Positions 1 through 64,000 of a stretch of 64,000 bases of DNA are shown in pieces (within the stretch, counting starts at the first letter, position 1; each line of letters begins with the position of its first letter). The notes below the pieces were generated by a model, which saw only the letters and a list, made by a program, of their open reading frames with translations, did no database searches and was not told the DNA's origin. Origin of the DNA: Patescibacteria group bacterium (GTDB lineage Bacteria; Patescibacteriota; Patescibacteriia; 2-12-FULL-60-25); the NCBI GenBank assembly GCA_029210915.1, contig JARGGJ010000001.1:1-64000 (forward strand), in the 5' to 3' direction. The position numbers and the translations under genes are program-made.

Positions 1-425
1 ACATTTTCTCCGGGTTTCTTTGCTTTAAACTTTTTCTTCATCGGCGTGTACCAGGGTTGCTTCTTTTGTGGTTTTCGAATGAGCCTCTTCTTTTTAAAAT
101 ACTTGTATATGGCTGTGGTTGAAACAATGATTCCCAACTCCTTTTCTAAATGAATCTTCATCTTCAAGGGACCATAGTTGTACTTCTTTTTGATATCCAA
201 AACTTCTGTTTCAACTTTTCCTTGAATTTTAGTTTCCGGATGACGTGATCTTGGTTTATATTCATTGGATGCATATCCATGATCTTTTTTGTACCACTTA
301 TAGTATGTCTTCTTTGAGATACCAAATATGGTACATATTTCTTGGACGGGTTTGCCGTATTTTTCTACTTGCAAATACCATCTGAAGCGAACCTCTTTGG
401 GTGCTGATATTGGGGAACCGGGCAT
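1..425 (-). CDS. Transposase, N-terminal part (cut by window edge)
   Basis: Reading the minus strand from the ATG at 425 gives about 141 open residues running off the left edge. The start reads MPGSPISAPKEVRFRWYLQV, followed by a helix-turn-helix-like segment (EICTIFGISKKTYYKWY) and a basic linker with a second HTH-like stretch (STTAIYKYFKKKRLI). This is the usual N-terminal DNA-binding half of IS3/IS481-type transposases; the DDE catalytic core would lie outside the window, so the family is not certain. The start codon sits about 10 bp inside an 8-bp inverted repeat that probably marks the end of the element. No frameshift is visible in the part present. Confidence 0.75.
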   Translation of the reverse strand, partial: MPGSPISAPKEVRFRWYLQVEKYGKPVQEICTIFGISKKTYYKWYKKDHGYASNEYKPRSRHPETKIQGKVETEVLDIKKKYNYGPLKMKIHLEKELGIIVSTTAIYKYFKKKRLIRKPQKKQPWYTPMKKKFKAKKPGEN

Positions 426-434
426 AATTGGCTT

Positions 435-487
435 AGTTAACCTTAGTTACCCTTAGATGCCTAGATAGTTACCCTTAGAGGTTAACT
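435..487. repeat. Probable IS end: inverted and direct repeats
   Basis: AGTTAACC at 435-442 is inverted as GGTTAACT at 480-487, and between them the 14-mer TAGTTACCCTTAGA occurs twice directly (444-457 and 466-479). Lying just upstream of the transposase start, this is the likely terminal region and transposase-binding site of the element; the exact end and target duplication cannot be fixed without the other end. Confidence 0.5.
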
Positions 488-570
488 GTACATACTCTTG
501 ACGAAAAGTAGAATTTATGAAACCATGGAACAACCAAACAATTTAATCGATCCTTCAAAATGAGGTAAAG

Positions 571-1335
571 ATGAATTCCGCGGTTGAAGTTGCAGAAAAG
601 CTTGGTATTCGCCCTTCTTGGAAAATCCACGCCCTGCCCGAAAAAGAATGTCTCGTACGCGAAATGCCCTCGTATCCATCAATCAGATTTGGCAAATATC
701 GCAACAATCGCATTTCGATTACAACACCCAACACTCTATATTGTGATCCGCGCACCAAAGAACTAAGAACTATTGATGAAAAAGATTTGGAGTGGTACGA
801 ATCACATTCCAAAACACCGCTTCCGGATGCGGACTTTCCCTATCATCAAATGGCTTTCACCAAAATCATTTTGGAACTAAGCGACGCCGAAATGACAATC
901 GCGGATTTTCTTCAGGGGCGAGTCGATCTTCAGGTCGGTTTGCACAGAGATGTGCGTACCATGATCATGAGAAACAAACTCAAAATCTATGTTTTAGATC
1001 ATGATGCACCGCCTAGCAATGGAAGAAGATTTTACAAAGATTTTCTCCTGGAACCCCTAACACGGCTTTGGCGAACTAATTACGTATCAAGCAAGGTCCC
1101 TGAATTTACGCCAAACGGACAAATACGAAGGCTCTATGGCGGAATTGGATCACCACAAAAACTTACCGGTCTTTTCTTTGGGCAAATGGCACCCAATGGC
1201 CAAGCCGGCGGTTGGATTTGTTTCATTCGCATCGAAACCTTTGAACAGCTTTACCTCACATGGCTCGACGACATGACAGGCCCCGTGTTCCGCCGTTTCA
1301 TCGAACACTGCGGCCTCCGCATCCACCAGCCATAA
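571..1335 (+). CDS. Hypothetical protein, 254 aa, orphan single-gene unit
   Basis: I do not recognise this protein. It is predicted soluble, with no signal peptide or membrane segment, mixed alpha/beta composition and many aromatic residues toward the C-terminus. ATG 571 is preceded by an AGGTAAAG ribosome site. A TTGACG box lies at 498-503 just outside the IS end, but no good -10 box is visible, so the promoter is uncertain. The gene is followed within 10 bp by an intrinsic terminator. This layout (own ribosome site, own terminator, no operon partners) recurs in the other lineage-specific genes of the window. The neighbouring IS may mean the locus is recently rearranged. Confidence 0.7.
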   Translation: MNSAVEVAEKLGIRPSWKIHALPEKECLVREMPSYPSIRFGKYRNNRISITTPNTLYCDPRTKELRTIDEKDLEWYESHSKTPLPDADFPYHQMAFTKIILELSDAEMTIADFLQGRVDLQVGLHRDVRTMIMRNKLKIYVLDHDAPPSNGRRFYKDFLLEPLTRLWRTNYVSSKVPEFTPNGQIRRLYGGIGSPQKLTGLFFGQMAPNGQAGGWICFIRIETFEQLYLTWLDDMTGPVFRRFIEHCGLRIHQP

Positions 1336-1342
1336 ACTAAAC

Positions 1343-1367
1343 ACACCTCTCGCAGGTGTTTTTTTAT
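1343..1367 (+). terminator. Intrinsic terminator after the 571 gene
   Basis: ACACCT/AGGTGT stem with a 5-nt loop followed by a run of T. Confidence 0.8.
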
Positions 1368-1464
1368 TTCTTTATAACTCTTGATTTTTTCTACAACATC
1401 CGCTAACCTATACCTCACATTCACGTTGTACTTTGTACAATGAATTATGTACGCATCAACATAA

Positions 1465-1549
1465 GGGCGAGTGGTGAAATTGGTATACACGCCAGCCTTA
1501 GGAGCTGGTGGAGCAATCCGTGAGGGTTCGAGTCCCTCCTCGCCCACCA
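1465..1549 (+). tRNA. tRNA-Leu(UAG), CCA encoded
   Basis: The 85-nt cloverleaf has acceptor GGGCGAG/CTCGCCC with discriminator A and an encoded CCA, anticodon stem CCAGC/GCTGG with loop CTTAGGA (anticodon TAG), a long leucine-type variable arm, and T-loop GGTTCGAGTCC. It reads CUN codons. Confidence 0.95.
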
Positions 1550-1627
1550 CTCCCCGTCGTCCGATTATATCGGACTATGGGGAGTGCCCCTCGTAGCTTC
1601 AGCGAAGTGGATTAGCGAAGTGGGGCA
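1549..1627. repeat. Cluster of hairpins 3' of tRNA-Leu
   Basis: ACTCCCC/GGGGAGT (1549-1585) encloses TCCGAT/ATCGGA (1560-1574). It is followed by TGCCCC/GGGGCA (1585-1627), enclosing two copies of AGCGAAGTGG. The structure overlaps the encoded CCA end and sits before the terminator, so it may form part of the tRNA 3' trailer. Confidence 0.55.
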
Positions 1628-1633
1628 ATAGCC

Positions 1634-1657
1634 AAAAAAGACCTTCCGGTCTTTTTT
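1634..1657 (+). terminator. Terminator after tRNA-Leu
   Basis: AAAAAAGACC-TTCC-GGTCTTTTTT, a perfect stem with T run, about 85 bp after the tRNA. Confidence 0.85.
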
Positions 1658-1662
1658 ATCAT

Positions 1663-1716
1663 GCATTATGCATTATGCGTTGTTCATCTTTATCTTTTAT
1701 CCTTAATCCTTTATCG
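1663..1716. repeat. Reiterated short words (GCATTAT; CTTTATCC/CTTAATCC)
   Basis: Two low-complexity word families, GCATTATGCATTATGC and TTTATCCTTAATCCTTTATC. The second reappears inside the reading frame of the peptidase gene at 47.5 kb. Confidence 0.5.
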
Positions 1717-1781
1717 GAAGTTCATATATAAACGACTTGACCCTTAAGCAATCTTATGACAATCTTTTTCCGGAGGTAAAA

Positions 1782-2300
1782 ATGTCCGCTTTAATCGCTG
1801 ATTCATCTCCCTTTGTTTATTCTCCAAAAGCCACTGAAAGAATCCTCGGAACATTCCTCGCTCGTTTGCAACAACGCTTACAACCTCAATTCGATCTTCC
1901 ATTAAAAAGATTTTATTGCGGCAACAACAGCATGGATTTCAGCCCGGCCAAACGCCCCAACTGGAATCCCGAAGCCGAACTCTATTTGCCTGATCCATAT
2001 TTCTACGTTGCTACTGTCGCACCGCGTAACGACACATTCTCTTCGTGGCTTTACATCAGACTCTTCGAACCTTGGCTATTGGAAGATGAAAATCAAAACA
2101 TGATCTTCTCGATCCACCCCGGATTCTATGGTGAAAGATACGGTCGCAAAGAAATCAATTGCCAAATTCTTGATCCGCAAATCATGGATATCGCACGGCA
2201 AGAATTGGAATGGTATGCCGAAAAAACCGATGCCACTCAAATCAACTGCTCCGGCCTGCCCGGCGCAAAAAACCACTTCAGAAGCTGCTTCTGTCTCTAA
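1782..2300 (+). CDS. Hypothetical protein, 172 aa
   Basis: Not recognised. ATG 1782 is chosen because CCGGAGGT lies 5 bp upstream; the longer frame starting at TTG 1737 would use a TTGACC box (1737-1742), more likely part of the promoter. The protein (MSALIADSSPFVYSPKATER...) is soluble-looking, rich in Pro, Tyr and Phe, and ends in a short Cys-containing tail (RSCFCL). A terminator begins on the base after the stop codon. It is another single-gene unit with no functional clue from its neighbours. Confidence 0.7.
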   Translation: MSALIADSSPFVYSPKATERILGTFLARLQQRLQPQFDLPLKRFYCGNNSMDFSPAKRPNWNPEAELYLPDPYFYVATVAPRNDTFSSWLYIRLFEPWLLEDENQNMIFSIHPGFYGERYGRKEINCQILDPQIMDIARQELEWYAEKTDATQINCSGLPGAKNHFRSCFCL

Positions 2301-2328
2301 AACCTCCTCAACAAGAGGTTTTTTTTTA
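2301..2328 (+). terminator. Terminator of the 1782 gene
   Basis: AACCTC/GAGGTT stem plus T8, starting directly after the TAA. Confidence 0.85.
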
Positions 2329-2429
2329 TTAATTCAAACTTGAAGACTAAAAAAGTTACTTATATAGATTGACATATTTCAAAAAACATGTTTATATCTA
2401 ATACCGTTCATTCACAAAAGGAGATGACA

Positions 2430-3587
2430 ATGAAAGAGCACCCCTCTTCGATTCTTGAAGGTTATCTAATCACTTGGGAAAAAACCTGCGAGTTGTATAA
2501 CGTAAAATCAAAGATTGAAATTGCTTGTGGTGCCATTCCTCGCTGCCCAATCACAGGCCCGGTTGCTCATTGGCGATCATTGCGAACTGGTTTATTAGAC
2601 AATTCAAAGGAGCATTTCATCGATAACAAATATCAAGGAGATGAAAACCATCAAAAATTATTTGGTCCTATTTCATTGACACCTTACATCATTGCTGAGT
2701 GGTCTCGTTCCTCGCGCAGAGTCTTTGCGCTTGATCGGACCTTACAGGACCTTCTCGCTTGCACTTCGCTTGAACATATGTGCTGGGGTGATGTTTCTTG
2801 GCCCTTCGAGTCATTCGTTGTTGAATTGGCAAACCCCCTTGAAGTATCCGGCGAATTATATGACGCGATCATTGTTTCACGTAGTCGTGCTGAAATGAAT
2901 CGCCAAAGAAGTGAGTTCCTTTTATTTACGATTCTAAGCCGAAAGTTCCGCTCTGTCCGACCTATCCAGGTAAAGGACCGTAAACTCTTTGCGAGGGATC
3001 TTAAACGAAAAGACATAGATACCTATCTTAAACGGATGGGAAGTGCCTCTGCCTTTCTTCAGAAAATCCCCTTCAAGGGTTTCACATTGCGTGTTCCGGA
3101 CATTCGCCATGAATCGGTATCAACCATGGTCAAGTCCTTGCTAGATAAACAAAACCTGCCCGGATATTCCGCAGAGCATGCTTCTGATACGTTATACGAT
3201 ACGGCTGCTCATATCGTTATCGGCCTTTGCCTCTACCTTACGACCCTCACACCAAAGGATCGGGAACGCGTCGTTCAGAGAGATCCACCACCACAGCGAA
3301 AAGGCATTCCGGATTCCAAGGCGATCTTTCTAGAGAGCGACGTGATGCATGTGAAATCCATTCACATGATCTCGAACGAAGAGCAGAAGCTGTTCCGTGA
3401 AGTTGCAACCAAGGGTGAGCAAGCGGATATTCGCGCGCACTTCCGTCGCGGGCATTGGCGCAGAGCTCCGGGTTCGGGGAATGATCCGGATGCCCCGAAG
3501 ATTGTGCATGTACGACCGTGCCTGGTCCGCAAGGACCGGTTACTTGCTGGCATGATCCCGGGCGGTGCTACATCCAAGGTACAATAG
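2430..3587 (+). CDS. Hypothetical protein, 385 aa, with C-terminal RRGHWRR motif
   Basis: ATG 2430 (MKEHPSSILEG) follows AAAGGAG with correct spacing; the longer frame from 2388 would begin inside the promoter (TTGACA near 2370, TATATC 18 bp further). The protein is soluble and alpha-rich. Its C-terminal 50 residues contain FRRGHWRRAPGSG followed by a basic VHVRPCLVRKDR stretch. This RGHWR signature resembles the tail of some plasmid and phage hypothetical proteins, which is recollection and gives no function. Arg codon use near the 3' end (CGC, CGG) is more GC-rich than in the flanking genes, so transfer is possible. Confidence 0.7.
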   Translation: MKEHPSSILEGYLITWEKTCELYNVKSKIEIACGAIPRCPITGPVAHWRSLRTGLLDNSKEHFIDNKYQGDENHQKLFGPISLTPYIIAEWSRSSRRVFALDRTLQDLLACTSLEHMCWGDVSWPFESFVVELANPLEVSGELYDAIIVSRSRAEMNRQRSEFLLFTILSRKFRSVRPIQVKDRKLFARDLKRKDIDTYLKRMGSASAFLQKIPFKGFTLRVPDIRHESVSTMVKSLLDKQNLPGYSAEHASDTLYDTAAHIVIGLCLYLTTLTPKDRERVVQRDPPPQRKGIPDSKAIFLESDVMHVKSIHMISNEEQKLFREVATKGEQADIRAHFRRGHWRRAPGSGNDPDAPKIVHVRPCLVRKDRLLAGMIPGGATSKVQ

Positions 3588-3600
3588 ACACTCACTTAAG

Positions 3601-3624
3601 CAGCAAAAAATGCTGTTTTTTTTT
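3601..3624 (+). terminator. Terminator of the 2430 gene
   Basis: CAGCA-AAAAA-TGCTG followed by T9. Confidence 0.85.
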
Positions 3625-3639
3625 ATTCTTTAACTTAAG

Positions 3640-3648
3640 TGGTATCAT
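3640..3648 (+). promoter_or_regulatory. Extended -10 promoter, leaderless start
   Basis: TGG-TATCAT ends 9 bp before the ATG at 3658, so the transcript should begin 2-3 nt before the start codon. There is no ribosome-binding site. Confidence 0.55.
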
Positions 3649-3657
3649 TTCAGCATT

Positions 3658-5079
3658 ATGAAATTCATCAGCATCCAACATGCCTGCATCCACAATTTAA
3701 AAGATGTATCTGTAAAAATACCATTAAACAAACTAGTAGCCGTTGTCGGCCCCAGCGGAAGCGGTAAAACTTCACTTATTTATGATGTTTTATACAAGGC
3801 TTCAGAGGGAAACAAAGTTGATTGCAGTATTTCAAAAATTCCAAAAACACTCGCCATTGGTCAAAAAGTCACCGTCCCAAAAAACATCAAACTAAGCCTG
3901 GGTGAATATAACCTGCAGTTATTGGACAAAACCATCAAACAATTAAAAAAAGACAACCTGCTAATCGTCGACGAATCATGCGCCGGGCTAGGCATCGAAG
4001 AAAGCCAAGTTGTGTTAAGAAAACTTAAACAACTAATCAAAAAAGGCATATCTGTAATCGCAATCGAACACTCTAAAGAGATAATAACCGGCGCCGATCA
4101 TATAATCGAGTTTGGTCCTAAATCCGGAAAATACGGAGGCGAAATTACTTTCGAAGGAAGTTTAAACCAATTCAAGAAATCAAAAAGCATTACGGCCGAT
4201 TATATCTTTAGCGACAAAGCGTCAAACATCGATTACAAACGAGAGCCGAGTGCAAAAGCTAAATCCATGCAGAAAAAATCCGTAACCTTGCAAGGTATCA
4301 ATAAAAACAACTTCAAAAATTTCACGCTCAAATTCCCATTGGGATCTTTAGTTTGCATCACAGGTAAAACAGGATCCGGCAAGACAACTCTTTTAAATAC
4401 TACATATTCATCTTTATATAAAGGGCGAGATGCATGGAAAATCCGCGATGAATTCGGAACGGCTAAAAAAATAATCGGCAAAGAAAACATCCGCAGATCT
4501 TACATGGTGGAACAAACTCCAATCGGTGATCATCCAACCAGCCGGCCGGTAACTTACTTAAGTATCTGGGATAATATCAGAGACATCTACACAAATCTTC
4601 CATCAGCAAAAAAATTGCGACTAAAAAAATCCGACTTCATAGTCACTAAACAAATTTTAGATGGTGATGGTGAGTTTTCGTCAAAAATTTTATCAGTAAA
4701 ATTTAAAGGTAAAAACATTAACGATCTTTTGGGATCAACCATAGAGGAATCTTTAGATATTTTTTCCGACTCGGCATTAATTAAAAGAAAACTCGGCTTT
4801 CTGCAAGAAGTTGGTTTGGGTTATCTAACCTTAGGCCAAAAATCCGATTCTTTAAGCGGGGGTGAAGCACAAAGAGTAAGATTGGCCAAAGTACTCTCCA
4901 AAAAATTAAGTGACAGATGCATTTACATTTTAGATACGCCCACCAAAGGTTTGCATCTTAGCAATCTGCCAACTCTAATTACCGTCCTGCAAAAAATTAT
5001 TGATAAAAACAACACTGTTTTAGTCGCTTCCAACAAAACCGAGGTAATCAATAACTCAGACTTCGTAATTAATTTATAA
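3658..5079 (+). CDS. Miniature UvrA-like double ABC ATPase, 473 aa
   Basis: Homology to UvrA is clear in the second half (VEQTPIGDHPTSRPVTY, LSGGEAQRVRLAKVL, YILDTPTKGLH), but the protein is half the usual ~940 residues. The UvrB-binding and insertion domains of NBD1 are gone, and the Cys4 zinc finger expected near residue 335 is replaced by a short cysteine-free linker. NBD1 keeps Walker A (31-39), Walker B (D105, E106) and switch His138, but its signature is unrecognisable. NBD2 keeps Walker A (236-243) and signature (399-406) but has Thr427 in place of the catalytic Glu and Asn459 in place of the switch His. Only the composite site made by NBD1 with the NBD2 signature should hydrolyse ATP. 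DNA repair is therefore unlikely; UvrA-like resistance ATPases are the nearest known precedent. The downstream ABC exporter may be a partner. Confidence 0.85.
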   Translation: MKFISIQHACIHNLKDVSVKIPLNKLVAVVGPSGSGKTSLIYDVLYKASEGNKVDCSISKIPKTLAIGQKVTVPKNIKLSLGEYNLQLLDKTIKQLKKDNLLIVDESCAGLGIEESQVVLRKLKQLIKKGISVIAIEHSKEIITGADHIIEFGPKSGKYGGEITFEGSLNQFKKSKSITADYIFSDKASNIDYKREPSAKAKSMQKKSVTLQGINKNNFKNFTLKFPLGSLVCITGKTGSGKTTLLNTTYSSLYKGRDAWKIRDEFGTAKKIIGKENIRRSYMVEQTPIGDHPTSRPVTYLSIWDNIRDIYTNLPSAKKLRLKKSDFIVTKQILDGDGEFSSKILSVKFKGKNINDLLGSTIEESLDIFSDSALIKRKLGFLQEVGLGYLTLGQKSDSLSGGEAQRVRLAKVLSKKLSDRCIYILDTPTKGLHLSNLPTLITVLQKIIDKNNTVLVASNKTEVINNSDFVINL

Positions 5080-5126
5080 AATCTTTTTCTCGACTTAGAA
5101 CATTCGGCGTTAAACGAGTTAGTTTG

Positions 5127-5135
5127 TGATATAAT
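5127..5135 (+). promoter_or_regulatory. Extended -10 promoter, leaderless start
   Basis: TGA-TATAAT with only 6 bp to the ATG at 5142, which places +1 on or next to the A of the start codon. Confidence 0.6.
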
Positions 5136-5141
5136 AATGTT

Positions 5142-6950
5142 ATGAATCCAAAAAACGGATCCGAAATAGAAATAAATTTTTCTACCAAAGAAAAACTTAG
5201 TGCTTACACTCGTTTTTTAAAAATTATTTGGCAATACAATAAAGGTCTTGCTGTTTTTCGTGTTGCGATCATTGTATTTGGAGCCTTTCTACAACCTCTC
5301 GAAGTCTATTTCTTCTCACTTTTTATCGCGGCTATTGCAGAAGGAAAAACAGACACGGCTTTAACTTTACTGATCGTGGTCATAGCCTCATACGGAACAC
5401 GTCGATTGGTCAGTGAACTTCTTTGGTCGCAGGCCGATGACTGGTTCATGAAAGTTGCCACGGCAGCCACACAACAAAAAATATGGGAAAGCATAGCCCG
5501 CTTAAAACCCGAAGCACTTAACGAGCCCGAAGTACGCCGCAGCCTGGATTTTGTCCGCGAGGATTTATGGCGTTTAAACAGATTAACCGGCAATTCCGAA
5601 TGGTTTTTAAGATCCAACTTAAAATTTATAGCCGCTATTGGCTTGGCAATAATCGCGCCATGGTGGATAAGCTTAATTGTACTTATAGATGCCGCCTTGC
5701 AAGCTATCAACTTAAGATCCGAATCCAAAAACGATATCTGGACAGCCACGTGGAATACTTTGGATGGGCGCCGTATAGAATACACTCGCTATGTATTCTT
5801 AGATATCCAAAGTTACTTACAACTAAGGTTATTGGGCGGAGAAAAAACTTTTTTGAGCAAGTTTATCACCGCTAATAAAAAAATTATCTCTCGCTTTCGT
5901 AAAGTTGCCTTTAAAAGCATTCGCAATCGAGTCTTTCTTACAATTTTTCACGTTGGAGCATACTCGATTGTTATAATCATCATGGGTCAAAAAGCTCTGG
6001 CGAATCCCCAAGACTTAGCGATTTTATATATTGCTTTAAATTTATTTGGGCTCATGGGTGAGGCTTTAAATGGAATATCAGGGTCATTAACCAGCGTATG
6101 GACCGATATGCAAATCTTGGCATACATAAATCGGTTAATGAACAAAACCCCCGAAAAAACTTCCGGTCGCCCCATACCAACAGAAAAATTGTTTGTCGAA
6201 TTTAAAAATGTAAGCTTTAAATATCCCGAAAGTAAAAATTTCGCTTTAAAAAATGTTAACCTCACAATATCCGAGGGCGAGCATTTAGCAATCGTTGGCG
6301 AAAATGGTGCGGGTAAAACTACATTTTTGCGATTGCTCTCGGGTTTGGATAAACCAACTTCCGGCGTTATCCTCGTTAACAATCACCCCCTCGATGATTA
6401 CACACCCTCCAAATGGCGTTCCGCTTTTCATCTAATGTTGCAAGATGCCATTTTGTATCAAGATTTTGTTAAAGATAATATTTATTATGGTACAAACTCA
6501 AGCAAAGATACGGATATTCCATACAAAAACGCTCTGCATATCGCAGGGTCCGAAATCGTTATCGATTCATTGCCCCAAAAAGATAAAACATTTCTTGGCA
6601 GTTGGGCATCTCCACCGGGAATCATCCCCCACCAAGTATCCGGAGGCCAAACTCAACGCCTGCTTATTAGCAGAACATTATTACACGGCGGTCGCATCAT
6701 TGGTTTTGATGAACCAACCTCTGCCATGGATGCAAATGCCGAAATGAGCTTTTTTGAACGCATGCTCAAAGCATCAGGTTCTCGCGGACTCATCTTCATC
6801 TCTCACAGATTCTCCACGGTTCGCCGGGCAGAAAGAATCTTGCTCTTCGATAAAGGCAAACTCGCAGATGAGGGCACTCACGAAGAATTAATATCGCGCA
6901 AAGGCAAATACGCCGAGCTCTACAACGAACAAGCCAAGTGGTACAACTAG
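5142..6950 (+). CDS. ABC exporter (fused membrane and ATPase domains)
   Basis: The 602 residues follow the type IV exporter plan: about six membrane helices in residues 30-310, then a nucleotide-binding domain with Walker A GENGAGKTT, signature VSGGQTQR, Walker B IIGFDEPTSAMD and switch ISHRFSTV. It would act as a homodimer or heterodimer pumping lipids, peptides or drugs out of the cell; the substrate cannot be read from sequence. It has no ribosome site, matching the leaderless promoter just upstream. It is 62 bp after the miniature UvrA-like gene, and a joint role in resistance is an inference from proximity only. Confidence 0.9.
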   Translation: MNPKNGSEIEINFSTKEKLSAYTRFLKIIWQYNKGLAVFRVAIIVFGAFLQPLEVYFFSLFIAAIAEGKTDTALTLLIVVIASYGTRRLVSELLWSQADDWFMKVATAATQQKIWESIARLKPEALNEPEVRRSLDFVREDLWRLNRLTGNSEWFLRSNLKFIAAIGLAIIAPWWISLIVLIDAALQAINLRSESKNDIWTATWNTLDGRRIEYTRYVFLDIQSYLQLRLLGGEKTFLSKFITANKKIISRFRKVAFKSIRNRVFLTIFHVGAYSIVIIIMGQKALANPQDLAILYIALNLFGLMGEALNGISGSLTSVWTDMQILAYINRLMNKTPEKTSGRPIPTEKLFVEFKNVSFKYPESKNFALKNVNLTISEGEHLAIVGENGAGKTTFLRLLSGLDKPTSGVILVNNHPLDDYTPSKWRSAFHLMLQDAILYQDFVKDNIYYGTNSSKDTDIPYKNALHIAGSEIVIDSLPQKDKTFLGSWASPPGIIPHQVSGGQTQRLLISRTLLHGGRIIGFDEPTSAMDANAEMSFFERMLKASGSRGLIFISHRFSTVRRAERILLFDKGKLADEGTHEELISRKGKYAELYNEQAKWYN

Positions 6951-6951
6951 A

Positions 6952-7003
6952 GAATAACAAATTGCAAATAGCAAATGGCAAGAGTTAATTAAAAAATTAC
7001 TCT
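6952..7003. repeat. Family A repeat (AAATAGCAAATGGCAAGAG) forming a hairpin
   Basis: Iterated CAAATAGCAAATGGCAAGAG is followed by a hairpin CAAGAG-TTAATT...AATT-ACTCTTG whose right arm runs into TTGACA. It probably terminates the ABC exporter transcript while supplying the -35 box of the next gene. Confidence 0.6.
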
Positions 7004-7064
7004 TGACACTTTTTTGGAAAAGTATAAATATAATTGCGTACTTTCAACAAAAAGGAGTATACAA

Positions 7065-7511
7065 ATGCCCAACCTTTTTTACATTCCTATTTATCCGGTC
7101 GGCGAAGGAACAAAACAAAATACCTTTGGTATTCTCTATGGGCCATTCGATGATCCCGTTTCCATGAAACAAGATATGCGCGAAAGATTTCGCTCTGCAA
7201 GCGACACCGCTTTTCTCATCATCAACGGCTGCGTATCAATCATGGAGCCCAACCCCAAAGAAATGCCGGCTTCAAAAAAACGCAACCCCGGAAACAATCA
7301 ACATTACATCGGTTCAAATGGCAAAATGGTTTGTCGTGACTGTGGCGAAGAAACTAGTCTTGCGCACATTCCTTTTCCGGTAGACGTTTCAGGGTGGCGC
7401 ACCGATAGACCGGGATGCAATACATGCGGCTATCAAGAAATGCGCTACTGTCCCAACTGCGAACGTCGCCCAACCTACCGCGATCTGCCCGGATACAAAG
7501 AATGCAAATAA
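7065..7511 (+). CDS. Hypothetical zinc-ribbon protein, 148 aa
   Basis: ATG 7065 is placed by AAAGGAG eight bases upstream; the longer frame from 7014 starts within the promoter (TTGACA about 7003). The N-terminal half is a small alpha/beta domain of unknown kind. The C-terminal half holds CRDCGEE, CNTCGYQ and YCPNCERR, giving three CxxC pairs, enough for one zinc ribbon plus a further pair. Such proteins often bind nucleic acid or proteins, but nothing here fixes the role. A terminator follows the stop codon at once. Confidence 0.75.
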   Translation: MPNLFYIPIYPVGEGTKQNTFGILYGPFDDPVSMKQDMRERFRSASDTAFLIINGCVSIMEPNPKEMPASKKRNPGNNQHYIGSNGKMVCRDCGEETSLAHIPFPVDVSGWRTDRPGCNTCGYQEMRYCPNCERRPTYRDLPGYKECK

Positions 7512-7538
7512 CCACTCAAACTAATGGAGTGGTTTTTT
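7511..7538 (+). terminator. Terminator of the zinc-ribbon gene
   Basis: ACCACTC/GAGTGGT stem and T6. Confidence 0.85.
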
Positions 7539-7544
7539 AATATA

Positions 7545-7573
7545 AAAATCGAAGCAGTTACAGCTCCGATTTT
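7545..7573 (-). terminator. Terminator of efp
   Basis: AATCGGAGC/GCTTCGATT stem, with a G-T wobble that pairs only in the minus-strand RNA, followed by TTTATA. Confidence 0.65.
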
Positions 7574-7607
7574 ACTTATAAAATTTTACCTCTCTTGCTA
7601 TTTGCAA

Positions 7608-8171
7608 TTATTTCGCCCTCTCCACGTATTCCCCTGTTTCCGTATTAACAATCACATCATCACCTTGATTTAAAAAGATGGGAACTTGCACACTGAATCC
7701 TGTATCTGTCTTAGCTTCCTTTGTAACATTCCCGCTTGCTGTATCACCTTTAACAGCCGGGGCTGTTTCGACAATGGTAAACTTCATCTTTTTAGGAACC
7801 TGAACAGCAATTGGCAACCCCTCATACATACAAATAATAACATCCAAACCCTCTTTCATATATTTTGCATCCTCACCCATATCCTCATCCGAAAAACTTA
7901 CCTGCTCGTAATTCTTATTATCCATAAAAACATAACCCGTATTATCATGATACAAATAAGCCATGTTTCTGTATTCTATTTCCGCAAACGTCATTGTCTC
8001 GGATGTTTTATATGTCTGCTCCAGTGTCTTACCCGTTTTTGCGTTCTTAATGCGAGTACGCACAAAAGCCGCACCCTTGCCCGGGTTTACATGCTGAAAA
8101 CTTGTAACCACCCACGGTTCACCATCTTTGATAATAACCGCGCCTTTTTTGATATCATTTGGACTACCCAT
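7608..8171 (-). CDS. efp: Elongation factor P
   Basis: The 187 residues carry the three EF-P beta-barrel domains. The N-terminal KOW-like domain has the modification loop HVNPGKGAAFVRTRIKN, with the acceptor lysine of PGKGA at the position beta-lysylated in enterobacteria. The C-terminal domain keeps VQVPIFLNQGDDVIVNTETGEY. EF-P enters stalled ribosomes and stimulates Pro-Pro bond formation. An EpmA-type ligase lies 2.5 kb downstream on the same strand, which predicts that the loop lysine is modified; no EpmB aminomutase is in the window. A TTGACT at about 8299 is a possible -35. Confidence 0.96.
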   Translation of the reverse strand: MGSPNDIKKGAVIIKDGEPWVVTSFQHVNPGKGAAFVRTRIKNAKTGKTLEQTYKTSETMTFAEIEYRNMAYLYHDNTGYVFMDNKNYEQVSFSDEDMGEDAKYMKEGLDVIICMYEGLPIAVQVPKKMKFTIVETAPAVKGDTASGNVTKEAKTDTGFSVQVPIFLNQGDDVIVNTETGEYVERAK

Positions 8172-8185
8172 ATAACTTTATTACA

Positions 8186-8245
8186 AATAACAAATATCAA
8201 ATGGCAAATAGCAAGAGTCACATTTGTCATCTCTTGATATCTGCA
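8186..8245. repeat. Family A repeat upstream of efp
   Basis: CAAATATCAAATGGCAAATAGCAAGAG followed by partly inverted CTCTTGATATCTG and CTTGATATTTTC, in the efp leader. Confidence 0.5.
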
Positions 8246-8299
8246 ACTTGATATTTTCAATTAATGTGGTCGTAATATGCCTTATTCTTTGCTTTTAGT

Positions 8300-8329
8300 C
8301 AAGAAAAGCACCCTTTTGTTATGAGTGCT
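8300..8329 (-). terminator. Terminator of tRNA-Gly
   Basis: AGCAC/GTGCT stem followed on the minus strand by TTTTCTTGACT, so a TTGACT box that may serve efp overlaps the terminator tail. Confidence 0.55.
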
Positions 8330-8334
8330 TCCAA

Positions 8335-8409
8335 TGGAGCGAGTAACGGGAATCGAACCCGTCTCTGATGCTTGGGAAGCATCCATAATAACCACTATAC
8401 GATACTCGC
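8335..8409 (-). tRNA. tRNA-Gly(CCC), CCA encoded
   Basis: The 75-nt cloverleaf on the minus strand has acceptor GCGAGTA/TACTCGC, discriminator T and encoded CCA, anticodon stem GATGC/GCATC with loop TTCCCAA (anticodon CCC), and T-arm ACGGG-TTCGATT-CCCGT. Confidence 0.95.
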
Positions 8410-8524
8410 AAACAAATATTGTTTGAATATATTAGATTAATCAAACAAAACAAGCAATAGCATCCTTTACATCTCTTAATGAAAAACATAAGATAAAATA
8501 AGTAAATCCGTAACAAGCCCCAAT

Positions 8525-9871
8525 ATGAAAAAAATATTATTCACCCCTTTATTGATATCAATGATGTTAATCTTTGTATCTATCGCCGATGCGGGCATCA
8601 CAGATTGCAAACCCGGTTATAAATTTAATCGCAATAGCGGTGTTGGATGCCAACAAATCAACTGCAACGATATACCCGATGCGCATTACAGCTATACCGG
8701 GCAATGTATTTGCGGATCATCAGGAAGTATCAATGAAAAAACAACAGACCCAAACAAAAAGTGCTCTTATCCTCTTGATCATTCATCCTGCCCGGGTTGT
8801 GTTTATGCCTGTGTTGGCCTGCAAGAAACTTGCCCTGGCGAAAGCAACGATACTGATATACCCGAACTGAATAATCCCCCGCCAACACAAATCGAGTCTC
8901 TGTCATCGGGCCAAGCAAACCAACCAACCCAAAACACCAATATTCCGCCACCACCCATCGGTTCACCTCAACCCCCAACTCAAAATACACTAAATGCTCA
9001 ACCGACCTCAACCAATCTTTCTACGGCGGGTATTATCCCCGACCCCGCGCAAGCTTCCGCCAATGCGGGCATGACCTGCCAAAAATTTTGCGCCAGGTTA
9101 ACCCGCGGTAATCAGTACGATGACGTTTTAAAAGCCGAAGGCACTTACCCGCTTTGCAACTGCGTAATCGATAACAAAGATGATAGCAATCGCCTTGCCG
9201 AAACAATAACTATAAACGGCGACAAAAGGACAACCTACATTTACGATCCAACAACCGGAGCCTTAATCAAAAAAAATATAATATCCATCTCAGCCGAAAG
9301 AGAACGTATCCGCCAAAGTTTAGGCTACAAATACGATGAAGAACAAATCAACGCCATGCTGGATGATGCGATAATCGAAAAATGGTTTCAAATGAGTATG
9401 CAAAATATCGAAACCAAAGCCAACATCACCCATGCTCAATTTTGGTGGCAGCACATTGTTGCACTTTGGGATCACGGCTATGGCAACTCCGCAGATTTTG
9501 TCGACACATACAACTTTGGTCGCTGTGGCGATTCTATGATGTGGTTGGAAAGAAACCTAAGTAAAGATTTAAAACTTACCGGCAAAAAAGACAAAACCAG
9601 CGAAGCTATGCTTTCCATAACCGGAGAAAAATACGGCAATCTGCTAAACCACACCGCTCTTATTATCCGTCCTACAGGATATTCTAATACTGAATGGAGC
9701 GACGCCGTTCAAGAGTTAATGGATAAAACACGCGAAGGAGGTTTATCAAAAAGTGATATTAATAATATCGACCCACGGCTTTTGGATGCTAAAGTTTTAG
9801 ATCCCTATTTTAAAAAATCCATGACAGTCCGCGATTTTATCAAAGGCTGGTCTGTAATCAAAATCAGTTAA
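8525..9871 (+). CDS. Secreted Cys-rich protein with possible papain-fold C-terminus
   Basis: Residues 1-24 form a signal peptide ending ADAG. Residues 28-110 hold about ten cysteines in an EGF- or knottin-like layout, followed by a Pro/Gln/Asn linker (115-165). The C-terminal 250 residues contain FGRCGDSMMWLERNL, then LLNHTALIIRP and LDPYF; a Cys at a helix start, a later His and an Asp-Pro is the order found in papain-fold cysteine peptidases and transglutaminases. That reading is tentative because no family match was made. The next gene starts 1 bp after the stop, so the two are co-transcribed surface proteins. Confidence 0.75.
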   Translation: MKKILFTPLLISMMLIFVSIADAGITDCKPGYKFNRNSGVGCQQINCNDIPDAHYSYTGQCICGSSGSINEKTTDPNKKCSYPLDHSSCPGCVYACVGLQETCPGESNDTDIPELNNPPPTQIESLSSGQANQPTQNTNIPPPPIGSPQPPTQNTLNAQPTSTNLSTAGIIPDPAQASANAGMTCQKFCARLTRGNQYDDVLKAEGTYPLCNCVIDNKDDSNRLAETITINGDKRTTYIYDPTTGALIKKNIISISAERERIRQSLGYKYDEEQINAMLDDAIIEKWFQMSMQNIETKANITHAQFWWQHIVALWDHGYGNSADFVDTYNFGRCGDSMMWLERNLSKDLKLTGKKDKTSEAMLSITGEKYGNLLNHTALIIRPTGYSNTEWSDAVQELMDKTREGGLSKSDINNIDPRLLDAKVLDPYFKKSMTVRDFIKGWSVIKIS

Positions 9872-9872
9872 T

Positions 9873-10355
9873 ATGAAAAAACTATATATCATCCTTGGCA
9901 TCCTAATAACCATTTTTCTAATAATCATAAGCCTATTCATCCTCTTGCGTTGGAATGGAAGCTATTCAGACGAAAGAGCTCTAACAGAAAATATCAGCAC
10001 CAAAATTCAAACCGGCATCATCACAGGCTCACTCTCCTACCCCAGCGAATTCCTGCCAAACTTAGAGACATGTGCGGTAAACACACAAACCAATGAATCA
10101 TATTGCACCTATCAGATGATTCAGGGTCCAAATTTCACCCACGGCTATGGTTACCAAATCGAAGTACCCCCGGGTTCTTACCAAGTTTACACAAAAATAA
10201 ACGACGAATACGAAACTTATAAGGCTTACTATTCAAAATTTATAACTTGTGGCGGTGAGTACACTTGCACAGATCACACTCCCATAACCATCACAGTAAA
10301 AGCCGGTGAAACCATCAGAGATGTAGACCCTGGAGATTGGTATGCAAATAATTAA
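9873..10355 (+). CDS. Membrane-anchored surface protein, 160 aa
   Basis: A single N-terminal membrane helix (residues 5-27) is followed by a beta-rich outer domain with four cysteines (ETCAVN, ESYCTYQ, ITCGGEYTC) that could form two disulfides. The pattern PPGSYQVYT...ITVKAGETIRD resembles carboxypeptidase-regulatory-like beta sandwiches. It lies 1 bp after the Cys-rich secreted protein, which suggests joint function at the cell surface. Function unknown. Confidence 0.75.
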   Translation: MKKLYIILGILITIFLIIISLFILLRWNGSYSDERALTENISTKIQTGIITGSLSYPSEFLPNLETCAVNTQTNESYCTYQMIQGPNFTHGYGYQIEVPPGSYQVYTKINDEYETYKAYYSKFITCGGEYTCTDHTPITITVKAGETIRDVDPGDWYANN

Positions 10356-10361
10356 AAACAT

Positions 10362-10410
10362 AAAATTCCCCAAGGGGAATTTTGACTTTCATAATATATT
10401 TTTGTATTCT
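10362..10410 (+). promoter_or_regulatory. Terminator fused to the next promoter
   Basis: The hairpin AAAATTCCCC-AA-GGGGAATTTT (10362-10383) ends the 9873 gene. Its last two T residues are the start of TTGACT (10382-10387), which with TATTCT (10405-10410, 17-bp spacer) makes a good sigma-70 promoter for the next gene. Confidence 0.75.
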
Positions 10411-10432
10411 TGATCTAACAAAAGGAGCTACG

Positions 10433-10699
10433 ATGCATAAAGACATTATCTACTACACCGTATACCCTTTTATTCTCGCTCTTTTTCTTATCAAGAAAAT
10501 TCCCATCAAAATTTATTACACAGCATTCATCCTAATCGGATCAATCATTTGGTTACACTATAGCGGCTATGGGATAAATAACGAAGAAGCCACATTGTTG
10601 TTTCTAACTAATATGTCTTGGATGGCTTGGTTGCTATTTTCATTCTTTGATAGCAGAACCTTAGAAGCGATGGCCGAAAATGATAAGAAACATCACTAG
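10433..10699 (+). CDS. Small membrane protein, 88 aa
   Basis: ATG 10433 follows AAAGGAGCTACG; the earlier TTG 10382 lies in the -35 box. Three hydrophobic helices are evident (about residues 8-25, 28-44 and 54-71), with a short charged C-terminus (MAENDKKHH). Not recognised. It is a single-gene unit with its own promoter and terminator. Confidence 0.7.
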   Translation: MHKDIIYYTVYPFILALFLIKKIPIKIYYTAFILIGSIIWLHYSGYGINNEEATLLFLTNMSWMAWLLFSFFDSRTLEAMAENDKKHH

Positions 10700-10720
10700 A
10701 TCCTTTATTAGGATTTTTTT
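10699..10720 (+). terminator. Terminator of the 10433 gene
   Basis: ATCC-TTTATTA-GGAT plus T7, ending 2 bp before the convergent epmA stop. Confidence 0.7.
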
Positions 10721-10721
10721 A

Positions 10722-11702
10722 TTATAAGCGCTCACTCGCCGAAAAAGGCACTACATCATTTATTGATTTTGCTCCGCAAATAAGCATAACAAACCGATCT
10801 ACTCCAAAAGCAATCCCTGCTGCATTACCCATTTTTGGCAGAGCGGACAATAACTGTTCATCAATATCCCAAACCTCCCTCCCCAATCGACGGCGCAAAC
10901 TTTGCTCTTCTTCGAATCTCTTTCGCTGTTCCACCGGGTCAGACAGTTCAGCAAATCCATTGGCAAGCTCCAACCCACCCGCATAAAACTCAACTCTATC
11001 CGCCCATCGCTCATCATCCGCAGATCGTCGAGCTAAAGCCGCCATGCTCGCCGGGTAGCGATACAAAAAAGTTGGCTCACCCGCTTCAATTTTCGGCTCA
11101 ATCTCTGACAGAAATATCTTAAAATAAATATCATCCCAATCATCATCTTCGGTCACAGTCTGACCAAACTTTTCAGATGCTAACTTCGCCATCGCTTCTC
11201 GATCCTCGAGAAGCGGAGCCAATTCTACCCCCGCATACTCCCTCCAAGCCTCCTCTACCGTAATCCTTCTTATCGAATTTCGAATTTCGAATTTCGAATT
11301 TCGCAGTTTCGAGATTACAAAGGTTATCAAACTCTCAGTATCATCCATTAATTGCTTAAGCGATGACTCTCGTCGATAAAACTCCAGCATCAAAAACTCC
11401 GGATCATGCGAGCCATCCCAAGGTTCATTATTACGGAAACACGGTCCAAGATCATAGATCCTATCAAACCCCGCGCCCAAAAGTTTCTTCATCGCATACT
11501 CCGGCGAAGTAACCAAAGCCACCCGACGTGGGACGTAGGACGTAGGACGAGCGACGTTTATCCAAAAAGGTTCGAGATACGGCTCCTGCCCTGGCAAAGC
11601 CACCATCCTCGGCGTATGCATCTCAATAAAACCTTGATTCTCAAACCAAGTTCTAATCGCCTTTATAACCTCCGCCCTAATCTTAAGATTCTCGATACTC
11701 AT
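10722..11702 (-). CDS. epmA: EF-P lysine ligase (class II LysRS-like, EpmA/GenX)
   Basis: This is a LysRS catalytic domain without the N-terminal anticodon-binding domain (327 aa), typical of EpmA. It shows TSPEYAMKKLL (motif 1/2 region), FRNNE and DPEFLMLEFYR (motif 2), GGLELANGFAEL, and GIAFGVDRFVML (motif 3). EpmA attaches (R)-beta-lysine or lysine to the EF-P loop lysine, and efp is 2.5 kb away. ATG 11702 (MSIENLKIR) is preferred over TTG 11726. Two variable loops are built from intergenic-type repeats: 11524-11558 encodes NVARPTSYVPRR, and 11273-11313 encodes RNSKFEIRNS. Both replace weakly conserved surface segments, so activity may be kept. Confidence 0.92.
   Translation of the reverse strand: MSIENLKIRAEVIKAIRTWFENQGFIEMHTPRMVALPGQEPYLEPFWINVARPTSYVPRRVALVTSPEYAMKKLLGAGFDRIYDLGPCFRNNEPWDGSHDPEFLMLEFYRRESSLKQLMDDTESLITFVISKLRNSKFEIRNSIRRITVEEAWREYAGVELAPLLEDREAMAKLASEKFGQTVTEDDDWDDIYFKIFLSEIEPKIEAGEPTFLYRYPASMAALARRSADDERWADRVEFYAGGLELANGFAELSDPVEQRKRFEEEQSLRRRLGREVWDIDEQLLSALPKMGNAAGIAFGVDRFVMLICGAKSINDVVPFSASERL
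11273..11313. repeat. In-frame tandem repeat (AATTTCG)n inside epmA
   Basis: Four copies of CGAATTT in phase with the reading frame, the same word type found intergenically near 51.68 kb. Confidence 0.8.
11524..11558. repeat. In-frame (GGACGTA)n repeat inside epmA
   Basis: GACGTGGGACGTAGGACGTA followed by GGACGAGCGACG, matching in reverse complement the intergenic tract at 46.87 kb. Confidence 0.8.
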
Positions 11703-11714
11703 AACCCTGGCAAT

Positions 11715-11786
11715 ATAAAATAACAAATAGCAAATAGCAAGAGTGAACTTAGTAACTCTTGCTATTTGCTATTTGCAATTTGTTAT
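11715..11786. repeat. Family A repeat, full hairpin
   Basis: AACAAATAGCAAATAGCAAG and its inverse CTTGCTATTTGCTATTTG flank a 20-nt centre containing AACTTAGTAA; this forms a long hairpin between two minus-strand genes. Confidence 0.75.
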
Positions 11787-11787
11787 T

Positions 11788-11820
11788 AAAAGCCGCCCCA
11801 GTGGCACTGAAGCGGCTTTA
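11788..11820 (-). terminator. Terminator of the acidic orphan
   Basis: AAAGCCGC/GCGGCTTT stem followed on the minus strand by TTTTAAT. Confidence 0.75.
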
Positions 11821-11834
11821 AGCATGGGCAAAAA

Positions 11835-12458
11835 TTATGCAGCCTTGTCTAAATCAGCACCTGTTTTAAAACGTGGAAGTTGACCCTCTTCTTTTACTAA
11901 TGTCGGCTGCTCACCATCATCCTCCTTTAAGAATTCTGCTGATAATTCCGGTAAATCTTCCATACCCGGTTGTAAATCACCATAATCCATCGCGGGCTTA
12001 TTAGCCATTTCAGGGATTCTATTGGTGGGAGTAAGATCCTCTTCAATATCTTCCTCGCCCAATTCCATAATTGGTTCTGGAGGTTTTACACCGGCCTCCA
12101 TCTTTTTAACCGGTTCCATAGGAGGTAAATTTACTCGAGATTCTCCGGGAAATGCTTTTCCTGATAACTGTTCAGACTCATCTAGCGTATCTATAGCTTT
12201 TTGCAAAGCCTCTAATTGTATTTCATCAGCTTGTTTTTGCTTAAAATATTCTTCTGAAGTTTTTGCAACGCCTGTCCCACCGGTTAATTCTTGCGGTGAC
12301 CACTTATCCTGATCTACAAATTCTTTTGGTGACCACCTTTCTGTTTTATCCGATTTCCCCCCTTCAATAACCCTTAATGTTGGTCTACTGTTTTTAATTT
12401 CTTCAACTTTACCCCTGTCCACTCCGGGCGGGATAAATTGTTCTGCTGGATTAGCCAT
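11835..12458 (-). CDS. Acidic low-complexity protein, 207 aa
   Basis: Not recognised. It is rich in Glu, Asp and Pro with no hydrophobic segments, and probably largely disordered apart from a short helical stretch around residues 70-95 (EEYFKQKQADEIQLEALQKA). Two copies of a WSPKEF/WSPQEL motif stand at residues 42-60. The gene has an excellent promoter and an unusually long leader (about 160 nt) holding three hairpins, so it is likely well transcribed and possibly controlled at the RNA level. Confidence 0.7.
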   Translation of the reverse strand: MANPAEQFIPPGVDRGKVEEIKNSRPTLRVIEGGKSDKTERWSPKEFVDQDKWSPQELTGGTGVAKTSEEYFKQKQADEIQLEALQKAIDTLDESEQLSGKAFPGESRVNLPPMEPVKKMEAGVKPPEPIMELGEEDIEEDLTPTNRIPEMANKPAMDYGDLQPGMEDLPELSAEFLKEDDGEQPTLVKEEGQLPRFKTGADLDKAA

Positions 12459-12508
12459 ATTTTGTTTTTGTTTAAAATTATCTTAAAATTATTTCAATAA
12501 AAATACGA

Positions 12509-12620
12509 AGATTTACGTCTTCGTCAATTCTAACCTTATGGAAAAGCCTCCTTTGCAAGGCTATCTTGTTTTTTGTTTTTCATACTTTTTGTTTTTGTTT
12601 AGCCTAATTTTTGAGGCTAA
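12509..12620 (-). promoter_or_regulatory. Structured 5' leader with three hairpins
   Basis: Between promoter and ATG the minus-strand RNA can form TAGCCTCA/TTAGGCTA (12600-12620), AGCCTTGC/AAGGAGGCT (about 12545-12563) and ACGAAGA/TCTTCGT (12509-12528), separated by A/U-rich linkers. No known riboswitch consensus is recognised. Confidence 0.45.
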
Positions 12621-12627
12621 TATATAC

Positions 12628-12656
12628 AGTATAGCAGAAAAAAGCCCTTTTGTCAA
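12628..12656 (-). promoter_or_regulatory. Near-consensus sigma-70 promoter
   Basis: TTGACA (12651-12656), a 17-bp spacer, and TATACT (12628-12633), read on the minus strand. It drives the acidic orphan. Confidence 0.85.
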
Positions 12657-12660
12657 TCTT

Positions 12661-12735
12661 ATAATTGCAAATATCAAATAGCAAATAGCAAGAGACGCTT
12701 AAGTGAACTCTTGCTATTTGCTATTTGTTATTAAT
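12661..12735. repeat. Family A repeat, full hairpin
   Basis: CAAATATCAAATAGCAAATAGCAAGAG with its inverse around the centre ACGCTTAAGTGAA. Confidence 0.75.
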
Positions 12736-12741
12736 GATTGG

Positions 12742-13236
12742 TTATTTATTCTCGTACGTCTGCAATTCATCATGCACAACATCCAACTCTATCCCGACTT
12801 TAGCAAACATATCTCTCGTTTCCTGTGCTGCTTGATATCTGCGTTCAGCGACAACGCGTTTGATGCCAACGCTGATTATAAGCATCGCGCAAACCGAGCA
12901 TGGTTCCATCCTGCAATACAAAGTAGCTCCATCCAAGCTGACTCCGTGCTTAGCCGCTTGGCAAATGGCATTTTGCTCTGCGTGGATAGTTCTAACACAA
13001 TGATCCTTTGTAGTGCCATCCTCGAGTAAAACTTTTTTAAATTTGTGCCCTACGTCATCGCAATGCTCCAAACCCGGAGGCGAACCAACGTAGCCGGTAC
13101 ATAAAATTTGTTTATCTTTTACAATCACGCAACCGCTTCGCCCTCTATCGCAAGTTGCGCGCCTGGCAACCGTGCCCATTATTTCCATAAAGTACTCATC
13201 CCAAGTTGGACGAATATATTTTTGTTCTTCTATCAT
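12742..13236 (-). CDS. dCMP deaminase-type cytidine deaminase
   Basis: Zinc-dependent deaminase fold: RTIHAEQNAI supplies the His ligand and catalytic Glu, and PCSVCAML the two Cys ligands. The N-terminal RPTWDEYFMEIMGTVARRATC and GYVGSPPGLEHCDD segments match ComEB/dCMP deaminases, which convert dCMP to dUMP for dTMP synthesis. ATG 13236 (MIEEQKYIRP) is chosen; a GTG at 13254 in the same frame is possible. At 164 residues it is of normal length. It follows rpsR on the same strand at 124 bp, where many bacteria have rplI. Confidence 0.9.
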   Translation of the reverse strand: MIEEQKYIRPTWDEYFMEIMGTVARRATCDRGRSGCVIVKDKQILCTGYVGSPPGLEHCDDVGHKFKKVLLEDGTTKDHCVRTIHAEQNAICQAAKHGVSLDGATLYCRMEPCSVCAMLIISVGIKRVVAERRYQAAQETRDMFAKVGIELDVVHDELQTYENK

Positions 13237-13310
13237 ATAAACATATTTAATCACCTACGTACTTAAATGACAATTATATATAAATAATCAAGCAAATCGT
13301 CAAATCATGC

Positions 13311-13326
13311 GAATCAAGGTTCAGAC
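13311..13326. repeat. Solitary arm of the TGTCTGAACCTTGATT element
   Basis: AATCAAGGTTCAGACA, identical to the right arm of the elements at 48.1 and 50.2 kb and again just outside a terminator; no left arm is present. Confidence 0.55.
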
Positions 13327-13331
13327 AATAT

Positions 13332-13359
13332 AAAAAATCGGCGGTTAAGCCGATTTTTT
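13332..13359 (-). terminator. Terminator of the rpsF-ssb-rpsR operon
   Basis: AAAATCGGC/GCCGATTTT stem with loop GGTTAA and a T run on the minus strand. Confidence 0.85.
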
Positions 13360-13360
13360 A

Positions 13361-13570
13361 TTATTGCACGAGGTAAGGAAGCAGCGCCATGAACCTGGCG
13401 CGTTTAACGGCTGATGCCATTTTACGCTGGTGCCAAACACATACTCCACTGCGTTTACGCGCTACGATTCTTCCAAATGAAGAAAGATAACGGCGCAATA
13501 AATCTGTATCTTTATAATTGATTTCTCTCACGTTTTCCTTACAAAACGGACAAATTGTCTGATATTTCAT
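13361..13570 (-). CDS. rpsR: 30S ribosomal protein bS18
   Basis: The 69 residues contain the S18 core (DTDLLRRYLSSFGRIVARKR, MASAVKRARFMALLPYL). The N-terminal CPFC and the later CVWH could bind zinc, as in C+ forms of S18. It forms the small-subunit platform with bS6, encoded in the same operon, and the S6:S18 pair probably represses the operon through the leader upstream of rpsF. The stop codon directly abuts the operon terminator. Confidence 0.96.
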   Translation of the reverse strand: MKYQTICPFCKENVREINYKDTDLLRRYLSSFGRIVARKRSGVCVWHQRKMASAVKRARFMALLPYLVQ

Positions 13571-13574
13571 ATGA

Positions 13575-13676
13575 TTTAGTTTATAAAGTTTAAAGTATAA
13601 AGTTTATAAAGGGGTAACACTTAGTAATCCGGTATCTCTTGATAAACTTTATGAACTTGTAACTTTATGAACTTGA
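13575..13676. repeat. Family C repeat (TTTATAAAGTTTAAAGTATAAAG), inverted
   Basis: AGTTTATAAAGTTTAAAG and its imperfect inverse CTTTATGAACTTGTAACTTT lie in the ssb-rpsR spacer. Related copies occur near 29.7 and 62.7 kb. Confidence 0.65.
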
Positions 13677-13696
13677 TTGGTTGTGTTGTAATTTAA

Positions 13697-14155
13697 TTAG
13701 AAGGGTATATCTTCCACACGAATCTCTTGATCTCCCACGCCCTGATCCACAGCTCCGCCCTCTGGTTCCACAGTTGGTGATTGCGGTGTTGATGGTGTAA
13801 ACGGCGCTCCACCTCCGGCAGGGGCTTTATCCAACATAATCATGTTTTCCGCGATTATTTCTGTTCTTTGACGCTTTTGACCATCCGGTGTTTCCCAATC
13901 TCGAGTTTGCAATCTTCCTTCCACAAAAACCTTACGGCCCTTTCCTAAATATTGATTGCAAATTTCTGCTAATTTACCCCAAGCTACAATAGAGTGATAC
14001 TCTGTTCGTTCTTGCTTTTGACCATTTACATCCGTCCATTGTGAAGATGTGGCAACCGAGAAATTAGTAACACTTTGGCCATTGGAAGTATTTCGCAATT
14101 CCGGATCCCTGGTAAGATTCCCGATAATTTGCGCGCGGTTTAAACTCATTGGCAT
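13697..14155 (-). CDS. ssb: Single-stranded DNA-binding protein
   Basis: An OB-fold SSB: SLNRAQIIGNLTRDPELR at the start, then NFSVATSSQW, YHSIVAWGKLAEI and GRKVFVEGRLQTRDWE within residues 1-110. A Gly/Pro linker leads to the acidic tail EIRVEDIPF, the usual docking tip for repair and replication partners. It works as a tetramer coating ssDNA. At 152 residues it is a normal bacterial size. It sits between rpsF and rpsR as in most bacteria. Confidence 0.96.
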   Translation of the reverse strand: MPMSLNRAQIIGNLTRDPELRNTSNGQSVTNFSVATSSQWTDVNGQKQERTEYHSIVAWGKLAEICNQYLGKGRKVFVEGRLQTRDWETPDGQKRQRTEIIAENMIMLDKAPAGGGAPFTPSTPQSPTVEPEGGAVDQGVGDQEIRVEDIPF

Positions 14156-14162
14156 ATAATAA

Positions 14163-14219
14163 TTCTTTTAATACTTATGCTTTAACTTAGTACTTAGTAC
14201 GAGATACTTAGTACGTTAA
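14163..14219. repeat. ACTTAGTAC reiterations
   Basis: Overlapping ACTTAGTACTTAGTAC words in the rpsF-ssb spacer; relatives lie near 24.75 kb. Confidence 0.5.
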
Positions 14220-14221
14220 GT

Positions 14222-14827
14222 TTATTTTGCCTCTTCCGTAAGCGCCGCGTCAATCTTTTTGTCGAGTTCATCCGCGCTTAGCTCGGGCATAACATCTTCT
14301 TTAGATACCTCTTTTGCCGATTCTTCAGATTTCACTTCTTCTGCACTTTCCTCTGTTTCTGTAACTTTTTTATCAGTTTCAGCATCTTCTTTATCGGATT
14401 TATCCAATTCCTGAGCGGCCTGAACGTCTTCAGAAACATCTTCTGTCTTTCTTATTGTCTTCTTTCGCTTGCGATCATCCTTAGGTGAACCTTCAACAAC
14501 AACCTCTTGAAACTGCACCAAACTGAACTTATCTCCGCCCGCCTCTTCTGCCAGTAAAATAAGATGGCGTACAACCCTATCATGAATACGCAAAGCTTCA
14601 TTTATCTTAGCTACTATTTCCGGTTCAGAATCAAAATAAACCAAAACATAATAGCCATGGCGTATCTTTTTTATAAGATAGGCAAATTTGAATTTACCCA
14701 AACGGCGGCTCTCTTTTGTGGTTCCGCCATACTTTTGTATTAAAGACAAAATGTCTGTTTCCGTTTGTGCAACCTCTTCATCTGTAAGAGTTGCCGGAAT
14801 GATATAGAGAAGTTCGTATGTTCTCAT
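14222..14827 (-). CDS. rpsF: 30S ribosomal protein bS6 with long acidic tail
   Basis: Residues 1-95 are canonical S6 (MRTYELLYIIPATLTDEEV..., GKFKFAYLIKKIRHGYYVLV, RHDRVV-type helix as RIHDRVVRHLIL). About 100 further residues form a Lys/Arg patch (KDDRKRKKTIRK) and then a Glu/Asp/Ser/Thr-rich tail ending in a short amphipathic helix (LSADELDKKIDAAL). E. coli S6 also has a poly-Glu tail but a much shorter one. First gene of the rpsF-ssb-rpsR operon. Confidence 0.95.
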   Translation of the reverse strand: MRTYELLYIIPATLTDEEVAQTETDILSLIQKYGGTTKESRRLGKFKFAYLIKKIRHGYYVLVYFDSEPEIVAKINEALRIHDRVVRHLILLAEEAGGDKFSLVQFQEVVVEGSPKDDRKRKKTIRKTEDVSEDVQAAQELDKSDKEDAETDKKVTETEESAEEVKSEESAKEVSKEDVMPELSADELDKKIDAALTEEAK

Positions 14828-14833
14828 ATACGT

Positions 14834-14911
14834 CTTTTACACGTCCGCCACGAGATCCTGGTGAATCATCGACACGGAAACCCCATTATTTGGGATTGTG
14901 GCCGGTAAAAG
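14834..14911 (-). ncRNA. S6:S18-binding rpsF leader motif
   Basis: Minus-strand RNA: outer stem CUUUUAC (14905-14911) with GUAAAAG (14834-14840), inner stem GCCAC (14898-14902) with GUGGC (14847-14851), and an asymmetric internal loop placing CCG on the 5' side opposite GGACGU. Known rpsF leaders that bind the S6:S18 complex have this CCG-bearing bulge. The motif ends 6 nt before the start codon, so binding would block initiation. Confidence 0.75.
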
Positions 14912-14932
14912 CTGTTAATTTGTAATGCGCTA

Positions 14933-14961
14933 AGACTACCCAATAACACCAACCCTGTCAA
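14933..14961 (-). promoter_or_regulatory. rpsF operon promoter
   Basis: TTGACA (14956-14961), 17-bp spacer, TAGTCT (14933-14938) on the minus strand. The transcript would start about 15 nt before the leader motif. Confidence 0.75.
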
Positions 14962-14969
14962 GAGCAAAA

Positions 14970-15120
14970 ACCAAACATTGACCAAGAAACAAGCTACAAA
15001 CTACATGAAAAAATGTTTGGTTATATTTGTATGCATTTGGTCAATATTTGGTAAATATTTGTAATAGTTGGTCAATATTTGTATCACAATCCTGCTAATC
15101 GGCTTGTAATCCTGCAAATC
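14970..15120. repeat. TTGGTCAATATTTG reiterations plus AATCCTG(C/T)AAATC word
   Basis: This gap (14962-15125) holds three TTGGTCAATATTTG-like units, a partly inverted CCAAACATTGACC, and CAATCCTGCTAATCGGCTTG with TAATCCTGCAAATCAAGG, the same words as at 62.8 kb. No gene is seen. Confidence 0.6.
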
Positions 15121-15125
15121 AAGGT

Positions 15126-15155
15126 AAAAAAAACCCGCTATAGAATTAGCGGGTG
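15126..15155 (-). terminator. Terminator of the 15163 gene
   Basis: CCCGCTA/TAGCGGG stem followed by T8 on the minus strand. Confidence 0.85.
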
Positions 15156-15162
15156 ATTGATC

Positions 15163-17712
15163 TTAATGAGTGGGTTTACCCTCATCATCGGGATCCCGGG
15201 TAAGATCGAATTCGGGAGTCTTTGGAGGGTAAGGAACCGTTCGGCTACGGTCAGAAACAGCTCCCAAACCCAACATTGTCTGCTGGCGCAAATCCGCAGG
15301 TGGAGCCGACATTGCCGGCGGAGCCATGGTTGGCGTTACAGACGGAACTCTAACAGCTTCCTGCGGAGCAACCCTGCACGCTTCGTCCGCAACGTGGTAA
15401 ACCTGGAGTGGCCCCATATTGGTCCGAAGCTTTGGCGGAAGCCTAAATCCGTTCTCACTTACAAGCGGCAAATGCAGAAACGAATTCAATGCCCCCACAT
15501 CTGCGTCCGTAGCAAGCACAAACTCCGCGTCATGCACGGCGTTTGGCTGTTGATGAACCGCAAGCATGCAAACTTGCAAAGTATGCATCAGCGTCTGAGT
15601 CGGAAACTTCACCAACTCGGTGGCCTCAAGTGCAAAAACACCGGCGCCGTGCTTGGCGTGTACGGCCTCATGCAACCGAGACTTTGCCTCGCGCTCGCAC
15701 TTTAGCTCATCACGCAACTTGTCGATGCGCCTCCCCATCGCCTCTTTCTCAGCTTCAGCGGCGATAGCAGTGTGTTCGAGTGTCGCGATAGTTTTACGGT
15801 TGGGTTCGTTGCTCATAGCATTGCGCAAAGCGGCGTTGTGTTGCATCACAGAATCAAGCCTGCCCTGCAACTCAGCAATCCGCTCCTGCAAATCGCTCTC
15901 GGCAATTCTTTGAGCTTTAAGCTCGCCAATACTGAGTGCCAACTGCTCGGATTGCTCTTTGCAACTCAACTGATTCAGAGCCTTAAGGTCAAAACTCAAC
16001 CCACGGGCGATACCCGTAACAAGTTGGCGCCACAATTCTTGTAGCTCTGCGTTTTCTGCTCGCGCTTGCGCGAGTTGCTCCAATGCTTCGGCTTTATCAC
16101 TCGCCAATTGATCGCTCAATTTACCGAGTGTGAGGTTCGTCTGCACCACAGATGCCAAATTGTCAGGTCGATTTTCGGCATCATGAGTAAGCACACGGAG
16201 AAAATTCTCCGGATTCGCGATACGCGGGTCATTCTCTTCGAGCCTTTGCAAGGCGAGAGAACGTGCTTCATACTCGCCAACTGTCGTGGCGAGAATTTGC
16301 TGCAATGCATTCAATCTTTCCACATGCATCTCAGCCTTTTTCTCTTCATTGCTCGCTACAGCTAACCTGTAGCGTTCGTCGAGTTGCGAGATAACTTGCC
16401 TCGCAAGATCGATCGAATGATACAAATTGTTGATATGCGTGCCACGTACGTTCCGTTCGGTATCGTACAATACCGACAACTGCATAAGCAGTGCATCATT
16501 CGAAGTTTTCAGATCTACATGCTCTTTTACAAGCACGTCGTGGCGAATCTGAACCTCCTCGAGCTTTTTGTTCGAAGCCTGAACTTTTTGCGCAAGCTCA
16601 TCGCGCTTGGTGCCAAGTTTTGCCACTTGCATGTACAAACTATCTTTCACTGCCGCAAACTCGGCACCCTTACTCTCGCTTTCTTGCCTGGAATCTGCAA
16701 GCTGTTGCGAGAGATTGGTTTTTTCATGTGTCACTTCTTGCAGACGCTCTTGCAGTTCAACATTTTGTTGCTGAAGCGTACTGTGATCTTCCTTTGTGGG
16801 GCCACCCGCGCGCTCTTCAATCGCTTCGGCGATCCGCTTCTCCATCTCGATCGTACGAATGTTCGCCAAATCTTGAAGTTTGTTTTGCCTGCTACGACTA
16901 TGAATGGCAACCGCCGCAGCCAAGCCAAAGGCACACAAAAAGAAAACCGCCATCCCTGTCCACGATCTTTTCGACGCGGAAAGCGAAAGAATTTGAGCTT
17001 TTTGCGCCGTAATGTTTTGAGATTGCTCAGTGGTCGTAGCCAGTAAGCTCGCAACTTCTGCGCGAGCTTGAGTTAATTGCTCTCGTTCCGGTGAAACACT
17101 CGGAGACGGAATCGTAATCCCTGCAAAATGTTTTTGACACTTTGTAAGAATCGCCTTCACGCCATCCGAAGGATTGGAAACGTTGGAAAGAGCCTCACAA
17201 GTCTCAGAACTCAAATTCTGAATTTGTTCGCTCTCAGAGAGCTGCGGAACCCGCGGAACCAAGATCTGTTCGGTAACCGGGTAATAGTTCACCAATTGAT
17301 CCGCACACATCTCGCGCTCGATCATGGTTTGATCGGCCGGAGGCTTGCTATCGGGCACGCAATGGCTATGCACCGGGCGCACTCCGCGCTTACCTTTCAC
17401 AAACAAGTCGTTCGCGGCTTGGATAGATCGAAGCTGCTGCCGAATCGGCAATGGCTTTCCATCCTCCCCCAACTGCGGAAAATTCTTAGCAATCATATAC
17501 AGATCACACTCTTTGCGATCTGCACGAGTAATGCGAAGATACCTCACGTCATCGAGAGTGACATTTTCAACGTGAGTAATACAATCAAGTGCATCAAGTG
17601 CAAAAGCACTCTTAGGCACAAAAATCATCATCATCGCAAACAAGATGGAAAGCACAGAAACAGTGCCGGAAGGCTTAATGCAAACGATTGCTCGAATGAT
17701 AAGGTTCAGCAT
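15163..17712 (-). CDS. Receptor-like coiled-coil membrane protein, 849 aa (paralogue 1)
   Basis: Signal peptide (residues 1-38), a Cys-containing outer domain to about 230, one membrane helix (about 250-270, GMAVFFLCAFGLAAAVAIHS), a coiled coil of about 430 residues, and a folded C-terminal domain of about 150 residues with a Pro-rich tail. This is type I topology, with the coiled coil predicted in the cytoplasm. The gene downstream of 20.9 kb encodes a paralogue: both have a CDL...YPQ/FPQ...DGK.LP..-QLRS-AAN block in the outer domain and an MPLV/LPLV...P...NM...Y-V block at the end. AAAGGA precedes ATG 17712. Function unknown; this architecture would suit a sensor or scaffold. Confidence 0.75.
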   Translation of the reverse strand: MLNLIIRAIVCIKPSGTVSVLSILFAMMMIFVPKSAFALDALDCITHVENVTLDDVRYLRITRADRKECDLYMIAKNFPQLGEDGKPLPIRQQLRSIQAANDLFVKGKRGVRPVHSHCVPDSKPPADQTMIEREMCADQLVNYYPVTEQILVPRVPQLSESEQIQNLSSETCEALSNVSNPSDGVKAILTKCQKHFAGITIPSPSVSPEREQLTQARAEVASLLATTTEQSQNITAQKAQILSLSASKRSWTGMAVFFLCAFGLAAAVAIHSRSRQNKLQDLANIRTIEMEKRIAEAIEERAGGPTKEDHSTLQQQNVELQERLQEVTHEKTNLSQQLADSRQESESKGAEFAAVKDSLYMQVAKLGTKRDELAQKVQASNKKLEEVQIRHDVLVKEHVDLKTSNDALLMQLSVLYDTERNVRGTHINNLYHSIDLARQVISQLDERYRLAVASNEEKKAEMHVERLNALQQILATTVGEYEARSLALQRLEENDPRIANPENFLRVLTHDAENRPDNLASVVQTNLTLGKLSDQLASDKAEALEQLAQARAENAELQELWRQLVTGIARGLSFDLKALNQLSCKEQSEQLALSIGELKAQRIAESDLQERIAELQGRLDSVMQHNAALRNAMSNEPNRKTIATLEHTAIAAEAEKEAMGRRIDKLRDELKCEREAKSRLHEAVHAKHGAGVFALEATELVKFPTQTLMHTLQVCMLAVHQQPNAVHDAEFVLATDADVGALNSFLHLPLVSENGFRLPPKLRTNMGPLQVYHVADEACRVAPQEAVRVPSVTPTMAPPAMSAPPADLRQQTMLGLGAVSDRSRTVPYPPKTPEFDLTRDPDDEGKPTH

Positions 17713-17989
17713 GATTGGTCCTTTCTAGGGTAAGCACAACACTATGTTGTGCGATTTTTCAATGTCCTGCCCATATTTTACATCATGGGTATCCTATAGC
17801 CCACCATAAATTCAAATTTCTGTCAACCCAGCCACATCCTTTAAATATAACAAATAATAATACCTGAATTGTTACGGTAAAATGGTCAGTATTCAATTAT
17901 CATAGTATTTTAATTGTTTTGCTAAACAGAAAGTAAAAAATTAATAAAACAATCCTTTTGGCACTTGATCAACGATCAAGGATCAGGTA
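17713..17989. other. Gap with conserved promoter of coiled-coil gene 1
   Basis: TTGACA (about 17817-17822, minus strand) is followed after 12 bp by TTATGGTGGGCTA, the same block as in front of the paralogous gene. The leader also holds the hairpin GCACAACA-TAG-TGTTGTGC (17737-17756). The rest (17830-17989) is A/T-rich with no gene seen. Confidence 0.55.
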
Positions 17990-18018
17990 ATAAAAAACCC
18001 GCCAATAGCATGGCGGGG
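17990..18018 (-). terminator. Terminator of the 18026 gene
   Basis: CCCGCC/GGCGGG stem with loop AATAGCAT and T6 on the minus strand. Confidence 0.85.
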
Positions 18019-18025
18019 TATAGCC

Positions 18026-20905
18026 CTACGAAACCGATCGAGAAGTGTCATCGTCGCTCTCCGACGTATGACCAATCTCTACTCGAGCTTGAACACCGGA
18101 ACGATCCGAGTTGCAATGTACGCTGTCGTTTTGATGTTCCGGCACTCCGGCCGGTGGCCGAACAGTCATTTTATGCACGGAACCTTCTTCGGAGTGTTGA
18201 ATGCCCGCAAACGCATCGTGAATCACGTTGTACATTCTGGGTGCGCCTGTGCCTGCCATGTTCAAAAGCACCTTGGGCATGACATATGGGTAATCCCCAA
18301 CAAGCGGCATCATCACGGTTGCGCGCAGTATACTCAAATCCCGATCTGAAGCTATGGGATACTCAAGCTGCACACCATTTTGTACACGGTCTGCCAGAGT
18401 ATGAAAAACGGATTTTGTCAGCCGTAACAATTCATTGTTTGGCAATTGCAACAACACATCACGTGCCGGAACAATATCTTTTTGTCCCAACCCAAGAATA
18501 TCTCTCAACTTTTCTACAATACTTTGATTAAAAGCCGAGGTCGAGCCCGTAGCACGCTCTTCACTCCATTTTGCCGGAATTGAATCAGACGATACGCGAA
18601 GCTTATCTTCCAGTTGCTCTTTAGCAACCTCAAGCAAACTCCGTTCATTTTTAAGATCAACCATCTCCCGATCACGATCAGACAACTGTGAAGTCAATCG
18701 TGACACTTCTTCTTCTGCATCTTTAAAACGTATCTCTGCTTTAACCGCGCGCGCATCAGCCTGCACCGTAGCCCACTGATATGCGTACATCTTTTCATGA
18801 ATCTTATCTCCCTTAATATCGTTTGCGAGCTCATCGAATCTGTGTCGCATGTCTGCATTGACTTGCATTGCAACATTGAGTTCGTTAGTTGCCTCGCTTA
18901 ACGCACCTTTAGCCTTTTCCAGTTCGTCCTCAACAAACCGATGCTCTTGCCTCATAGCGACAAGTCGATCTGATGCTTTCTTAGACTCGGCTGTAAGAGT
19001 AAAAAGCTTATCCATGAGCCCGCTTAACACGGACTCCGCATTGGAGTATTCGGTAATTCGCAAGTTGGGATCCAGCACCGAAGCAACCTCTTGCGCCAAA
19101 CGCACCCAGGCATTTCGGAAATGAATCATCTGTTCTTGCGCGATGCGTTGTAACGGTATTTCTTGTTCCAAGGTCGGCATCTCTTGCCTGTAAGGCGCCT
19201 GCTCAAAGGAAACCAAATCATTCGGTACCTTTGGCGAACGAAGTGCATCTTTATCGGTCGTAATTTCAGAATCACCTTTTTCTACTCCGGAATCATAAGA
19301 ATTCCGTGCTAGCGAATCCGCGGTTTCATTTTCACCGGGAAAATCGTCAGCTGTAATTTTCACATCATCATCCTTGGCTATTTGCGCCAATTGATCCGCT
19401 TTAAGCCCAAGCGGAAGGGTATCTTTTAAGGTTCGGCTCTTACTATCGATGCCGATACCAGTTTCGCACCCATCTACGGCCGTCAATAGCCGTTCCACAC
19501 GGTTTTCAAGATCGCGAATCTGACCCTCGTAACCAAGTAATGCTGTTTCACCGGCTGTTACCTGATAACGAAAATCTTCGATTTGCTGATCCTTCTGCGC
19601 AAGTTCTCTTCGTAAATCGGCATTCTCGGTTTTCACCGATTTTGCATGATTACTGAGTTCCGAAATCCTGGATTCGAGCGCCACTCTTCCCGCTAACGCT
19701 TCTCGGGCCTTAGTTTCGAGGAGAGTGTTTCTTTCAGCCAGTGCACTCATCTCACTTCTAAGTTCAAAAATCTGTTGGTCTTTACCGGCTAATTGATTTT
19801 TTAGCTCGTTTAAGCTCCACGGATCGAATCCTGAGTTTTGCAATTCCTCATTTCTTTTCTTGAGAGATGCAATTTCTTTTTGCTGATCTGCCAACAACTT
19901 GTTCCACGCATCTTTCAGATCTTTTTCGATCTTATCTTTATGAAGTTTTAACTGAAACTCATTTTTTTCCAGGTACTCACGCTCTGCGGATTCTTTCGCT
20001 TCTTTTCGCAAAACTTGTACCCGAGATCTTCTCTCCAGGTTAAGCGTTTGATTCGTATTCTTTAGCGCAACTTTTTCACGGTTAATTTTAATCGCCAAAA
20101 CCGTTATTGCCGGACCATAGATAGCAAGGCCGATCAACAAGATAAAAAATGGAATAACAAACTGACCCTTGTCGTCTGCTTTCTTGGAATCAACAGTTGA
20201 ATTACCGGGAACAACCTTGGCTACTTCCGGCTCTTTAACACTTTTTAGCTCCTTAGCTTCCACGGCATCCCTGTCACGAGCCGGAGCATTGGCGCTTTCA
20301 CCAAAAACCATAGTGGTAAATTGCTTGGCACAAGAAGCTGCCGCTTTTTTATCAGCATCATCAACCAGTGGCTTATCTTGCAATTGCGCGCAAGCAACCC
20401 TGGCGAGTTCCAGGTTCCGCTCCGCAATCGTGAGTTGTCGCTTTGCAGGGATAACTATTCTTGCGGCTCCATCTGAAGCCGGCGCCGAAAAGTAATTCAT
20501 GAGGCCTTTAGGGCACATCGCCAGCTCTTCGGCATCAGCATCTTTCGAAGGGATACCCGGAGTCACACAACCTCTCATTACCGTATAACGTTGCTTAACG
20601 CCATTTTCTTCACGGGTTTGATTGGCCGCAAAAAGCGAACGCAACTGAACCTGCATTGGCAATGCTTTGCCATCATCATCTTTTTGAGGATACATCCTTG
20701 GCAAAACCCTAAGATCGCACTTTGGATTATGCAGAACCAAGACCCTCAGATCGGATCTATCCAACTCTCTCACGCACCACTCGGACTCTTCTGCCCTGGC
20801 GGTACTTGAGTAAGACAATGCGGCTACTGTAATCATTAGCCACGAAAGCAAGAAATGCATCCGTTTGATTTTAACCACTACAGAACCCGAATAACTCCAA
20901 GACAT
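18026..20905 (-). CDS. Receptor-like coiled-coil membrane protein, 959 aa (paralogue 2)
   Basis: Same plan as its neighbour: signal peptide with n-region to about residue 38 (cleavage after ARA), a four- to six-Cys outer domain (CVRELDRSDLR, NPKCDLRVLPRMYPQ), membrane helix near 245-270 (FVIPFFILLIGLAIYG), then Lys/Glu/Gln heptads for nearly 500 residues. A C-terminal globular segment of about 150 residues contains MPLVGDYPYVMPKVLLNMAG. It lies head-to-tail with paralogue 1, 313 bp apart, each with its own promoter and terminator. AAGGAG precedes ATG 20905. The linker around residue 490-590 is acidic and poorly conserved. No family recognised. Confidence 0.75.
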   Translation of the reverse strand: MSWSYSGSVVVKIKRMHFLLSWLMITVAALSYSSTARAEESEWCVRELDRSDLRVLVLHNPKCDLRVLPRMYPQKDDDGKALPMQVQLRSLFAANQTREENGVKQRYTVMRGCVTPGIPSKDADAEELAMCPKGLMNYFSAPASDGAARIVIPAKRQLTIAERNLELARVACAQLQDKPLVDDADKKAAASCAKQFTTMVFGESANAPARDRDAVEAKELKSVKEPEVAKVVPGNSTVDSKKADDKGQFVIPFFILLIGLAIYGPAITVLAIKINREKVALKNTNQTLNLERRSRVQVLRKEAKESAEREYLEKNEFQLKLHKDKIEKDLKDAWNKLLADQQKEIASLKKRNEELQNSGFDPWSLNELKNQLAGKDQQIFELRSEMSALAERNTLLETKAREALAGRVALESRISELSNHAKSVKTENADLRRELAQKDQQIEDFRYQVTAGETALLGYEGQIRDLENRVERLLTAVDGCETGIGIDSKSRTLKDTLPLGLKADQLAQIAKDDDVKITADDFPGENETADSLARNSYDSGVEKGDSEITTDKDALRSPKVPNDLVSFEQAPYRQEMPTLEQEIPLQRIAQEQMIHFRNAWVRLAQEVASVLDPNLRITEYSNAESVLSGLMDKLFTLTAESKKASDRLVAMRQEHRFVEDELEKAKGALSEATNELNVAMQVNADMRHRFDELANDIKGDKIHEKMYAYQWATVQADARAVKAEIRFKDAEEEVSRLTSQLSDRDREMVDLKNERSLLEVAKEQLEDKLRVSSDSIPAKWSEERATGSTSAFNQSIVEKLRDILGLGQKDIVPARDVLLQLPNNELLRLTKSVFHTLADRVQNGVQLEYPIASDRDLSILRATVMMPLVGDYPYVMPKVLLNMAGTGAPRMYNVIHDAFAGIQHSEEGSVHKMTVRPPAGVPEHQNDSVHCNSDRSGVQARVEIGHTSESDDDTSRSVS

Positions 20906-20934
20906 GAACTTTCTCCTTGAGTTATGTTAATTGT

Positions 20935-21030
20935 CGATGTTCGTGCACATACTTTACAGTATGTACCTCATTTAGCCCACCATAAAACAGACCAAACGTC
21001 AACCTCAAAATCAATACGTTATAAGATGCA
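20935..21030 (-). promoter_or_regulatory. Conserved promoter of coiled-coil gene 2
   Basis: TTGACG then TTATGGTGGGCTA on the minus strand, shared with paralogue 1. A hairpin of GTACATACT/AGTATGTGC type (20944-20968) lies in the leader. Confidence 0.55.
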
Positions 21031-21065
21031 AACATAGCTAAAATTAGTGTTTTATTTAACTATAC

Positions 21066-21100
21066 TCGACTATGTACGATGTACGATGTACGATGTACTT
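21066..21100. repeat. (GTACGAT)n tract
   Basis: TATGTACGATGTACGATGTA followed by CGATGTACTT in front of the methyltransferase ATG; the same word occurs at 25.71 and 44.81 kb. Confidence 0.65.
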
Positions 21101-21106
21101 AAATTT

Positions 21107-22312
21107 ATGAACTTCTGCATCCTGGGCTCCCATCCAAACCTCAGCCAAGCTGAAATTTTTTCCGTACTACCGGAGATTAAAAATCCAATCATCTGCGATA
21201 AAATGATGGCTTTCGAATCTAAATACTGGGATGCTTTTAATCTGATGAACACCTTGGGCGGCACTGTTAAGCTCGGCGACGTTATTTTTCATGGGCCGAT
21301 TGCAAAAATCACACCCGAAATTATTGCCGATCTACTTGCTCCCAAAACTGCCAACAAAGAAGGTAAACGATCTTTAGATTTTGGCCTCACAATTTACGGT
21401 TCCAAATCAACTCAAAAAAAATTCTTCAAGCTGCCAATCCAACTAAAAAAAGAACTTAAGGCTCGAGGTTATTCCGTACGCTGGGTTACCGGCAAAGGCA
21501 GCGAACCACTCTCGCCTGCTGCCGTTGCCAAATGCAAACTCACAGAAAATCCCAATGCCGATCTTTGCATCATGGTTAATGAAAACTCTGTTTTTATTGG
21601 CAAAACCACCGAAGTACAAGATGCGGATTCTTGGAGCATCCGCGATTTTGACAGACCAAAACGCGATAGTAAAAACGGCATGCTTCCTCCAAAATTAGCC
21701 AGAATGATGGTTAACATGGCACAAACTCCCGACGGCGGAGTTTTACTCGATCCCTTCTGCGGATCAGGTACTGTTTTAATGGAAGCCGCAATCGGCACAG
21801 ATATCGGCCAAATAATTGGCAGTGACATCGAAGATAAGCAAATACACTACACTGAAGCAAATAACAACTGGTTGGTTCAAGAAAAATTTATTACCGCAAA
21901 AGATGCCAAGCGTTTTCGTATTTTTACAAGTGATGTCAAAGATATTCAAAAATTCATCCCTGCTAAATCAGTGGATTCAATTGTAACAGAGGGTTACCTT
22001 GGCCCGCCTCTGCACGGCACCGAATCGCAAAAAGTTTTAGAATCAAATTCCGCCGATATTCAACAACTTTGGATTGATTCACTTAAAGCCATCAAACCGC
22101 TACTCAAACCTTCGGCAACTTTGGTTATCATCACCCCGGAATATAAAAATCCCAATGGCCAAGCTAAGGTTGATCTTGATAATTTTTACCCAAAATTGGG
22201 TTTTAAAAAGAGAACCCCTTCAATAAACGTACAAAATAGTGAATCGGTTTTATCATATTTCCGCGAAAATCAATTTGTTAAGCGAAATATTACCATTCTA
22301 CAGCTTATATAA
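21107..22312 (+). CDS. Trm11/TrmG10-like tRNA or rRNA guanosine methyltransferase
   Basis: ATG 21107 (MNFCILGSHPNLSQAEI) is preferred because the upstream frame only translates a GTACGAT repeat. Residues 1-200 resemble the THUMP-like substrate half of Trm11/Trm14 proteins (SHPNLSQAE, YSVRWVTGK). The C-terminal Rossmann domain has the SAM loop LLDPFCGSGTVLMEA followed by GSDIE. The expected catalytic DPPYG/NPPY is replaced by EGYLGPPLHG, a variant of motif IV. Family members make m2G or m2,2G in tRNA, often at position 10. No ribosome site is evident. Length (401 aa) fits. Confidence 0.82.
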   Translation: MNFCILGSHPNLSQAEIFSVLPEIKNPIICDKMMAFESKYWDAFNLMNTLGGTVKLGDVIFHGPIAKITPEIIADLLAPKTANKEGKRSLDFGLTIYGSKSTQKKFFKLPIQLKKELKARGYSVRWVTGKGSEPLSPAAVAKCKLTENPNADLCIMVNENSVFIGKTTEVQDADSWSIRDFDRPKRDSKNGMLPPKLARMMVNMAQTPDGGVLLDPFCGSGTVLMEAAIGTDIGQIIGSDIEDKQIHYTEANNNWLVQEKFITAKDAKRFRIFTSDVKDIQKFIPAKSVDSIVTEGYLGPPLHGTESQKVLESNSADIQQLWIDSLKAIKPLLKPSATLVIITPEYKNPNGQAKVDLDNFYPKLGFKKRTPSINVQNSESVLSYFRENQFVKRNITILQLI

Positions 22313-22315
22313 GAC

Positions 22316-22344
22316 TTGACATCTTAATCTTTTCTATCTAAGCT
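22316..22344 (+). promoter_or_regulatory. Promoter TTGACA-N17-TAAGCT
   Basis: Lies just after the methyltransferase stop. The same TAAGCT -10 follows TTGACG-N17 in front of the nucleotidyltransferase gene at 61.8 kb. Confidence 0.6.
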
Positions 22345-22406
22345 AAGTTGTTCTTTCTTGGCTCTTTTGACAATAAAAAAATAAAGCTCAAAAAACGGAG
22401 GTCTCC

Positions 22407-24578
22407 GTGCCGGATAGCCCGAACAAAGTACCTAGGCCAAAGACAAACAGAGTTACTCAAAAAAGAACAACCCCCATGGTCAGAGCATTTCAGCAAAGTG
22501 ATTACGACGTTATATATCCGGAAGGTGAAATAATCGACATCGACCCGGATACAAAAGCCGGTTACATAGTTCGCCAAGGCAGTGTTGCCGTAGAAATGAT
22601 CATCACCGCACCCGGCGGACTCATGACAATAGGACTCGATACAGTGGAAGCCGGTGAATATTTTAATATTCACTCGCTGTTTGGATTCAAGCTGGAGGAC
22701 GGAGCCAACTTACGCTACCGTACTCAGTGCCGAACAATCATTATGCAGGTTACAGAAGACATGTTGCCCAAAGATTCGCAAAAACTCGCTGTAATATTGC
22801 GTTCATTTATGCAAACTGCAGCCCGGCGCGAGGGCAAACTTCGCCAGCTTACTTGTTACGCTCTGCAAAGAGCCGAAGAAAAACGTGTAGATCGCGGTGG
22901 TGGCAGTTCTCAACTGCTGAATAAATACCGCCAAGAACTCGAAAAACGCGGCAAACACATTGCTGAGCTGGAATCAAAACTAGCAAATATGGGCGTTGTT
23001 AAATCACAAAGTCAACAATTAAGCACCCGTTTTACGGAAATAGAAAACGCCAATGCGATTTTGCGTCGGGATAAGCTTCAATTATCCGAAGAACTCAAAA
23101 AACTCCAAGGCAAGCTCAAAGCTGTTGAGGGTGAATTAGCCATAGAAAGGCGCACGCGTCTTGCTTTGGAAAAGCGGAACACAGAGTTGACGCAACAAAT
23201 TGCCAAACAAGATTCGGCCGCGTCATCCGCAAGATTCCCATCGGCAAACTTACTGCTCGATAGCAGCGAGTTTAATGACTTGGAAGCAAGCGCTAAGCAA
23301 TTCAAAAAAGCGGCCGAATACTTCGAGGGTCTTTCCAAAGGCCTTGCCACAATGATGCAACGCGCGATGGAACTTCTCGCCCAAGACAACCCGGGCATGA
23401 TCGTGAAAAATGATGTGATGATGCTAATGACCGGCGAAGAGCCCGCACCACGGCCAAGTGTAGAAAAAGCCCGTGCTCGTCACAACAGTGAGAGATTCAA
23501 GACAATGAATCTGGGTTCCGAAAGTCCGGAGTCAGCAGTCGCTCGGGGCAACCCAAAACATAAAGAAACCGATCGCAATATCATGCATCGTGAACCTCAA
23601 AATGACCGGAACGATGAAAATAATGAACCTGATAGCACTTCCAGTTTTTCCAAATGTCCGCCCCTGAGCCAAAAGGATATAAAAGCTATCAGAGAAGAAT
23701 TCGATGTTGACTCAGCACTCGCAGATCCCGCTCGGTCATCCGCAGGAATAAACGCTCCGTATCCAAAAGGACTCCATGATACCTGGGACGATGAATTCGA
23801 ACCGGAGAGTAGAAACACCAAGCCGTTCATTCCCGAGGATGGCCAAACTCCTACCAACTCGGATATCGATATCCCGCCCGCCCCTCCGACTCCTCGCCTA
23901 AGCGAACCATCACTTGGTGGCAAAAAAGATCAATCAAAAGATCTCGGCCGATACAGATTTAGAGCAGATGAACTGAGTGATGATTTTCCTGCGCTGGAGG
24001 CGGATAGCGACATTACTCCGATTGTACGCGAATTCCCGCCGGAACAACCAACCGGCCCAATGCCTCGGGTTAGCAACCGCTCCAATGGCTGGGAAGGCGA
24101 CACCTACAGCTCCCGTTCCAGAGAAATCGAACTAAGCCGGGCACCTACTCACCCTAAAGAATCCGGTCGCGAGTACCCTGCAGTCAATTTCCGGGATGAG
24201 AGTACGGATGTACGTGAAATTCAAGAAGATTGGCAACGCAAACTCAAAGACAAGACACCGCCCGCGGATCCCAATGAATTTCTAATCCCCGGCTCCGCCA
24301 ACTTTGCGCAACCGCAAAGCAGTGCCCAAGACTCAAAAATTCCGCCATCAAGCCTTCGTGACTTGGTAGATGAAAAAGAAGCCGACCCCTCGGATCTAAG
24401 TGATCTGGTCGATGATGAAGATGAGCTGATCCAAGTTACGGAAGTTTACAGCTCCCCCGGTAAAGTTGTCTGCGATCCGCGACCCGGGGAAGCGACTATA
24501 TCCAATACCGAAGATATTCGCAGAACTCGCTCCTATCAATTCCCGGCTCCCGGCAAACCACCCAAGCCCGGCAGCTAA
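22407..24578 (+). CDS. cNMP-binding-fold protein fused to coiled coil, 723 aa
   Basis: GTG 22407 follows CGGAGG; the site sits in a small inverted repeat (ACGGA-GGTC-TCCGT) that could hide it. Residues 25-150 look like a cyclic-nucleotide-binding or cupin-type jelly roll (YIVRQGSVAVEMIITAPGG, VEAGEYFNIHSLFGF), without a Crp-type DNA-binding helix-turn-helix. A coiled coil follows (about 170-285), then a helical segment with methionines, then about 330 residues of acidic, Pro/Ser-rich disordered sequence. There is no signal peptide, so it is probably cytoplasmic. The coiled coil resembles in composition the two receptor-like proteins upstream. Ligand and function unknown. Confidence 0.7.
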   Translation: MPDSPNKVPRPKTNRVTQKRTTPMVRAFQQSDYDVIYPEGEIIDIDPDTKAGYIVRQGSVAVEMIITAPGGLMTIGLDTVEAGEYFNIHSLFGFKLEDGANLRYRTQCRTIIMQVTEDMLPKDSQKLAVILRSFMQTAARREGKLRQLTCYALQRAEEKRVDRGGGSSQLLNKYRQELEKRGKHIAELESKLANMGVVKSQSQQLSTRFTEIENANAILRRDKLQLSEELKKLQGKLKAVEGELAIERRTRLALEKRNTELTQQIAKQDSAASSARFPSANLLLDSSEFNDLEASAKQFKKAAEYFEGLSKGLATMMQRAMELLAQDNPGMIVKNDVMMLMTGEEPAPRPSVEKARARHNSERFKTMNLGSESPESAVARGNPKHKETDRNIMHREPQNDRNDENNEPDSTSSFSKCPPLSQKDIKAIREEFDVDSALADPARSSAGINAPYPKGLHDTWDDEFEPESRNTKPFIPEDGQTPTNSDIDIPPAPPTPRLSEPSLGGKKDQSKDLGRYRFRADELSDDFPALEADSDITPIVREFPPEQPTGPMPRVSNRSNGWEGDTYSSRSREIELSRAPTHPKESGREYPAVNFRDESTDVREIQEDWQRKLKDKTPPADPNEFLIPGSANFAQPQSSAQDSKIPPSSLRDLVDEKEADPSDLSDLVDDEDELIQVTEVYSSPGKVVCDPRPGEATISNTEDIRRTRSYQFPAPGKPPKPGS

Positions 24579-24585
24579 ACTTAAA

Positions 24586-24616
24586 ACCTCGCAAATCTCT
24601 GCGGGGTCTTTTTTTA
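24586..24616 (+). terminator. Terminator of the 22407 gene
   Basis: ACCTCGC/GCGGGGT stem and T7. Confidence 0.8.
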
Positions 24617-24660
24617 CCTCTTCGACTTCGCTCCCTTCGATTTCACTCAAGGTCTATAAC

Positions 24661-24776
24661 AGAATCTACGACTTGATTAACAGGATTTGCAGGATTATTT
24701 TCACCGTCCACTGTTCACTAAACCAATCGTACTAGGACTAGGACTAAGTACCAGGACTAAGTACTAAGTAATATTG
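24661..24776. repeat. GATTAACAGGATTTGCAGG word and ACTAGGACTAAGTAC words
   Basis: TTGATTAACAGGATTTGCAG belongs to the AACAGGATT family seen again at 44.72, 61.2 and 62.8 kb; then iterated TACTAGGACTAGGACTAAGT. No gene. Confidence 0.6.
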
Positions 24777-24777
24777 G

Positions 24778-25002
24778 TTACGGGTATATCTGTTCCCCAT
24801 CTTCATCATAAAGTAAAATCGCCTGCACGGGGCAAGATTCCGCCGCAAGTAAAATCGTATCATCATCCGCACCTTTGGCATCTACAATAATTGCTTTATT
24901 TTCTTCATCGAGTTGAAACACACCAGGCGCTACCGTAACACACGGTGCCGCGCCAATACATAGGTCGCGATCTACTACAATTTTTGCAATTTTCTTTGTC
25001 AT
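24778..25002 (-). CDS. Small ferredoxin, three-cysteine type
   Basis: At 74 residues it has DRDLCIGAAPC near the N-terminus and ESCPVQAI near the C-terminus: three cluster cysteines, with the position of the second Cys of CxxCxxC taken by Ala. That pattern fits a single [3Fe-4S] or a three-Cys-ligated [4Fe-4S] cluster of the mono-cluster ferredoxin family. It would carry electrons for an unknown partner. It is a lone gene without operon partner, and the IscS/IscU operon 0.7 kb away could supply its cluster. Confidence 0.88.
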   Translation of the reverse strand: MTKKIAKIVVDRDLCIGAAPCVTVAPGVFQLDEENKAIIVDAKGADDDTILLAAESCPVQAILLYDEDGEQIYP

Positions 25003-25162
25003 ACAAACTAAGCTTAATACGAGTTAACTGCTACGTCAACATCTATACTAGTATCTAGTATTTTGTATCTCCCTCGACCTGTCTTCAACTATACTCAGAC
25101 CCTGATGTATAAAAGGGAGCTCGGGACGAAGGCTGTATATGGCAGTTTTGATACGCGGTATT

Positions 25163-25183
25163 AAAAGAGGAGCTAAAAGCTCC
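25163..25183 (-). terminator. Terminator of the tiny paralogue pair
   Basis: GGAGC-TTTTA-GCTCC then TCTTTT on the minus strand. Confidence 0.75.
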
Positions 25184-25188
25184 AAAAG

Positions 25189-25410
25189 TTATCTCTCTGC
25201 CAACGTCTGCTCTTTGATCAAACGCAAGCTAGATGTAATAATTCTACCCTCAAATTCAATGGGGTGCCGATAGCAAAAAAGATCAAACTCATTCCTTGCT
25301 TCAGCATCGGTTGATCCTAAAAGCGATACCTCGCATTTATCGCTCACATCACCAAATGATGGTGCTACTTTTGCCTGAAAACGAATAAAGTATCTGGTTA
25401 CATCTTTCAT
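25189..25410 (-). CDS. Small hypothetical protein, 73 aa (paralogue of next gene)
   Basis: ATG 25410 starts 1 bp after the stop of the upstream gene, so it is translated by coupling; the TTG at 25419 is less likely. The sequence MKDVTRYFIRFQAKVAPSFG...GSTDAEARNEFDLFCYRHPI shares with its neighbour the order beta strand, TDxEARxxFD helix, FxG, beta strand. It is probably a small alpha/beta domain. No known family. Confidence 0.65.
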   Translation of the reverse strand: MKDVTRYFIRFQAKVAPSFGDVSDKCEVSLLGSTDAEARNEFDLFCYRHPIEFEGRIITSSLRLIKEQTLAER

Positions 25411-25411
25411 C

Positions 25412-25609
25412 TTATGCAACTCTCTTCATAAAGAACAACTTTGGTTCACCCACAATGGGTGCACCATTGAAAATCGCAGGATTAGCCTCCTTCCAGATAT
25501 CGAACGCTCTTCTCGCATCCTCATCAGTTGTCGCCTTAACGGAAATCTCAATATCCTGCCGTGTTCCATCCAACTCGTCCTCCACGCAAACCCCGATGAA
25601 ATAACTCAT
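25412..25609 (-). CDS. Small hypothetical protein, 65 aa
   Basis: ATG 25609 (MSYFIGVCVEDELDG) follows TGGGAGGTAAGT, an excellent ribosome site; the longer frame to 25681 would run through the promoter and a terminator. Core motif KATTDEDARRAFDIWKEANP, then FNGAPIVGEPKLFF. Paralogous to the following gene, with which it forms a two-gene unit. Confidence 0.68.
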   Translation of the reverse strand: MSYFIGVCVEDELDGTRQDIEISVKATTDEDARRAFDIWKEANPAIFNGAPIVGEPKLFFMKRVA

Positions 25610-25659
25610 ACTTACCTCCCAAGGGTTTAAAAGTACCTCTTGAAACCTACCAAAATCAC

Positions 25660-25690
25660 AAAAAAAGTCAAGACGCCTCATTGAGACGCC
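25660..25690 (-). terminator. nifU terminator overlapping the next promoter
   Basis: GGCGTCTC-AAT-GAGGCGTC (with two G-U pairs, so it folds only in the minus-strand RNA), then TTGACTTTTTTT. The T tract contains the TTGACT (25666-25671) that serves as -35 for the small paralogues. The same terminator stands after hppA. Confidence 0.7.
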
Positions 25691-25736
25691 TCTTCTTTGC
25701 TTTATTACTCATTGTACGATGTACGTTGTACGAAAA

Positions 25737-26402
25737 TTATTCAGCACCAAAAAATTTTTCTCTATAAAACCTGATCAATTGTTCGACTTCCGGAATGCAA
25801 GTTTCATCACCCGTACCAACTTTTGTTTTAGATTGAACTTCCTCCAAATTCGTAGCACCTTCGAGCACTGCCTCTTCAATATCATGATCCGTAATTTTTA
25901 AAACTTTATCAATAATACGACCGGATTCTATCTCTATTTTATCCGTCTCACCTTGTTTTCGATAATAATCATTAATCGCGGACCGCAAAGCCTTATCTCC
26001 CAACACCGAACAATGAATCTTTCTGGTTGGCAATCCATGCAGACGCTCTGTGATGTCTTGTGGACGAAGTTTTCGTGCCTCTTCCAAAGTCATCCCCTCT
26101 CCCTCGGTTACCATAACACTCATCATGGAGGTTGCGGCTATCGCTGATGCGCATCCAAAAGTTTTCCATTTTAAATCTTTAACACGCTCCGACTTTTTAT
26201 CTACCTTAATCCAAACCCTCATCACATCACCGCAAGCCGGGCTGCCAACCATACCTTGTCCATCCGCTTTATAAGCCTTATCATCCTCCATAAAATTTTT
26301 AGGATGAAAAAAATGCTCTTTTACAATATCCGAATAAAAACCGCTTCCGCCATTTTTTGCCGGTGCGATATCTACTGACTTTTGTGCTTTCTTATTGGTC
26401 AT
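25737..26402 (-). CDS. iscU: Fe-S scaffold protein, IscU/NifU N-terminal type
   Basis: The scaffold domain begins with FYSDIVKEHFFHPKNFM and has the three ligand cysteines in GSPACGDVMRV, FGCASAIAATSMM and KIHCSVLGDKAL. It receives sulfur from IscS and assembles [2Fe-2S]/[4Fe-4S] clusters. About 75 extra residues follow; a segment with DETCIPEVEQLIRFYREKF resembles the second half of a Bfd-like [2Fe-2S] domain but keeps one Cys only. Third gene of an Rrf2-iscS-iscU operon, 121 bp after iscS. Confidence 0.93.
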   Translation of the reverse strand: MTNKKAQKSVDIAPAKNGGSGFYSDIVKEHFFHPKNFMEDDKAYKADGQGMVGSPACGDVMRVWIKVDKKSERVKDLKWKTFGCASAIAATSMMSVMVTEGEGMTLEEARKLRPQDITERLHGLPTRKIHCSVLGDKALRSAINDYYRKQGETDKIEIESGRIIDKVLKITDHDIEEAVLEGATNLEEVQSKTKVGTGDETCIPEVEQLIRFYREKFFGAE

Positions 26403-26523
26403 ATGCTTATAGTATCTTGTATCTTATATCTAGTATCTTGCAGTTTAAAAAGAAATTAGTCCACTTGATATCTCTAACATCTCTGCCAGATACTAAATAC
26501 CAGATACAAGATACAATTTATTA

Positions 26524-27837
26524 TTAGAACTGTTTCATATCCAAAGATACCGGGCTTATTGCGCGAAGTTTTCGCACAACATCCGGCAACTCCTTGATTA
26601 CATAATCAACATCTTTTTTTGTGGTCGATTGCCCTAAAGTAAATCTTAAAGATCCATGTGCCGCCTCGTAGCTTAACCCAAGCGCCAAAATCACATGCGA
26701 GGGATCTAAAGCTCTGGACGCGCAAGCCGAGCCCGTAGAACAGTAGATTCCTTTAGCATCCAGATACAACATCGCCGCCTCGCCTTCGATATCCATAAAA
26801 GAAATATTTACATTGTTTGGCAGCCTTTTCTTTGCGTCGCCGTTTAAACGCGATTTCTCGATCTTTAACAAACCATCGATTAATCTATCGCGCAGCTTAA
26901 TCAATCTATCAGATTCTTTCTCTCTTTTAGCCTGTGCCAGCTCTAACGCTTTTGCCAACCCGACTATCCCGGGAACATTCTCCGTACCCGACCTCAGCCT
27001 GCGCTCTTGACCGCCTCCGTAAATCATTGGTTCTATTTTTACACCTCTGCGCACAAATAATAAACCTATACCCTTTGGGCCATAAATTTTTCCGCCATTT
27101 AATGTCATTAAATCTACATGCAATTTTTCAAAATTTAAATCAAAAAAGCCGGCAGCTTGGCAAGCATCCGTATGAAAATATGGATAGGCAATATTTTTAC
27201 TTTTTCGATATTTTATTATCGCTTTACCTATTTCCGCGATTGGCTGAACCGAACCAACTTCATTATTGGCATACATTATGCTGATTAAAACTGTTCTTTC
27301 ATTAATAGCGTCTACCACATCTTTAACTCTAAGAACACCATTTTTTTCAGGCTTAAGTTGCGTCAACTCAATCTTTCCTTTTCTCTCCAGCTTAATGAGC
27401 GGCTCGAGTACCGCCGGATGCTCAATAGCCGATGTAATAACATGCGGTAAAGCATCAGCTCCAAAAAGTTTTTTAATTTCCACCGCTGATGAATTTACTG
27501 TTCCAACAACTGCCAAATTATCGGATGCCGTACCGCCGGAAACAAAAACCATTTCATCCGCGTGGGCATTTAGAATTTCTGCAATAGAATTACGAGAATT
27601 AAAAACAGCAGCCCCCGCAACTTGCCCCGGCGCATGCAAAGATGACGGATTAGCATAATACTTATCAAAATAAGGCAACATGGCTTTCATTACTCTTGCA
27701 TCAACCGGTGTCGTTGCCGCATGATCCATGTACACAAAACGTACCGATTTATTGCTGGTGAGTTTATTCTTTTTAGCAATACTTCTATTACCGGTTTTTG
27801 CCTTAATAATTTTTTTCTCTTTTTTACCCTTACTCAT
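26524..27837 (-). CDS. iscS: Cysteine desulfurase
   Basis: Class V PLP aminotransferase fold, 437 residues. MDHAATTPVDARVMKAMLPY opens the catalytic domain after a Lys-rich N-terminal extension of about 32 residues. The PLP lysine lies in TLNGGKIYGPKG, the His stacking on PLP in AIEHPA, and the persulfide loop in YCSTGSACASRALDPSH, with the active Cys. It supplies sulfur for Fe-S clusters and probably for tRNA thiolation. It is 33 bp after the Rrf2 regulator and upstream of iscU. Confidence 0.95.
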   Translation of the reverse strand: MSKGKKEKKIIKAKTGNRSIAKKNKLTSNKSVRFVYMDHAATTPVDARVMKAMLPYFDKYYANPSSLHAPGQVAGAAVFNSRNSIAEILNAHADEMVFVSGGTASDNLAVVGTVNSSAVEIKKLFGADALPHVITSAIEHPAVLEPLIKLERKGKIELTQLKPEKNGVLRVKDVVDAINERTVLISIMYANNEVGSVQPIAEIGKAIIKYRKSKNIAYPYFHTDACQAAGFFDLNFEKLHVDLMTLNGGKIYGPKGIGLLFVRRGVKIEPMIYGGGQERRLRSGTENVPGIVGLAKALELAQAKREKESDRLIKLRDRLIDGLLKIEKSRLNGDAKKRLPNNVNISFMDIEGEAAMLYLDAKGIYCSTGSACASRALDPSHVILALGLSYEAAHGSLRFTLGQSTTKKDVDYVIKELPDVVRKLRAISPVSLDMKQF

Positions 27838-27869
27838 AAATACATCAAATTTTTATATCAATAACATTA

Positions 27870-28295
27870 TTAAACCTTGGATATTTGCGATAACGATGTT
27901 GCCCTGATCGATTTCACCAATTCCTTATGTAACTCTCCCCACAAAGTTTTTGAGCTGCATTTACCTGCAACCGGGCAAAAAGCGCCATCGCAACTCATTG
28001 GGGCGATAGGACCCTCTAAAGCAACTAAAATATCATAAACCGACATGTCCTTAGCTGGTCGTGCTAATTTATAGCCGCCTCCCGGGCCTTTTTTACCAAC
28101 CACTAATTTAGCTTTCTTTAAAGCGGCGGCAATTTCCTCTAAAAATTTTTGCGACAAACCCATATCATTCGCGATTTCTTTTAACGAAATAAAACCATCA
28201 CCGGAATCATTAATTGCCGCTTGCCCCTCTGCCAGTGCCGACATAATTATCATTCCCGCGTGATTCTTTGCTGATACTTTAAATAAACTATTCAT
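27870..28295 (-). CDS. Rrf2-family transcription regulator (IscR-like)
   Basis: Winged helix at residues 35-80 (ISLKEIANDMGLSQKFLEEIAAALKKAKLV, then GPGGGYKLAR, the Rrf2 wing). Three cysteines in the dimerisation region, MSC-x4-C-x5-C, could bind [2Fe-2S] as in IscR (usual spacing x5, x5). As first gene of the Fe-S operon it probably autoregulates the operon according to cluster demand. No clear IscR-type operator was recognised in the 156 bp upstream. Confidence 0.9.
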   Translation of the reverse strand: MNSLFKVSAKNHAGMIIMSALAEGQAAINDSGDGFISLKEIANDMGLSQKFLEEIAAALKKAKLVVGKKGPGGGYKLARPAKDMSVYDILVALEGPIAPMSCDGAFCPVAGKCSSKTLWGELHKELVKSIRATSLSQISKV

Positions 28296-28409
28296 ATTAG
28301 CTAAACTCTTTGTTTAAATTATATTTAAAACCAAAACCAAGCTATCAACTAGGAATATACCTCTGCGCCAATCATATGTCAATGCAGCTCAGCTACTGCC
28401 AACCAATTC

Positions 28410-28441
28410 CATGTTACACGCAACTTGTAACATGTTATAAT
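28410..28441 (+). promoter_or_regulatory. Operator-like palindrome across a promoter
   Basis: CATGTTAC (28410-28417) is perfectly inverted as GTAACATG (28427-28434). It spans GTTACA (28413-28418) and ends at the extended -10 TGT-TATAAT (28433-28441), 10 bp before the ATG. A repressor dimer bound here would block the lipoprotein promoter. Confidence 0.6.
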
Positions 28442-28451
28442 AACGTAAGTT

Positions 28452-29546
28452 ATGCAAAAAATCCCACTTTTTACTTTTTTGGCGACCATCTTGATTTCTG
28501 CCGGATGCCTTGAACCAATATCTTCTGTAAATATCGCCGAACCCATCAGTTCACTATCCGGTATAAATAGCGTTGCTCAAAAACAGGGTTTTGGACAAAT
28601 TCCAAAAACACCTTCCGTACCCAAAACCAAAGCCGTAGTACGCATAAATACCGATTTACCCAGTTTGCAACCCGAGGTAAGCGTTTTACGATTACCGCCA
28701 AATGGTTTAGATACGACTCAATTCCAAAACTTAACAACCTCAATGAACATGCCCATTGGCCTAATCGGCAAAGAATCGAAAAATTTAGACATTGCATTCA
28801 CCTGGACAAATTCCGACAACGAAGTTTTAAGCTACAACTCAAATAACCGCCGTTTGATTTATGCTAACGCTCAAAATACACCAACATCAAAATTAGTTTC
28901 CAAATGGCCAACAGATGAAGAAATCGAAACCGCTGTAAACAATTTTATGATTGGCCGAGGTTTAAACCCGCTTTCTTATCGTAATCCAACCCTTCAAATA
29001 AATTGGAAAGAGTGGAAACGAAAAATCGACAGCAAAGAATCATGCATTAACCAAAATACATTGGCAAAATACAATCAAATACAAAACGCCAAAACATTAA
29101 TCGAATCAACGCCTCCACCAGATGAAACGGATAATTGTCTGGAACCTCAATTCCCTTCGCGCATACCCATAACTTTTGATCTTGTAATCGATGAACGCAA
29201 TATCGTAAGCGCTAACGGAAGATCGGAAATAGGCGGTTTCTTAATCTTTAATGCTCAAAACTTATCAGTCGAATATGGCTGGATTACATTCTCTGCAAAC
29301 CCCGGGCGTTCCGATTACCCGGCAATCAGCGCAGAACAAATGCGCCAAAATATGCTAAATGGCGGTTTAGGAGGTGCCCCCAATGGTTCGGTAGATATCA
29401 ATGAAACTTTTTTTGCATTTATGGAATTGGAACCGGATACCGATTATGATTATCGCTATTTGGTACCGGCGCTTGTGGGCAGTGGAACAAAAACTTTAGA
29501 CGGTGCAACAACTCCATACAACATCGTCGTTCCCCTAACCAAATAA
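28452..29546 (+). CDS. Lipoprotein, 364 aa
   Basis: Signal peptide with lipobox LISAGC (Cys at about 19), so lipid-anchored outside the membrane. The mature part is a mixed domain with a Pro-rich start, a YSNNRRLIYA segment, and two acidic Cys-containing stretches (KESCIN, DNCLEPQF) that may pair. The ending SVDINETFFAFMELEPDTDY...LVPALVG resembles surface proteins whose predicted domain evaluates to an internal beta-sandwich; no family assigned. Leaderless promoter with a palindrome, and transcribed divergently from the Rrf2 operon, so the palindrome could be an Rrf2 site (inference). Confidence 0.75.
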   Translation: MQKIPLFTFLATILISAGCLEPISSVNIAEPISSLSGINSVAQKQGFGQIPKTPSVPKTKAVVRINTDLPSLQPEVSVLRLPPNGLDTTQFQNLTTSMNMPIGLIGKESKNLDIAFTWTNSDNEVLSYNSNNRRLIYANAQNTPTSKLVSKWPTDEEIETAVNNFMIGRGLNPLSYRNPTLQINWKEWKRKIDSKESCINQNTLAKYNQIQNAKTLIESTPPPDETDNCLEPQFPSRIPITFDLVIDERNIVSANGRSEIGGFLIFNAQNLSVEYGWITFSANPGRSDYPAISAEQMRQNMLNGGLGGAPNGSVDINETFFAFMELEPDTDYDYRYLVPALVGSGTKTLDGATTPYNIVVPLTK

Positions 29547-29559
29547 CCCACAACACACA

Positions 29560-29770
29560 ATAAATCACAAATAATAAATAACAAATAACAAAGATTACTG
29601 ACGTAACAATAAAGACATGCTCACAACATTATTTAAATCTATATAAAAAAATCATTCCCCTCGCTTTGTTATTTATTATTTATTTTAGCTTATAAAGTAA
29701 AAAGTTTTTAAAGTTCATAAAGCCAACCAACCCAATAACCACTTTACAAACTTTATGAACTTTATAAACT
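29560..29770. repeat. Two nested long inverted repeats
   Basis: ATAATAAATAACAAATAACAAAG (first 20 nt cited region 29571-29593) is inverted at 29661-29684 as CTTTGTTATTTATTATTTAT. Then a family C repeat, AAAGTTTTTAAAGTTCATAAAG, is inverted as ACTTTATGAACTTTATAAAC (to 29770). No gene. Confidence 0.6.
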
Positions 29771-29794
29771 GAATTTATTATTATTTATTATTTA

Positions 29795-31357
29795 ATGTTA
29801 GTAATTTATCATTTCTTCCAAAAGTGGCGCTTTACATTCTTGCTAGCTTTCATAATGCTTGCTTTTGAATATCTAACAATTTTTGGCATCCTGGTACTTA
29901 CACCAATAGATCATACGTGGCTCGGCGCAACAATATCCAATTCCAGCGACACCGGAGTCTACATAAACTACATCAACCAAGCCTCAACATCTCCACTCTT
30001 ACAAAACTTATTCGCCGGCCCCAGTCACGTAGCCCGTTTCGACTCTTTTTGGATTTTAGGTGGTTTATTAATGAAACTGGGAGCCTCGCCAATACTGTCT
30101 CACGAGATTCTCCGTATTCTAACGACCATTTTCCTGGCTTTCACGATATACATAACCGCCCGAAGTGTCACAAACTCCTCAAGACACACTCAAATAACTT
30201 CCTGGCTAATATTAACCGGCGTAAGCACGGGTTGGCTTTATACAGTCTACCTAACAGTTACTGCATCATGGACATTTGGCTCTATAGTGCCTGCTGATCT
30301 TGGCAGTGAATTTGCACTTTCTTCACTTTTACTTGGCGGAGCGCACATGATCCTCTCGCCGGCCTTATTAATGCTAAACACGCGCTGGATTTGGCAAATC
30401 ATAACCGGCTCTAAATTCAATCTTGTCATCCCTTGGGTTTTTATCGCTTATCACGTGAGTTTCCACCCTTACTACATCCCCATCTACGGCATCGTCTCTT
30501 TACTCGCTTTTTTCTATAACCGTAAATCAAAACCTGTTTTCAACTTTTTGATTATAAACTCCGCGATGCTCCCCGGCGCAATTTATTATTTTTACCTTAT
30601 TCTTAAAGATTCCAAACTCCGCGAGCACCACCTCGTAACCAATACCCTCCCACTTGATCCAATCTGGATGTGGCTAATAATACTTCTTCCAATCATAATC
30701 GCTTGCATTTGGATTATCCAAAATAAAACAAGCAAACATTCAGACGATAAAAATTGGGTTTGGGCTTGGTTGGCGTCGGCTATTATTTGTATAATTCTAC
30801 CATTCCCTTGGAATCGCAAATTTACAGAAGCCTTACTTCCGGCCTTAACTATTCTAACTCTGCCCTTTTGGCTTCATATTTACGACAACCTCAAACCAAA
30901 AACCGATTTGATTCTAAAAATATCACTCATTGTACTTCTAAGTTTTCCTTTTCTGCATTTAATGCAATCCCAATTCGCTCTCGCCACTGATCCTGCTTGG
31001 AACAAATACTTTTACACCTCGAATCAAACGATTCACGCATGGAATATTTTAAAAAACGAATCCCAAGAGAGCATAATCATAAGTACCGACATGTATACGA
31101 ACCTTTGGACACCTGCTCATGCACAAAAAAATGTTTGGATTGGCCACAATCACGAAACTCCCAATTTCATGCAACGATTTTCTGAATTCAACACCTGGCG
31201 AAAAACAAGCAGCGCAAAAATATTCAATGATTTCTTAAAAGAGAATAAAATCACACATGTTCTGGCACATGATAAAAAATACACAGAACTTTTTAATGAT
31301 AATTGGCAAATAATCTTTCAAGAAGATAATATCTCCGTTTGGAAAAAAATAGATTAG
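29795..31357 (+). CDS. Polytopic membrane protein, GT-C glycosyltransferase-like
   Basis: Some 10-11 hydrophobic helices in 520 residues and a soluble C-terminal part (about 420-520). The first outer loop contains NSSDTGVYINYINQAS with an Asp, and later SFWILGGLLMKLGASPILSHEILR; loops of this kind occur in GT-C mannosyl- or arabinosyltransferases and in related uncharacterised membrane proteins. The C-terminal segment with IIISTDMYTNLWTPAHAQKNVWIGH and ITHVLAHDKKYTELF resembles outer domains of those enzymes. Substrate unknown; the assignment is by architecture. Confidence 0.65.
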   Translation: MLVIYHFFQKWRFTFLLAFIMLAFEYLTIFGILVLTPIDHTWLGATISNSSDTGVYINYINQASTSPLLQNLFAGPSHVARFDSFWILGGLLMKLGASPILSHEILRILTTIFLAFTIYITARSVTNSSRHTQITSWLILTGVSTGWLYTVYLTVTASWTFGSIVPADLGSEFALSSLLLGGAHMILSPALLMLNTRWIWQIITGSKFNLVIPWVFIAYHVSFHPYYIPIYGIVSLLAFFYNRKSKPVFNFLIINSAMLPGAIYYFYLILKDSKLREHHLVTNTLPLDPIWMWLIILLPIIIACIWIIQNKTSKHSDDKNWVWAWLASAIICIILPFPWNRKFTEALLPALTILTLPFWLHIYDNLKPKTDLILKISLIVLLSFPFLHLMQSQFALATDPAWNKYFYTSNQTIHAWNILKNESQESIIISTDMYTNLWTPAHAQKNVWIGHNHETPNFMQRFSEFNTWRKTSSAKIFNDFLKENKITHVLAHDKKYTELFNDNWQIIFQEDNISVWKKID

Positions 31358-31392
31358 ACGCAAATTTGCGCAACCTGTAAAATGGTTGCCAT

Positions 31393-32397
31393 ATGCGAAA
31401 AACAAATATAGCTATCTTAGGCGCAGGCAATGTAGGTACCAGCTTAGCCTACCATCTGGGTAAAAAAGGGCACCCTGTTTATATGTACTGCATAGAGCCT
31501 GATGTTGAAAAACAAATCAACAAAAAACATTGTAATAAAAAATACCTTAAAAAAGTTAAACTACCGCACAATGTTAAAGCAGATTCCAATATACAAACTT
31601 GCCTCAAAGATGCGCATTTAATAATAATGGCCGTACCATCTCATGTCGCAATTTCTTTAATCCAACAGGCAAAACCATTTTTACAAAAAAACGCCACCGT
31701 TGCTTGCATAACAAAAGGATTAAACTCCGAAACTCTGGAACCGGTTGTAATAAGTATAAAAAAACACCTTCCCAAAGATATCCAAAAACACACATGTATG
31801 ATTGGCGGCCCGGCAATAGCCACAGAGTTGACCCACGAAACACCAACAGCCTTTGTAGTTGCCTCTACCGATAAAAATTCTCGTGAATTTGTTGCCGGTT
31901 TATTGCGAGGCGGGCACGTTAAAGTTGCCGAAAGTACAGACTTAATGGGAGTTGGCCTTGGAGCCGCATTAAAAAACCCCTACGCGATTTCAATCGGATT
32001 TTGTGATGGTTTGCACTACCCTACCAATTCCAAAGCTCTTATCATCACAATGGCGGTTAGCGAAATGGCCGGTATCATGCTTCGTGCCGGTGCGGATCCA
32101 AAAACAGCACCTTCACTGGCCGGTCTTGGAGATCTGTTGGTAACCGGCTTATCACCACATGGCCACAACCGTACATATGGTGAAAAATTAATCAAAGCCA
32201 AAACCAATGATCACCTTAAACTGGGTCTATCAACTGTCGAAGGAATCCGCGCCTCCGAGCTCTGCTTAAAACTCGCTCGCCGTTTACAAGCCCGCACACC
32301 CTTGCTCGAAGCTATCTATCGCGGTATTCACTCCAACAGCAATTACCACAAACCCTTCGAAGATTATCTTAACAAATTAAAATTAGATCTCATCTAA
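31393..32397 (+). CDS. gpsA: Glycerol-3-phosphate dehydrogenase [NAD(P)+]
   Basis: N-terminal Rossmann domain with AILGAGNVGTSLAYHLGKKG, MAVPSH and CITKGL. C-terminal helical domain with IGGPAIATEL, AALKNPYAISIGFCDGL (catalytic Lys) and GLGDLLVTGLSPHGHNRTYG. It makes sn-glycerol 3-phosphate from DHAP for phospholipids. Length 334 is typical. A TAAAAT box ends 10 bp before the ATG, so the message is nearly leaderless. A glycerol kinase further on offers a second route to the same product. Confidence 0.95.
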   Translation: MRKTNIAILGAGNVGTSLAYHLGKKGHPVYMYCIEPDVEKQINKKHCNKKYLKKVKLPHNVKADSNIQTCLKDAHLIIMAVPSHVAISLIQQAKPFLQKNATVACITKGLNSETLEPVVISIKKHLPKDIQKHTCMIGGPAIATELTHETPTAFVVASTDKNSREFVAGLLRGGHVKVAESTDLMGVGLGAALKNPYAISIGFCDGLHYPTNSKALIITMAVSEMAGIMLRAGADPKTAPSLAGLGDLLVTGLSPHGHNRTYGEKLIKAKTNDHLKLGLSTVEGIRASELCLKLARRLQARTPLLEAIYRGIHSNSNYHKPFEDYLNKLKLDLI

Positions 32398-32472
32398 ATA
32401 TTTACAAGACGACCACCCTGGGATCGTCGCTACGGTTTATATAAAAAATATTGCGACTTATCCTGATTACAA

Positions 32473-32533
32473 TCGAAAAATATAGATTACATCATTAATA
32501 ATTCTTAATTCATAATTTTTAATTCTTAATTTG
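32473..32533. repeat. AATTCTTAATTCATAATTTT reiterations
   Basis: Low-complexity family D words in the gpsA-32544 gap, also present around glpK. Confidence 0.6.
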
Positions 32534-32543
32534 TAAAAATATT

Positions 32544-32996
32544 ATGTTACTCCCAGAAAACCTTCAAAATTTTTCCGAACCAACCTTAATTTTGATTGGT
32601 AATTTCGGCAAAACCAATATTCACCTTACAGATGAAATCGAAATTAACAGTATAGCAACCATAGAAGCCCCTAACCCAACTTACGAGGGTGGTGACAGTT
32701 CTGTGGTTGTCGGCGATGGCAGGCATTCCAAAACCGAAACAGGTGCGGATGATGGTGAAAATCGTAAAAAATATACCAAAGAACTTACAAAAACCATAAC
32801 CGACTTAGTCGATGACCACGGCATAAAAGATATACAACTAATCATGCCCGCTGAACTCATTCGTCGTATCGAAGAAGAACTTTCCAATGATATATCAGAG
32901 CTTATCACCCGCAAACTGGATAAAGACTTAACCAAAACCGATTTCGTGGAAGCGCTGGAGAGATTACACGAAACCATGGAACCGATCAAAGAATAA
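32544..32996 (+). CDS. Host-attachment/bacterial eRF1-like family protein
   Basis: At 150 residues, the second half matches the Host_attach family pattern: KDIQLIMPAELIRRIEEELS, then ELITRKLDKDLTKTD, where LDKDLTK is the family hallmark. The N-terminal half (LILIGNFGKTNIHLTDE) stands where other members have a nucleotide-like sensing strand; the middle is Gly/Asp-rich (GGDSSVVVGDGRHSK). Related bacterial eRF1-like proteins are suggested to act on ribosomes, but this member's role is unknown. Confidence 0.7.
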   Translation: MLLPENLQNFSEPTLILIGNFGKTNIHLTDEIEINSIATIEAPNPTYEGGDSSVVVGDGRHSKTETGADDGENRKKYTKELTKTITDLVDDHGIKDIQLIMPAELIRRIEEELSNDISELITRKLDKDLTKTDFVEALERLHETMEPIKE

Positions 32997-33015
32997 AGCG
33001 TAAACTGCAAAGAGT

Positions 33016-33044
33016 AAAAAAAACCGACACTGGTCGGTTTTTTT
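33016..33044. terminator. Bidirectional terminator
   Basis: AAACCGAC-ACT-GGTCGGTTT with A-rich left and T-rich right flanks serves the convergent genes on both sides. Confidence 0.85.
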
Positions 33045-33063
33045 CATTGCCATCAGCCAACAG

Positions 33064-34005
33064 CTATCTGCTATCTGCTATCACATAAAACCCATTTATA
33101 TAACTCGTAGTTTCATTCGCATCCGCTCCGTAATCAGTCGATATGGCATAATCCAATAGCTCAAAATCAACATCATGCTTTAGCGACTCAAAAATGGCTT
33201 GGAGAACCACAAACCCTTGCGCCGAATCCGTATAATCATCTGTAGCCGATTGCAACTTCTCCCAATTCATACTCCGAATCCAGCTTAATGTGATCTCATC
33301 GTTTTCCCTAGCTTCATAATCGCTTAGATAATGACTCATATCCGATGAGATAATCACAAAGGCATCCTCATCAACCACCTCCGCGATTTCCTGTCCGATT
33401 TTTTGCAGCTGCAAACGTGTCGCTTCGGGTCTTACATAAACCGGAACAATAACCGATCCGGGGAATTCTCTAGCTATAAACGGTGTAAGCGCCCCAACCC
33501 CATGCTCATTTGCAAAAACTTTAACATCCTTAGCTTGAAATATTCCCGTAACATCCAACGCAAGCGATCCAACCTCTCCTGCCGGAGTCGAATAAGCAAA
33601 ATCATGCGTCGATACAAGATCCCCCGCTAAAAAATGATCCGGTGAAACTATTACGAACTTTTTTACATCCGGTCTCGTTGCTTTAAGCGATTTAAAAAAA
33701 CGCGCTTGTAGATCCATTGCCAAACTATGATGATTCACAATCCCCGCAACCGGATGACCGTCTACCTCTTTCACGCCAACCCCTGCAGACCTCGCAAACT
33801 CATACGAATCAACAAATTTCGTACTAACAAGTTCCCTATTTTTAATAACTTGTGACACCTTATCACTGCTGGCCTTTGACGTTTGACGTTTGACGTTTGA
33901 CGAGATATCGCACCCGGATCCAACAATTAAAACAGCAACAATCATCACCAAGATCGTTATATTGAATTTTAAATTAATCATCCTATAAATCATATTTATA
34001 ATCAT
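33064..34005 (-). CDS. Memo-family protein (AmmeMemoRadiSam B) as a lipoprotein
   Basis: Memo fold: GIVNHHSLA, VSPDHFLAGD, NEHGVGALTPFI and ISSDMSHYLSD carry the conserved His, Asp and Glu that bind metal in Memo and LigB-like enzymes. The N-terminal 30 residues form a signal peptide with lipobox VGSGC, unlike the cytosolic Memo of eukaryotes, so the domain should sit on the outer face. Right after the lipobox, an RQTSK-type stretch is encoded by a GACGTTT repeat (33873-33903). Partners AMMECR1 and radical SAM are not in the window. Confidence 0.85.
   Translation of the reverse strand: MIINMIYRMINLKFNITILVMIVAVLIVGSGCDISSNVKRQTSKASSDKVSQVIKNRELVSTKFVDSYEFARSAGVGVKEVDGHPVAGIVNHHSLAMDLQARFFKSLKATRPDVKKFVIVSPDHFLAGDLVSTHDFAYSTPAGEVGSLALDVTGIFQAKDVKVFANEHGVGALTPFIAREFPGSVIVPVYVRPEATRLQLQKIGQEIAEVVDEDAFVIISSDMSHYLSDYEARENDEITLSWIRSMNWEKLQSATDDYTDSAQGFVVLQAIFESLKHDVDFELLDYAISTDYGADANETTSYINGFYVIADSR
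33873..33903. repeat. In-frame (GACGTTT)n repeat in the Memo gene
   Basis: Four copies of GACGTTT, encoding SNVKRQTSK just behind the lipobox. Confidence 0.75.
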
Positions 34006-34030
34006 GGTAAAACCTTGTTCGGAGAATAAA

Positions 34031-34053
34031 GAAGCGAGCCCGTGGCCCGCTTC
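34031..34053 (-). terminator. Terminator of the macroglobulin gene
   Basis: GAAGCGGGCC-A-CGGGCTCGCTTC-type stem then TTATT on the minus strand. Confidence 0.65.
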
Positions 34054-34056
34054 TTT

Positions 34057-37000
34057 TTATTTTACTATAATCTGTTTGGATTCTGATGTCGCGGCCAAAC
34101 CGGGTACTTGCATGGACTGGATAATAGCTCCATTTGTACTATACGTACCCAAGGAAACAACTCTTGCGGTGTAATTTATATTTACAGGTTTATCGGATTT
34201 ACAAACCACAAAACTTATCTCGCCTTTATTAATTTCCTGCGGGTACCAATCACCCAAGCGATTCCAACGGCCGTATCTTATGGTTACAATTGGCACCAAA
34301 GTTCCCGGCAATCTATCGCGAACAATATAGCATCCATCTTGCGCTCGCGGATCCCAATTTACTTTTAGATTTACTTTAACCATATCACCTTCATTAAGAT
34401 CATTCATGTCTCCATCAATCTTTGTATAATTGCGATCTACGCCAAGCAATGGGCTTGATTCTTTGATATCGCCCTCTACTCTGCGCAAGAAACTTATTGC
34501 TGCGGGCCCGTTTACGCTAAGCACTCTAAACTGCTTCACCTCATCTGGCAATAGAGTAACCGTATGATATGCCCATTCGCTCAAATCCACTTCCAAAACT
34601 TGCTCGCCAATCGCATAACTGATTTTAACATTAACATCAGCTAAAGTCGGAACAATCTTTTCCAAATAGATAGCCCTATCCAAATCTGTCATTGCTTCGT
34701 GAGTCCAAACCGAGTCAACATAAGCCATCATTTTTTCCGCATCCGGATGCGCAAGCACCGAAGCCATTGCGGCAGCTTGCACGGTTGCCTCGATTTCTTC
34801 CGTAACATCATCACTTACCGCAAGACGCATCTGATTATCATTAACTTCCGCCTTGGCAATTAATGAATCCAACAATTTACGCGATGCTTCTCTGTCGCCG
34901 GATTCTTCCAAACCGCGCATAAGCGCCAATTCCTCTCTCCAAGACAAATCTTCTTCAGCGGCAGCCACTCTTAAGCGTTCCAAAACAGGTTGCCCAAGAG
35001 CCGCAAGCCCCGCCAAAGCATCAATGGATTCTTCGCGTGACACATCTTCATCATCAGAAATTGTCCAGAAATAATTAATAAGTTTACTTGTATCAAATGC
35101 GCCCGAATAAGCCCCCGCGGCCTTTGATGAAAGATAAACCTCTGAGGAAGCATAAGGCAATATCGATAAACCGCCGTCTACTTGCTGATATGCCAACAAT
35201 GTATCTACATTTCCATCAATATCCTCGCCATAATAATCCAAGTATAACTTACGCATCATAACACCGGCCAACTGAGATTCTAACCTCGCAGACCAGGGGT
35301 TTGCCAAGTTCCAAACATCAGCTCTTTTTATGGCTTTTGCTTTTGATTCAAATGTTGCTCTTATCTCAGAAGAAACACCCGGATCGGTTAAAGTTACTCC
35401 CGGAGCCAATTCGGTTATCATCCTTTCCTCATGTGTCGCCCTAGATTCAATCACTTCGATTTCTCTTTCTATCGCATCTACCTTTCCGCCCGCTTTAACG
35501 CCAATAATGGCTTTATGCTTTCCTTTAACCAAATTATCAACCGCTAAATATACCGGCTCGTAAGCCTCACCCACTACTTCTTGATCATTAATGCCAAGGG
35601 TTGGAATATCAACAACATATGTTATGCCCCCTTGAGATGGCAATGCCGCACCATGAGCCCTAATCTTAATTACTGGTTTATCGGAGACCAATAGATTCCT
35701 GGGAACTACCGCATCAACAAACACCGGCTTGGTAACGGATACGTTAATTCTACCTTGACCTGCGTAATGGTTTTCCGTAAGAGCCGCCGCAGTCATTCGC
35801 CAAGAGGTAATATTATCGGGAGCGGTAAAAGTTTGCTCTGCCGTACCGCCATAATCAGTTTCCATAACCATGAAAGCGGCTGTATTTTTAAAATCTTTCC
35901 TTATTGCGCCCAGTCCTTCACCTCCGCCCATTTCCGCGCCTCCTCCGGGGCCGTTTTCTTCATACTGATGGCTCCAATTGGATGCCAAAACACCGTCGGA
36001 AACCCAACTATACAAATTTGCTAACGTATTTGGGTCACTACTCCTGCTTGCAACAGCAAGCAAAGCCTCGTCTACCACAGAAACCGCAACACGCGCGCCT
36101 TGCACAGAATTACCATCCTTATCTGTCACCTTGGCTCTAACTTTTATTTGAGCACCCGGAGCATACTTATCTTTATCCGTGCTTAACTCAACATTCAATT
36201 CACGATCTTCTTTCTTTAACGAAGCATGATACTGCGTCTGCTCAAAACCATTTTTTGTGTATGCAACACCATAAATAGCTACATTGGGCATTTCCTTCTC
36301 TGTAAAATTAAATTTATACGAAGCCTCAGTGCTTTGGGTAACCGCCTGTATACCGCGTGATGCTTTTATAAATAGGAATGTAGAGTCACCTTCATTAAAA
36401 GGAACTTTATTTTTTACAAACCTCAAAGAAACTTCCTCCCCTATTGAATATTCATTTTTATCCTTATCCGCTCCCGTAGATTCCAAGGTTAAATATTCAT
36501 CATGAAAGTTATTGTAAGGGCTGTAATTAGCATAACCGCTGTAAACATAAGTCATATCAGCATGCTTAATCTTTCCATTTTCAAGATAGGTTGAGAGTAC
36601 CCTGTAATTAATATCTTTATTCATGGGGAAACTGAGGATTGCCTCTCCCGATGCGTCTGTTCTGCTGGTAAATTTACCAATTGATTCAAACCTTTGATTA
36701 TAACGATAACTTGGATTCACTTTTTTCTCTATCGGATCATACCATGTACCGCTTTCGACCCTATCCCAATGAACTTCAAAGATTTCGCTCTCTATCACGG
36801 CACCAGAAACACCATCTCCATATACAGATGACCCTTCATCGCTTGATTGATTTAAGTTTACTTCACGAACTCTTAACTTAACCGCTCCGTTAGCCGTATC
36901 GCTCTTTTCCGACCAACTATCAAACGCTTGACGCCCGCGCCAAACAGTAACACTGTCTTGGCCAACTATATCTCCCTCCTCACCTAAAACCGGTCGAGCA

Positions 37001-39357
37001 TCCAATGATATTGTTTTTGTATCGGAACAATTTACCCTTTCTTTGTCGGCTGTGCATTCCAATGGTTCTGTAGAAAAATCAAAATAAGCTAATCCGTTAT
37101 CATCTGTTAACAAAACTTCATTACCTCGCTTTTGTCCGTATGTTTCAAAATTAATTTGCAGTTGGCCATAAGGTGTACCATCAAAAAACTCTGATTTTAT
37201 ATTTCCTCGGATTTGCTCACCGGCATAAACCGCTTTTTTATCCGTTATAACCGAAATGGAATAAGCCGGTTTAACAATATCTCTAACTTCCACATTCCTT
37301 TGCTCGATATCCTCCCCGTCTTTAACCAATGTTACATTGTAATACCCCGGAGTAAGTGGCACCGACCAAGCTAATTTACCCTCAAAAAATCCTTCGTCAT
37401 CAGTTGTTAATTCAACACGTGCTAAAACTTTTTGTTTATAGTTCGAATAATCAATGTCGTTAGACCTAAATTCCAATTGAACTACTCCGGCTCCTTCGCC
37501 CTTATCACGAGTTTGTAAAAATCCAAATGCATTCATCTCATCCGTTAACCCATACAATGGACGATCCGGGAATAAATAGCTCCAATATTTCATTTTTCCT
37601 GACATGCTCGAATCCCTTCCATAACCCCAATACCAGTCTATATATTTCACCGACAAAATCACGCCCATTTGTGAAGAACCAACCATCATAACTTCCGATG
37701 GTGATGTTGTATCATCCCAATTTTTATCCGAATTATCCAAATATTCTGCCCATTTTTGGGGCGTTTTAAATTTGGCGACGCCCATATTATCAGTTTTAAG
37801 TTTCTGATCACCCAAAGCAACATCCAGATTCGTGAGTGGTTTTGCGGTATCACGATTTACAGCCCAAACAATAATCTGATCACGATCTACCATCGTGTAT
37901 GCCGCAACATCCGTTCTTTGCAATAACACAAAAGACGGATCTCCAATTGCTGGTTGTATTTTTACAACATACCATCCCTTCGGAGTTTCTGCTGGCAGTC
38001 TTACATAACTTTGCCAATAATTATCCGAATTCTCCAGAGCCGTCTCTAAAGAAAAAACCTCTTGTTTTGCCTGATCCTGCAAAACCGTGGATTTTTCTTT
38101 CGATAGATATGCCCAATATGGAATGCTTTCCAATTCTTTAACCATTTCCAAAGCCGTTTCCATTGTTACGGAATATCCTGTCAATTTTACGTTAGTTCCA
38201 TCGAGATCTTCCGAAGCGGAAACGGGTATTAACACGTCGTTAGCCAACGAAGATTCGAATACATAATTATAGATATTAAAATAACTCTTGTTTCCCGAAT
38301 CCGCATCTTTAGCTTCCGTCTCAAAATGTATAACCACATCGTTTTCCAAACCCGGGCCATCTTTAATACCCCAACCCTTTTTATAAGTTACCGTATAGAT
38401 TGTTGCATGATTCAAGGGTTTGTTTGGAACAAATACAATTGTGCGTCCATGCGTTTCAAATCGCCCCGCAACCTGAGGTTGAATTGTAAAAAAATCATCA
38501 ACATCTTCCCATCCTGTTTTTGACATGGTTACCTCGATACTTGTGTTAACAGGCACATAACTTGTTTTATTCCCCGGTACGGAACGCAAAACTCTAAAAG
38601 TATCCTGTGTTTGTATCGCCCAAGAAAACTCGCGGGGCTTCTTCTCGCCATCACCCTCTACTGCGGCGGCAATGGAAACTTTATAAACTTCTCCGGGGTC
38701 TAAATCCTTTTTAGGCGTTACCGTATATTCCTTATCTCCGCTCTTTTTAATATCAAAATCAACAAACACACCATCTTGTTCGCGGGCCACGGAAACTATT
38801 CTTAAGCTTTGTTGTAAGTCATTTGCATCAACATCAACTTTACTCTCTATCTTGAAACTGGTATCAACAGCCGCATCATCCTCATCGCCTTTATCAACAA
38901 AAATCGTAAACGCATCCCCAGCGTGTACCGCCGGAATAAGAACCGATAATTTTGCTTTACCCATGAAGCTGGATTCTTGATCAGCCATGGGCCCAAAAGG
39001 AAGCGGGCCTGTTTGAGAAACAAAAACCACCAGAACAACAACAGCCGCAACTGCTAAACCGCCCGCCCAAATGTACCAAGGGCGTTTAATAACATTTTTT
39101 GCCTTATTCTCTTTTTTAGCGGACGATATATTTTGTGATTCTTCTTGCATATTGCTTTCTTTAAGATTCTTAGCCATTTGCAATAAATGCATTTTTTGCT
39201 CTTTCATGACACTTGAATCCATCCCCTGTTTCTCCGATGCATCCGCTTCCAATGCTTTTGCCATACGCAAATATGGTTGATATACATCATCAACTTTACC
39301 TTTTTGTTCTAACGCCTCGTTTAAACCTTTGGCGATTTTTTCTTCGTTGTTTCTCAT
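34057..39357 (-). CDS. Membrane-anchored alpha-2-macroglobulin-like protein with cytoplasmic N-domain, 1766 aa
   Basis: Residues 1-92 are cytoplasmic, helical and charged; 93-114 is a membrane helix (YIWAGGLAVAAVVVLVVFVS). Then come Ig-like (Big_5) and macroglobulin MG repeats, and the A2M core around 1180-1290 (NITSWRMTAAALTENHYAG, KPVFVDAVVPRNLLVSDKPV). At the thioester site, where families with a thioester have P-Y-x-C-x-E-Q, this reads NPWSARLESQL: no Cys, so no covalent trapping. ATG 39357 (MRNNEEK) is 1 bp after the sigma-factor stop (TAATATG), so the two are translationally coupled. The N-domain stands exactly where an anti-sigma factor would. The gene is more than three times longer than a typical anti-sigma gene. 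Confidence 0.85.
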   Translation of the reverse strand: MRNNEEKIAKGLNEALEQKGKVDDVYQPYLRMAKALEADASEKQGMDSSVMKEQKMHLLQMAKNLKESNMQEESQNISSAKKENKAKNVIKRPWYIWAGGLAVAAVVVLVVFVSQTGPLPFGPMADQESSFMGKAKLSVLIPAVHAGDAFTIFVDKGDEDDAAVDTSFKIESKVDVDANDLQQSLRIVSVAREQDGVFVDFDIKKSGDKEYTVTPKKDLDPGEVYKVSIAAAVEGDGEKKPREFSWAIQTQDTFRVLRSVPGNKTSYVPVNTSIEVTMSKTGWEDVDDFFTIQPQVAGRFETHGRTIVFVPNKPLNHATIYTVTYKKGWGIKDGPGLENDVVIHFETEAKDADSGNKSYFNIYNYVFESSLANDVLIPVSASEDLDGTNVKLTGYSVTMETALEMVKELESIPYWAYLSKEKSTVLQDQAKQEVFSLETALENSDNYWQSYVRLPAETPKGWYVVKIQPAIGDPSFVLLQRTDVAAYTMVDRDQIIVWAVNRDTAKPLTNLDVALGDQKLKTDNMGVAKFKTPQKWAEYLDNSDKNWDDTTSPSEVMMVGSSQMGVILSVKYIDWYWGYGRDSSMSGKMKYWSYLFPDRPLYGLTDEMNAFGFLQTRDKGEGAGVVQLEFRSNDIDYSNYKQKVLARVELTTDDEGFFEGKLAWSVPLTPGYYNVTLVKDGEDIEQRNVEVRDIVKPAYSISVITDKKAVYAGEQIRGNIKSEFFDGTPYGQLQINFETYGQKRGNEVLLTDDNGLAYFDFSTEPLECTADKERVNCSDTKTISLDARPVLGEEGDIVGQDSVTVWRGRQAFDSWSEKSDTANGAVKLRVREVNLNQSSDEGSSVYGDGVSGAVIESEIFEVHWDRVESGTWYDPIEKKVNPSYRYNQRFESIGKFTSRTDASGEAILSFPMNKDINYRVLSTYLENGKIKHADMTYVYSGYANYSPYNNFHDEYLTLESTGADKDKNEYSIGEEVSLRFVKNKVPFNEGDSTFLFIKASRGIQAVTQSTEASYKFNFTEKEMPNVAIYGVAYTKNGFEQTQYHASLKKEDRELNVELSTDKDKYAPGAQIKVRAKVTDKDGNSVQGARVAVSVVDEALLAVASRSSDPNTLANLYSWVSDGVLASNWSHQYEENGPGGGAEMGGGEGLGAIRKDFKNTAAFMVMETDYGGTAEQTFTAPDNITSWRMTAAALTENHYAGQGRINVSVTKPVFVDAVVPRNLLVSDKPVIKIRAHGAALPSQGGITYVVDIPTLGINDQEVVGEAYEPVYLAVDNLVKGKHKAIIGVKAGGKVDAIEREIEVIESRATHEERMITELAPGVTLTDPGVSSEIRATFESKAKAIKRADVWNLANPWSARLESQLAGVMMRKLYLDYYGEDIDGNVDTLLAYQQVDGGLSILPYASSEVYLSSKAAGAYSGAFDTSKLINYFWTISDDEDVSREESIDALAGLAALGQPVLERLRVAAAEEDLSWREELALMRGLEESGDREASRKLLDSLIAKAEVNDNQMRLAVSDDVTEEIEATVQAAAMASVLAHPDAEKMMAYVDSVWTHEAMTDLDRAIYLEKIVPTLADVNVKISYAIGEQVLEVDLSEWAYHTVTLLPDEVKQFRVLSVNGPAAISFLRRVEGDIKESSPLLGVDRNYTKIDGDMNDLNEGDMVKVNLKVNWDPRAQDGCYIVRDRLPGTLVPIVTIRYGRWNRLGDWYPQEINKGEISFVVCKSDKPVNINYTARVVSLGTYSTNGAIIQSMQVPGLAATSESKQIIVK

Positions 39358-39358
39358 A

Positions 39359-39931
39359 TTAAGCTTTGGATTCAATTAAATTTTTGCGCATTCTGCCAAG
39401 TGCACGATAAATAAGCACCGCCGCGTGATTATTAGAGATGCCAAGTTCCGTTGCAACGTCTTCTGTTTTATAGCCTCCATAAAAACGCAAAGTTAATACT
39501 TCCTGATCACGACCCGATAAATGTTTCATCACTTTCATCAACCTCTCGCGTTCTATTGTCATCTCTGTGTTCCAAGCCGGATCATCATTGGATGGTGGAT
39601 CAAAATAATCATCGTCATCATCTAAAGTAGCGGATTCTTTTCTAACTTTGGCGCTCCTCCAATGATCCGCAAGAGCGTTAACAGCAACTCGATATAGCCA
39701 TGCGCCTATTGGCACACCCTTCCATTCTAATTTGGAATGTGACTCAACAAGTTTCATAAAAGTATGAGCAACAAGATCCTCTGCTGTTTCCTTGTGCCCG
39801 CTTCGTTTTAACAAAAACGAATACAGTGGTTTTGCGTGGCGGTCGTAAATCTCGGAAATTACTTCCGGATCTGCTTTAAACCGCAAGAAGAGTTCGTGCT
39901 CTTCTTCGATTGTTAGTTTATCTGGCGGCAT
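39359..39931 (-). CDS. ECF-type sigma-70 factor
   Basis: Region 2 at residues 20-95 (FKADPEVISEIYDRHAKPLY, GHKETAEDLVAHTFMKLVE, IGAWLYRVAVNALADHWR) and region 4 at 130-185 (LSGRDQEVLTLRFYGGYKTEDVATELGISNNHAAVLIYRALGRM, abbreviated) are clear; no region 1 or 3. It is 190 residues long. The acidic linker (DDDDDYFDPPSNDD) joins the two. It precedes the membrane macroglobulin by 1 bp, the position usual for a sigma factor and its membrane anti-sigma factor, so it is likely released in response to an extracytoplasmic signal. Confidence 0.93.
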   Translation of the reverse strand: MPPDKLTIEEEHELFLRFKADPEVISEIYDRHAKPLYSFLLKRSGHKETAEDLVAHTFMKLVESHSKLEWKGVPIGAWLYRVAVNALADHWRSAKVRKESATLDDDDDYFDPPSNDDPAWNTEMTIERERLMKVMKHLSGRDQEVLTLRFYGGYKTEDVATELGISNNHAAVLIYRALGRMRKNLIESKA

Positions 39932-39994
39932 AATGATAACGAAAATGATTCAATGTGAATGACATAAGTATAAAAGATTTACCCTATTTTAGCA

Positions 39995-40018
39995 ATAAAA
40001 ATAGCCGTAAGATACGGC
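39995..40018 (-). terminator. Terminator of the PRTase-like gene
   Basis: GCCGTA-TCT-TACGGC then TATTTTTATT on the minus strand. Confidence 0.75.
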
Positions 40019-40024
40019 AAAAAG

Positions 40025-40690
40025 TTATTGCGTTGATGAAGGTGGAGCAATGGTTGCATTCCGATCATAATGTTCAATCGCAGCATCTATTTTTGCTCCT
40101 TCCAAATTAAAATCATCTGGGGCTGATTTTAGCATTCTTAAAACATCCCCCATCTCAAAAATCGCTTCATAAGATACAGGATCCCCACTCAATGTCGCAA
40201 GATATCGCCTAAACACATGCTCTCTATCGGCATCAAAAACAGAAACTATCTTTGCAACGCTAAATCCTTTAGCGCGCATTAAATTCAATACATGCACAAA
40301 AGAATTATTTGCCATGTTGTTAGCGGCGGTTGGCATGCTGTACGCATTCACCATTACCAAACGACTATTTACAGGAACATCTCCATAAAGCAGAATCGGC
40401 GCTTTACTGCTCGAAGTAACTTCTATAGGAAGTACGAATGGCAATCCGCATCTATCAGCGTAGATTGCCGCTAGTGCCCTGCAATCATCTGTTGATGATG
40501 TTACGGCATCATATGCTCTTGGATCTATCCGATCCGAAAGAAGCTTGAAGACATGTTTGCGCACAATTGGATTGGTTTCCAGCTTGGCCAAATCTACCCT
40601 GAAAGGCAATTGCCTAAAGCGTGGCTCTCGCAAACCCACGGCTCCATGAAGGAATATATCCTTCAAAGCCTCGTACAATGAGCTATCCAT
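40025..40690 (-). CDS. Phosphoribosyltransferase-like protein lacking the PRPP motif
   Basis: The order of segments follows orotate phosphoribosyltransferase: DPRAYDAVTSSTDDCRALAA at the first binding loop, ADRCGLPFVLPIEVTS as the lid strand, and LNLMRAKGFSVAKIVSVFDAD as the late strand-helix unit. The 13-residue PRPP signature (normally V-V-x-D-D-x-x-T-T-G) is replaced by RLVMVNAYSMPTAANN, without the acidic pair. It probably cannot bind PRPP and may be a regulatory or structural derivative. ATG 40690 follows GGAAAGGAAGTGG. The likeness is by eye and should be tested. Confidence 0.5.
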   Translation of the reverse strand: MDSSLYEALKDIFLHGAVGLREPRFRQLPFRVDLAKLETNPIVRKHVFKLLSDRIDPRAYDAVTSSTDDCRALAAIYADRCGLPFVLPIEVTSSSKAPILLYGDVPVNSRLVMVNAYSMPTAANNMANNSFVHVLNLMRAKGFSVAKIVSVFDADREHVFRRYLATLSGDPVSYEAIFEMGDVLRMLKSAPDDFNLEGAKIDAAIEHYDRNATIAPPSSTQ

Positions 40691-40711
40691 TCGGCCACTT
40701 CCTTTCCTAAA

Positions 40712-40735
40712 AGCAAAAAAGTGCTAAAAGCACCT
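40712..40735 (-). terminator. Terminator of the DedA gene
   Basis: GTGC-TTTTA-GCAC then T6 on the minus strand. Confidence 0.75.
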
Positions 40736-40765
40736 TACCAAATACTACAGATGATGCAAGTATAT

Positions 40766-41413
40766 CTACTTGAAATCTGACTTATTATTATTTTTGTTGA
40801 CCATTTTTTCTCTAATCCAAGCATAAATACCCGGAGATATGGACAACAATATAACTACCCCTATAACAATGTGCAGATATCGATCCACCCCCGGAATAAC
40901 CTTTCCTAAAAAATAACCGATTCCGAGCATCGACCCGGTCCAAGCAATCCCACCAATTACATTAAATAATAAAAACCTCTTATAAGGCATGCTGCCTGCA
41001 CCGGCCACAATCGGCGCAAACGTTCTGACGATCGGCATAAACCTTGCCAAAATAATCGTCTTACCTCCATGCTTATCATAAAAAGCTTTCGCCTTTAACA
41101 AATGATCTTTTGCGAACAAAATAGATTTCTCGCGCTTAAATAACTTTGGTCCCACATACTTTCCAAATTGATAACCAACACTATCGCCAACAATTGCCAT
41201 AGTCGCCAATAAAAAGAAAAGCTCCCATATATTTAAATAACCCTGAGTTGCAAGTAACCCGGCTGTAACCAATAACGAATCCCCGGGCAAAAAGAAACCA
41301 AACAACAACCCGGATTCTGCAAAAACTATAATTGCAAGCACCGTATAACCACCCCAAGTAATTAAAGCATTCAAATTATGCAAATTGCTAAAAAATGTAA
41401 TTATGTAATCCAT
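40766..41413 (-). CDS. DedA-family membrane protein
   Basis: Hallmarks in order: AESGLLFGFFLPGDSLLVTAG, VGDSVGYQFGKYVG, GKTIILARFMPIVRTFAPIVAG and the ending helices (residues 170-205). DedA/VTT proteins are proton-coupled lipid carriers implicated in undecaprenyl-phosphate or phosphatidylethanolamine recycling. UppP and a PAP2 phosphatase encoded elsewhere in the window act in the same lipid cycle. 215 residues is normal. The start has an extended -10 (TGG-TATGCT, 41421-41430) with 7 bp before the ATG, giving a leaderless message. Confidence 0.93.
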   Translation of the reverse strand: MDYIITFFSNLHNLNALITWGGYTVLAIIVFAESGLLFGFFLPGDSLLVTAGLLATQGYLNIWELFFLLATMAIVGDSVGYQFGKYVGPKLFKREKSILFAKDHLLKAKAFYDKHGGKTIILARFMPIVRTFAPIVAGAGSMPYKRFLLFNVIGGIAWTGSMLGIGYFLGKVIPGVDRYLHIVIGVVILLSISPGIYAWIREKMVNKNNNKSDFK

Positions 41414-41420
41414 GCGCTAT

Positions 41421-41430
41421 AGCATACCAT
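41421..41430 (-). promoter_or_regulatory. Extended -10 promoter of dedA, leaderless
   Basis: ATGG-TATGCT on the minus strand, then 7 bp to ATG 41413. Confidence 0.6.
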
Positions 41431-41436
41431 AACGGC

Positions 41437-41575
41437 GTCAAACGTCGAACGTCATAACGTCATAAAGTCATAAAGTCATAAAGTCATAACGTCTTAACGT
41501 TTTTAACGTTCATAACGTTTATAACGTTTATAACGTCTTAACGTTTTTAACGTTCATAACGTTTATAACGAGTTA
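41437..41575. repeat. Tandem AACGT/CATAACGT/CATAAAGT tract
   Basis: About 140 bp built of GTCATAACGTCATAAAGTCA and CTTAACGTTTTTAACGTTCA units, with the 44-bp block at about 41490-41530 repeated in direct order. The words GACGTT/AACGTC reappear at 60.6 kb and in reading frames. No gene in 41431-41640. Confidence 0.75.
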
Positions 41576-41689
41576 ATGTAGTTTTCTAAAAATTCCCGGT
41601 CAGACATTTGTTGTTTGAAGTTTATCGTTAAACGTTCAATGTTATTTGTGACTTTAAAGTTTTTAGTTTGTAGTTTATAGTATTGTAAT

Positions 41690-43165
41690 ATGAAATATAT
41701 TTTAGCTCTCGACATCGGAACAACCAGCACTCGTGCCATTTTGTTCGATACGCATCTGATTAAAAAAGATCAAATCTCGCACAAACTAAACATTTACACA
41801 ACGGAAACCGGCGAAGTGGAGCAAGACCCGGTAGAGCTTTGGGACAAAACTTTAAACGCAGCTAAAGATGTAATCAAAAAAAATCGTATAAGCTCAAAAA
41901 ACATCTCTTGTATAGGCATTACAAATCAACGCGAAACAACAATTGTTTGGGATGCTGCCACCGGCAAACCGCTTAACCGCGCCATAGTTTGGCAAGATCG
42001 CCGCACATCATCTAGGTGCAAAGCTATCGAAAAACAACGAGCTCTAGCAAGGCGCATCAAGGTTTTAACCGGTTTGGTAATCGATCCGAGTTTTAGCGCC
42101 ACAAAGATGGAATGGCTAAACAACAAATTAAAAAGCAAAAAGAAACGTTTACTTTTCGGTACGGTTGATTCTTGGATCCTCTGGAACTTAACCGGAAAAA
42201 AATCTTATGCCACCGAACCGTCAAACGCCAGTCGAACAATGCTAATGAATTTAAAAACCCAAACTTGGGATACTGAACTTTTAAAACTTTTTAACATCGA
42301 AGAGCGCCAACTCCCCCGTATTCAAGATTCTGATAGCAACTTCGGTGAAAGTGAAAAAAAACTCTTTGGTATCAAAATCCCAATCACTGGGATTCTTGGC
42401 GATCAACAATCCGCTCTTTTCAGCCATGGGCCTCTACATAAAGAAATGCTGGCGGTTACATATGGCACCGGAATTTTTACACTAAAAACCATTGGCCAGA
42501 TTCCTCGCCCGGCAACAAGCGGCATACTCACAACAGTAGGCTGGAAAAGATCGGGGCGAGCAACCGAATTCGCTTACGAAACCAGCGCATTAACCGGTGG
42601 CGCTATGCTCGAATGGTTAAAAAATAACATGCACTTGGTAGAAACCATGAAAGAATTCGATGAACTCGCCGCCAAGGTAGAGACTACGGGCGGAGTTACA
42701 ATCGTACCTGCTTTCTCGGGCCTCGCGGCACCCGATTGGGATCCTGCCGCGCGCGGGTTAATAATCGGTTTAAACCGCGCTACGGAAAGAACCCATATCT
42801 GTCGTGCGGCTATCGAAGCCATCGCCTGCCAAACCGAGCGCATGGCAGCACTTTTAAGCGAACAGACCGGTTCCAAAATTACATCTTGGAGAGTCTCGGG
42901 TGGGTTAACGCGTTCCGCGCCGCTAATGCAAAGCCAAGCCGATATTAGCAACGTCCGCCTCTGCCTACCTGCCGAGCTCGAAGCCACAGGTGCCGGAGCT
43001 GCAATGATAGCCGGCCTTGGCGCCAAAATTTGGCCCACTTGGCGCGAAGCTTCTAAAAATCAAACGTGCAAAAAATCTTACTCCCCCAAACGTACCAAGC
43101 GCGGTCACGCATTCCTCGAGCAATACGAAAGAGCTTTAGAACGAGCACGGGGTTGGATACAATAA
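41690..43165 (+). CDS. glpK: Glycerol kinase
   Basis: FGGY kinase: DIGTTSTRAILFD (phosphate-binding loop 1), GEVEQDPVELWD, NQRETTIVWD and AIVWQDRRT in the first half; GILGDQQSALFSH, TYGTGIF, YETSALTGGAMLEWL, FSGLAAPDWDPAARG and WRVSGGLTRSAPLMQSQADI (catalytic and ATP site) in the second. 491 residues is normal. It phosphorylates glycerol to glycerol 3-phosphate, the product also made by GpsA. No glycerol facilitator or dehydrogenase is adjacent, so import or scavenging must use other loci. Confidence 0.95.
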   Translation: MKYILALDIGTTSTRAILFDTHLIKKDQISHKLNIYTTETGEVEQDPVELWDKTLNAAKDVIKKNRISSKNISCIGITNQRETTIVWDAATGKPLNRAIVWQDRRTSSRCKAIEKQRALARRIKVLTGLVIDPSFSATKMEWLNNKLKSKKKRLLFGTVDSWILWNLTGKKSYATEPSNASRTMLMNLKTQTWDTELLKLFNIEERQLPRIQDSDSNFGESEKKLFGIKIPITGILGDQQSALFSHGPLHKEMLAVTYGTGIFTLKTIGQIPRPATSGILTTVGWKRSGRATEFAYETSALTGGAMLEWLKNNMHLVETMKEFDELAAKVETTGGVTIVPAFSGLAAPDWDPAARGLIIGLNRATERTHICRAAIEAIACQTERMAALLSEQTGSKITSWRVSGGLTRSAPLMQSQADISNVRLCLPAELEATGAGAAMIAGLGAKIWPTWREASKNQTCKKSYSPKRTKRGHAFLEQYERALERARGWIQ

Positions 43166-43290
43166 AAAATTATGAATTAAAAATTATGAATTAAAAATTT
43201 ACGAGCCCTTCGGCATTATTATATAAGATAAATATCGAGCCAAGCTCGATTCCAACATTCTTAATTCATAATTCATAATTCATAATTAAT
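43166..43290. repeat. Family D repeats (AATTATGAATTAAAAATTATG) around a hairpin
   Basis: Iterated words at 43166-43200 are inverted at 43260-43290 (TTAATTCATAATTCATAATT). ATCGAG-CCA-AGCTCGAT-type hairpin lies at 43234-43251 between them. Confidence 0.65.
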
Positions 43291-43297
43291 TTCTAAC

Positions 43298-43897
43298 ATG
43301 TTCGAAATCGAGAAAAAATTTCACCTATCCACTGAGCAACAAAAACGCCTGCTTGATGGCGCTCTGTTTATATCGGAAAAGCAAGTTAACGATAGTTATT
43401 TTGATGATAAAAATTTTAGCCTCACCACAAAAGATTGGTGGCTCCGCAATCGCAACGGAGATTACGAACTAAAAGTTGCTCTAGCCGGGCACGACATGCG
43501 AGTAATCAATCAATATAATGAAATCACAGACGAAGAAGGAATACGCGCTAAGCTCAACCTCCCCAAAACCAGCTCTCTTCATGATGACATTGTCACATCC
43601 GGCTTTCTCCCTTTTGTAAATTGCACAACCACCCGTCGTAAATATAAAAAAGACATCTTTACAATCGACTTGGACGAAGTGGAATATGACAGTGACTTTG
43701 ACTACAATATAGCTGAAATAGAAATCACTTTTGAAAAAGAAGAGGATAAGCAATCAGCCATCGACAATATCCTGAATTTCGCAAAAAAACACAACCTCAC
43801 AGACGAACCTGTTCGCGGAAAAATTGTTGAATATCTACTGGAAAAGCGCCCCAAACACTACGAAGCACTTGTAGATGCCGGGGTTGTAAAGGAATAA
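43298..43897 (+). CDS. CYTH-domain phosphatase, thiamine-triphosphatase-like
   Basis: Starts with the ExExK signature as MFEIEKKFHL. YFDDKNFSLTTKDWWLRNRNG then YELKV follow the ThTPase layout (Tyr, W-LR-R, ELK). Later FTIDLDEVEYD and AEIEITFE carry the acidic tunnel residues. 199 residues is the usual size for the eukaryote-like ThTPase group. It hydrolyses a triphosphate, thiamine triphosphate or inorganic tripolyphosphate, with Mg. No gene partner. Confidence 0.85.
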   Translation: MFEIEKKFHLSTEQQKRLLDGALFISEKQVNDSYFDDKNFSLTTKDWWLRNRNGDYELKVALAGHDMRVINQYNEITDEEGIRAKLNLPKTSSLHDDIVTSGFLPFVNCTTTRRKYKKDIFTIDLDEVEYDSDFDYNIAEIEITFEKEEDKQSAIDNILNFAKKHNLTDEPVRGKIVEYLLEKRPKHYEALVDAGVVKE

Positions 43898-43906
43898 ATG
43901 ACAATA

Positions 43907-43970
43907 AAAATAGCAAATAGCAAATGGCAAGAGTAACTTAAGTAACTCTTGCCATTTGTTATTTGACATT
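43907..43970. repeat. Family A repeat, full hairpin
   Basis: AATAGCAAATAGCAAATGGCAAGAG inverted as CTCTTGCCATTTGTTATTTG around AACTTAAGTAA. Confidence 0.75.
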
Positions 43971-44059
43971 AGTCATTGGGAAGCTCTTGACAAAACTCCC
44001 GTTTTCTGGTACGTATATTGGTAGCACTTTCACCTTTTGACTTCATATTGGAGGTTCAA

Positions 44060-44686
44060 ATGTCACATTTGTCACTGGCAAAACAAATCGAATCAGATGC
44101 AATCGACACCGTCGAGGACACCATGACGGGTAACAAACTCAGCCCTTACGAGCGCGCCGAGCAAAAGCTCAACGCTGTCAAAATTGGCGCCATCGTGATG
44201 GCTGTTATTATCTACGCCGGCCTCTCGGCAGAGCTTGGCTTGGCCCTTGGGTCTCTGATCGCGGGCGGCCTCGCGGCCTTGCTTGTTCCTGTCGCGATTT
44301 ATTTGCAACGCAACCGTGCTCGCCTCGAAGAAAAATTCATGCGGCGCCTTCTGAAAATTCCCGAGCCGGTACTGAACGAAGTTTTCGAAACCGACCTTCG
44401 CGTTTTTCCAACAGCGCGAGGTTTACAACTTTACTCAAAAACAAATTTTCCCAGATTTTCAGATCAAAAGTTTGTTCGCGTCATCTTTGATGATGTACCG
44501 AACGGCATTCTCTATGAGGTAAAAAGTCACTATTTCGAAGAGAAACAATGCGCCGAAGCACTGGATCTCCAAGTTCCGGACTCTGAACCCCTCGCAAAAG
44601 CCTGGGACAAAAAGCTCCGTAACAAGCTTCATAAGAATCCGGATATGGCGATTGAAATCGCCTACGATCCCAAAGCGCTCAACTAG
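44060..44686 (+). CDS. Hypothetical protein with two membrane helices, 208 aa
   Basis: ATG 44060 follows TTGGAGG; a TTGACA at about 43989 with TACGTA 17 bp on is the likely promoter. Residues 45-90 form two adjacent hydrophobic helices (IGAIVMAVIIYAGLSAELG, SLIAGGLAALLVPVAIYLQ), leaving an N-terminal acidic part and a C-terminal basic alpha/beta domain (residues 95-208) in the cytoplasm. Codon use is clearly more GC-rich (GCC, CGC) than that of its neighbours. Not recognised. Confidence 0.7.
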   Translation: MSHLSLAKQIESDAIDTVEDTMTGNKLSPYERAEQKLNAVKIGAIVMAVIIYAGLSAELGLALGSLIAGGLAALLVPVAIYLQRNRARLEEKFMRRLLKIPEPVLNEVFETDLRVFPTARGLQLYSKTNFPRFSDQKFVRVIFDDVPNGILYEVKSHYFEEKQCAEALDLQVPDSEPLAKAWDKKLRNKLHKNPDMAIEIAYDPKALN

Positions 44687-44689
44687 CAC

Positions 44690-44711
44690 AGCACCACTTG
44701 GTGCTTCTTTT
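44690..44711 (+). terminator. Terminator of the 44060 gene
   Basis: AGCACCA-CT-TGGTGCT then TCTTTT. Confidence 0.8.
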
Positions 44712-44713
44712 AA

Positions 44714-44760
44714 TACCTTGATTAACAGGATTAAGAGGATTTACAGGATTGTTAATTATG
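44714..44760. repeat. AACAGGATT word repeat
   Basis: TTGATTAACAGGATTAAGAG then GATTTACAGGATTG: the same words as at 24.67, 61.2 and 62.8 kb. Confidence 0.6.
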
Positions 44761-44790
44761 TAAAAACAAAAGACGCCTCAACGAGACGCC
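44760..44790 (-). terminator. hppA terminator, twin of the nifU terminator
   Basis: GGCGTCTC-GTT-GAGGCGTC followed by TTTTG on the minus strand, nearly identical to the element at 25.67 kb. Confidence 0.7.
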
Positions 44791-44830
44791 TTTCATTTTA
44801 TACGAAGTACTATGTACGATGTACGTTTTT

Positions 44831-46825
44831 TTATACAAGCAATCCAACCAATAGAAGTGCTACGATATTAAGTATTTTAATCATCGGGTTAATTGCCGGG
44901 CCGGCTGTGTCTTTGTATGGATCGCCAACAGTGTCACCTGTTACGGCAGCCTGGTGAGCAAACGAACCCTTGCCGCCAAAATTACCGGATTCAATATATT
45001 TCTTGGCATTATCCCAAGCTCCGCCTCCGGAAGTCATCGAAATTGCAACAAACAATCCTGTAACGATAGAACCTACAAGCACACCGCCAAGTGCAACAGG
45101 ACCCAAAGTAAAACCGACTACGATTGGTACAACGATTGGCAAAAGCGCTGGAATAATCATATTCTTTAACGCACCTTTGGTAACAATATCAACCGCTTTA
45201 CCATACTCCGGTTTTTGTGAACCATCCATGATTCCTGGCAATTCTTTAAACTGTCTGCGAACTTCCTCAACAACCGCACCCGCAGTTCTGCCAACAGCTT
45301 CCATCGCGAATGCTCCAAAGAGGTATGGTAATAAACCACCAATAAACAATCCAACTATAACTTTCGGATCCTGCAACATAAAAGTTAAAGGATGACCCAA
45401 CTCCGCAAATTCCTGGGTGTAAGCGGCAAACAATACTAGCGCCGCGAGTCCGGCTGATGCTATTGCATAACCTTTTGTAACAGCTTTGGTTGTATTTCCT
45501 ACAGCGTCCAGAGGATCTGTAATATCGCGAACCGATTCCGGAAGCTCCGCCATTTCAGCGATTCCACCGGCATTATCGGTGATAGGCCCATAAGCATCAA
45601 TCGCAACTATAATTCCTGTTAGAGAAAGCATGGCCATGGCAGCTATAGCCACGCCGTATAATCCTGCAAGCGAAAAAGCCCACAAAATTCCGATACAGAT
45701 AATAATCACAGGAATGGCTGTTGATTTCATCGACACGGCGAGACCTGCAATAACATTTGTGCCGTGACCGGATTGTGATGCCTCTGCAATTCCTTTAACC
45801 GGTTTGTATTCTGTTGAAGTGTAGTATTCTGTAATCCAAACCATACCGGCTGTAACCAGCAAACCGATCAAAGCACATTTGAACATTTCGTATGCGCCAA
45901 GCACCGAACCCTCCGGAAAGAAATTGAAAGCTAAAAACCAAAAAGCAACAGCTGCCAAAACTCCAGCCGCAATCAATCCTTTATAAAGCGCGCCCATTAC
46001 ATTCTTTTTAGCTCCAAGTCGAATAAAAAAAGTTCCAATAATAGATGTAAAAATTGATACTGCACCAATAGCCAGAGGAAACATTACAGCCGCTTCGTTA
46101 TTTCTAAATGTAAGCGATGCAAGTAACATAGCCGCAACCGCAGTTACAACATATGTTTCATACAAGTCTGCAGCCATGCCGGCACAATCGCCAACATTAT
46201 CGCCAACATTATCGGCAATAACAGCCGGGTTGCGCGGATCATCCTCCGGGATGCCAGCCTCTACCTTTCCAACAAGGTCAGCGCCCACATCTGCAGCTTT
46301 GGTAAATATACCACCTCCAAGACGTGAGAAAACCGAGATCAAAGATCCACCAAAACCTATACCAACGAGTGCTTTAAGATCACCTGTAATTGCATAAAAG
46401 CCGGCGACACCAAGAAGCGCCATACCTACAACAAAAAGCCCGGTAACAGTTCCGCCTTTTACAGCAACGTCGAGTGCCTCTTTCATACCTTTCTTAGCAG
46501 CTTCTGCAGTACGAACATTAGCGCGAACAGAGACGCTCATACCAATATAACCGGCGAGCCCCGACAAGAAAGCACCAACGGCAAAACCCAAAGCCATATT
46601 GATGCCGAGCGTAAACCAAAGTGCAAAAAACACTACAGCGCCGATAATTCCAATCATCTTAAACTGACGGCTTAGATATGCTTTTGCGCCCTCTTGAATC
46701 GCTTTTGCAATTTCCACCATTTTTCCTTCACCCTGGCTTTTCGCCAAAACCCACTTAGTAAGGTATCCGCCCCAAGCCAAAGCCACAACAGCCGCAACTA
46801 GGGCAAAAATCAAATAACTGTTCAT
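44831..46825 (-). CDS. hppA: Membrane-bound proton-translocating pyrophosphatase
   Basis: The 664 residues form about 16 membrane helices, with the substrate motifs [56 protein letters not shown] and [11 protein letters not shown]. The sequence [13 protein letters not shown] has Lys and Thr at the positions that mark the potassium-independent class. It couples PPi hydrolysis to H+ (possibly Na+) export, giving a membrane potential without respiration, which fits a fermentative CPR cell. Confidence 0.96.
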
Positions 46826-46865
46826 ACTTATAAGTTTTTTTAAAACAATTAGTTATTTAGTAAAA

Positions 46866-46935
46866 ATCGTCGCTCGTCCCGCGTCCTACGTACCACGACA
46901 CAACTCGTGATGAACGTTATAAACGTAACAAACGT
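46866..46935. repeat. CGTCCTACGTACCACG and AACGT words
   Basis: GTCGCTCGTCCCGCGTCCTA is the reverse-complement relative of the repeat embedded in epmA; then GAACGTTATAAACGTAACAA. Confidence 0.65.
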
Positions 46936-46988
46936 CGATCGTTAGAATGTGCTTATAATAGGTAAAATCAGCCAAAATGTCAACAAAC

Positions 46989-47064
46989 ACAATATCAAAT
47001 AGCAAATATCAAATAGCAAGAGTTACTTAAGCTTCTCTTGCTATTTGCTATTTGTTATTTGCCA
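46989..47064. repeat. Family A repeat, full hairpin
   Basis: ATCAAATAGCAAATATCAAATAGC and its inverse on either side of ACTTAAGCTT. Confidence 0.75.
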
Positions 47065-47993
47065 TTATTGAGCCATTCCTCAAATTCCTCCCTAATTTTA
47101 GCCACGGATTCAAAGTTGGTTACTTCAAGTAAAGCCGACCGGAACTGCGCAGCTTCCCATTTGCGTGCAAACTCACTGATTCTTATTGCTTCCTCCTCTG
47201 TTAATTCTCCACGGCGCAAAGGCTCCACTATCCCCTTTTGATAAGCCGCGAACCCGGCATGCACTTTTGGATCTAAAGCGGAAAATATTTTTACGCGATC
47301 GGTCGACGTTCTTCTGCTGGTTGATGGTGACTTCCGTAACAAATCTATCATCGCCTCTAACCCTTTTACTTCGTAGATCCAAAGCAACAATGCCGCTCCC
47401 ACAAAATACTCCGCTCCTTGCAAATCCTCTTTCACCCTTTCACTCACCGGATGCTCCAAATCCAAACACCTCTCATAAACATCCGGCATTTCCTCATTTA
47501 ATCCTTTAACCTTAATCCTTAATCGTCTAGAAAGCTCCGCGACGTTAGTCGCTTCTTTAGTTCCAAGATATTCAATCAGCGTCGCCCACCCCTCGTCCAA
47601 CAATCTAACCACTGGTTGCTGAGGTAATTTAGTCACAGACCACAAGGCTAGATGCGCAAGTTCATGCTTATAAACCCTCTCCATTCCCGGATACTCCCAA
47701 CCTTGTTCATCAAGCACTTCCTCAAACTCTTTTTGCGATTCCTTAGTTTTAAACTTCTCATCAAAGATAATTTCCGCCTCAGGGACGGTCACCATTCCAA
47801 TTCTACCTAACTCCAACTTATCATCAGATGATTCAACAAACTTCTCCTTTATATTCGGCAACGTCCATCCACCTATACCCAAAATCCTCAAAGATTCCGC
47901 CAATTCAAAAACCGCCCGCTCCGCCACATCCATCCTCATGGGGCAAATAAGCTTAAAAACCCTCCTTTCCTTCCTGCGGGGCATTTCCAACAT
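47055..47993 (-). CDS. Gluzincin-like metallopeptidase, 312 aa
   Basis: YKHELAHLALW provides the HExxH zinc motif, and RLLDEGWATLIEYLG about 25 residues later provides the downstream Glu, as in peptidase MA/M48-related gluzincins. There is no signal peptide or membrane segment, so it appears cytoplasmic. The rest is helical. A segment with SRRLRIKVKGLNEE is encoded by the AATCCTTTAACCTTAATCC repeat (47496-47525), an intergenic word that has entered the frame. The stop lies within the family A hairpin. Confidence 0.75.
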   Translation of the reverse strand: MLEMPRRKERRVFKLICPMRMDVAERAVFELAESLRILGIGGWTLPNIKEKFVESSDDKLELGRIGMVTVPEAEIIFDEKFKTKESQKEFEEVLDEQGWEYPGMERVYKHELAHLALWSVTKLPQQPVVRLLDEGWATLIEYLGTKEATNVAELSRRLRIKVKGLNEEMPDVYERCLDLEHPVSERVKEDLQGAEYFVGAALLLWIYEVKGLEAMIDLLRKSPSTSRRTSTDRVKIFSALDPKVHAGFAAYQKGIVEPLRRGELTEEEAIRISEFARKWEAAQFRSALLEVTNFESVAKIREEFEEWLNNGK

Positions 47994-48048
47994 AATTTAA
48001 CTTACTTTAGACTGTAAATCGGGGTTTTACAAGTCTGAATTTCCCCAT

Positions 48049-48176
48049 TGTCTGAACCTTGATTTACGAACCGATTTACAACCAAATTTACATGATTACT
48101 CAATGTATAAATAATTATTCCTATAGTAATCAAGGTAATTTGAGCGAAAATCTGAGTGAAAATCAAGGTTCAGACA
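48049..48176. mobile_element. MITE-like element, copy 1 (128 bp)
   Basis: Termini TGTCTGAACCTTGATTT and AAATCAAGGTTCAGACA are perfect inverses of 17 bp. The interior is also partly self-complementary (ATGATTACT / CTATAGTAATCAAG). No coding capacity. It lies 9 bp from the terminator of a pentapeptide gene. Confidence 0.6.
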
Positions 48177-48179
48177 AAA

Positions 48180-48208
48180 AGAAAAGCCGCGTACAAGTGC
48201 ACGCGGCT
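48180..48208 (-). terminator. Terminator of pentapeptide gene 1
   Basis: AGCCGCGT-GCACTTGT-ACGCGGCT then TTTTC on the minus strand; the same module stands after pentapeptide gene 2. Confidence 0.85.
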
Positions 48209-48227
48209 GGTAGCCAAATATGAAAGA

Positions 48228-48758
48228 TTAATCAGCAAATTCGATGGAGGCCATATGAGTTGCAAAACAAATTTTTGCATCATCACGACGAATACCCTTT
48301 ACGCCAGTGATGATAGCACACCACCAGTTCACTCCGTGCGTTTTCGCCCTAGAGAAATCCGCCCCTGAAAGATTCGAACCTGAAAGATTAGCCCTGGAAA
48401 GATCCGCCCCACAAAATTTCGCCCAACAAAAGTTCACCTTCAAGAGTTTGGTCAAACCGAGATCCGCTCCAGATAGATCCGCTTTAAGAAGTTTCGCTTC
48501 ACATAGATCCGCTTCAAATAAATCTACTCCTGTAAGATTAGCTCTGGAAAGATCCGCCTTAAATAATATCACTTTTGAGAAGTTTGCCTCAGATAGATCT
48601 AGCCCAGAGAAATCCTGGTAACTCAAATCTGGTTTCCAATTTGGATGCTCCTTACGCATCGCATGATACTTCTCAATTCCTTCAGAACCACTTTTCAAGA
48701 GCTTAGCCAATTCTTCAACACTCGGCGGTGTCCAATCGCTTTTATTCTCTTCTCTCAT
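48228..48758 (-). CDS. Pentapeptide-repeat protein 1, 176 aa
   Basis: Residues 1-50 form the family N-domain (MREENKSDWTPPSVEELAKL, then KYHAMRKEHPNWKPDL). From about 55 to 145 A(D/N)LxX repeats are nearly perfect (LSEANFSKVILFKADLSRAN), predicting a right-handed quadrilateral beta helix of about 18 repeats. The C-terminal cap GVNWWCAIITGVKGIRRDDA is shared with gene 3. Pentapeptide helices mimic DNA or act as scaffolds; no gyrase-protection evidence exists here. GAGGAG precedes the ATG, and the leader carries the conserved GTACGTTCTCGGG box. Confidence 0.9.
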   Translation of the reverse strand: MREENKSDWTPPSVEELAKLLKSGSEGIEKYHAMRKEHPNWKPDLSYQDFSGLDLSEANFSKVILFKADLSRANLTGVDLFEADLCEAKLLKADLSGADLGLTKLLKVNFCWAKFCGADLSRANLSGSNLSGADFSRAKTHGVNWWCAIITGVKGIRRDDAKICFATHMASIEFAD

Positions 48759-48791
48759 CTCACATCTCCTCGCTCTTTCGAGCTTTTGATT

Positions 48792-48851
48792 GTACGTTCT
48801 CGGGTTAATTCAAGAATGTGGTATTTAAGCAGAAAAAGAGGGTTCTGTCAA
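48792..48851 (-). promoter_or_regulatory. Cassette promoter and leader, copy A
   Basis: TTGACA (48846-48851), 17-bp spacer, TTAAAT, then the shared leader box ATTCTTGAATTAACCCGAGAACG (48792-48817, first 20 nt conserved in all four copies). Confidence 0.75.
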
Positions 48852-48861
48852 GAGTGGCACA

Positions 48862-48950
48862 ACCCCTCTAAATCTCCCCTTGTCATGGGAGACTTGCTAT
48901 TCAAGCATATAGCCCCCTGACAAGGGGGTTGGGGGTTGGGGGGGGTTGGG
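48862..48950. repeat. REP-like CCCCCTGACAAGGGGG element
   Basis: AATCTCCCCTTGTCATGGGA and AGCCCCCTGACAAGGGGGTT with a G-rich tail, between hflX and pentapeptide gene 1. A sister copy lies at 51.14 kb, and a relative sits inside the hflX frame. Confidence 0.7.
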
Positions 48951-48957
48951 ATTTAAG

Positions 48958-50094
48958 CTATAAGCTATCCGCTATCTGCTTCTTTAGTTCCTCCAAACCT
49001 TCGGATTTTTTACACGATACAAACACCGGCTTAAACGCTTTATACTTTTTCTTGATCGCTGTTCTTGGGACTCTTTTTAAATTATCAATTTTATTAAACA
49101 CATAAATCTTCTTCGTGTCCGTAACTTCGAGCTCTGCCAAAACTTCTTCAACTTCATTTATCTTTTCATCCATATACTGATCTGAAACATCTATAACATG
49201 CAAAATAAGATCCGCATGCACAGTTTCCTCAAGTGTAGATCGAAAAGCTTGTATAAGTTGCGGTGGAAGATCTTGGATGAAACCGATCGTGTCGGAAAGG
49301 AGTACTGACAATCCCCCAATCCCGCCTTTGGCGGGATGTCCCCCTTTGACGAGGGGGTCGTTACTAGGGAGCCAAAGCTTCGCGACGCGCGTATCCAAAG
49401 TTGCGAAAAGCTCATCAGCGACGTAAGCGCCTTTTTTAGTTAGTGCATTTAACAAAGACGACTTGCCGGCATTTGTATAGCCAACGATAGAAACTGTCTT
49501 AAAACCCATTTTATCGCGCCTTGCGCGATGCAAACTGCGTGTATTGGCATATTTGCTTATCTGCTTTTTAATCGCTCTTTCCTCTACAGCCAAATGTCTC
49601 TTCATTTGCTCGATATTAGTTTCACCGCTTCCGCGCGTACCGATTCCCCCAGCTTGTTGCGATAACTCCAAACCCATCCTATATATACGAGGCCCCATGT
49701 GACGGATTCCGGCCAGCCTAATTTGCAACTTGGCCTCGGTTGTATCCGCGTGCTTCTGAAAAATCTTTAAGATAAGATCGATCCTATCCCAAACTTTTAT
49801 TCCCTTCCTCTCCACCATCCGCTCAATATTAAAAATCTGATGCGGTTTTAATAAATTATTGATAATAATAATTTCAACCTGTTCTTGCTCTGCGATAGCA
49901 ATAACTTCTTCCAATTTCCCGGGCCCAATATATGTTTTATAATCCGGCGTCACACGTTTTTGAATAATCTTAACCACAATCATCCCGCCATAAGTATGCG
50001 TTAATGATTCCAACTCCAACAATCGCCGCTTAGCCTCCTCGGGTTTTGTCTGCGACGATATAACATCTATTAAAATAACTCGTGGTTGATCCAT
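48958..50094 (-). CDS. hflX: HflX-type ribosome-associated GTPase with repeat insertion
   Basis: N-terminal HflX domain (VKIIQKRVTPDYKTYIGPGK, IIINNLLKPHQIFN, DRIDLILKIFQKHADT), coiled linker with GIGTRGSGETNIE, then G domain: G1 VGYTNAGKSSLL, G3 DTIGFIQDLP, G4 FNKIDN. It splits stalled 70S ribosomes. Between LFATLDTRVAKLWLP and the G3 strand, a normal HflX has about 8 residues; here about 20 (DPLVKGGHPAKGGIGGL) are encoded by a CCCGCC/GGCGGG and CCCCCT/AGGGGG repeat (49307-49370). The insertion lies near switch II. Confidence 0.93.
   Translation of the reverse strand: MDQPRVILIDVISSQTKPEEAKRRLLELESLTHTYGGMIVVKIIQKRVTPDYKTYIGPGKLEEVIAIAEQEQVEIIIINNLLKPHQIFNIERMVERKGIKVWDRIDLILKIFQKHADTTEAKLQIRLAGIRHMGPRIYRMGLELSQQAGGIGTRGSGETNIEQMKRHLAVEERAIKKQISKYANTRSLHRARRDKMGFKTVSIVGYTNAGKSSLLNALTKKGAYVADELFATLDTRVAKLWLPSNDPLVKGGHPAKGGIGGLSVLLSDTIGFIQDLPPQLIQAFRSTLEETVHADLILHVIDVSDQYMDEKINEVEEVLAELEVTDTKKIYVFNKIDNLKRVPRTAIKKKYKAFKPVFVSCKKSEGLEELKKQIADSL
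49307..49370. repeat. In-frame REP-like repeat inside hflX
   Basis: CCCGCC-TTT-GGCGGG and CCCCCT-TTGACG-AGGGGG stems; related to the intergenic elements at 48.9 and 51.15 kb. Confidence 0.8.
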
Positions 50095-50145
50095 GGATAT
50101 ACTTTAAACTGAGATAAGAGTGTTTGCAAGAAAAATCATCCTAAA

Positions 50146-50270
50146 GTCTGAACCTTGATTTCGAACCGATTACCAACCTAATTAACCTGATTACTTAATG
50201 AAAGAAATATTTTATACCTATAGTAATCAAGTTAATTTGAGTGAGAATCAAACTTAATCAAGATTCAGAC
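50146..50270. mobile_element. MITE-like element, copy 2 (125 bp)
   Basis: Left arm GTCTGAACCTTGATTTCGAA, right arm TTAATCAAGATTCAGAC, with shared interior words TATAGTAATCAAGTTAATTTGAG. Again directly outside the terminator of a pentapeptide gene. Confidence 0.6.
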
Positions 50271-50272
50271 AA

Positions 50273-50301
50273 TAAAAAGCCGCGTACAAGTGCACGCGGC
50301 T
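50273..50301 (-). terminator. Terminator of pentapeptide gene 2
   Basis: AGCCGCGT/ACGCGGCT stem identical to copy 1, with TTTTT. Confidence 0.85.
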
Positions 50302-50320
50302 GGTAGCCAAACATGAAAGA

Positions 50321-51031
50321 TTATTTTGCAAATTTAATGGAAGCTTCAGTTGCCTTAACACACGCTTCCCAATATTCACGACGCAAACCTCTTACAGCAG
50401 TAAAACTTGTTCCACTAAGATCAGCATTTTCAAAATCCGTTCGTATAACATAAGCCCCAGCGCAAGAGGCTGCGGATAAATCGGCACCTGAAAACACAGT
50501 ATCCGATAAATCCGCTAGGCAAAAACTTGCCAGATTAAAATTACAACCAACAAATGAACAAAAATTTAAAGATGCGGATACGAAACTCGCTTTCTGAAAT
50601 GTAGTTTCACGAAAATTAGATCCGCTAAAAACCGCCCTCTCAAAATTTGCGCCAAATAAGTTAACTCTAGAAGCGTTCACCGAGATAAAAGTAGTCTTTG
50701 AAAAATTACTTAGCGCCAAATTCGCATAATCAAAACTTGCACCTGACATTTTCGTTCCGGTTAAATCAGCACTAAGCATTGTTGATCCGCTAAACTTGGC
50801 ATTAACAAAAACAATTTCTTTTAAAGATGCTTGGCTTAAAATGGAATTCGAAAGATTTATACCCGATAAATCCACTTCAGTTAGAGTTGCCTTAAATAAA
50901 CTCGGTGTCCACTCCGGATGCTCTTCACGCATCGCATTCCACTTCTTCACTCCTTCGAGCCCGGTCATCAAAATCTCAACCAATTCTTCGGTTCCAGGAG
51001 GCGTCCAGTCACTCTTATTTTCTTCGCTCAT
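50321..51031 (-). CDS. Pentapeptide-repeat protein 2, 236 aa
   Basis: N-domain MSEENKSDWTPPGTEELVEI and KWNAMREEHPEWTPSLF as in genes 1 and 3, then about 28 pentapeptide repeats (residues 50-210) with more degenerate spacing and many Ser/Phe centres (SGSNFRETTFQKASF). The C-terminal cap GTSFTAVRGLRREYWEACVK corresponds to the caps of the others. It is the longest helix of the family here. AAGGAG precedes the ATG. Independent transcription unit; same leader box (51065-51090). Confidence 0.88.
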   Translation of the reverse strand: MSEENKSDWTPPGTEELVEILMTGLEGVKKWNAMREEHPEWTPSLFKATLTEVDLSGINLSNSILSQASLKEIVFVNAKFSGSTMLSADLTGTKMSGASFDYANLALSNFSKTTFISVNASRVNLFGANFERAVFSGSNFRETTFQKASFVSASLNFCSFVGCNFNLASFCLADLSDTVFSGADLSAASCAGAYVIRTDFENADLSGTSFTAVRGLRREYWEACVKATEASIKFAK

Positions 51032-51064
51032 CTCATTCTCCTTGCCCTTTTGGGCTTTGTTAGG

Positions 51065-51125
51065 GTACGTTCTCGGGTTTATTCAAGAATGCTGTAACTT
51101 AAGCAGAAAATGGGGGGAATGTCAA
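51065..51125 (-). promoter_or_regulatory. Cassette promoter and leader, copy B
   Basis: TTGACA (51120-51125), 17 bp, TTAAGT, then ATTCTTGAATAAACCCGAGA-type leader box. Confidence 0.75.
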
Positions 51126-51138
51126 GGCTCCATACCAA

Positions 51139-51207
51139 CCCCTAAATCCCCTTGTCAGGGGACTTGTTTGCAAGTTTTTTAGCCCCCTGACAAGGGGGTT
51201 GGGGGTC
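51139..51207. repeat. REP-like CCCCCTGACAAGGGGG element, copy 2
   Basis: AATCCCCTTGTCAGGGGACT then AGCCCCCTGACAAGGGGGTT, between the PAP2 gene and the cassette promoter. Confidence 0.7.
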
Positions 51208-51210
51208 GTG

Positions 51211-51663
51211 CTAAGCAAACCAAATCACCACAGTCGCCAAAGCCCCAAATCCAAAACCACCCACTACATCCACCGTATCATGCGCTCTAAGCCACACACG
51301 CGACCAGCCGACGATGATAGGCCACAGAGCAAATAAAAAGCTCCACCAGCGCAATTCGGGGACGAGTAAGACCCACGACGCAATCATAAAGGCCGCAACA
51401 GTGTGCGAACTTGGAAACGAATAGCCATAGGCTTTAACTTTAACCGCTTCTCCGCGAGCCACCGGCCGTGGGCGTTTAAAAACAAATTTAATCAATTCCG
51501 CTGCAACGGTTGGAATAAAAATCCAAGCCACAAACATCAAGAGCTTCTCCTTTGGAATCGGATACAAAAAATACACGCCTCCCGTCACAACCAAAATCCC
51601 CCACCATGAACCAATCATGCTGACTAAATGGGCAACAACAGTGCGTTTGGATCCTTGAGACAT
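51211..51663 (-). CDS. PAP2-family lipid phosphatase
   Basis: The three catalytic motifs are KFVFKRPRP, SFPSSHT and SRVWLRAHDTVDVVGG (PAP2 motifs C1-C3), in a protein with 4-5 membrane helices. ATG 51663 (MSQGSKRTV) is chosen; the frame from 51693 only translates a TTCGAA repeat. It probably dephosphorylates undecaprenyl pyrophosphate or phosphatidate, alongside UppP. Confidence 0.92.
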   Translation of the reverse strand: MSQGSKRTVVAHLVSMIGSWWGILVVTGGVYFLYPIPKEKLLMFVAWIFIPTVAAELIKFVFKRPRPVARGEAVKVKAYGYSFPSSHTVAAFMIASWVLLVPELRWWSFLFALWPIIVGWSRVWLRAHDTVDVVGGFGFGALATVVIWFA

Positions 51664-51739
51664 AACTTGAAACGAAATTCGAACTTCGAACAACGAACTA
51701 CGATTTTGTTTATTAAGTATAAACCATTTTTAAACAATA

Positions 51740-51767
51740 TAAAAAGAATCGAGCTCAGCTCGACTCC
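51740..51767 (-). terminator. Terminator of the beta-propeller gene
   Basis: GTCGAGCT/AGCTCGAT stem then TTCTTTTTAT on the minus strand. Confidence 0.75.
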
Positions 51768-51799
51768 TTCGTCATTCATCATGCATTATACATCATGCA

Positions 51800-53836
51800 T
51801 TATTCATATATATAGTCACGATACTCCGGCTCATCCGTGCTGGGATAATCCACCGCTCCTTGCTTTGTGAGATCATAAAGATGGTGCATTTGGATTCCGG
51901 CATTCGAGAGAGTTAAAAACGAATCATCCATATAAGCTACTCTGTTTATATCCTCATCATAATTTCCATAATACCAACCCGATTTCATCATCGCCTGATC
52001 ATCCTTGTGATGCGTAATTTTACCTAACTCTTCAAATCCGCTTTCTACTGTTAAACGATACACAATAGCTCCTTGAAAAGTAAAATCACCATACTCATTC
52101 CCTTCTCGATTCGGATCCGTTTTAACCGATTCATCCAACTCCGCGATTCTAACCGGGAAAGAAAGCAACTGCTTGCTTGGAGAGTACAAGAAAGCTTTAT
52201 GATTATGCAAAGCTTCGGATTCAGTACCGCGGTCACCGATAATTACTTTATGCAACTCTTTTGGATTTGTTACATCGGTCACATCAAACACAGCCATCTT
52301 AATACCCTGATACCAGGCAAAATCCGCCTGCTCTCCGCTCCACGGATCCTCTCCCGCTTCTACCGTATCTTTACCGATGCCGATTATATGATTTTCATCC
52401 ATGGGATGCAGATAATCCGAATATCCAGGGATCTTAAGCTTGCCAAGAATCGATGGATTCTGCGGATCCTTTAAATCCAGCACAAAAAACGGATCTATTT
52501 TTTTAAAGGTAACCATATAACCGCGATCGCCCATAAATCTCATGGAATAAATGGATTCCCCGGGCGCGATACCTTCTATTTTTCCGGCCGGATCCATATT
52601 CGATGTTAAAATATATACATTGTTGGTGGAATCCGCGCCCGTACGCCAAACTTGACCCTTGGTTGTAGCAACCCGTAGATAGCTGTTATGTTCATCCAAA
52701 GAAAATTGATTTAAAAGATGCCCCGGCACGGATCCTTGTTTGGCAAACTCAATCTTTCCACCACTTAGATTAAACTTGTAGATATTCGTCTTTTCACGGT
52801 CTTCGGGAATCATACTGTCGTAAAAAGGTCTGTACTGCCAATCCTGACGCGCAACATACAAATTATCGAGCGACGCATAAACAGTTTCACTCGCTCCCAA
52901 AATAACCTCTCTCTGAACTTCCCCGGTTCCGTGCATTGGCACAGAGGCAACTGTTAAATACTCACGGCTGGGTTCCGGATCAAAATATCCAACATTTCCG
53001 CATCTAACCATCGGTTCAAAACTCGTGCTCACACTGCTATCGCGATATGCGGGAATCAAATCTTTGTCCTCCGGCATAATATCAAACCCAAACCAAGGGC
53101 TCCAAGAATTCATCACCAAATAAACATTCCCATCTATCATCCTTGATGATGATAACGATCCGTCGAACTCCACTGTTCTAACCTTAGATGGTTTAGAACG
53201 ATCCGAAATATCCCAAATCTGCGCGATAGATACAGAGCCTCCGCGCATATGTGGGGCAAACTCATAAGCAATATCACGTACTAAAGGCATGGGATAAATA
53301 TTATCATTATATGTATGCCCCATTACCATTAACCTATTATCATCAATATAAAAATCACTTGCGTTCACATTTTCGTCCATATCAATTTCACCAACAAGCT
53401 TCGCGGATTCGGTTGGTAAAATCTGGGAAATCATTATTCGATTTTTTGATAGATGATATACATAAGTACCATCCATCTTTAAAATATCCGCCTCATCAAC
53501 TCCCTCAACTTGCACATTGGTTTGCGAATAATCGCCAGATGCCTCAGGAGCCATTTGTGCCGCGCTTGATGGCACGCTGTCTGATATTGGCGCCGAATTT
53601 TTCATCATCGGCATGGCCACCATATCCTCCATTACAATATAACTATCTTCCTCATCCGCTTTAACAATCTGATCCTTTAAAACCGAGCAGGATTCAAACC
53701 TCTGCACTCCCTCTGCCTGAACCAATGGCTTGCTTGGCATTTTTAAATCAATATTAACCACAGGCGCCATGGGCGACATGCCAAAAGCCGTAACCATTAA
53801 AGCTCCAAGTGATTTTAAAAACAAACTTGTAAACAT
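51800..53836 (-). CDS. Secreted beta-propeller protein, 678 aa
   Basis: Signal peptide or anchor (1-24), a low-complexity Met/Pro/Ala region with FESCSVLKDQ, then from about 100 the pattern typical of the bacterial C-terminal beta-propeller family: NVQVEGVDEADILKMDGTYVY, HTYNDN, GNVYLVMNS, GDRGYMVTFKKIDPFFVLDL, LKIPGYSDYLHPMDENHIIGIGKD and MAVFDVTDVTNPKEL. The last part (FSLDEHNSYLRVATTKG) is also conserved. It sits on the cell surface; function unknown. Confidence 0.85.
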   Translation of the reverse strand: MFTSLFLKSLGALMVTAFGMSPMAPVVNIDLKMPSKPLVQAEGVQRFESCSVLKDQIVKADEEDSYIVMEDMVAMPMMKNSAPISDSVPSSAAQMAPEASGDYSQTNVQVEGVDEADILKMDGTYVYHLSKNRIMISQILPTESAKLVGEIDMDENVNASDFYIDDNRLMVMGHTYNDNIYPMPLVRDIAYEFAPHMRGGSVSIAQIWDISDRSKPSKVRTVEFDGSLSSSRMIDGNVYLVMNSWSPWFGFDIMPEDKDLIPAYRDSSVSTSFEPMVRCGNVGYFDPEPSREYLTVASVPMHGTGEVQREVILGASETVYASLDNLYVARQDWQYRPFYDSMIPEDREKTNIYKFNLSGGKIEFAKQGSVPGHLLNQFSLDEHNSYLRVATTKGQVWRTGADSTNNVYILTSNMDPAGKIEGIAPGESIYSMRFMGDRGYMVTFKKIDPFFVLDLKDPQNPSILGKLKIPGYSDYLHPMDENHIIGIGKDTVEAGEDPWSGEQADFAWYQGIKMAVFDVTDVTNPKELHKVIIGDRGTESEALHNHKAFLYSPSKQLLSFPVRIAELDESVKTDPNREGNEYGDFTFQGAIVYRLTVESGFEELGKITHHKDDQAMMKSGWYYGNYDEDINRVAYMDDSFLTLSNAGIQMHHLYDLTKQGAVDYPSTDEPEYRDYIYE

Positions 53837-53844
53837 AAACTTTT

Positions 53845-53925
53845 CTAAGCTTAAAGTCCATCAAGTCTATCAAGTCCATCCGGCTTGACGGACTTTACGG
53901 ACTTTTAGCTTTATGGACTAATTTA
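53845..53925. repeat. AAGTCCATCAAGTCTATC words with inverse GGACTTTACGGACTTT
   Basis: Iterated words separated by TCCGGCTTGACGGA. The whole tract can fold back on itself. Confidence 0.6.
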
Positions 53926-53992
53926 ATATATTAAAAGTGTATCTTGATATTAGATAAAACGCCAATTCAAAACAGTGATGACAAATAGAAAA

Positions 53993-54018
53993 CAAAAAAT
54001 CGCCCGAAGGCGATTTTT
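53993..54018 (-). terminator. Terminator of the sigma operon 2
   Basis: AATCGCC-TTC-GGGCGATT stem and T6 on the minus strand. Confidence 0.85.
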
Positions 54019-54033
54019 TTAAGTTAATGGAAT

Positions 54034-54738
54034 TTATTGTTGATTAAATCCCATGCCTGTTCCCCTATGCATTCCGCGTCCGCCACCCATTCCTTTACCC
54101 TGGCCTCCATTGTGACCAACCTCTAACCCGAGTTCTTCGCGTATGCCTTTTGCACCATCCATGAGCTGATGCATTTGTGAGAATCTGGCAAAATTATCAG
54201 CGTTAATTACTTGTAAATGTTCTGGTAACTCACCATCAACCGCCACAAGATTAAACCAAGTTTGGTAATCTCCCGCGATTGCGGCTGTGCGAATCGCCTC
54301 GCGTTCTTCTAGTGTATGAATCTGCATTCCCTGACCTCTGCCCTCTCCACGCATTCCCGGTTGCTTCAGGCCTAGTTCGTCCGCAATAGCTTTAGCTGTT
54401 TCAAAATCTTTATTCTGCATTGCATCGTGCATATCGACAAAACGATTAAAATTATCTGCGGTAATTGCTTCAAATTGCTTTGGTACTGTACCGCTTTCTT
54501 TTGTGATAGATGCTAGAAAAGCATTGTAATCGCGGTTTTCGAGAGCTTTCTGCATTTCTTCATTGTTCATGAAACCCTTTGCGTTATGCATTCTTTGCAT
54601 TACACCTCTGGCCGAACCATATTGATTGTTAGTTGTTGCAGTTGGCATTGCATCACTTGCAAGTACGGAACCTGCTATCGCAATTGTTCCTAAAGCACCT
54701 GTTGCAATACCCGCCTTTTTCCAAAAATCGTAATTCAT
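54034..54738 (-). CDS. Secreted protein with internal duplication, 234 aa
   Basis: ATG 54738 (MNYDFWKKAGIATGAL). Signal peptide to about residue 28. Two copies of a 55-residue unit follow: RDYNAFLASI...PKQFEAITADNFNRFVDMHDAM (about 65-130) and GDYQTWFNLVA...PEHLQVINADNFARFSQMHQLM (about 145-200), then a Gly/Met/His-rich tail (GKGMGGGRGMHRG). The His/Met tail could bind metal such as copper (inference). It is the third gene of the second sigma-factor operon and so a likely target or effector. Confidence 0.78.
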   Translation of the reverse strand: MNYDFWKKAGIATGALGTIAIAGSVLASDAMPTATTNNQYGSARGVMQRMHNAKGFMNNEEMQKALENRDYNAFLASITKESGTVPKQFEAITADNFNRFVDMHDAMQNKDFETAKAIADELGLKQPGMRGEGRGQGMQIHTLEEREAIRTAAIAGDYQTWFNLVAVDGELPEHLQVINADNFARFSQMHQLMDGAKGIREELGLEVGHNGGQGKGMGGGRGMHRGTGMGFNQQ

Positions 54739-54947
54739 ATAACACAATGGCAAGAAATAAATGCCTTGGTGATTGGGTTGTTTAATATAACCAATGCACT
54801 ACCATTTAAAACTTGCTTATTTAATAAATTTATAAAGTAATTCTGTACAGATATTAATTTGAGCGAGTTCGACGCGTCGAACCAAACTCTATTGGACTTG
54901 ATTGGCGGTTTGCCTGTTCCAACCGCGTCCTCTAGCACTATACGCAA
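54739..54947 (-). other. Long spacer with palindrome GTTCGACGCGTCGAAC
   Basis: A perfect 16-bp palindrome at 54867-54882 lies inside longer dyad sequence. Upstream on the minus strand is GCGGTT-x10-AACCGC. It may be an operator, a processing site or a structured RNA; no gene is convincing. Confidence 0.4.
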
Positions 54948-55700
54948 TTACCTTAAAGGCTCTTTCACCTGTTCCTTCATGTACTGTTGCACTCGCTGAA
55001 TCCTTACACCGCGAGGGCAAGGTAATAATTCTTTTGCCTCAAAAACTTTTACAGTTGAACTGGGCATTCCAATAATTCGAACACAATTTCCTTGTTCGAC
55101 AAAATCCAATTGCCTCAGATCACATTGACGAACATCAACCTGCCAAATAATTCCACCCGGATCTTGTATCATCATGTGTCCATTTTGCGATTCCTGTATT
55201 CTCCCAATAATCCTATTTTGTTCAATTTTAATAAATTGATTTAAACGCGGACGCTGTATCAAACTGTAACCCGGCATTCTTGAAGCGGCAGATTCTATTC
55301 TATCCGACATACCCGTAGCGGATATCGCACCGCCAAAAGCAATGAATGCCAATGCCACAGAACCCCCAATAACAACTGTTCTATATCTATAACCACGCGG
55401 AGCATGTACAAAAATGGAAATTGCACCAACAGCTAAAATCAAACTGAGTATTATCCAAAATAATGGCAAAGCGTCTAAGATGCTCGACAATGCGTCACCG
55501 TTATTATATTCCATCAACAAACCACTCGGGTCCGTCATAAACCAAACCGCAACTCCGGATGACGCCGTACCTATAACCACAAAAGATCCAAATAAAATCC
55601 AAAGTAACACATGCCTTACTTGCACGCGCCATCTTGGAATGGGCTCGGGTAATTTACCCTGCTCGATCTTCTCTTTAAATTGATCTGCTATGCTGGTCAT
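54948..55700 (-). CDS. Putative membrane anti-sigma factor with OB-fold-like outer domain, 250 aa
   Basis: Residues 1-25 are cytoplasmic (SIADQFKEKIEQGKLPEP). Membrane helices stand at about 30-55, 78-97 and 105-127, and a C-terminal beta domain follows (INRIIGRIQESQNG-HMMIQD, CVRIIGMPSSTVKVFEAKEL) resembling an OB fold, with two Cys that may pair. It overlaps the sigma gene by 4 bp (ATGA). Position and topology suit an anti-sigma factor, although no zinc or RseA-type N-domain is seen; the N-terminal tail is short for that. Confidence 0.65.
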   Translation of the reverse strand: MTSIADQFKEKIEQGKLPEPIPRWRVQVRHVLLWILFGSFVVIGTASSGVAVWFMTDPSGLLMEYNNGDALSSILDALPLFWIILSLILAVGAISIFVHAPRGYRYRTVVIGGSVALAFIAFGGAISATGMSDRIESAASRMPGYSLIQRPRLNQFIKIEQNRIIGRIQESQNGHMMIQDPGGIIWQVDVRQCDLRQLDFVEQGNCVRIIGMPSSTVKVFEAKELLPCPRGVRIQRVQQYMKEQVKEPLR

Positions 55701-56290
55701 ATAATTTTATTTGCCAATTCAAATTGTTCCGCTGACTTTTGAAACTTTTGTTTTGCTCTTCTGATCCATGTAGCAACAGTCCCTGGTGGAGCGCGCAAAA
55801 TATCACTGATTTCGTCATACGTCTTTTCTTCCATATACGCTAAAACCAACACATTCCTGTCGCGCTCCGATAGTTGTTTCAAAATTTTTCCCACCATCTC
55901 CGCCGTAAGATTCTGATCGGCCATACGCGCCGTATCATCCCCTGCCGCCATCATGCGCTTAAAAGCATCATCATCCGCATCAATCGACATGTCTCCCATT
56001 TCTTTTTTCTTTTTGCGATACGCCGATATTGTTCTGTTGTGCACGATACGATAAATCCAGCTGGAAAATTTTAATGATGGATCAAAATTAGCAATATGTT
56101 TGTAAGCATCCATAAAAGATTCCTGCAAAATATCTTCCGCATCTTCTACGGATGAACCGCTGATCCTTCTTATATATGATAAAAGACGCGATTCGTAGCG
56201 CCTAATTAAAACAACTAACGCATTGGCATCCTTTAAGACGCTTTGGGCTAGCTCTTCATCTGTTTTGTTTTGGTATTCATCCGGGGGCAT
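55697..56290 (-). CDS. ECF-type sigma-70 factor 2
   Basis: Region 2 (ALVVLIRRYESRLLSYIRRI, EDAEDILQESFMDAYKHIAN, FSSWIYRIVHNRTISAYRKK) and region 4 (LSERDRNVLVLAYMEEKTYDEI, PPGTVATWIRRAKQKFQ) are intact. ATG 56290 (MPPDEYQNK) is preferred: a TACAAT box ends 7 bp upstream, giving a leaderless message, and the other sigma factor also opens MPPD. Linker GDMSIDADDDAFKRMMAAGDD is acidic. Followed by a membrane partner overlapping by 4 bp and a secreted protein. Confidence 0.92.
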   Translation of the reverse strand: MPPDEYQNKTDEELAQSVLKDANALVVLIRRYESRLLSYIRRISGSSVEDAEDILQESFMDAYKHIANFDPSLKFSSWIYRIVHNRTISAYRKKKKEMGDMSIDADDDAFKRMMAAGDDTARMADQNLTAEMVGKILKQLSERDRNVLVLAYMEEKTYDEISDILRAPPGTVATWIRRAKQKFQKSAEQFELANKII

Positions 56291-56410
56291 AAACCACATT
56301 GTATAGTACGCACAACCCAACGCAAGTCTTTCAACTTTTTTTTGCTATACAGAGCAAAAAACTTAACCGCAAATTCTCAAACTTAAAAATAATTGTTACG
56401 GCACTATTTC

Positions 56411-56438
56411 AAAAAAAAACCGCGTACACACGTACGCG
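56411..56438 (-). terminator. Terminator of the 56467 gene
   Basis: CGCGTAC-GTGT-GTACGCG-type stem and T9 on the minus strand. Confidence 0.8.
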
Positions 56439-56466
56439 ACCAGAAGTCACAAAAAATCAAAATACC

Positions 56467-56973
56467 TCACCTCCTCTTACCAAGACCGGGCGCCCCACCA
56501 GAAACCATACATGGCAAATCTTCAATCTCATCGGAGGGCAATTCCAAAGCTCTTATTACAGAAAGAATAAATGCTTCACCATTAACATCAATCCATCTAT
56601 CAGCTCTTACAAAATATTCAATAACAAACTCCTGAGCGGCTTGAAAAGAACCATTAGGATATTGATCCATCCAAATAAAATCCTTCTTAGGTAAACGATA
56701 ATCATCCGTAAAAAATGGTAAGCTGCGTCTCGGATTGAAATTTGCATATCCCACAAGTCGATCAGCAACAATCTGCGCGTTTTGATTCAAGCATATCAAT
56801 TGACCTTTCATACCACCACGTTTACCGATCTTGATTGTCATTAGCAGATCATAACCAAAAGCAAACCAACGAATGCTAAAAAAACTTTTTACCTCATTGT
56901 TGTATACGGTTCTCTCTTCCCTCATATTTTTTAGAATAGCCACTAACCTCTCAACAAGTTCCAGCTCTTCCAT
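56467..56973 (-). CDS. Hypothetical protein, 168 aa, in a pentapeptide-type cassette
   Basis: This gene has the promoter, leader and terminator layout of the pentapeptide cassettes but a different product: an alpha/beta protein (MEELELVERLVAILKNMREE, FAFGYDLLMTIKIG, FIWMDQYPNGSFQAAQEFVI) with no pentapeptide repeats and without the ENKSxWTPP domain. Its 108-bp upstream region is almost identical to that of pentapeptide gene 3. Not recognised. Confidence 0.7.
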   Translation of the reverse strand: MEELELVERLVAILKNMREERTVYNNEVKSFFSIRWFAFGYDLLMTIKIGKRGGMKGQLICLNQNAQIVADRLVGYANFNPRRSLPFFTDDYRLPKKDFIWMDQYPNGSFQAAQEFVIEYFVRADRWIDVNGEAFILSVIRALELPSDEIEDLPCMVSGGAPGLGKRR

Positions 56974-56996
56974 TTTATCCTCATATTCCTTTGTGT

Positions 56997-57104
56997 TTAC
57001 AATGTCCGTTCTCGTTTATTCAAGAATGCCATTATTTCAACATATTTTACCCTTTCTGTCAACCCTATAAACGATTTGCTGAAATTTTTTCAGAAAAAAA
57101 AGCC
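56997..57104. repeat. 108-bp duplicated promoter module, copy C
   Basis: Identical to 57623-57731 except for one substitution and one 1-bp indel. It contains TTGACA (57057-57062), the leader box (57004-57027), the hairpin CTGAAA/TTTCAG and the T tract of the preceding terminator. Confidence 0.9.
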
Positions 57105-57126
57105 ACGTACAGATATCATACGTGGC
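57094..57126 (-). terminator. Terminator of pentapeptide gene 3
   Basis: GCCACGTA/TACGTGGC stem and T8 on the minus strand. Confidence 0.85.
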
Positions 57127-57146
57127 AAATAGCCATCAAACATCAA

Positions 57147-57599
57147 TTAGTAATTTCTCACCGAATCGCGCATGGTTGCCAAAACCAACTCTATGGTTGA
57201 CTGTCGCATACCGTAGGCACCGGTAATATTGGCACCCCACCAATTAACAGCATCGGTTTGTGCTTTTTCAAAGTTCACACTAGTAAGCTGTGCATCAATG
57301 AATAGCGCCTCGTCAAGATTTGCCTCACGAAAATTCGCTCCTTGGAGATTTGCCTCACGAAAATTCGCTCTACAAAGATGCGCCGAAACAAAACTCGTCT
57401 CGATTAATCTCGCTCCGGAAAAATTTACTCCAACAAGATACATACCTGTGAATTCCACTTCACACAAATCCGGTTCCCAATTTGGATGTTCCTTACGCAA
57501 AGTGTTGAACCAAATGACTCCATCCCTATCACTCTTCAAGCGACTAACAATTTCTTCAACCGTCGGCGGTGTCCATTCGCTTTTATTTTCTTCGCTCAT
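57147..57599 (-). CDS. Pentapeptide-repeat protein 3, 150 aa
   Basis: N-domain MSEENKSEWTPPTVEEIVSR and FNTLRKEHPNWEPDL, about 14 repeats (RANFREANLQGANFREANLD), and the cap AVNWWGANITGAYGMRQSTI. The N-domain and cap match gene 1 closely. Ile, Val or Leu replaces the central residue in some coils. GAGGAAGAG precedes the ATG. It is the shortest helix of the three. Confidence 0.9.
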   Translation of the reverse strand: MSEENKSEWTPPTVEEIVSRLKSDRDGVIWFNTLRKEHPNWEPDLCEVEFTGMYLVGVNFSGARLIETSFVSAHLCRANFREANLQGANFREANLDEALFIDAQLTSVNFEKAQTDAVNWWGANITGAYGMRQSTIELVLATMRDSVRNY

Positions 57600-57622
57600 C
57601 TCTTCCTCCTTTATAATCTGAG

Positions 57623-57731
57623 TTACAATGTCCGTTCTCGTTTATTCAAGAATGCCATTATTTCAACATATTTTACCCTTTCTGTCAACCCTATAAACGT
57701 TTTGCTGAAATTTTTTCAGCAAAAAAAAGCC
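57623..57731. repeat. 108-bp duplicated promoter module, copy D
   Basis: See copy C. TTGACA at 57683-57688 and leader box at 57630-57653 drive pentapeptide gene 3. Confidence 0.9.
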
Positions 57732-57749
57732 GGCGAGATTTTCTCGACG
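57721..57749 (-). terminator. Terminator of the 57773 gene
   Basis: CGAGA-AAA-TCTCG stem with outer pairs and T8 on the minus strand. Confidence 0.75.
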
Positions 57750-57772
57750 ACTGAGTAGATTGAATGTACGAG

Positions 57773-59308
57773 CTAGCCAAAGGCAAATTGCCCGTAGTGT
57801 TCGCAATACGGCAAGCGTTTATGCGCTTGGTGGCGAACAAAATTTTCTGAAAGGTTCAAATCGGCCCCGCCTTTTTGGCGATACCGTTGTTTTACAATGT
57901 ACGATTCCCGAGTAACTCGGGGTCCGGCGCGAATTAGTATCACCTGGCCGGTAGGTGGAATGCTTAGCATTGCATCAGAATAATTCGAGCCGTTTTGGCC
58001 CGAGGCTTTCGAAAGCTCTGCTTCCGAACTCGAAGCCAATTCCGCAGACGCTTCTGCCATGGCCGGCTCATACTCTGATGCCGGTTGATTTGCAAAGTCC
58101 ACACTCGCCAAACGAAGTTGTTTCTCTTCGGGTTGTACTTGCTTGTACCCCCCATGCTTCGCGGGCTTGTTTGGTTCTGACTCTGGTGTTGCATTGGTCG
58201 GCGCCGGAGACTCCGACTTAACCGAGAGCACCAATCTCTGTCCGCCCTGAAGAGCAAAACCAAACTCTTTGCCTTTATGCTCGCCAAAGAATTCCCTAAA
58301 GAATTCTTCTCCCGAGATTTTCCACTCCGACCGCTTCAAGCGCCACCTGCCTTGATGGAAGTGGAGCTTGTTTTTATTCAGCGGTCGATCCGCATACTCC
58401 AGGTAATACGGAATGGTTGCCGCGGCAATATTCCCATTCACGACCTTAACAGGGTCAAAATCGTGATTCGGAAAACAACGGTGAAGTTGAGTTATATCCG
58501 CACCGGCATGAATGAAGAGCGTGGTATCGCCGTTTTCAGCGAGTTTTACCAAACTCACATTCGCGGGAATGCAGTTAATCTTAACGCCACTCGTTCCTAC
58601 AGGCGCAGCAGTTTTTGCCGGCTTATTGGCTTTGGCCGCGACTTCCGGATGAGCTGTTCGCCACTGGTTGTAGCGTTCCTGCTGGAAATCGTAAGGCTTA
58701 GGTGGAGTTGCTATTGGTACCGATTCCGAGTGTGGAGGTGACGCACTTAGCGCCGCAATCGTTGCCGCCGCTTCAGCATCCGTAAGAGGAACCTTTGGTT
58801 CTTCTTTTTTTCCTGACGACGCAGCCGGTTTTGGAATATCACTCGAATCAAGCACCGCAAGACGCGTAACAGATTCCTGCCTACGCCTTGCTTCTCGCTC
58901 AATAGCCGCCAAACGCGCACGCGTGCGAAAAGCTTCATCCATTCTTGCAATCCTTGCCTCCACGGAGGTGAGCTGCAAAGTATTCAAACAAGAATGCTTA
59001 TCGGCTGCAGAAGCCTCCTCCGGGCCTTGGCCCAGAATCCGGCTCATTGGGTACTTCTCGTACCTGGCTTCCCACCACGCTTTGCGGGCAAAATAATCCT
59101 GTTCGCAAGACAGCAACTGCTTCCGCCACTGAGCTTCATTTCCGTGTTGACGGTACTCGTGATATGCGGTATTCACACAGCGTTCGGAAATCTTATCCGA
59201 ACACATCCCTTGTGCTGTTGCTTTTGACTGCGCATTCGCTGAAAAAGAAATCAACGTCACGACGAGCGTGACCAGTAACTGAAGATTAATCATCAGTTTT
59301 CTTGTCAT
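57773..59308 (-). CDS. Secreted Ala/Glu-rich protein, 511 aa
   Basis: GGAGG precedes ATG 59308. Signal peptide ends SANAQ (about residue 27). Residues 30-140 are helical with four Cys (GMCSDKISERCVNTAY, LLSCEQDYFARKAWWEARYE, HSCLNTLQ). A Pro/Ala linker follows, then a folded domain at about 240-370 (INCIPANVSLVKLAENGDTT, LHRCFPNHDFDPVKVVNGNI, FREFFGEHKGKEFGFALQGG), and a Ser/Ala/Glu tail. No membrane helix other than the signal. Composition and paired-Cys opening resemble the outer domains of the two receptor-like proteins. Confidence 0.7.
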   Translation of the reverse strand: MTRKLMINLQLLVTLVVTLISFSANAQSKATAQGMCSDKISERCVNTAYHEYRQHGNEAQWRKQLLSCEQDYFARKAWWEARYEKYPMSRILGQGPEEASAADKHSCLNTLQLTSVEARIARMDEAFRTRARLAAIEREARRRQESVTRLAVLDSSDIPKPAASSGKKEEPKVPLTDAEAAATIAALSASPPHSESVPIATPPKPYDFQQERYNQWRTAHPEVAAKANKPAKTAAPVGTSGVKINCIPANVSLVKLAENGDTTLFIHAGADITQLHRCFPNHDFDPVKVVNGNIAAATIPYYLEYADRPLNKNKLHFHQGRWRLKRSEWKISGEEFFREFFGEHKGKEFGFALQGGQRLVLSVKSESPAPTNATPESEPNKPAKHGGYKQVQPEEKQLRLASVDFANQPASEYEPAMAEASAELASSSEAELSKASGQNGSNYSDAMLSIPPTGQVILIRAGPRVTRESYIVKQRYRQKGGADLNLSENFVRHQAHKRLPYCEHYGQFAFG

Positions 59309-59387
59309 GCATCCTCCGTTTTGTTTTTTTTGAATGTACAGATTTCTACGACTAAATGAGGAGATCGCAGATAAGTCACTTTCCTAC

Positions 59388-59412
59388 AAAAAACCCATCA
59401 TGTCAAGATGGG
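59388..59412 (-). terminator. uppP terminator whose loop holds the next -35 box
   Basis: CCCATC-TTGACAT-GATGGG then TTTTTTG on the minus strand. The 7-nt loop is TTGACAT, the only TTGACA upstream of the 57773 gene. Confidence 0.75.
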
Positions 59413-59442
59413 ATAATTAACAAGTCAATAAAATAGCTCAAC

Positions 59443-60246
59443 CTACATCATTTTTATGAAAAAATAGGCTAAAACCAACACACCTAAAATTACTCTATAA
59501 TAAGCAAAAGGTATAAATGTCTTATTCCTGATAAATCTCAAAAACCATTTACTTACAGCGTATGCGACAATGAAAGAAACAACAAAACCCGTCGCAAGCA
59601 ACCAAAACTCCGATGTCGAAATCCCATTATCATATTTCAAAAGCGAATAAGCTGACGCGGCAAGAAGAGTTGGAACGGCCAATAGGAACGAGAACCTCAC
59701 CGCAAAAACTCGAGAGTAACCCAACAACAACAAAGCAATAATTGTAGCACCGGATCGCGAAGTCCCGGGCACCATGGCTAGCGCTTGAGCTAGTCCGATT
59801 AGCGCCGCGTGAGTGTAACTGACCGATCCTGAAACGAGTTCAGGATGATCGTTTGAATGAAGTTTGCGTTTTTCTACAATGTAGAAAAACAGTCCGTAGG
59901 CGATTAAGGTTATAGCAACGACCCAGGGAGAAAAGAGATGCTCTTGAATAAAGTCTCCAAACAAAACACCAAGCACTGCTGTTACGGCAAAAGCTGCGAG
60001 TATCTTCCCCCACTGCTCTTCGAGTGATTTTAAACTCCAACTCTTTGGCCAAAGATCTTTCCAAAAAATTACAATGACCGCAAAAATTGCGCCGGATTGA
60101 ATTACAATATCAAAAAGTTTTGTAAAAGCTTCGCCAAAACCAAACCACTCATTAAACAAAATCAAATGCCCTGTCGAACTGACGGGCAAAAACTCTGTTG
60201 CGCCCTCTACAACTCCGAGAACTATCGCTGTAAAAACTTCATTCAT
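59443..60246 (-). CDS. uppP: Undecaprenyl-diphosphate phosphatase
   Basis: BacA/UppP family, 267 aa with 7-8 membrane helices: VVEGATEFLPVSSTGHLIL (motif 1), VPGTSRSGATI (motif 2) and the short motif SKWFLRFI. ATG 60246 (MNEVFTAIVLG). It recycles the lipid carrier of cell-wall synthesis. The cytoplasmic loop after VEKRKLHS contains NDHPELVSGSVSYTH: its core comes from an inverted repeat, CATCCTGAACTCGTTTCAGG (59825-59848), a word that gives the same HPELVSG peptide wherever it is translated. Confidence 0.95.
   Translation of the reverse strand: MNEVFTAIVLGVVEGATEFLPVSSTGHLILFNEWFGFGEAFTKLFDIVIQSGAIFAVIVIFWKDLWPKSWSLKSLEEQWGKILAAFAVTAVLGVLFGDFIQEHLFSPWVVAITLIAYGLFFYIVEKRKLHSNDHPELVSGSVSYTHAALIGLAQALAMVPGTSRSGATIIALLLLGYSRVFAVRFSFLLAVPTLLAASAYSLLKYDNGISTSEFWLLATGFVVSFIVAYAVSKWFLRFIRNKTFIPFAYYRVILGVLVLAYFFIKMM
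59823..59850. repeat. In-frame GATCCTGAAACGAGTTCAGG repeat in uppP
   Basis: Inverted repeat ATCCTGAA/TTCAGGAT around ACGAG, embedded in the loop between two membrane helices. Confidence 0.75.
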
Positions 60247-60288
60247 ATTCAACTTAGTATTTTGTATTTAGTATCTTGTATCTAGCAG

Positions 60289-60582
60289 TTACTCTTTAGT
60301 TTCATCAGACTCAATCTGTTCAACATTCGACGTTTGGCGTTCAACGTTTGACGCTGAGATATATCGATTCACCGCATAAGCCAAGTACCCCGTCGCGAGA
60401 GCTGTGATGCCGATGTCATCCAGCCAGCCTAAGATTGGAGCAAAATCCGGAATCAAGTCTACCGGCCAAATTAAATATAAAACCGCAAAAGCCACACCGG
60501 CTTTTGGCTTCCAATCCGTCTTTTTATCCAGAAAAAAATTCAATAGATTTTTCCAGTATGGAATAAACTTGGTACTCTTCAT
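60289..60582 (-). CDS. DUF1232 (YkvA-like) membrane protein, 97 aa
   Basis: VLYLIWPVDLIPDFAPILGWLDDIG is the DUF1232 signature (first 20 residues suffice), with one helix before and one after. Residues 77-92 (SNVERQTSNVEQIE) are encoded by a CAACGTTCGACGTTTGGCG repeat (60320-60353). Function of the family is unknown. Confidence 0.85.
   Translation of the reverse strand: MKSTKFIPYWKNLLNFFLDKKTDWKPKAGVAFAVLYLIWPVDLIPDFAPILGWLDDIGITALATGYLAYAVNRYISASNVERQTSNVEQIESDETKE
60320..60353. repeat. In-frame GACGTTTGGCGTTCAACG repeat
   Basis: Two imperfect copies of AACGTTYGACG, encoding SNVERQTSNVE. Confidence 0.7.
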
Positions 60583-60585
60583 AAG

Positions 60586-60652
60586 CTAGTCATAACGTCA
60601 TAACGGGAAACGTCATAACGTAGCTACTTAGCAACAACGTTAAGACGTTACG
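60586..60652. repeat. GTCATAACG and GTTAAGACGTTACG words
   Basis: Family seen at 41.44 kb; the tract separates the HIT and DUF1232 genes. Confidence 0.6.
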
Positions 60653-60655
60653 ACG

Positions 60656-61135
60656 TTAAGACTTTTTAGTTTTATAATGATTATCAATTTTTTTTAGTAG
60701 TTCCTTATACGAAAGAGTCACAAAATAAAAATTATTATAGATATTCCATCCCGAAAGATTCTTTTTCTTTGGACGTGGAATAATCATCCAATGTAAATGC
60801 CTGATAGATCCTCCTGAATTTGGACCTATTTGCAACATAACATTAAAGGATTTTGTTTTAAAGAGATGGCCCAGTAAATGTTTGGTTTTTATCAGCACTT
60901 CGCCAAACTCTTCCCATTCCGCAGAAGTGAATTTATCGACATCTTTAATATGCCGCTTTGGCATGATCATTAAGTTCCCATCCATATAAGGATACTTACA
61001 AGCAAAAACACGCCAATACTCACCTTCCAGCTGCTTAACTTGCTGATCCCTGATCACTTCTTTATCACAAAAATCACATCCTGCAGACTTTCGAGTTGTT
61101 CTATATTTACCACGGCTTTCTTCGTAAATACGCAT
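60656..61135 (-). CDS. HIT-family nucleotide-binding protein with degenerate triad
   Basis: CDFC near the N-terminus and MPKRHIKDV, then IGPNSGGSIRHLHWMIIPR, give the HIT fold; the order matches the Ap4A phosphorylase-like or HINT branch. The usual HxHxH is HLHWM, with Met at the third His. The catalytic middle His is present, so hydrolase activity is possible but weaker geometry is expected. ATG 61135 is used. Single gene. Confidence 0.85.
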   Translation of the reverse strand: MRIYEESRGKYRTTRKSAGCDFCDKEVIRDQQVKQLEGEYWRVFACKYPYMDGNLMIMPKRHIKDVDKFTSAEWEEFGEVLIKTKHLLGHLFKTKSFNVMLQIGPNSGGSIRHLHWMIIPRPKKKNLSGWNIYNNFYFVTLSYKELLKKIDNHYKTKKS

Positions 61136-61182
61136 AAACAAATACCTGAATCTTTATAATTATAACAAGATTACACCTTAAT

Positions 61183-61226
61183 TCAAATCCTATTAATCTT
61201 GTTAATCAAGGTAAATCAAGGTCAAA
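61183..61226. repeat. TTAATCAAGGTAAATCAAGG words
   Basis: Relatives of the AACAGGATT/AATCAAGG family. Confidence 0.5.
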
Positions 61227-61254
61227 AAACCATGCTTAGTGTAGCATGGAATTA

Positions 61255-61770
61255 TCAATCCGACGACTTATTACTCTGCGCCGATTGAGAAATTATTCTT
61301 AACACATAATCCGTAGTGTGCAACTCTCTTTGCGGAGGAACCTGTTCCACCCTTGCACCCAAGGATTGGGCATAACCAATACGATCAAAATTTTTATCCT
61401 CTTTGGATGTAGGAGAGACCACCAATACTTGGGGCGCTACGATATCCAAAAACTCTTTCATCTCATCAAAGATAACAACAAAATCAACACAACCGATTCC
61501 CGCAACCACCTCCGCTCGTTCCCTCTCGGTAAACAACGGGCGGTGAGTGCCTTTTGCGGCTTTAACTCGTTTATCCGAATCGATGCCAACTACCAAGTGT
61601 CGACAAAATTGAGAAGCTCTCCAAATATAGCCAATATGGCCGGGATGCAATAAATCAAATGCTCCGGTAGTACAGGCAATTGCCAGATTACCCTTATAAA
61701 TATTTTGGTTTAAAATCACTTCTAGTTCGATCAGTTCAACCAGTTTGTCCAAATAATAACCTTTACTCAT
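61255..61770 (-). CDS. Nucleotidyltransferase, cytidylyltransferase-like (HxGH)
   Basis: TTGAFDLLHPGHIGYIWRA includes the HPGH catalytic motif, and THRPLFTERERAEVVAGI the second motif (KxxxSSxx type variant); GIDSD and FDE complete the Rossmann sheet. RfaE C-terminal domain and TagD/GCT are the closest groups, activating a sugar phosphate or glycerol 3-phosphate. It may use glycerol 3-phosphate, given gpsA and glpK in the window (inference). AAGGGG precedes the ATG; promoter TTGACG-N17-TAAGCT lies about 61.8 kb. Confidence 0.82.
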   Translation of the reverse strand: MSKGYYLDKLVELIELEVILNQNIYKGNLAIACTTGAFDLLHPGHIGYIWRASQFCRHLVVGIDSDKRVKAAKGTHRPLFTERERAEVVAGIGCVDFVVIFDEMKEFLDIVAPQVLVVSPTSKEDKNFDRIGYAQSLGARVEQVPPQRELHTTDYVLRIISQSAQSNKSSD

Positions 61771-61850
61771 TGCGCACCCCTTTTCGAATGAACTACTCCA
61801 AGCTTAGAAAATCTTTTAACAAACGTCAACACATGCTTGTATTCAAGCAT

Positions 61851-62639
61851 CTAAAAACCATAAGCCTTTAAATATCCGGCTAAATCATCATAATCAAAAC
61901 CAACTTCCTGCGGACCCGCTGCATAAGCGGCCACCTGATACGGAGGAAATATAAAAACAATTCCACTTTCTGTTAAATAAAATAATTTGAAATTATCACT
62001 ATTTACACCCGCTCCGCTATTTATCCAATCCGCATCAGCATACTCTTCACTCATCAATTTAAGTCTTGATTGATTCGAAACATACTCCAGCCAACTCAAA
62101 CTTGCTCCCGTGTCTTCATCCACTGCTGTTGCCATGGGATTAAACACATCCTCCAAACTCATCAACTCTCCACCCTCTTCCATATTAAAAACAAATGTTT
62201 CATACATTTGATTCGGATGCGCTCCGCCCGTATAAATACTGCCTTCCAAAACCACGCTGATAAAATATTGATCATTTCTGGTTACACTGAAATCATAGCC
62301 CAAAAACCAAGGGCCCGGGTCGTATTCATGATCAATATCGGCATAATCATTACGAAACTGTTGCACATTTTGATCGACTTTTGCTTTGATTTTGCCGTTA
62401 ATACCATCCACAATTTTTTGATTATCACCGCTAAAAACCGGATAGTTAATATCCAAATAATACTTTTCTGTTTCTTCGCTAATGGTTGTTGTTGCATAAC
62501 TTAAACCCCAAGCCAAAGCCGGCTCTTCATTGTTTACCTTGGGTAAGGTTATAGCCTGATCCACTGGTGCATCCTTCTCTCTACAGCCCCATCCACTTAC
62601 CAATAAAATACACACTAATACCAAAAAATATTTCTTCAT
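61851..62639 (-). CDS. Lipoprotein with DUF4163/DUF3298 (RsiV-like) domains
   Basis: ATG 62639 (MKKYFLVLVCILLVSGWGC); lipobox VSGWGC. TTTISEETEKYYLDINYPVF opens DUF4163, and YTGGAHPNQMYETFVFN with LEDVF and FFPPYQVA-type ending (VFIFPPYQVAAYAAGPQEV) is DUF3298. In RsiV this pair binds lysozyme and releases a sigma factor; here there is only a lipid anchor and no cytoplasmic part, so it more likely acts as a surface binding protein. -10 TATGAT ends 9 bp before the ATG, nearly leaderless. Confidence 0.85.
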   Translation of the reverse strand: MKKYFLVLVCILLVSGWGCREKDAPVDQAITLPKVNNEEPALAWGLSYATTTISEETEKYYLDINYPVFSGDNQKIVDGINGKIKAKVDQNVQQFRNDYADIDHEYDPGPWFLGYDFSVTRNDQYFISVVLEGSIYTGGAHPNQMYETFVFNMEEGGELMSLEDVFNPMATAVDEDTGASLSWLEYVSNQSRLKLMSEEYADADWINSGAGVNSDNFKLFYLTESGIVFIFPPYQVAAYAAGPQEVGFDYDDLAGYLKAYGF

Positions 62640-62685
62640 AGTCCTAACATCATAAACAACCAACAAACAATTCACAAATCAGCAG

Positions 62686-62825
62686 TTTAGTTCATAAAGT
62701 TTATAAAGTTAAAAGTTCGTAAAACTGAAAAACTAAAACAACAACCTTACAAACTTTATAAACGTTATGAACTTTATGAACTCTCCAAAACAATCCTGTT
62801 AATCGGTTTGTAATCCTGTAAATCA
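62686..62825. repeat. Family C inverted tract plus AATCCTGTAAATCAAGG words
   Basis: AGTTCATAAAGTTTATAAAG inverted as ACTTTATAAACGTTATGAAC; then CAATCCTGTTAATCGGTTTG, near-identical to the 15.1 kb tract. Confidence 0.65.
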
Positions 62826-62829
62826 AGGT

Positions 62830-62855
62830 AAAAAAAAGACCCACAATAGCAGGTC
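62830..62855 (-). terminator. Terminator of the yvcK operon
   Basis: AGACC-TGCTATTGTG-GGTCT then T7 on the minus strand. Confidence 0.75.
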
Positions 62856-62874
62856 TGTAAATTGAGCCGAAATC

Positions 62875-63153
62875 CTATGACTTTTTGCGGGCTTTCAAAA
62901 AATCGTATCGTTCTTTGGAAATTTCCACCAAAGACACCCTAGGCTTAACGTCGGAACTTCTACATGCCGGGACAAGCGCTCTTGGCGGGTAAATGTAGGT
63001 AAGATTTACACTGAAGAATTTGCCATCCGCTCCTATGCCTATCACTTCTTCAGTATATCGTTCTTTGCCATACTTATGAGCGAATGTTCGATGCTGATCG
63101 ATTACGATTATGCTCGTTAAACCGATTTCTTCATAAATCTTTTCGCCTCTCAT
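62875..63153 (-). CDS. Small hypothetical protein, 92 aa, downstream of yvcK
   Basis: Overlaps the yvcK stop by 4 bp (ATGA), so it is co-translated. Predicted alpha/beta: IGLTSIIVIDQHRTFAHKYG, RYTEEVIGIGADGKFFSVNL, then a Lys-rich helix (ISKERYDFLKARKKS). Not recognised. Confidence 0.75.
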   Translation of the reverse strand: MRGEKIYEEIGLTSIIVIDQHRTFAHKYGKERYTEEVIGIGADGKFFSVNLTYIYPPRALVPACRSSDVKPRVSLVEISKERYDFLKARKKS

Positions 63154-64000
63154 CTTACCCCTTCCACAATTTCCAAAATAACCTTTGCCAGTTTCATTTG
63201 ATCATGACGCAGTAAATTGCGCGATAAACGATCGCCGTTAACCGGTTTGGCGACACTCCCGGATAGCACATCTTCGCGTACAACTTGAAAGTGCTCATCA
63301 TCTTGAAAATCATCTACAACAGGGCCCTCTCCCACCTTTGTATAACGTTCCAATGTCCGTGGCGGTATGGGTTGGTTATTGATTATTACATAATCCAAGT
63401 CCGCAGAATCATAGTAAGGATCCAATGACCCAACAAATCTCCTGGCCGTATAACCCTCTGTTTGCGCTTTTTTCGAAACAAGATTCATTACAAAAATCTT
63501 TTTCGCTTTAGTGCCCTCCAGAGCGGTTCTGATACCTTCAACCAGCAAAACCGGTATTAAGCTTGTATGCAAATCCCCGGGACCCAAAACAATCGCATCA
63601 GCTTCCATGATGGCATCTACCGCGTCCGGATTCGCCAACACCACCGGATCCAAAAAGCATCTACTGATTGGCGATCGCATACTAACCGGATCATCAATTG
63701 CATGTTCGCCCTCTACCACAGTCATATCCTCCAGTTCGGCATAAAGCGTAGAGGATTGAGCGGAGACAGGAATCACGCGTCCGCGGACACGAAGAATTTT
63801 ATGCGCCATCTTCACCGCACTCTCTGCCGATCCGTACATCTTTTGCAGAGCAGTGATTAAAAGATTGCCAAAATTGTGGCCGTCCAATTCACCACCCGAG
63901 AATCGAAAATTCAACAACCGGCGTAAAGCATCATCGCCTTCGGCAAGTGCTGCCAGACATTGGCGAATATCACCCGGAGGCAACACACCTTGTTCATCAC
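63150..64000 (-). CDS. yvcK: Gluconeogenesis factor YvcK/CofD-like, C-terminal part (cut by window edge)
   Basis: The frame stays open to the right edge and reads DEQGVLPPGDIRQCLAAL there, the YvcK block near residue 45-60, so roughly the first 45 residues lie outside. Further blocks: FRFSGGELDGHNFGNLLITA, VIPVSAQSSTLYAELED, ADAIVLGPGDLHTSLIP, and MNLVSKKAQTEGYTA. YvcK binds UDP-sugars and governs cell-wall precursor supply when glycolysis is bypassed. The stop overlaps the start of a small gene. Confidence 0.93.
   Translation of the reverse strand, partial: DEQGVLPPGDIRQCLAALAEGDDALRRLLNFRFSGGELDGHNFGNLLITALQKMYGSAESAVKMAHKILRVRGRVIPVSAQSSTLYAELEDMTVVEGEHAIDDPVSMRSPISRCFLDPVVLANPDAVDAIMEADAIVLGPGDLHTSLIPVLLVEGIRTALEGTKAKKIFVMNLVSKKAQTEGYTARRFVGSLDPYYDSADLDYVIINNQPIPPRTLERYTKVGEGPVVDDFQDDEHFQVVREDVLSGSVAKPVNGDRLSRNLLRHDQMKLAKVILEIVEGVR

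What the first reader, a model, noticed from the sequence alone, without database searches (positions are those of the whole stretch)
34057..39931. ECF sigma factor coupled to a transmembrane macroglobulin that may itself be the anti-sigma factor
The sigma-factor stop and the next ATG are separated by one base (TAATATG). The second protein has a 92-residue charged cytoplasmic N-domain, one membrane helix, then about 1650 residues of Big_5, MG and A2M domains outside. Known membrane anti-sigma factors have this layout but small outer domains. Bait-type cleavage of an outer macroglobulin by a foreign protease would be a direct way to sense attack and free the sigma factor. The thioester motif is lost (NPWSARLESQL instead of P-Y-x-C-x-E-Q), which suits a sensor more than a covalent trap. 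I know of no described sensor of this kind.
Basis: partly seen in the sequence, partly recalled or inferred. Interest (0 to 1): 0.85.

Follow-up and report, generated by a model that had tools for sequence, protein, structure and literature searches.

The report
Macroglobulin acting as membrane anti-sigma factor
In a group of tiny, mostly uncultured bacteria, an immune-type surface protein (a macroglobulin) is built as the membrane tether of a gene switch (a sigma factor), which suggests that the cell watches the state of this protein outside to decide when to make more of it.

Summary
The window is from Candidatus Uhrbacteria (Patescibacteria). An ECF sigma gene (39359-39931, -) is followed after one base by a 1766-aa macroglobulin (34057-39357, -): 92-aa cytoplasmic tail, one membrane helix, outer Big_5/MG/A2M domains, no thioester. 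In the order, 28 of 41 genomes have both genes, adjacent in all 28; 13 have neither. Macroglobulins with an ECF gene directly upstream also occur in seven other families of the phylum. There the coupled proteins have a 36-87-aa tail, whereas most uncoupled ones have 7-30 aa. A helix of the tail is modelled at pLDDT ~95 next to sigma but ~56 without it. An ECF-type promoter (TGTCAT-N15-17-CGTT just before the ATG) precedes the operon in 24 of 27 loci. A membrane-anchored Memo-like gene follows the macroglobulin in nearly all Uhrbacteria, and also next to sigma-less macroglobulins. I conclude that the macroglobulin is very probably the anti-sigma factor and the operon autoregulated. Release by cleavage of a bait loop is possible but unproven: the loop is almost invariant. 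Thioester loss is not a hallmark, since one coupled relative keeps YGCVEQ. Most distant relatives carry an intein-like Hint domain in the bait loop.

The parts
39959..39964 (-). -35-like element TGTCAT of a conserved ECF-type promoter
   Evidence: [TC]GTCA-N16-18-CGTT in 24 of 27 sigma loci; shuffles give a mean of 0.1 and a maximum of 2; position
39938..39941 (-). -10-like element CGTT, 6 bases before the sigma ATG (possible leaderless start)
   Evidence: the element directly before an ATG occurs at the sigma gene in 9 of 9 genus genomes, and the other hits have no gene behind them
39967..39972 (-). TATACT, -10-like element of an overlapping housekeeping-type promoter (TTGCTA-N17-TATACT)
   Evidence: sequence; similar TATACT-like boxes precede TGTCA in most relatives
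39359..39931 (-). ECF sigma factor, 190 aa, regions 2 and 4
   Evidence: nearest solved structure is BldN, 6dxo_A, E 3.5e-26 with the profile
39082..39357 (-). cytoplasmic N-domain of the macroglobulin, residues 1-92, proposed anti-sigma domain; core P-x4-A-x-AL-x3-A ... LD-x2-V-x3-Q[RK]-x2-L-x2-MA
   Evidence: 26-row alignments; helix pLDDT ~95 with sigma in L061 against ~56 alone
39016..39081 (-). single membrane helix (about residues 93-114)
   Evidence: hydropathy in the orthologues; helix 101-115 in the model
38944..39015 (-). disordered juxtamembrane linker (about residues 115-138), candidate site-1 cleavage region
   Evidence: pLDDT 26-48; poorly conserved
38908..38940 (-). conserved juxtamembrane motif LIPAVHAGDAF (residues 140-150), start of the first outer domain
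   Evidence: P142, A146 and F150 invariant, I141, D148 and A149 nearly so; pLDDT about 80
34057..38940 (-). outer part: Big_5, MG2, A2M_BRD, A2M and a degenerate thioester domain
   Evidence: Foldseek of residues 1-1192: E. coli ECAM 5a42 E 6.3e-32, Salmonella A2M 4u48 E 2.3e-30
35884..35964 (-). bait-position loop, residues 1132-1158, with the near-invariant GGAEMGGG
   Evidence: pLDDT 28-44; G1139 G1140 A1141 E1142 G1144 G1145 invariant; site of the Hint insertion in relatives
33064..34005 (-). Memo-like lipoprotein, third gene of the cluster (signal LIVGSGC)
   Evidence: Pfam Memo E 8.7e-22, TIGR04336 E 5e-26; next gene in 23 relatives, often overlapping the macroglobulin stop by 4 bases

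Best explanation
The two genes are a cognate ECF sigma/anti-sigma pair in which the anti-sigma factor is a macroglobulin. The cytoplasmic tail binds the sigma factor through short helices and holds it at the membrane; one helix crosses the membrane; about 1650 residues of macroglobulin outside form the sensor. A change outside (cleavage, binding of a partner, or damage) exposes the flexible linker next to the membrane, an unknown site-1 protease and then the RseP-type protease remove the tail, and sigma is freed. Shown here: gene order, strict co-occurrence, tail architecture, conserved promoter, macroglobulin fold, loss of the thioester. Inferred: the binding, the proteolytic release, the autoregulation. 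Guess: the trigger.
For: Both genes in 28 of 41 order genomes, adjacent in 28 of 28; 13 genomes have neither; sigma orthologues at 43% identity or more are clearly split from paralogues at 36% or less. Three genera contain both states, the pair always going together. Coupling recurs with other ECF branches in ten further genomes of the phylum sample. Tail length 36-87 aa in 10 coupled against 7-30 aa in 8 of 11 uncoupled macroglobulins, p 0.0017. Tail helix pLDDT 94-95 with sigma, ~56 without. The only PDB chain matching the tail profile (E 2.5, weak) is the anti-sigma chain in the RsbN-BldN complex, and BldN is also the nearest solved relative of the sigma factor. Promoter motif in 24 of 27 loci. 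The three other ECF genes of the genome are each followed at once by a membrane protein, one with DUF5667. An M50 site-2 protease gene is present.
Against: No known anti-sigma family matches the tail, and the RsbN match did not return with a core profile. Neighbouring genes are lost together without any binding, so co-occurrence is not independent proof. The two pLDDT values come from different species and alignments, and no coordinates or PAE were available. The macroglobulin-Memo pair also exists without sigma, so the protein has a function beyond holding sigma. Three uncoupled relatives have tails of 47-71 aa.
Confidence: 0.78

Rival explanations
1. Bait sensor, as proposed by the first reader: a foreign protease cuts the bait loop, the macroglobulin collapses as A2M does, and the collapse starts release of sigma. 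A detector of attack.
For: Macroglobulin fold with a bait-region domain; the loop at the bait position is disordered and exposed; in relatives, sigma-coupled ones included, exactly this point carries a Hint domain with all self-cleavage residues, so chain scission here seems to matter.
Against: The loop is nearly invariant (GGAExGG) across about 28-66% identity, unlike a broad-specificity bait; uncoupled relatives share the layout; no cleavage data.
Confidence: 0.3
2. Inventory control: the signal is loss, use or misfolding of the macroglobulin itself or of its Memo partner; the pathway only keeps their amount constant.
For: The only promoter found in the strict arrangement is that of the own operon in 9 of 9 genomes; the Memo gene is co-transcribed by position and often overlaps the macroglobulin stop by 4 bases; the macroglobulin-Memo pair also exists without sigma.
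Against: Targets with other promoter positions were not excluded; the loose pattern is no commoner in the genome than its reversed control.
Confidence: 0.4
3. The genes are co-transcribed but do not bind; the tail is a generic cytoplasmic extension and sigma is regulated by something else.
For: No known anti-sigma domain is recognised in the tail; three uncoupled macroglobulins also have tails over 40 aa.
Against: 28 of 28 adjacency, tail-coupling association, repeated pairing with different ECF branches, a conserved two-helix core in the tail.
Confidence: 0.15

Closest known systems
RsbN / BldN (Streptomyces; class III anti-sigma domain, PDB 6dxo)
   Same: Zinc-free cytoplasmic domain of about 90 aa on a single-pass membrane protein encoded with the ECF gene; the sigma is BldN-like (TIGR02952 E 7e-30; 6dxo_A nearest solved); local match LDPEVKVVQRAQL to the tail consensus LDxxVxxxQRxxL.
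   Different: The tail match is not significant (E 2.5; absent); the sigma score is half the BldN equivalog cut-off (104 against 206 bits); the outer part is a macroglobulin.
RsgI / sigma-I of Clostridium thermocellum and Acetivibrio (PMC3413522)
   Same: Membrane anti-sigma factor with large outer sensing modules.
   Different: Sigma-I is not an ECF factor; the outer modules bind polysaccharides.
RsiV / sigma-V and RsiP / sigma-P of Bacillus (PMC8844934)
   Same: Protein-based external sensing followed by site-1 and site-2 proteolysis of the anti-sigma factor.
   Different: Small outer domains; signal peptidase cuts close to the membrane. Here the AxA-like motif lies in a folded domain.
Bacterial alpha-2-macroglobulins ECAM/YfhM (5a42, 4ziq) and Salmonella A2M (4u48)
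   Same: MG domains, bait-region domain, A2M domain and overall fold.
   Different: They are lipoproteins with a CxEQ thioester and without an anti-sigma tail; here N-in membrane helix, tail, no thioester.

Membership tests
ECF sigma factor | Sigma70 regions 2 and 4, about 190 aa, without regions 1 and 3 | tested here: met
   Pfam Sigma70_r2 E 8.6e-15, r4_2 E 3.4e-10; TIGR02937 over its cut-off
BldN equivalog (TIGR02952) | Score over the curated cut-off of 206.45 bits | tested here: not met
   104.1 bits
Membrane anti-sigma factor of an ECF sigma | Gene directly next to the cognate ECF gene and occurring with it | tested here: met
   28 of 28 adjacent; 28 both, 13 neither
Membrane anti-sigma factor of an ECF sigma | Cytoplasmic N-domain, one membrane helix, outer domain | tested here: met
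   Hydropathy and alignment of orthologues
Membrane anti-sigma factor of an ECF sigma | N-domain recognisable as a known anti-sigma domain family | tested here: inconclusive
   No Pfam or NCBIfam match; single weak match to RsbN, E 2.5, not seen with the core profile
Membrane anti-sigma factor of an ECF sigma | Binds sigma regions 2/4 and blocks RNA polymerase | tested here: inconclusive
   Tail helix pLDDT ~95 beside sigma, ~56 alone; no contacts could be read
Membrane anti-sigma factor of an ECF sigma | Release by regulated proteolysis | not testable with these tools
   A site-2 protease gene is present; no site-1 protease assigned
Alpha-2-macroglobulin family | MG2, bait-region domain and A2M domain in order | tested here: met
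   Pfam over cut-off; ECAM best fold match
Thioester-type alpha-2-macroglobulin | CxEQ thioester in the TED domain | tested here: not met
   No CxEQ in the window protein or the orthologues
Protease-trapping alpha-2-macroglobulin | Bait region cut by many proteases, followed by collapse | not testable with these tools
   A disordered loop is present but nearly invariant

The most novel reading that the evidence does not exclude
Patescibacteria use macroglobulins as transmembrane tripwires: scission of the bait loop outside is passed through the membrane to an ECF sigma factor. In several lineages the bait is itself a Hint (intein-like) domain with the residues for self-cleavage, so the tripwire could be set by autoprocessing or by a Hint thioester in place of the lost TED thioester; Uhrbacteria lack the Hint and keep the GGAExGG loop.
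Probability: 0.2. Interest if true: 0.92.

Novelty: new variant of a known kind. Interest (0 to 1): 0.78.

Why it matters
Macroglobulins are known as traps, in animal immunity and in the envelope of some bacteria. Here one would act as a signal receptor wired to transcription, in a phylum of ultra-small, mostly uncultured and probably epibiotic bacteria with few known signalling systems. It offers a testable answer to what a thioester-less bacterial macroglobulin is for, links it to a membrane-anchored Memo-like protein, and shows the same coupling with several ECF branches, so different lineages seem to have kept or reinvented it.

Tried and rejected
Giving sigma rows and tail rows unpaired failed because MAFFT laid the tails on sigma. 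Fold searches with the fused model only find sigma folds, so they say nothing about the tail. A core-only tail profile found coiled-coil designs and not RsbN, so RsbN kinship stays a lead. Signal-peptidase cleavage at the conserved A-x-A-x-DAF motif was considered, as in RsiV/RsiP, but the motif lies in a folded domain 15-30 residues past the membrane helix: not favoured. A regulon search gave only the own operon; other strict hits have no gene behind them, and the loose pattern is no commoner than its reversed control. The gene upstream (40025-40690) as a separate anti-sigma factor: no Pfam match and found in only three relatives: rejected.

Full report
WHAT IS THERE. The minus strand of the window holds, in order, a promoter-like element, an ECF sigma gene (39931-39359), a macroglobulin gene (ATG 39357, stop 34057) and a Memo-like gene (34005-33064). 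The sigma stop and the next ATG are separated by one T. Pfam gives Sigma70_r2 and r4 for the first protein, Big_5, MG2, A2M_BRD and A2M for the second, Memo for the third. The second protein has 92 residues before its only strong N-terminal hydrophobic stretch. Residues 1-1192, modelled with 18 relatives, match E. coli ECAM best (5a42, E 6.3e-32); the profile matches YfhM and human A2M by sequence. The thioester motif is absent in all the orthologues, whereas a free-standing A2M in the same bacterial family (L030) keeps YGCSEQT.

IS IT MORE THAN CHANCE. Named relatives show that the genome belongs to Candidatus Uhrbacteria, Patescibacteria. The order has 41 genomes on hand. 28 encode the macroglobulin. 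A sigma orthologue of at least 43% identity is found in exactly the same 28; the other 13 have only paralogues of at most 36% identity. In 26 genomes the two genes are read next to each other on one contig. In the other two, G016 and G031, the sigma contig ends inside the start of the macroglobulin, so the genes are adjacent there too. G032 and G015 have a different, free-standing A2M, and G006 has such a protein besides the coupled one. Three genera contain both states, and the pair always goes together. A two-way table gives p 6e-11, but the genomes are related, so this is not a probability in the strict sense.

BEYOND THE ORDER. In an even sample of 380 genomes of the phylum, 22 genomes outside the family have more distant macroglobulins. 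Where the upstream DNA can be read, an ECF gene lies directly upstream in ten of them: G348, G137, G234, G316, G272, G275, G117 and G065, G124 and G080. They belong to seven families. The ECF factors fall on several branches; those of G316 and G275 group with unrelated ECFs of other loci (deep forks weak). Coupled proteins have cytoplasmic tails of 36-87 aa; eleven uncoupled ones (one of them, G046) have 7, 11, 12, 14, 15, 15, 15, 30, 47, 61 and 71 aa (p 0.0017). So the tail is found where the sigma is, with three exceptions.

THE TAIL. Twenty-six tails share a core, P-x4-A-x-AL-x3-A followed by LD-x2-V-x3-Q[RK]-x2-L-x2-MA. No Pfam or NCBIfam family matches. The only PDB chain matched by the full tail profile is the second chain of 6dxo, the RsbN-BldN complex, at E 2.5; it is not found with the core profile, so this is a lead and not a result. 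It is notable because BldN (6dxo_A) is the nearest solved relative of the sigma factor. In orthologue L061 the two genes are in frame across a TAG; read through and modelled, the last tail helix has pLDDT 94-95. In the window protein modelled without sigma the same helix has about 56. The two runs differ in species and alignment and no contacts could be read, so this supports binding but does not show it.

REGULATION. Upstream of sigma, 24 of 27 loci have [TC]GTCA-N16-18-CGTT ending 0-7 bases before the ATG; shuffles give 0.1 on average. Spacing and position fit an ECF promoter with a leaderless or nearly leaderless start; that this sigma reads it is inferred. In the genus the strict arrangement occurs at the sigma gene in 9 of 9 genomes and otherwise only before ATGs without a gene. 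The genome has an M50 site-2 protease gene. The other three ECF genes are each followed at once by a membrane protein, one with DUF5667, so direct downstream neighbours are the rule for anti-sigma factors here.

THE THIRD GENE. The Memo-like gene directly follows the macroglobulin in 23 relatives, often with a 4-base overlap; it keeps NHH, SPDH, EHG and SDMSH and has an N-terminal membrane segment or lipobox. It also follows macroglobulins without sigma (G129, G238, G165, G347, G046) and is present in two distant coupled loci (G275, G080) but was not found within a few kb of several others. The macroglobulin-Memo link is therefore wider than the sigma link, and the macroglobulin has a role besides signalling.

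HOW IT PROBABLY WORKS. The tail holds sigma at the membrane. Something outside acts on the macroglobulin; the disordered linker after the membrane helix (pLDDT 26-48) is the likely place for a first cut, followed by the site-2 protease; free sigma renews its own operon. The trigger is open. A protease cutting the bait is attractive, but the loop is nearly invariant (GGAExGG). Simple supply control of the macroglobulin and Memo proteins explains the narrow promoter equally well.

AGAINST KNOWN SYSTEMS. As a mechanism it resembles RsiV/RsiP and RsgI. By family the sigma is an ECF factor, below the BldN equivalog cut-off; the second protein is a macroglobulin without thioester; the tail belongs to no recognised anti-sigma family. 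I found no paper that describes a macroglobulin as an anti-sigma factor or linked to an ECF gene, within an open-access library only. I rate it a new variant of a known kind: a membrane anti-sigma factor with a new type of outer domain.

A SECOND FIND. In 12 distant macroglobulins the bait loop contains a PT-HINT/intein-like domain of about 125 aa (Pfam E 1e-11 to 5e-16 for the four tested alone). All 12 keep Cys1, the VTxxH block and the final HN; the next residue is E, D, A, N or K, so splicing is not expected but self-cleavage is possible. The insertion sits exactly in GGAEKGG, which in Uhrbacteria is uninterrupted. At least seven of these proteins are sigma-coupled. One, in G065 (L138), has sigma, tail, Hint and an intact thioester YGCVEQ. 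A paper search for macroglobulin with intein or Hint listed no paper with both.

Noticed in passing
L122, L123, L124, L125, L126, L128, L129, L130, L131, L132, L133, L138 (bait region): Macroglobulins of other Patescibacteria carry a PT-HINT/intein-like domain inside the bait loop, with Cys1, VTxxH and the C-terminal HN conserved in 12 of 12 and a non-nucleophile at +1: possible self-cleaving bait.
   Followed up: partly
window 33064-34005 and downstream of macroglobulin genes in 23 relatives; also L212, L213, L211, L222, L028: A membrane-anchored Memo-like (AmmeMemoRadiSam B) protein is the constant neighbour of patescibacterial macroglobulins, with or without sigma.
   Followed up: partly
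L138 (G065): A sigma-coupled macroglobulin with anti-sigma-like tail, Hint domain and intact thioester YGCVEQ in one protein.
   Followed up: partly
window 39942-39958 and the same spacer in relatives: The spacer between the two promoter boxes forms an inverted repeat in many relatives (e.g. GGGGCTTAGGCCCC in L042, AGGCGGTCGCCT in L056) with changing sequence: perhaps an operator or a hairpin.
   Followed up: no
window 54948-56320 and L004 1468-2779: Two further ECF genes, each with a 237-250-aa multi-pass membrane protein directly downstream and a small exported protein with repeated 'NADNF.RF..MH' motifs after it.
   Followed up: no
L002 965-2776 (G000 contig C26): ECF gene followed by a DUF5667 protein whose tail (PDAVWVAETRQTLLMQV) resembles the macroglobulin tail motif.
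   Followed up: no
window 53958-53983: TGTCAT-N16-CGTT about 120 bases upstream of the exported 678-aa protein at 51800-53836: a possible target, but chance cannot be excluded.
   Followed up: no
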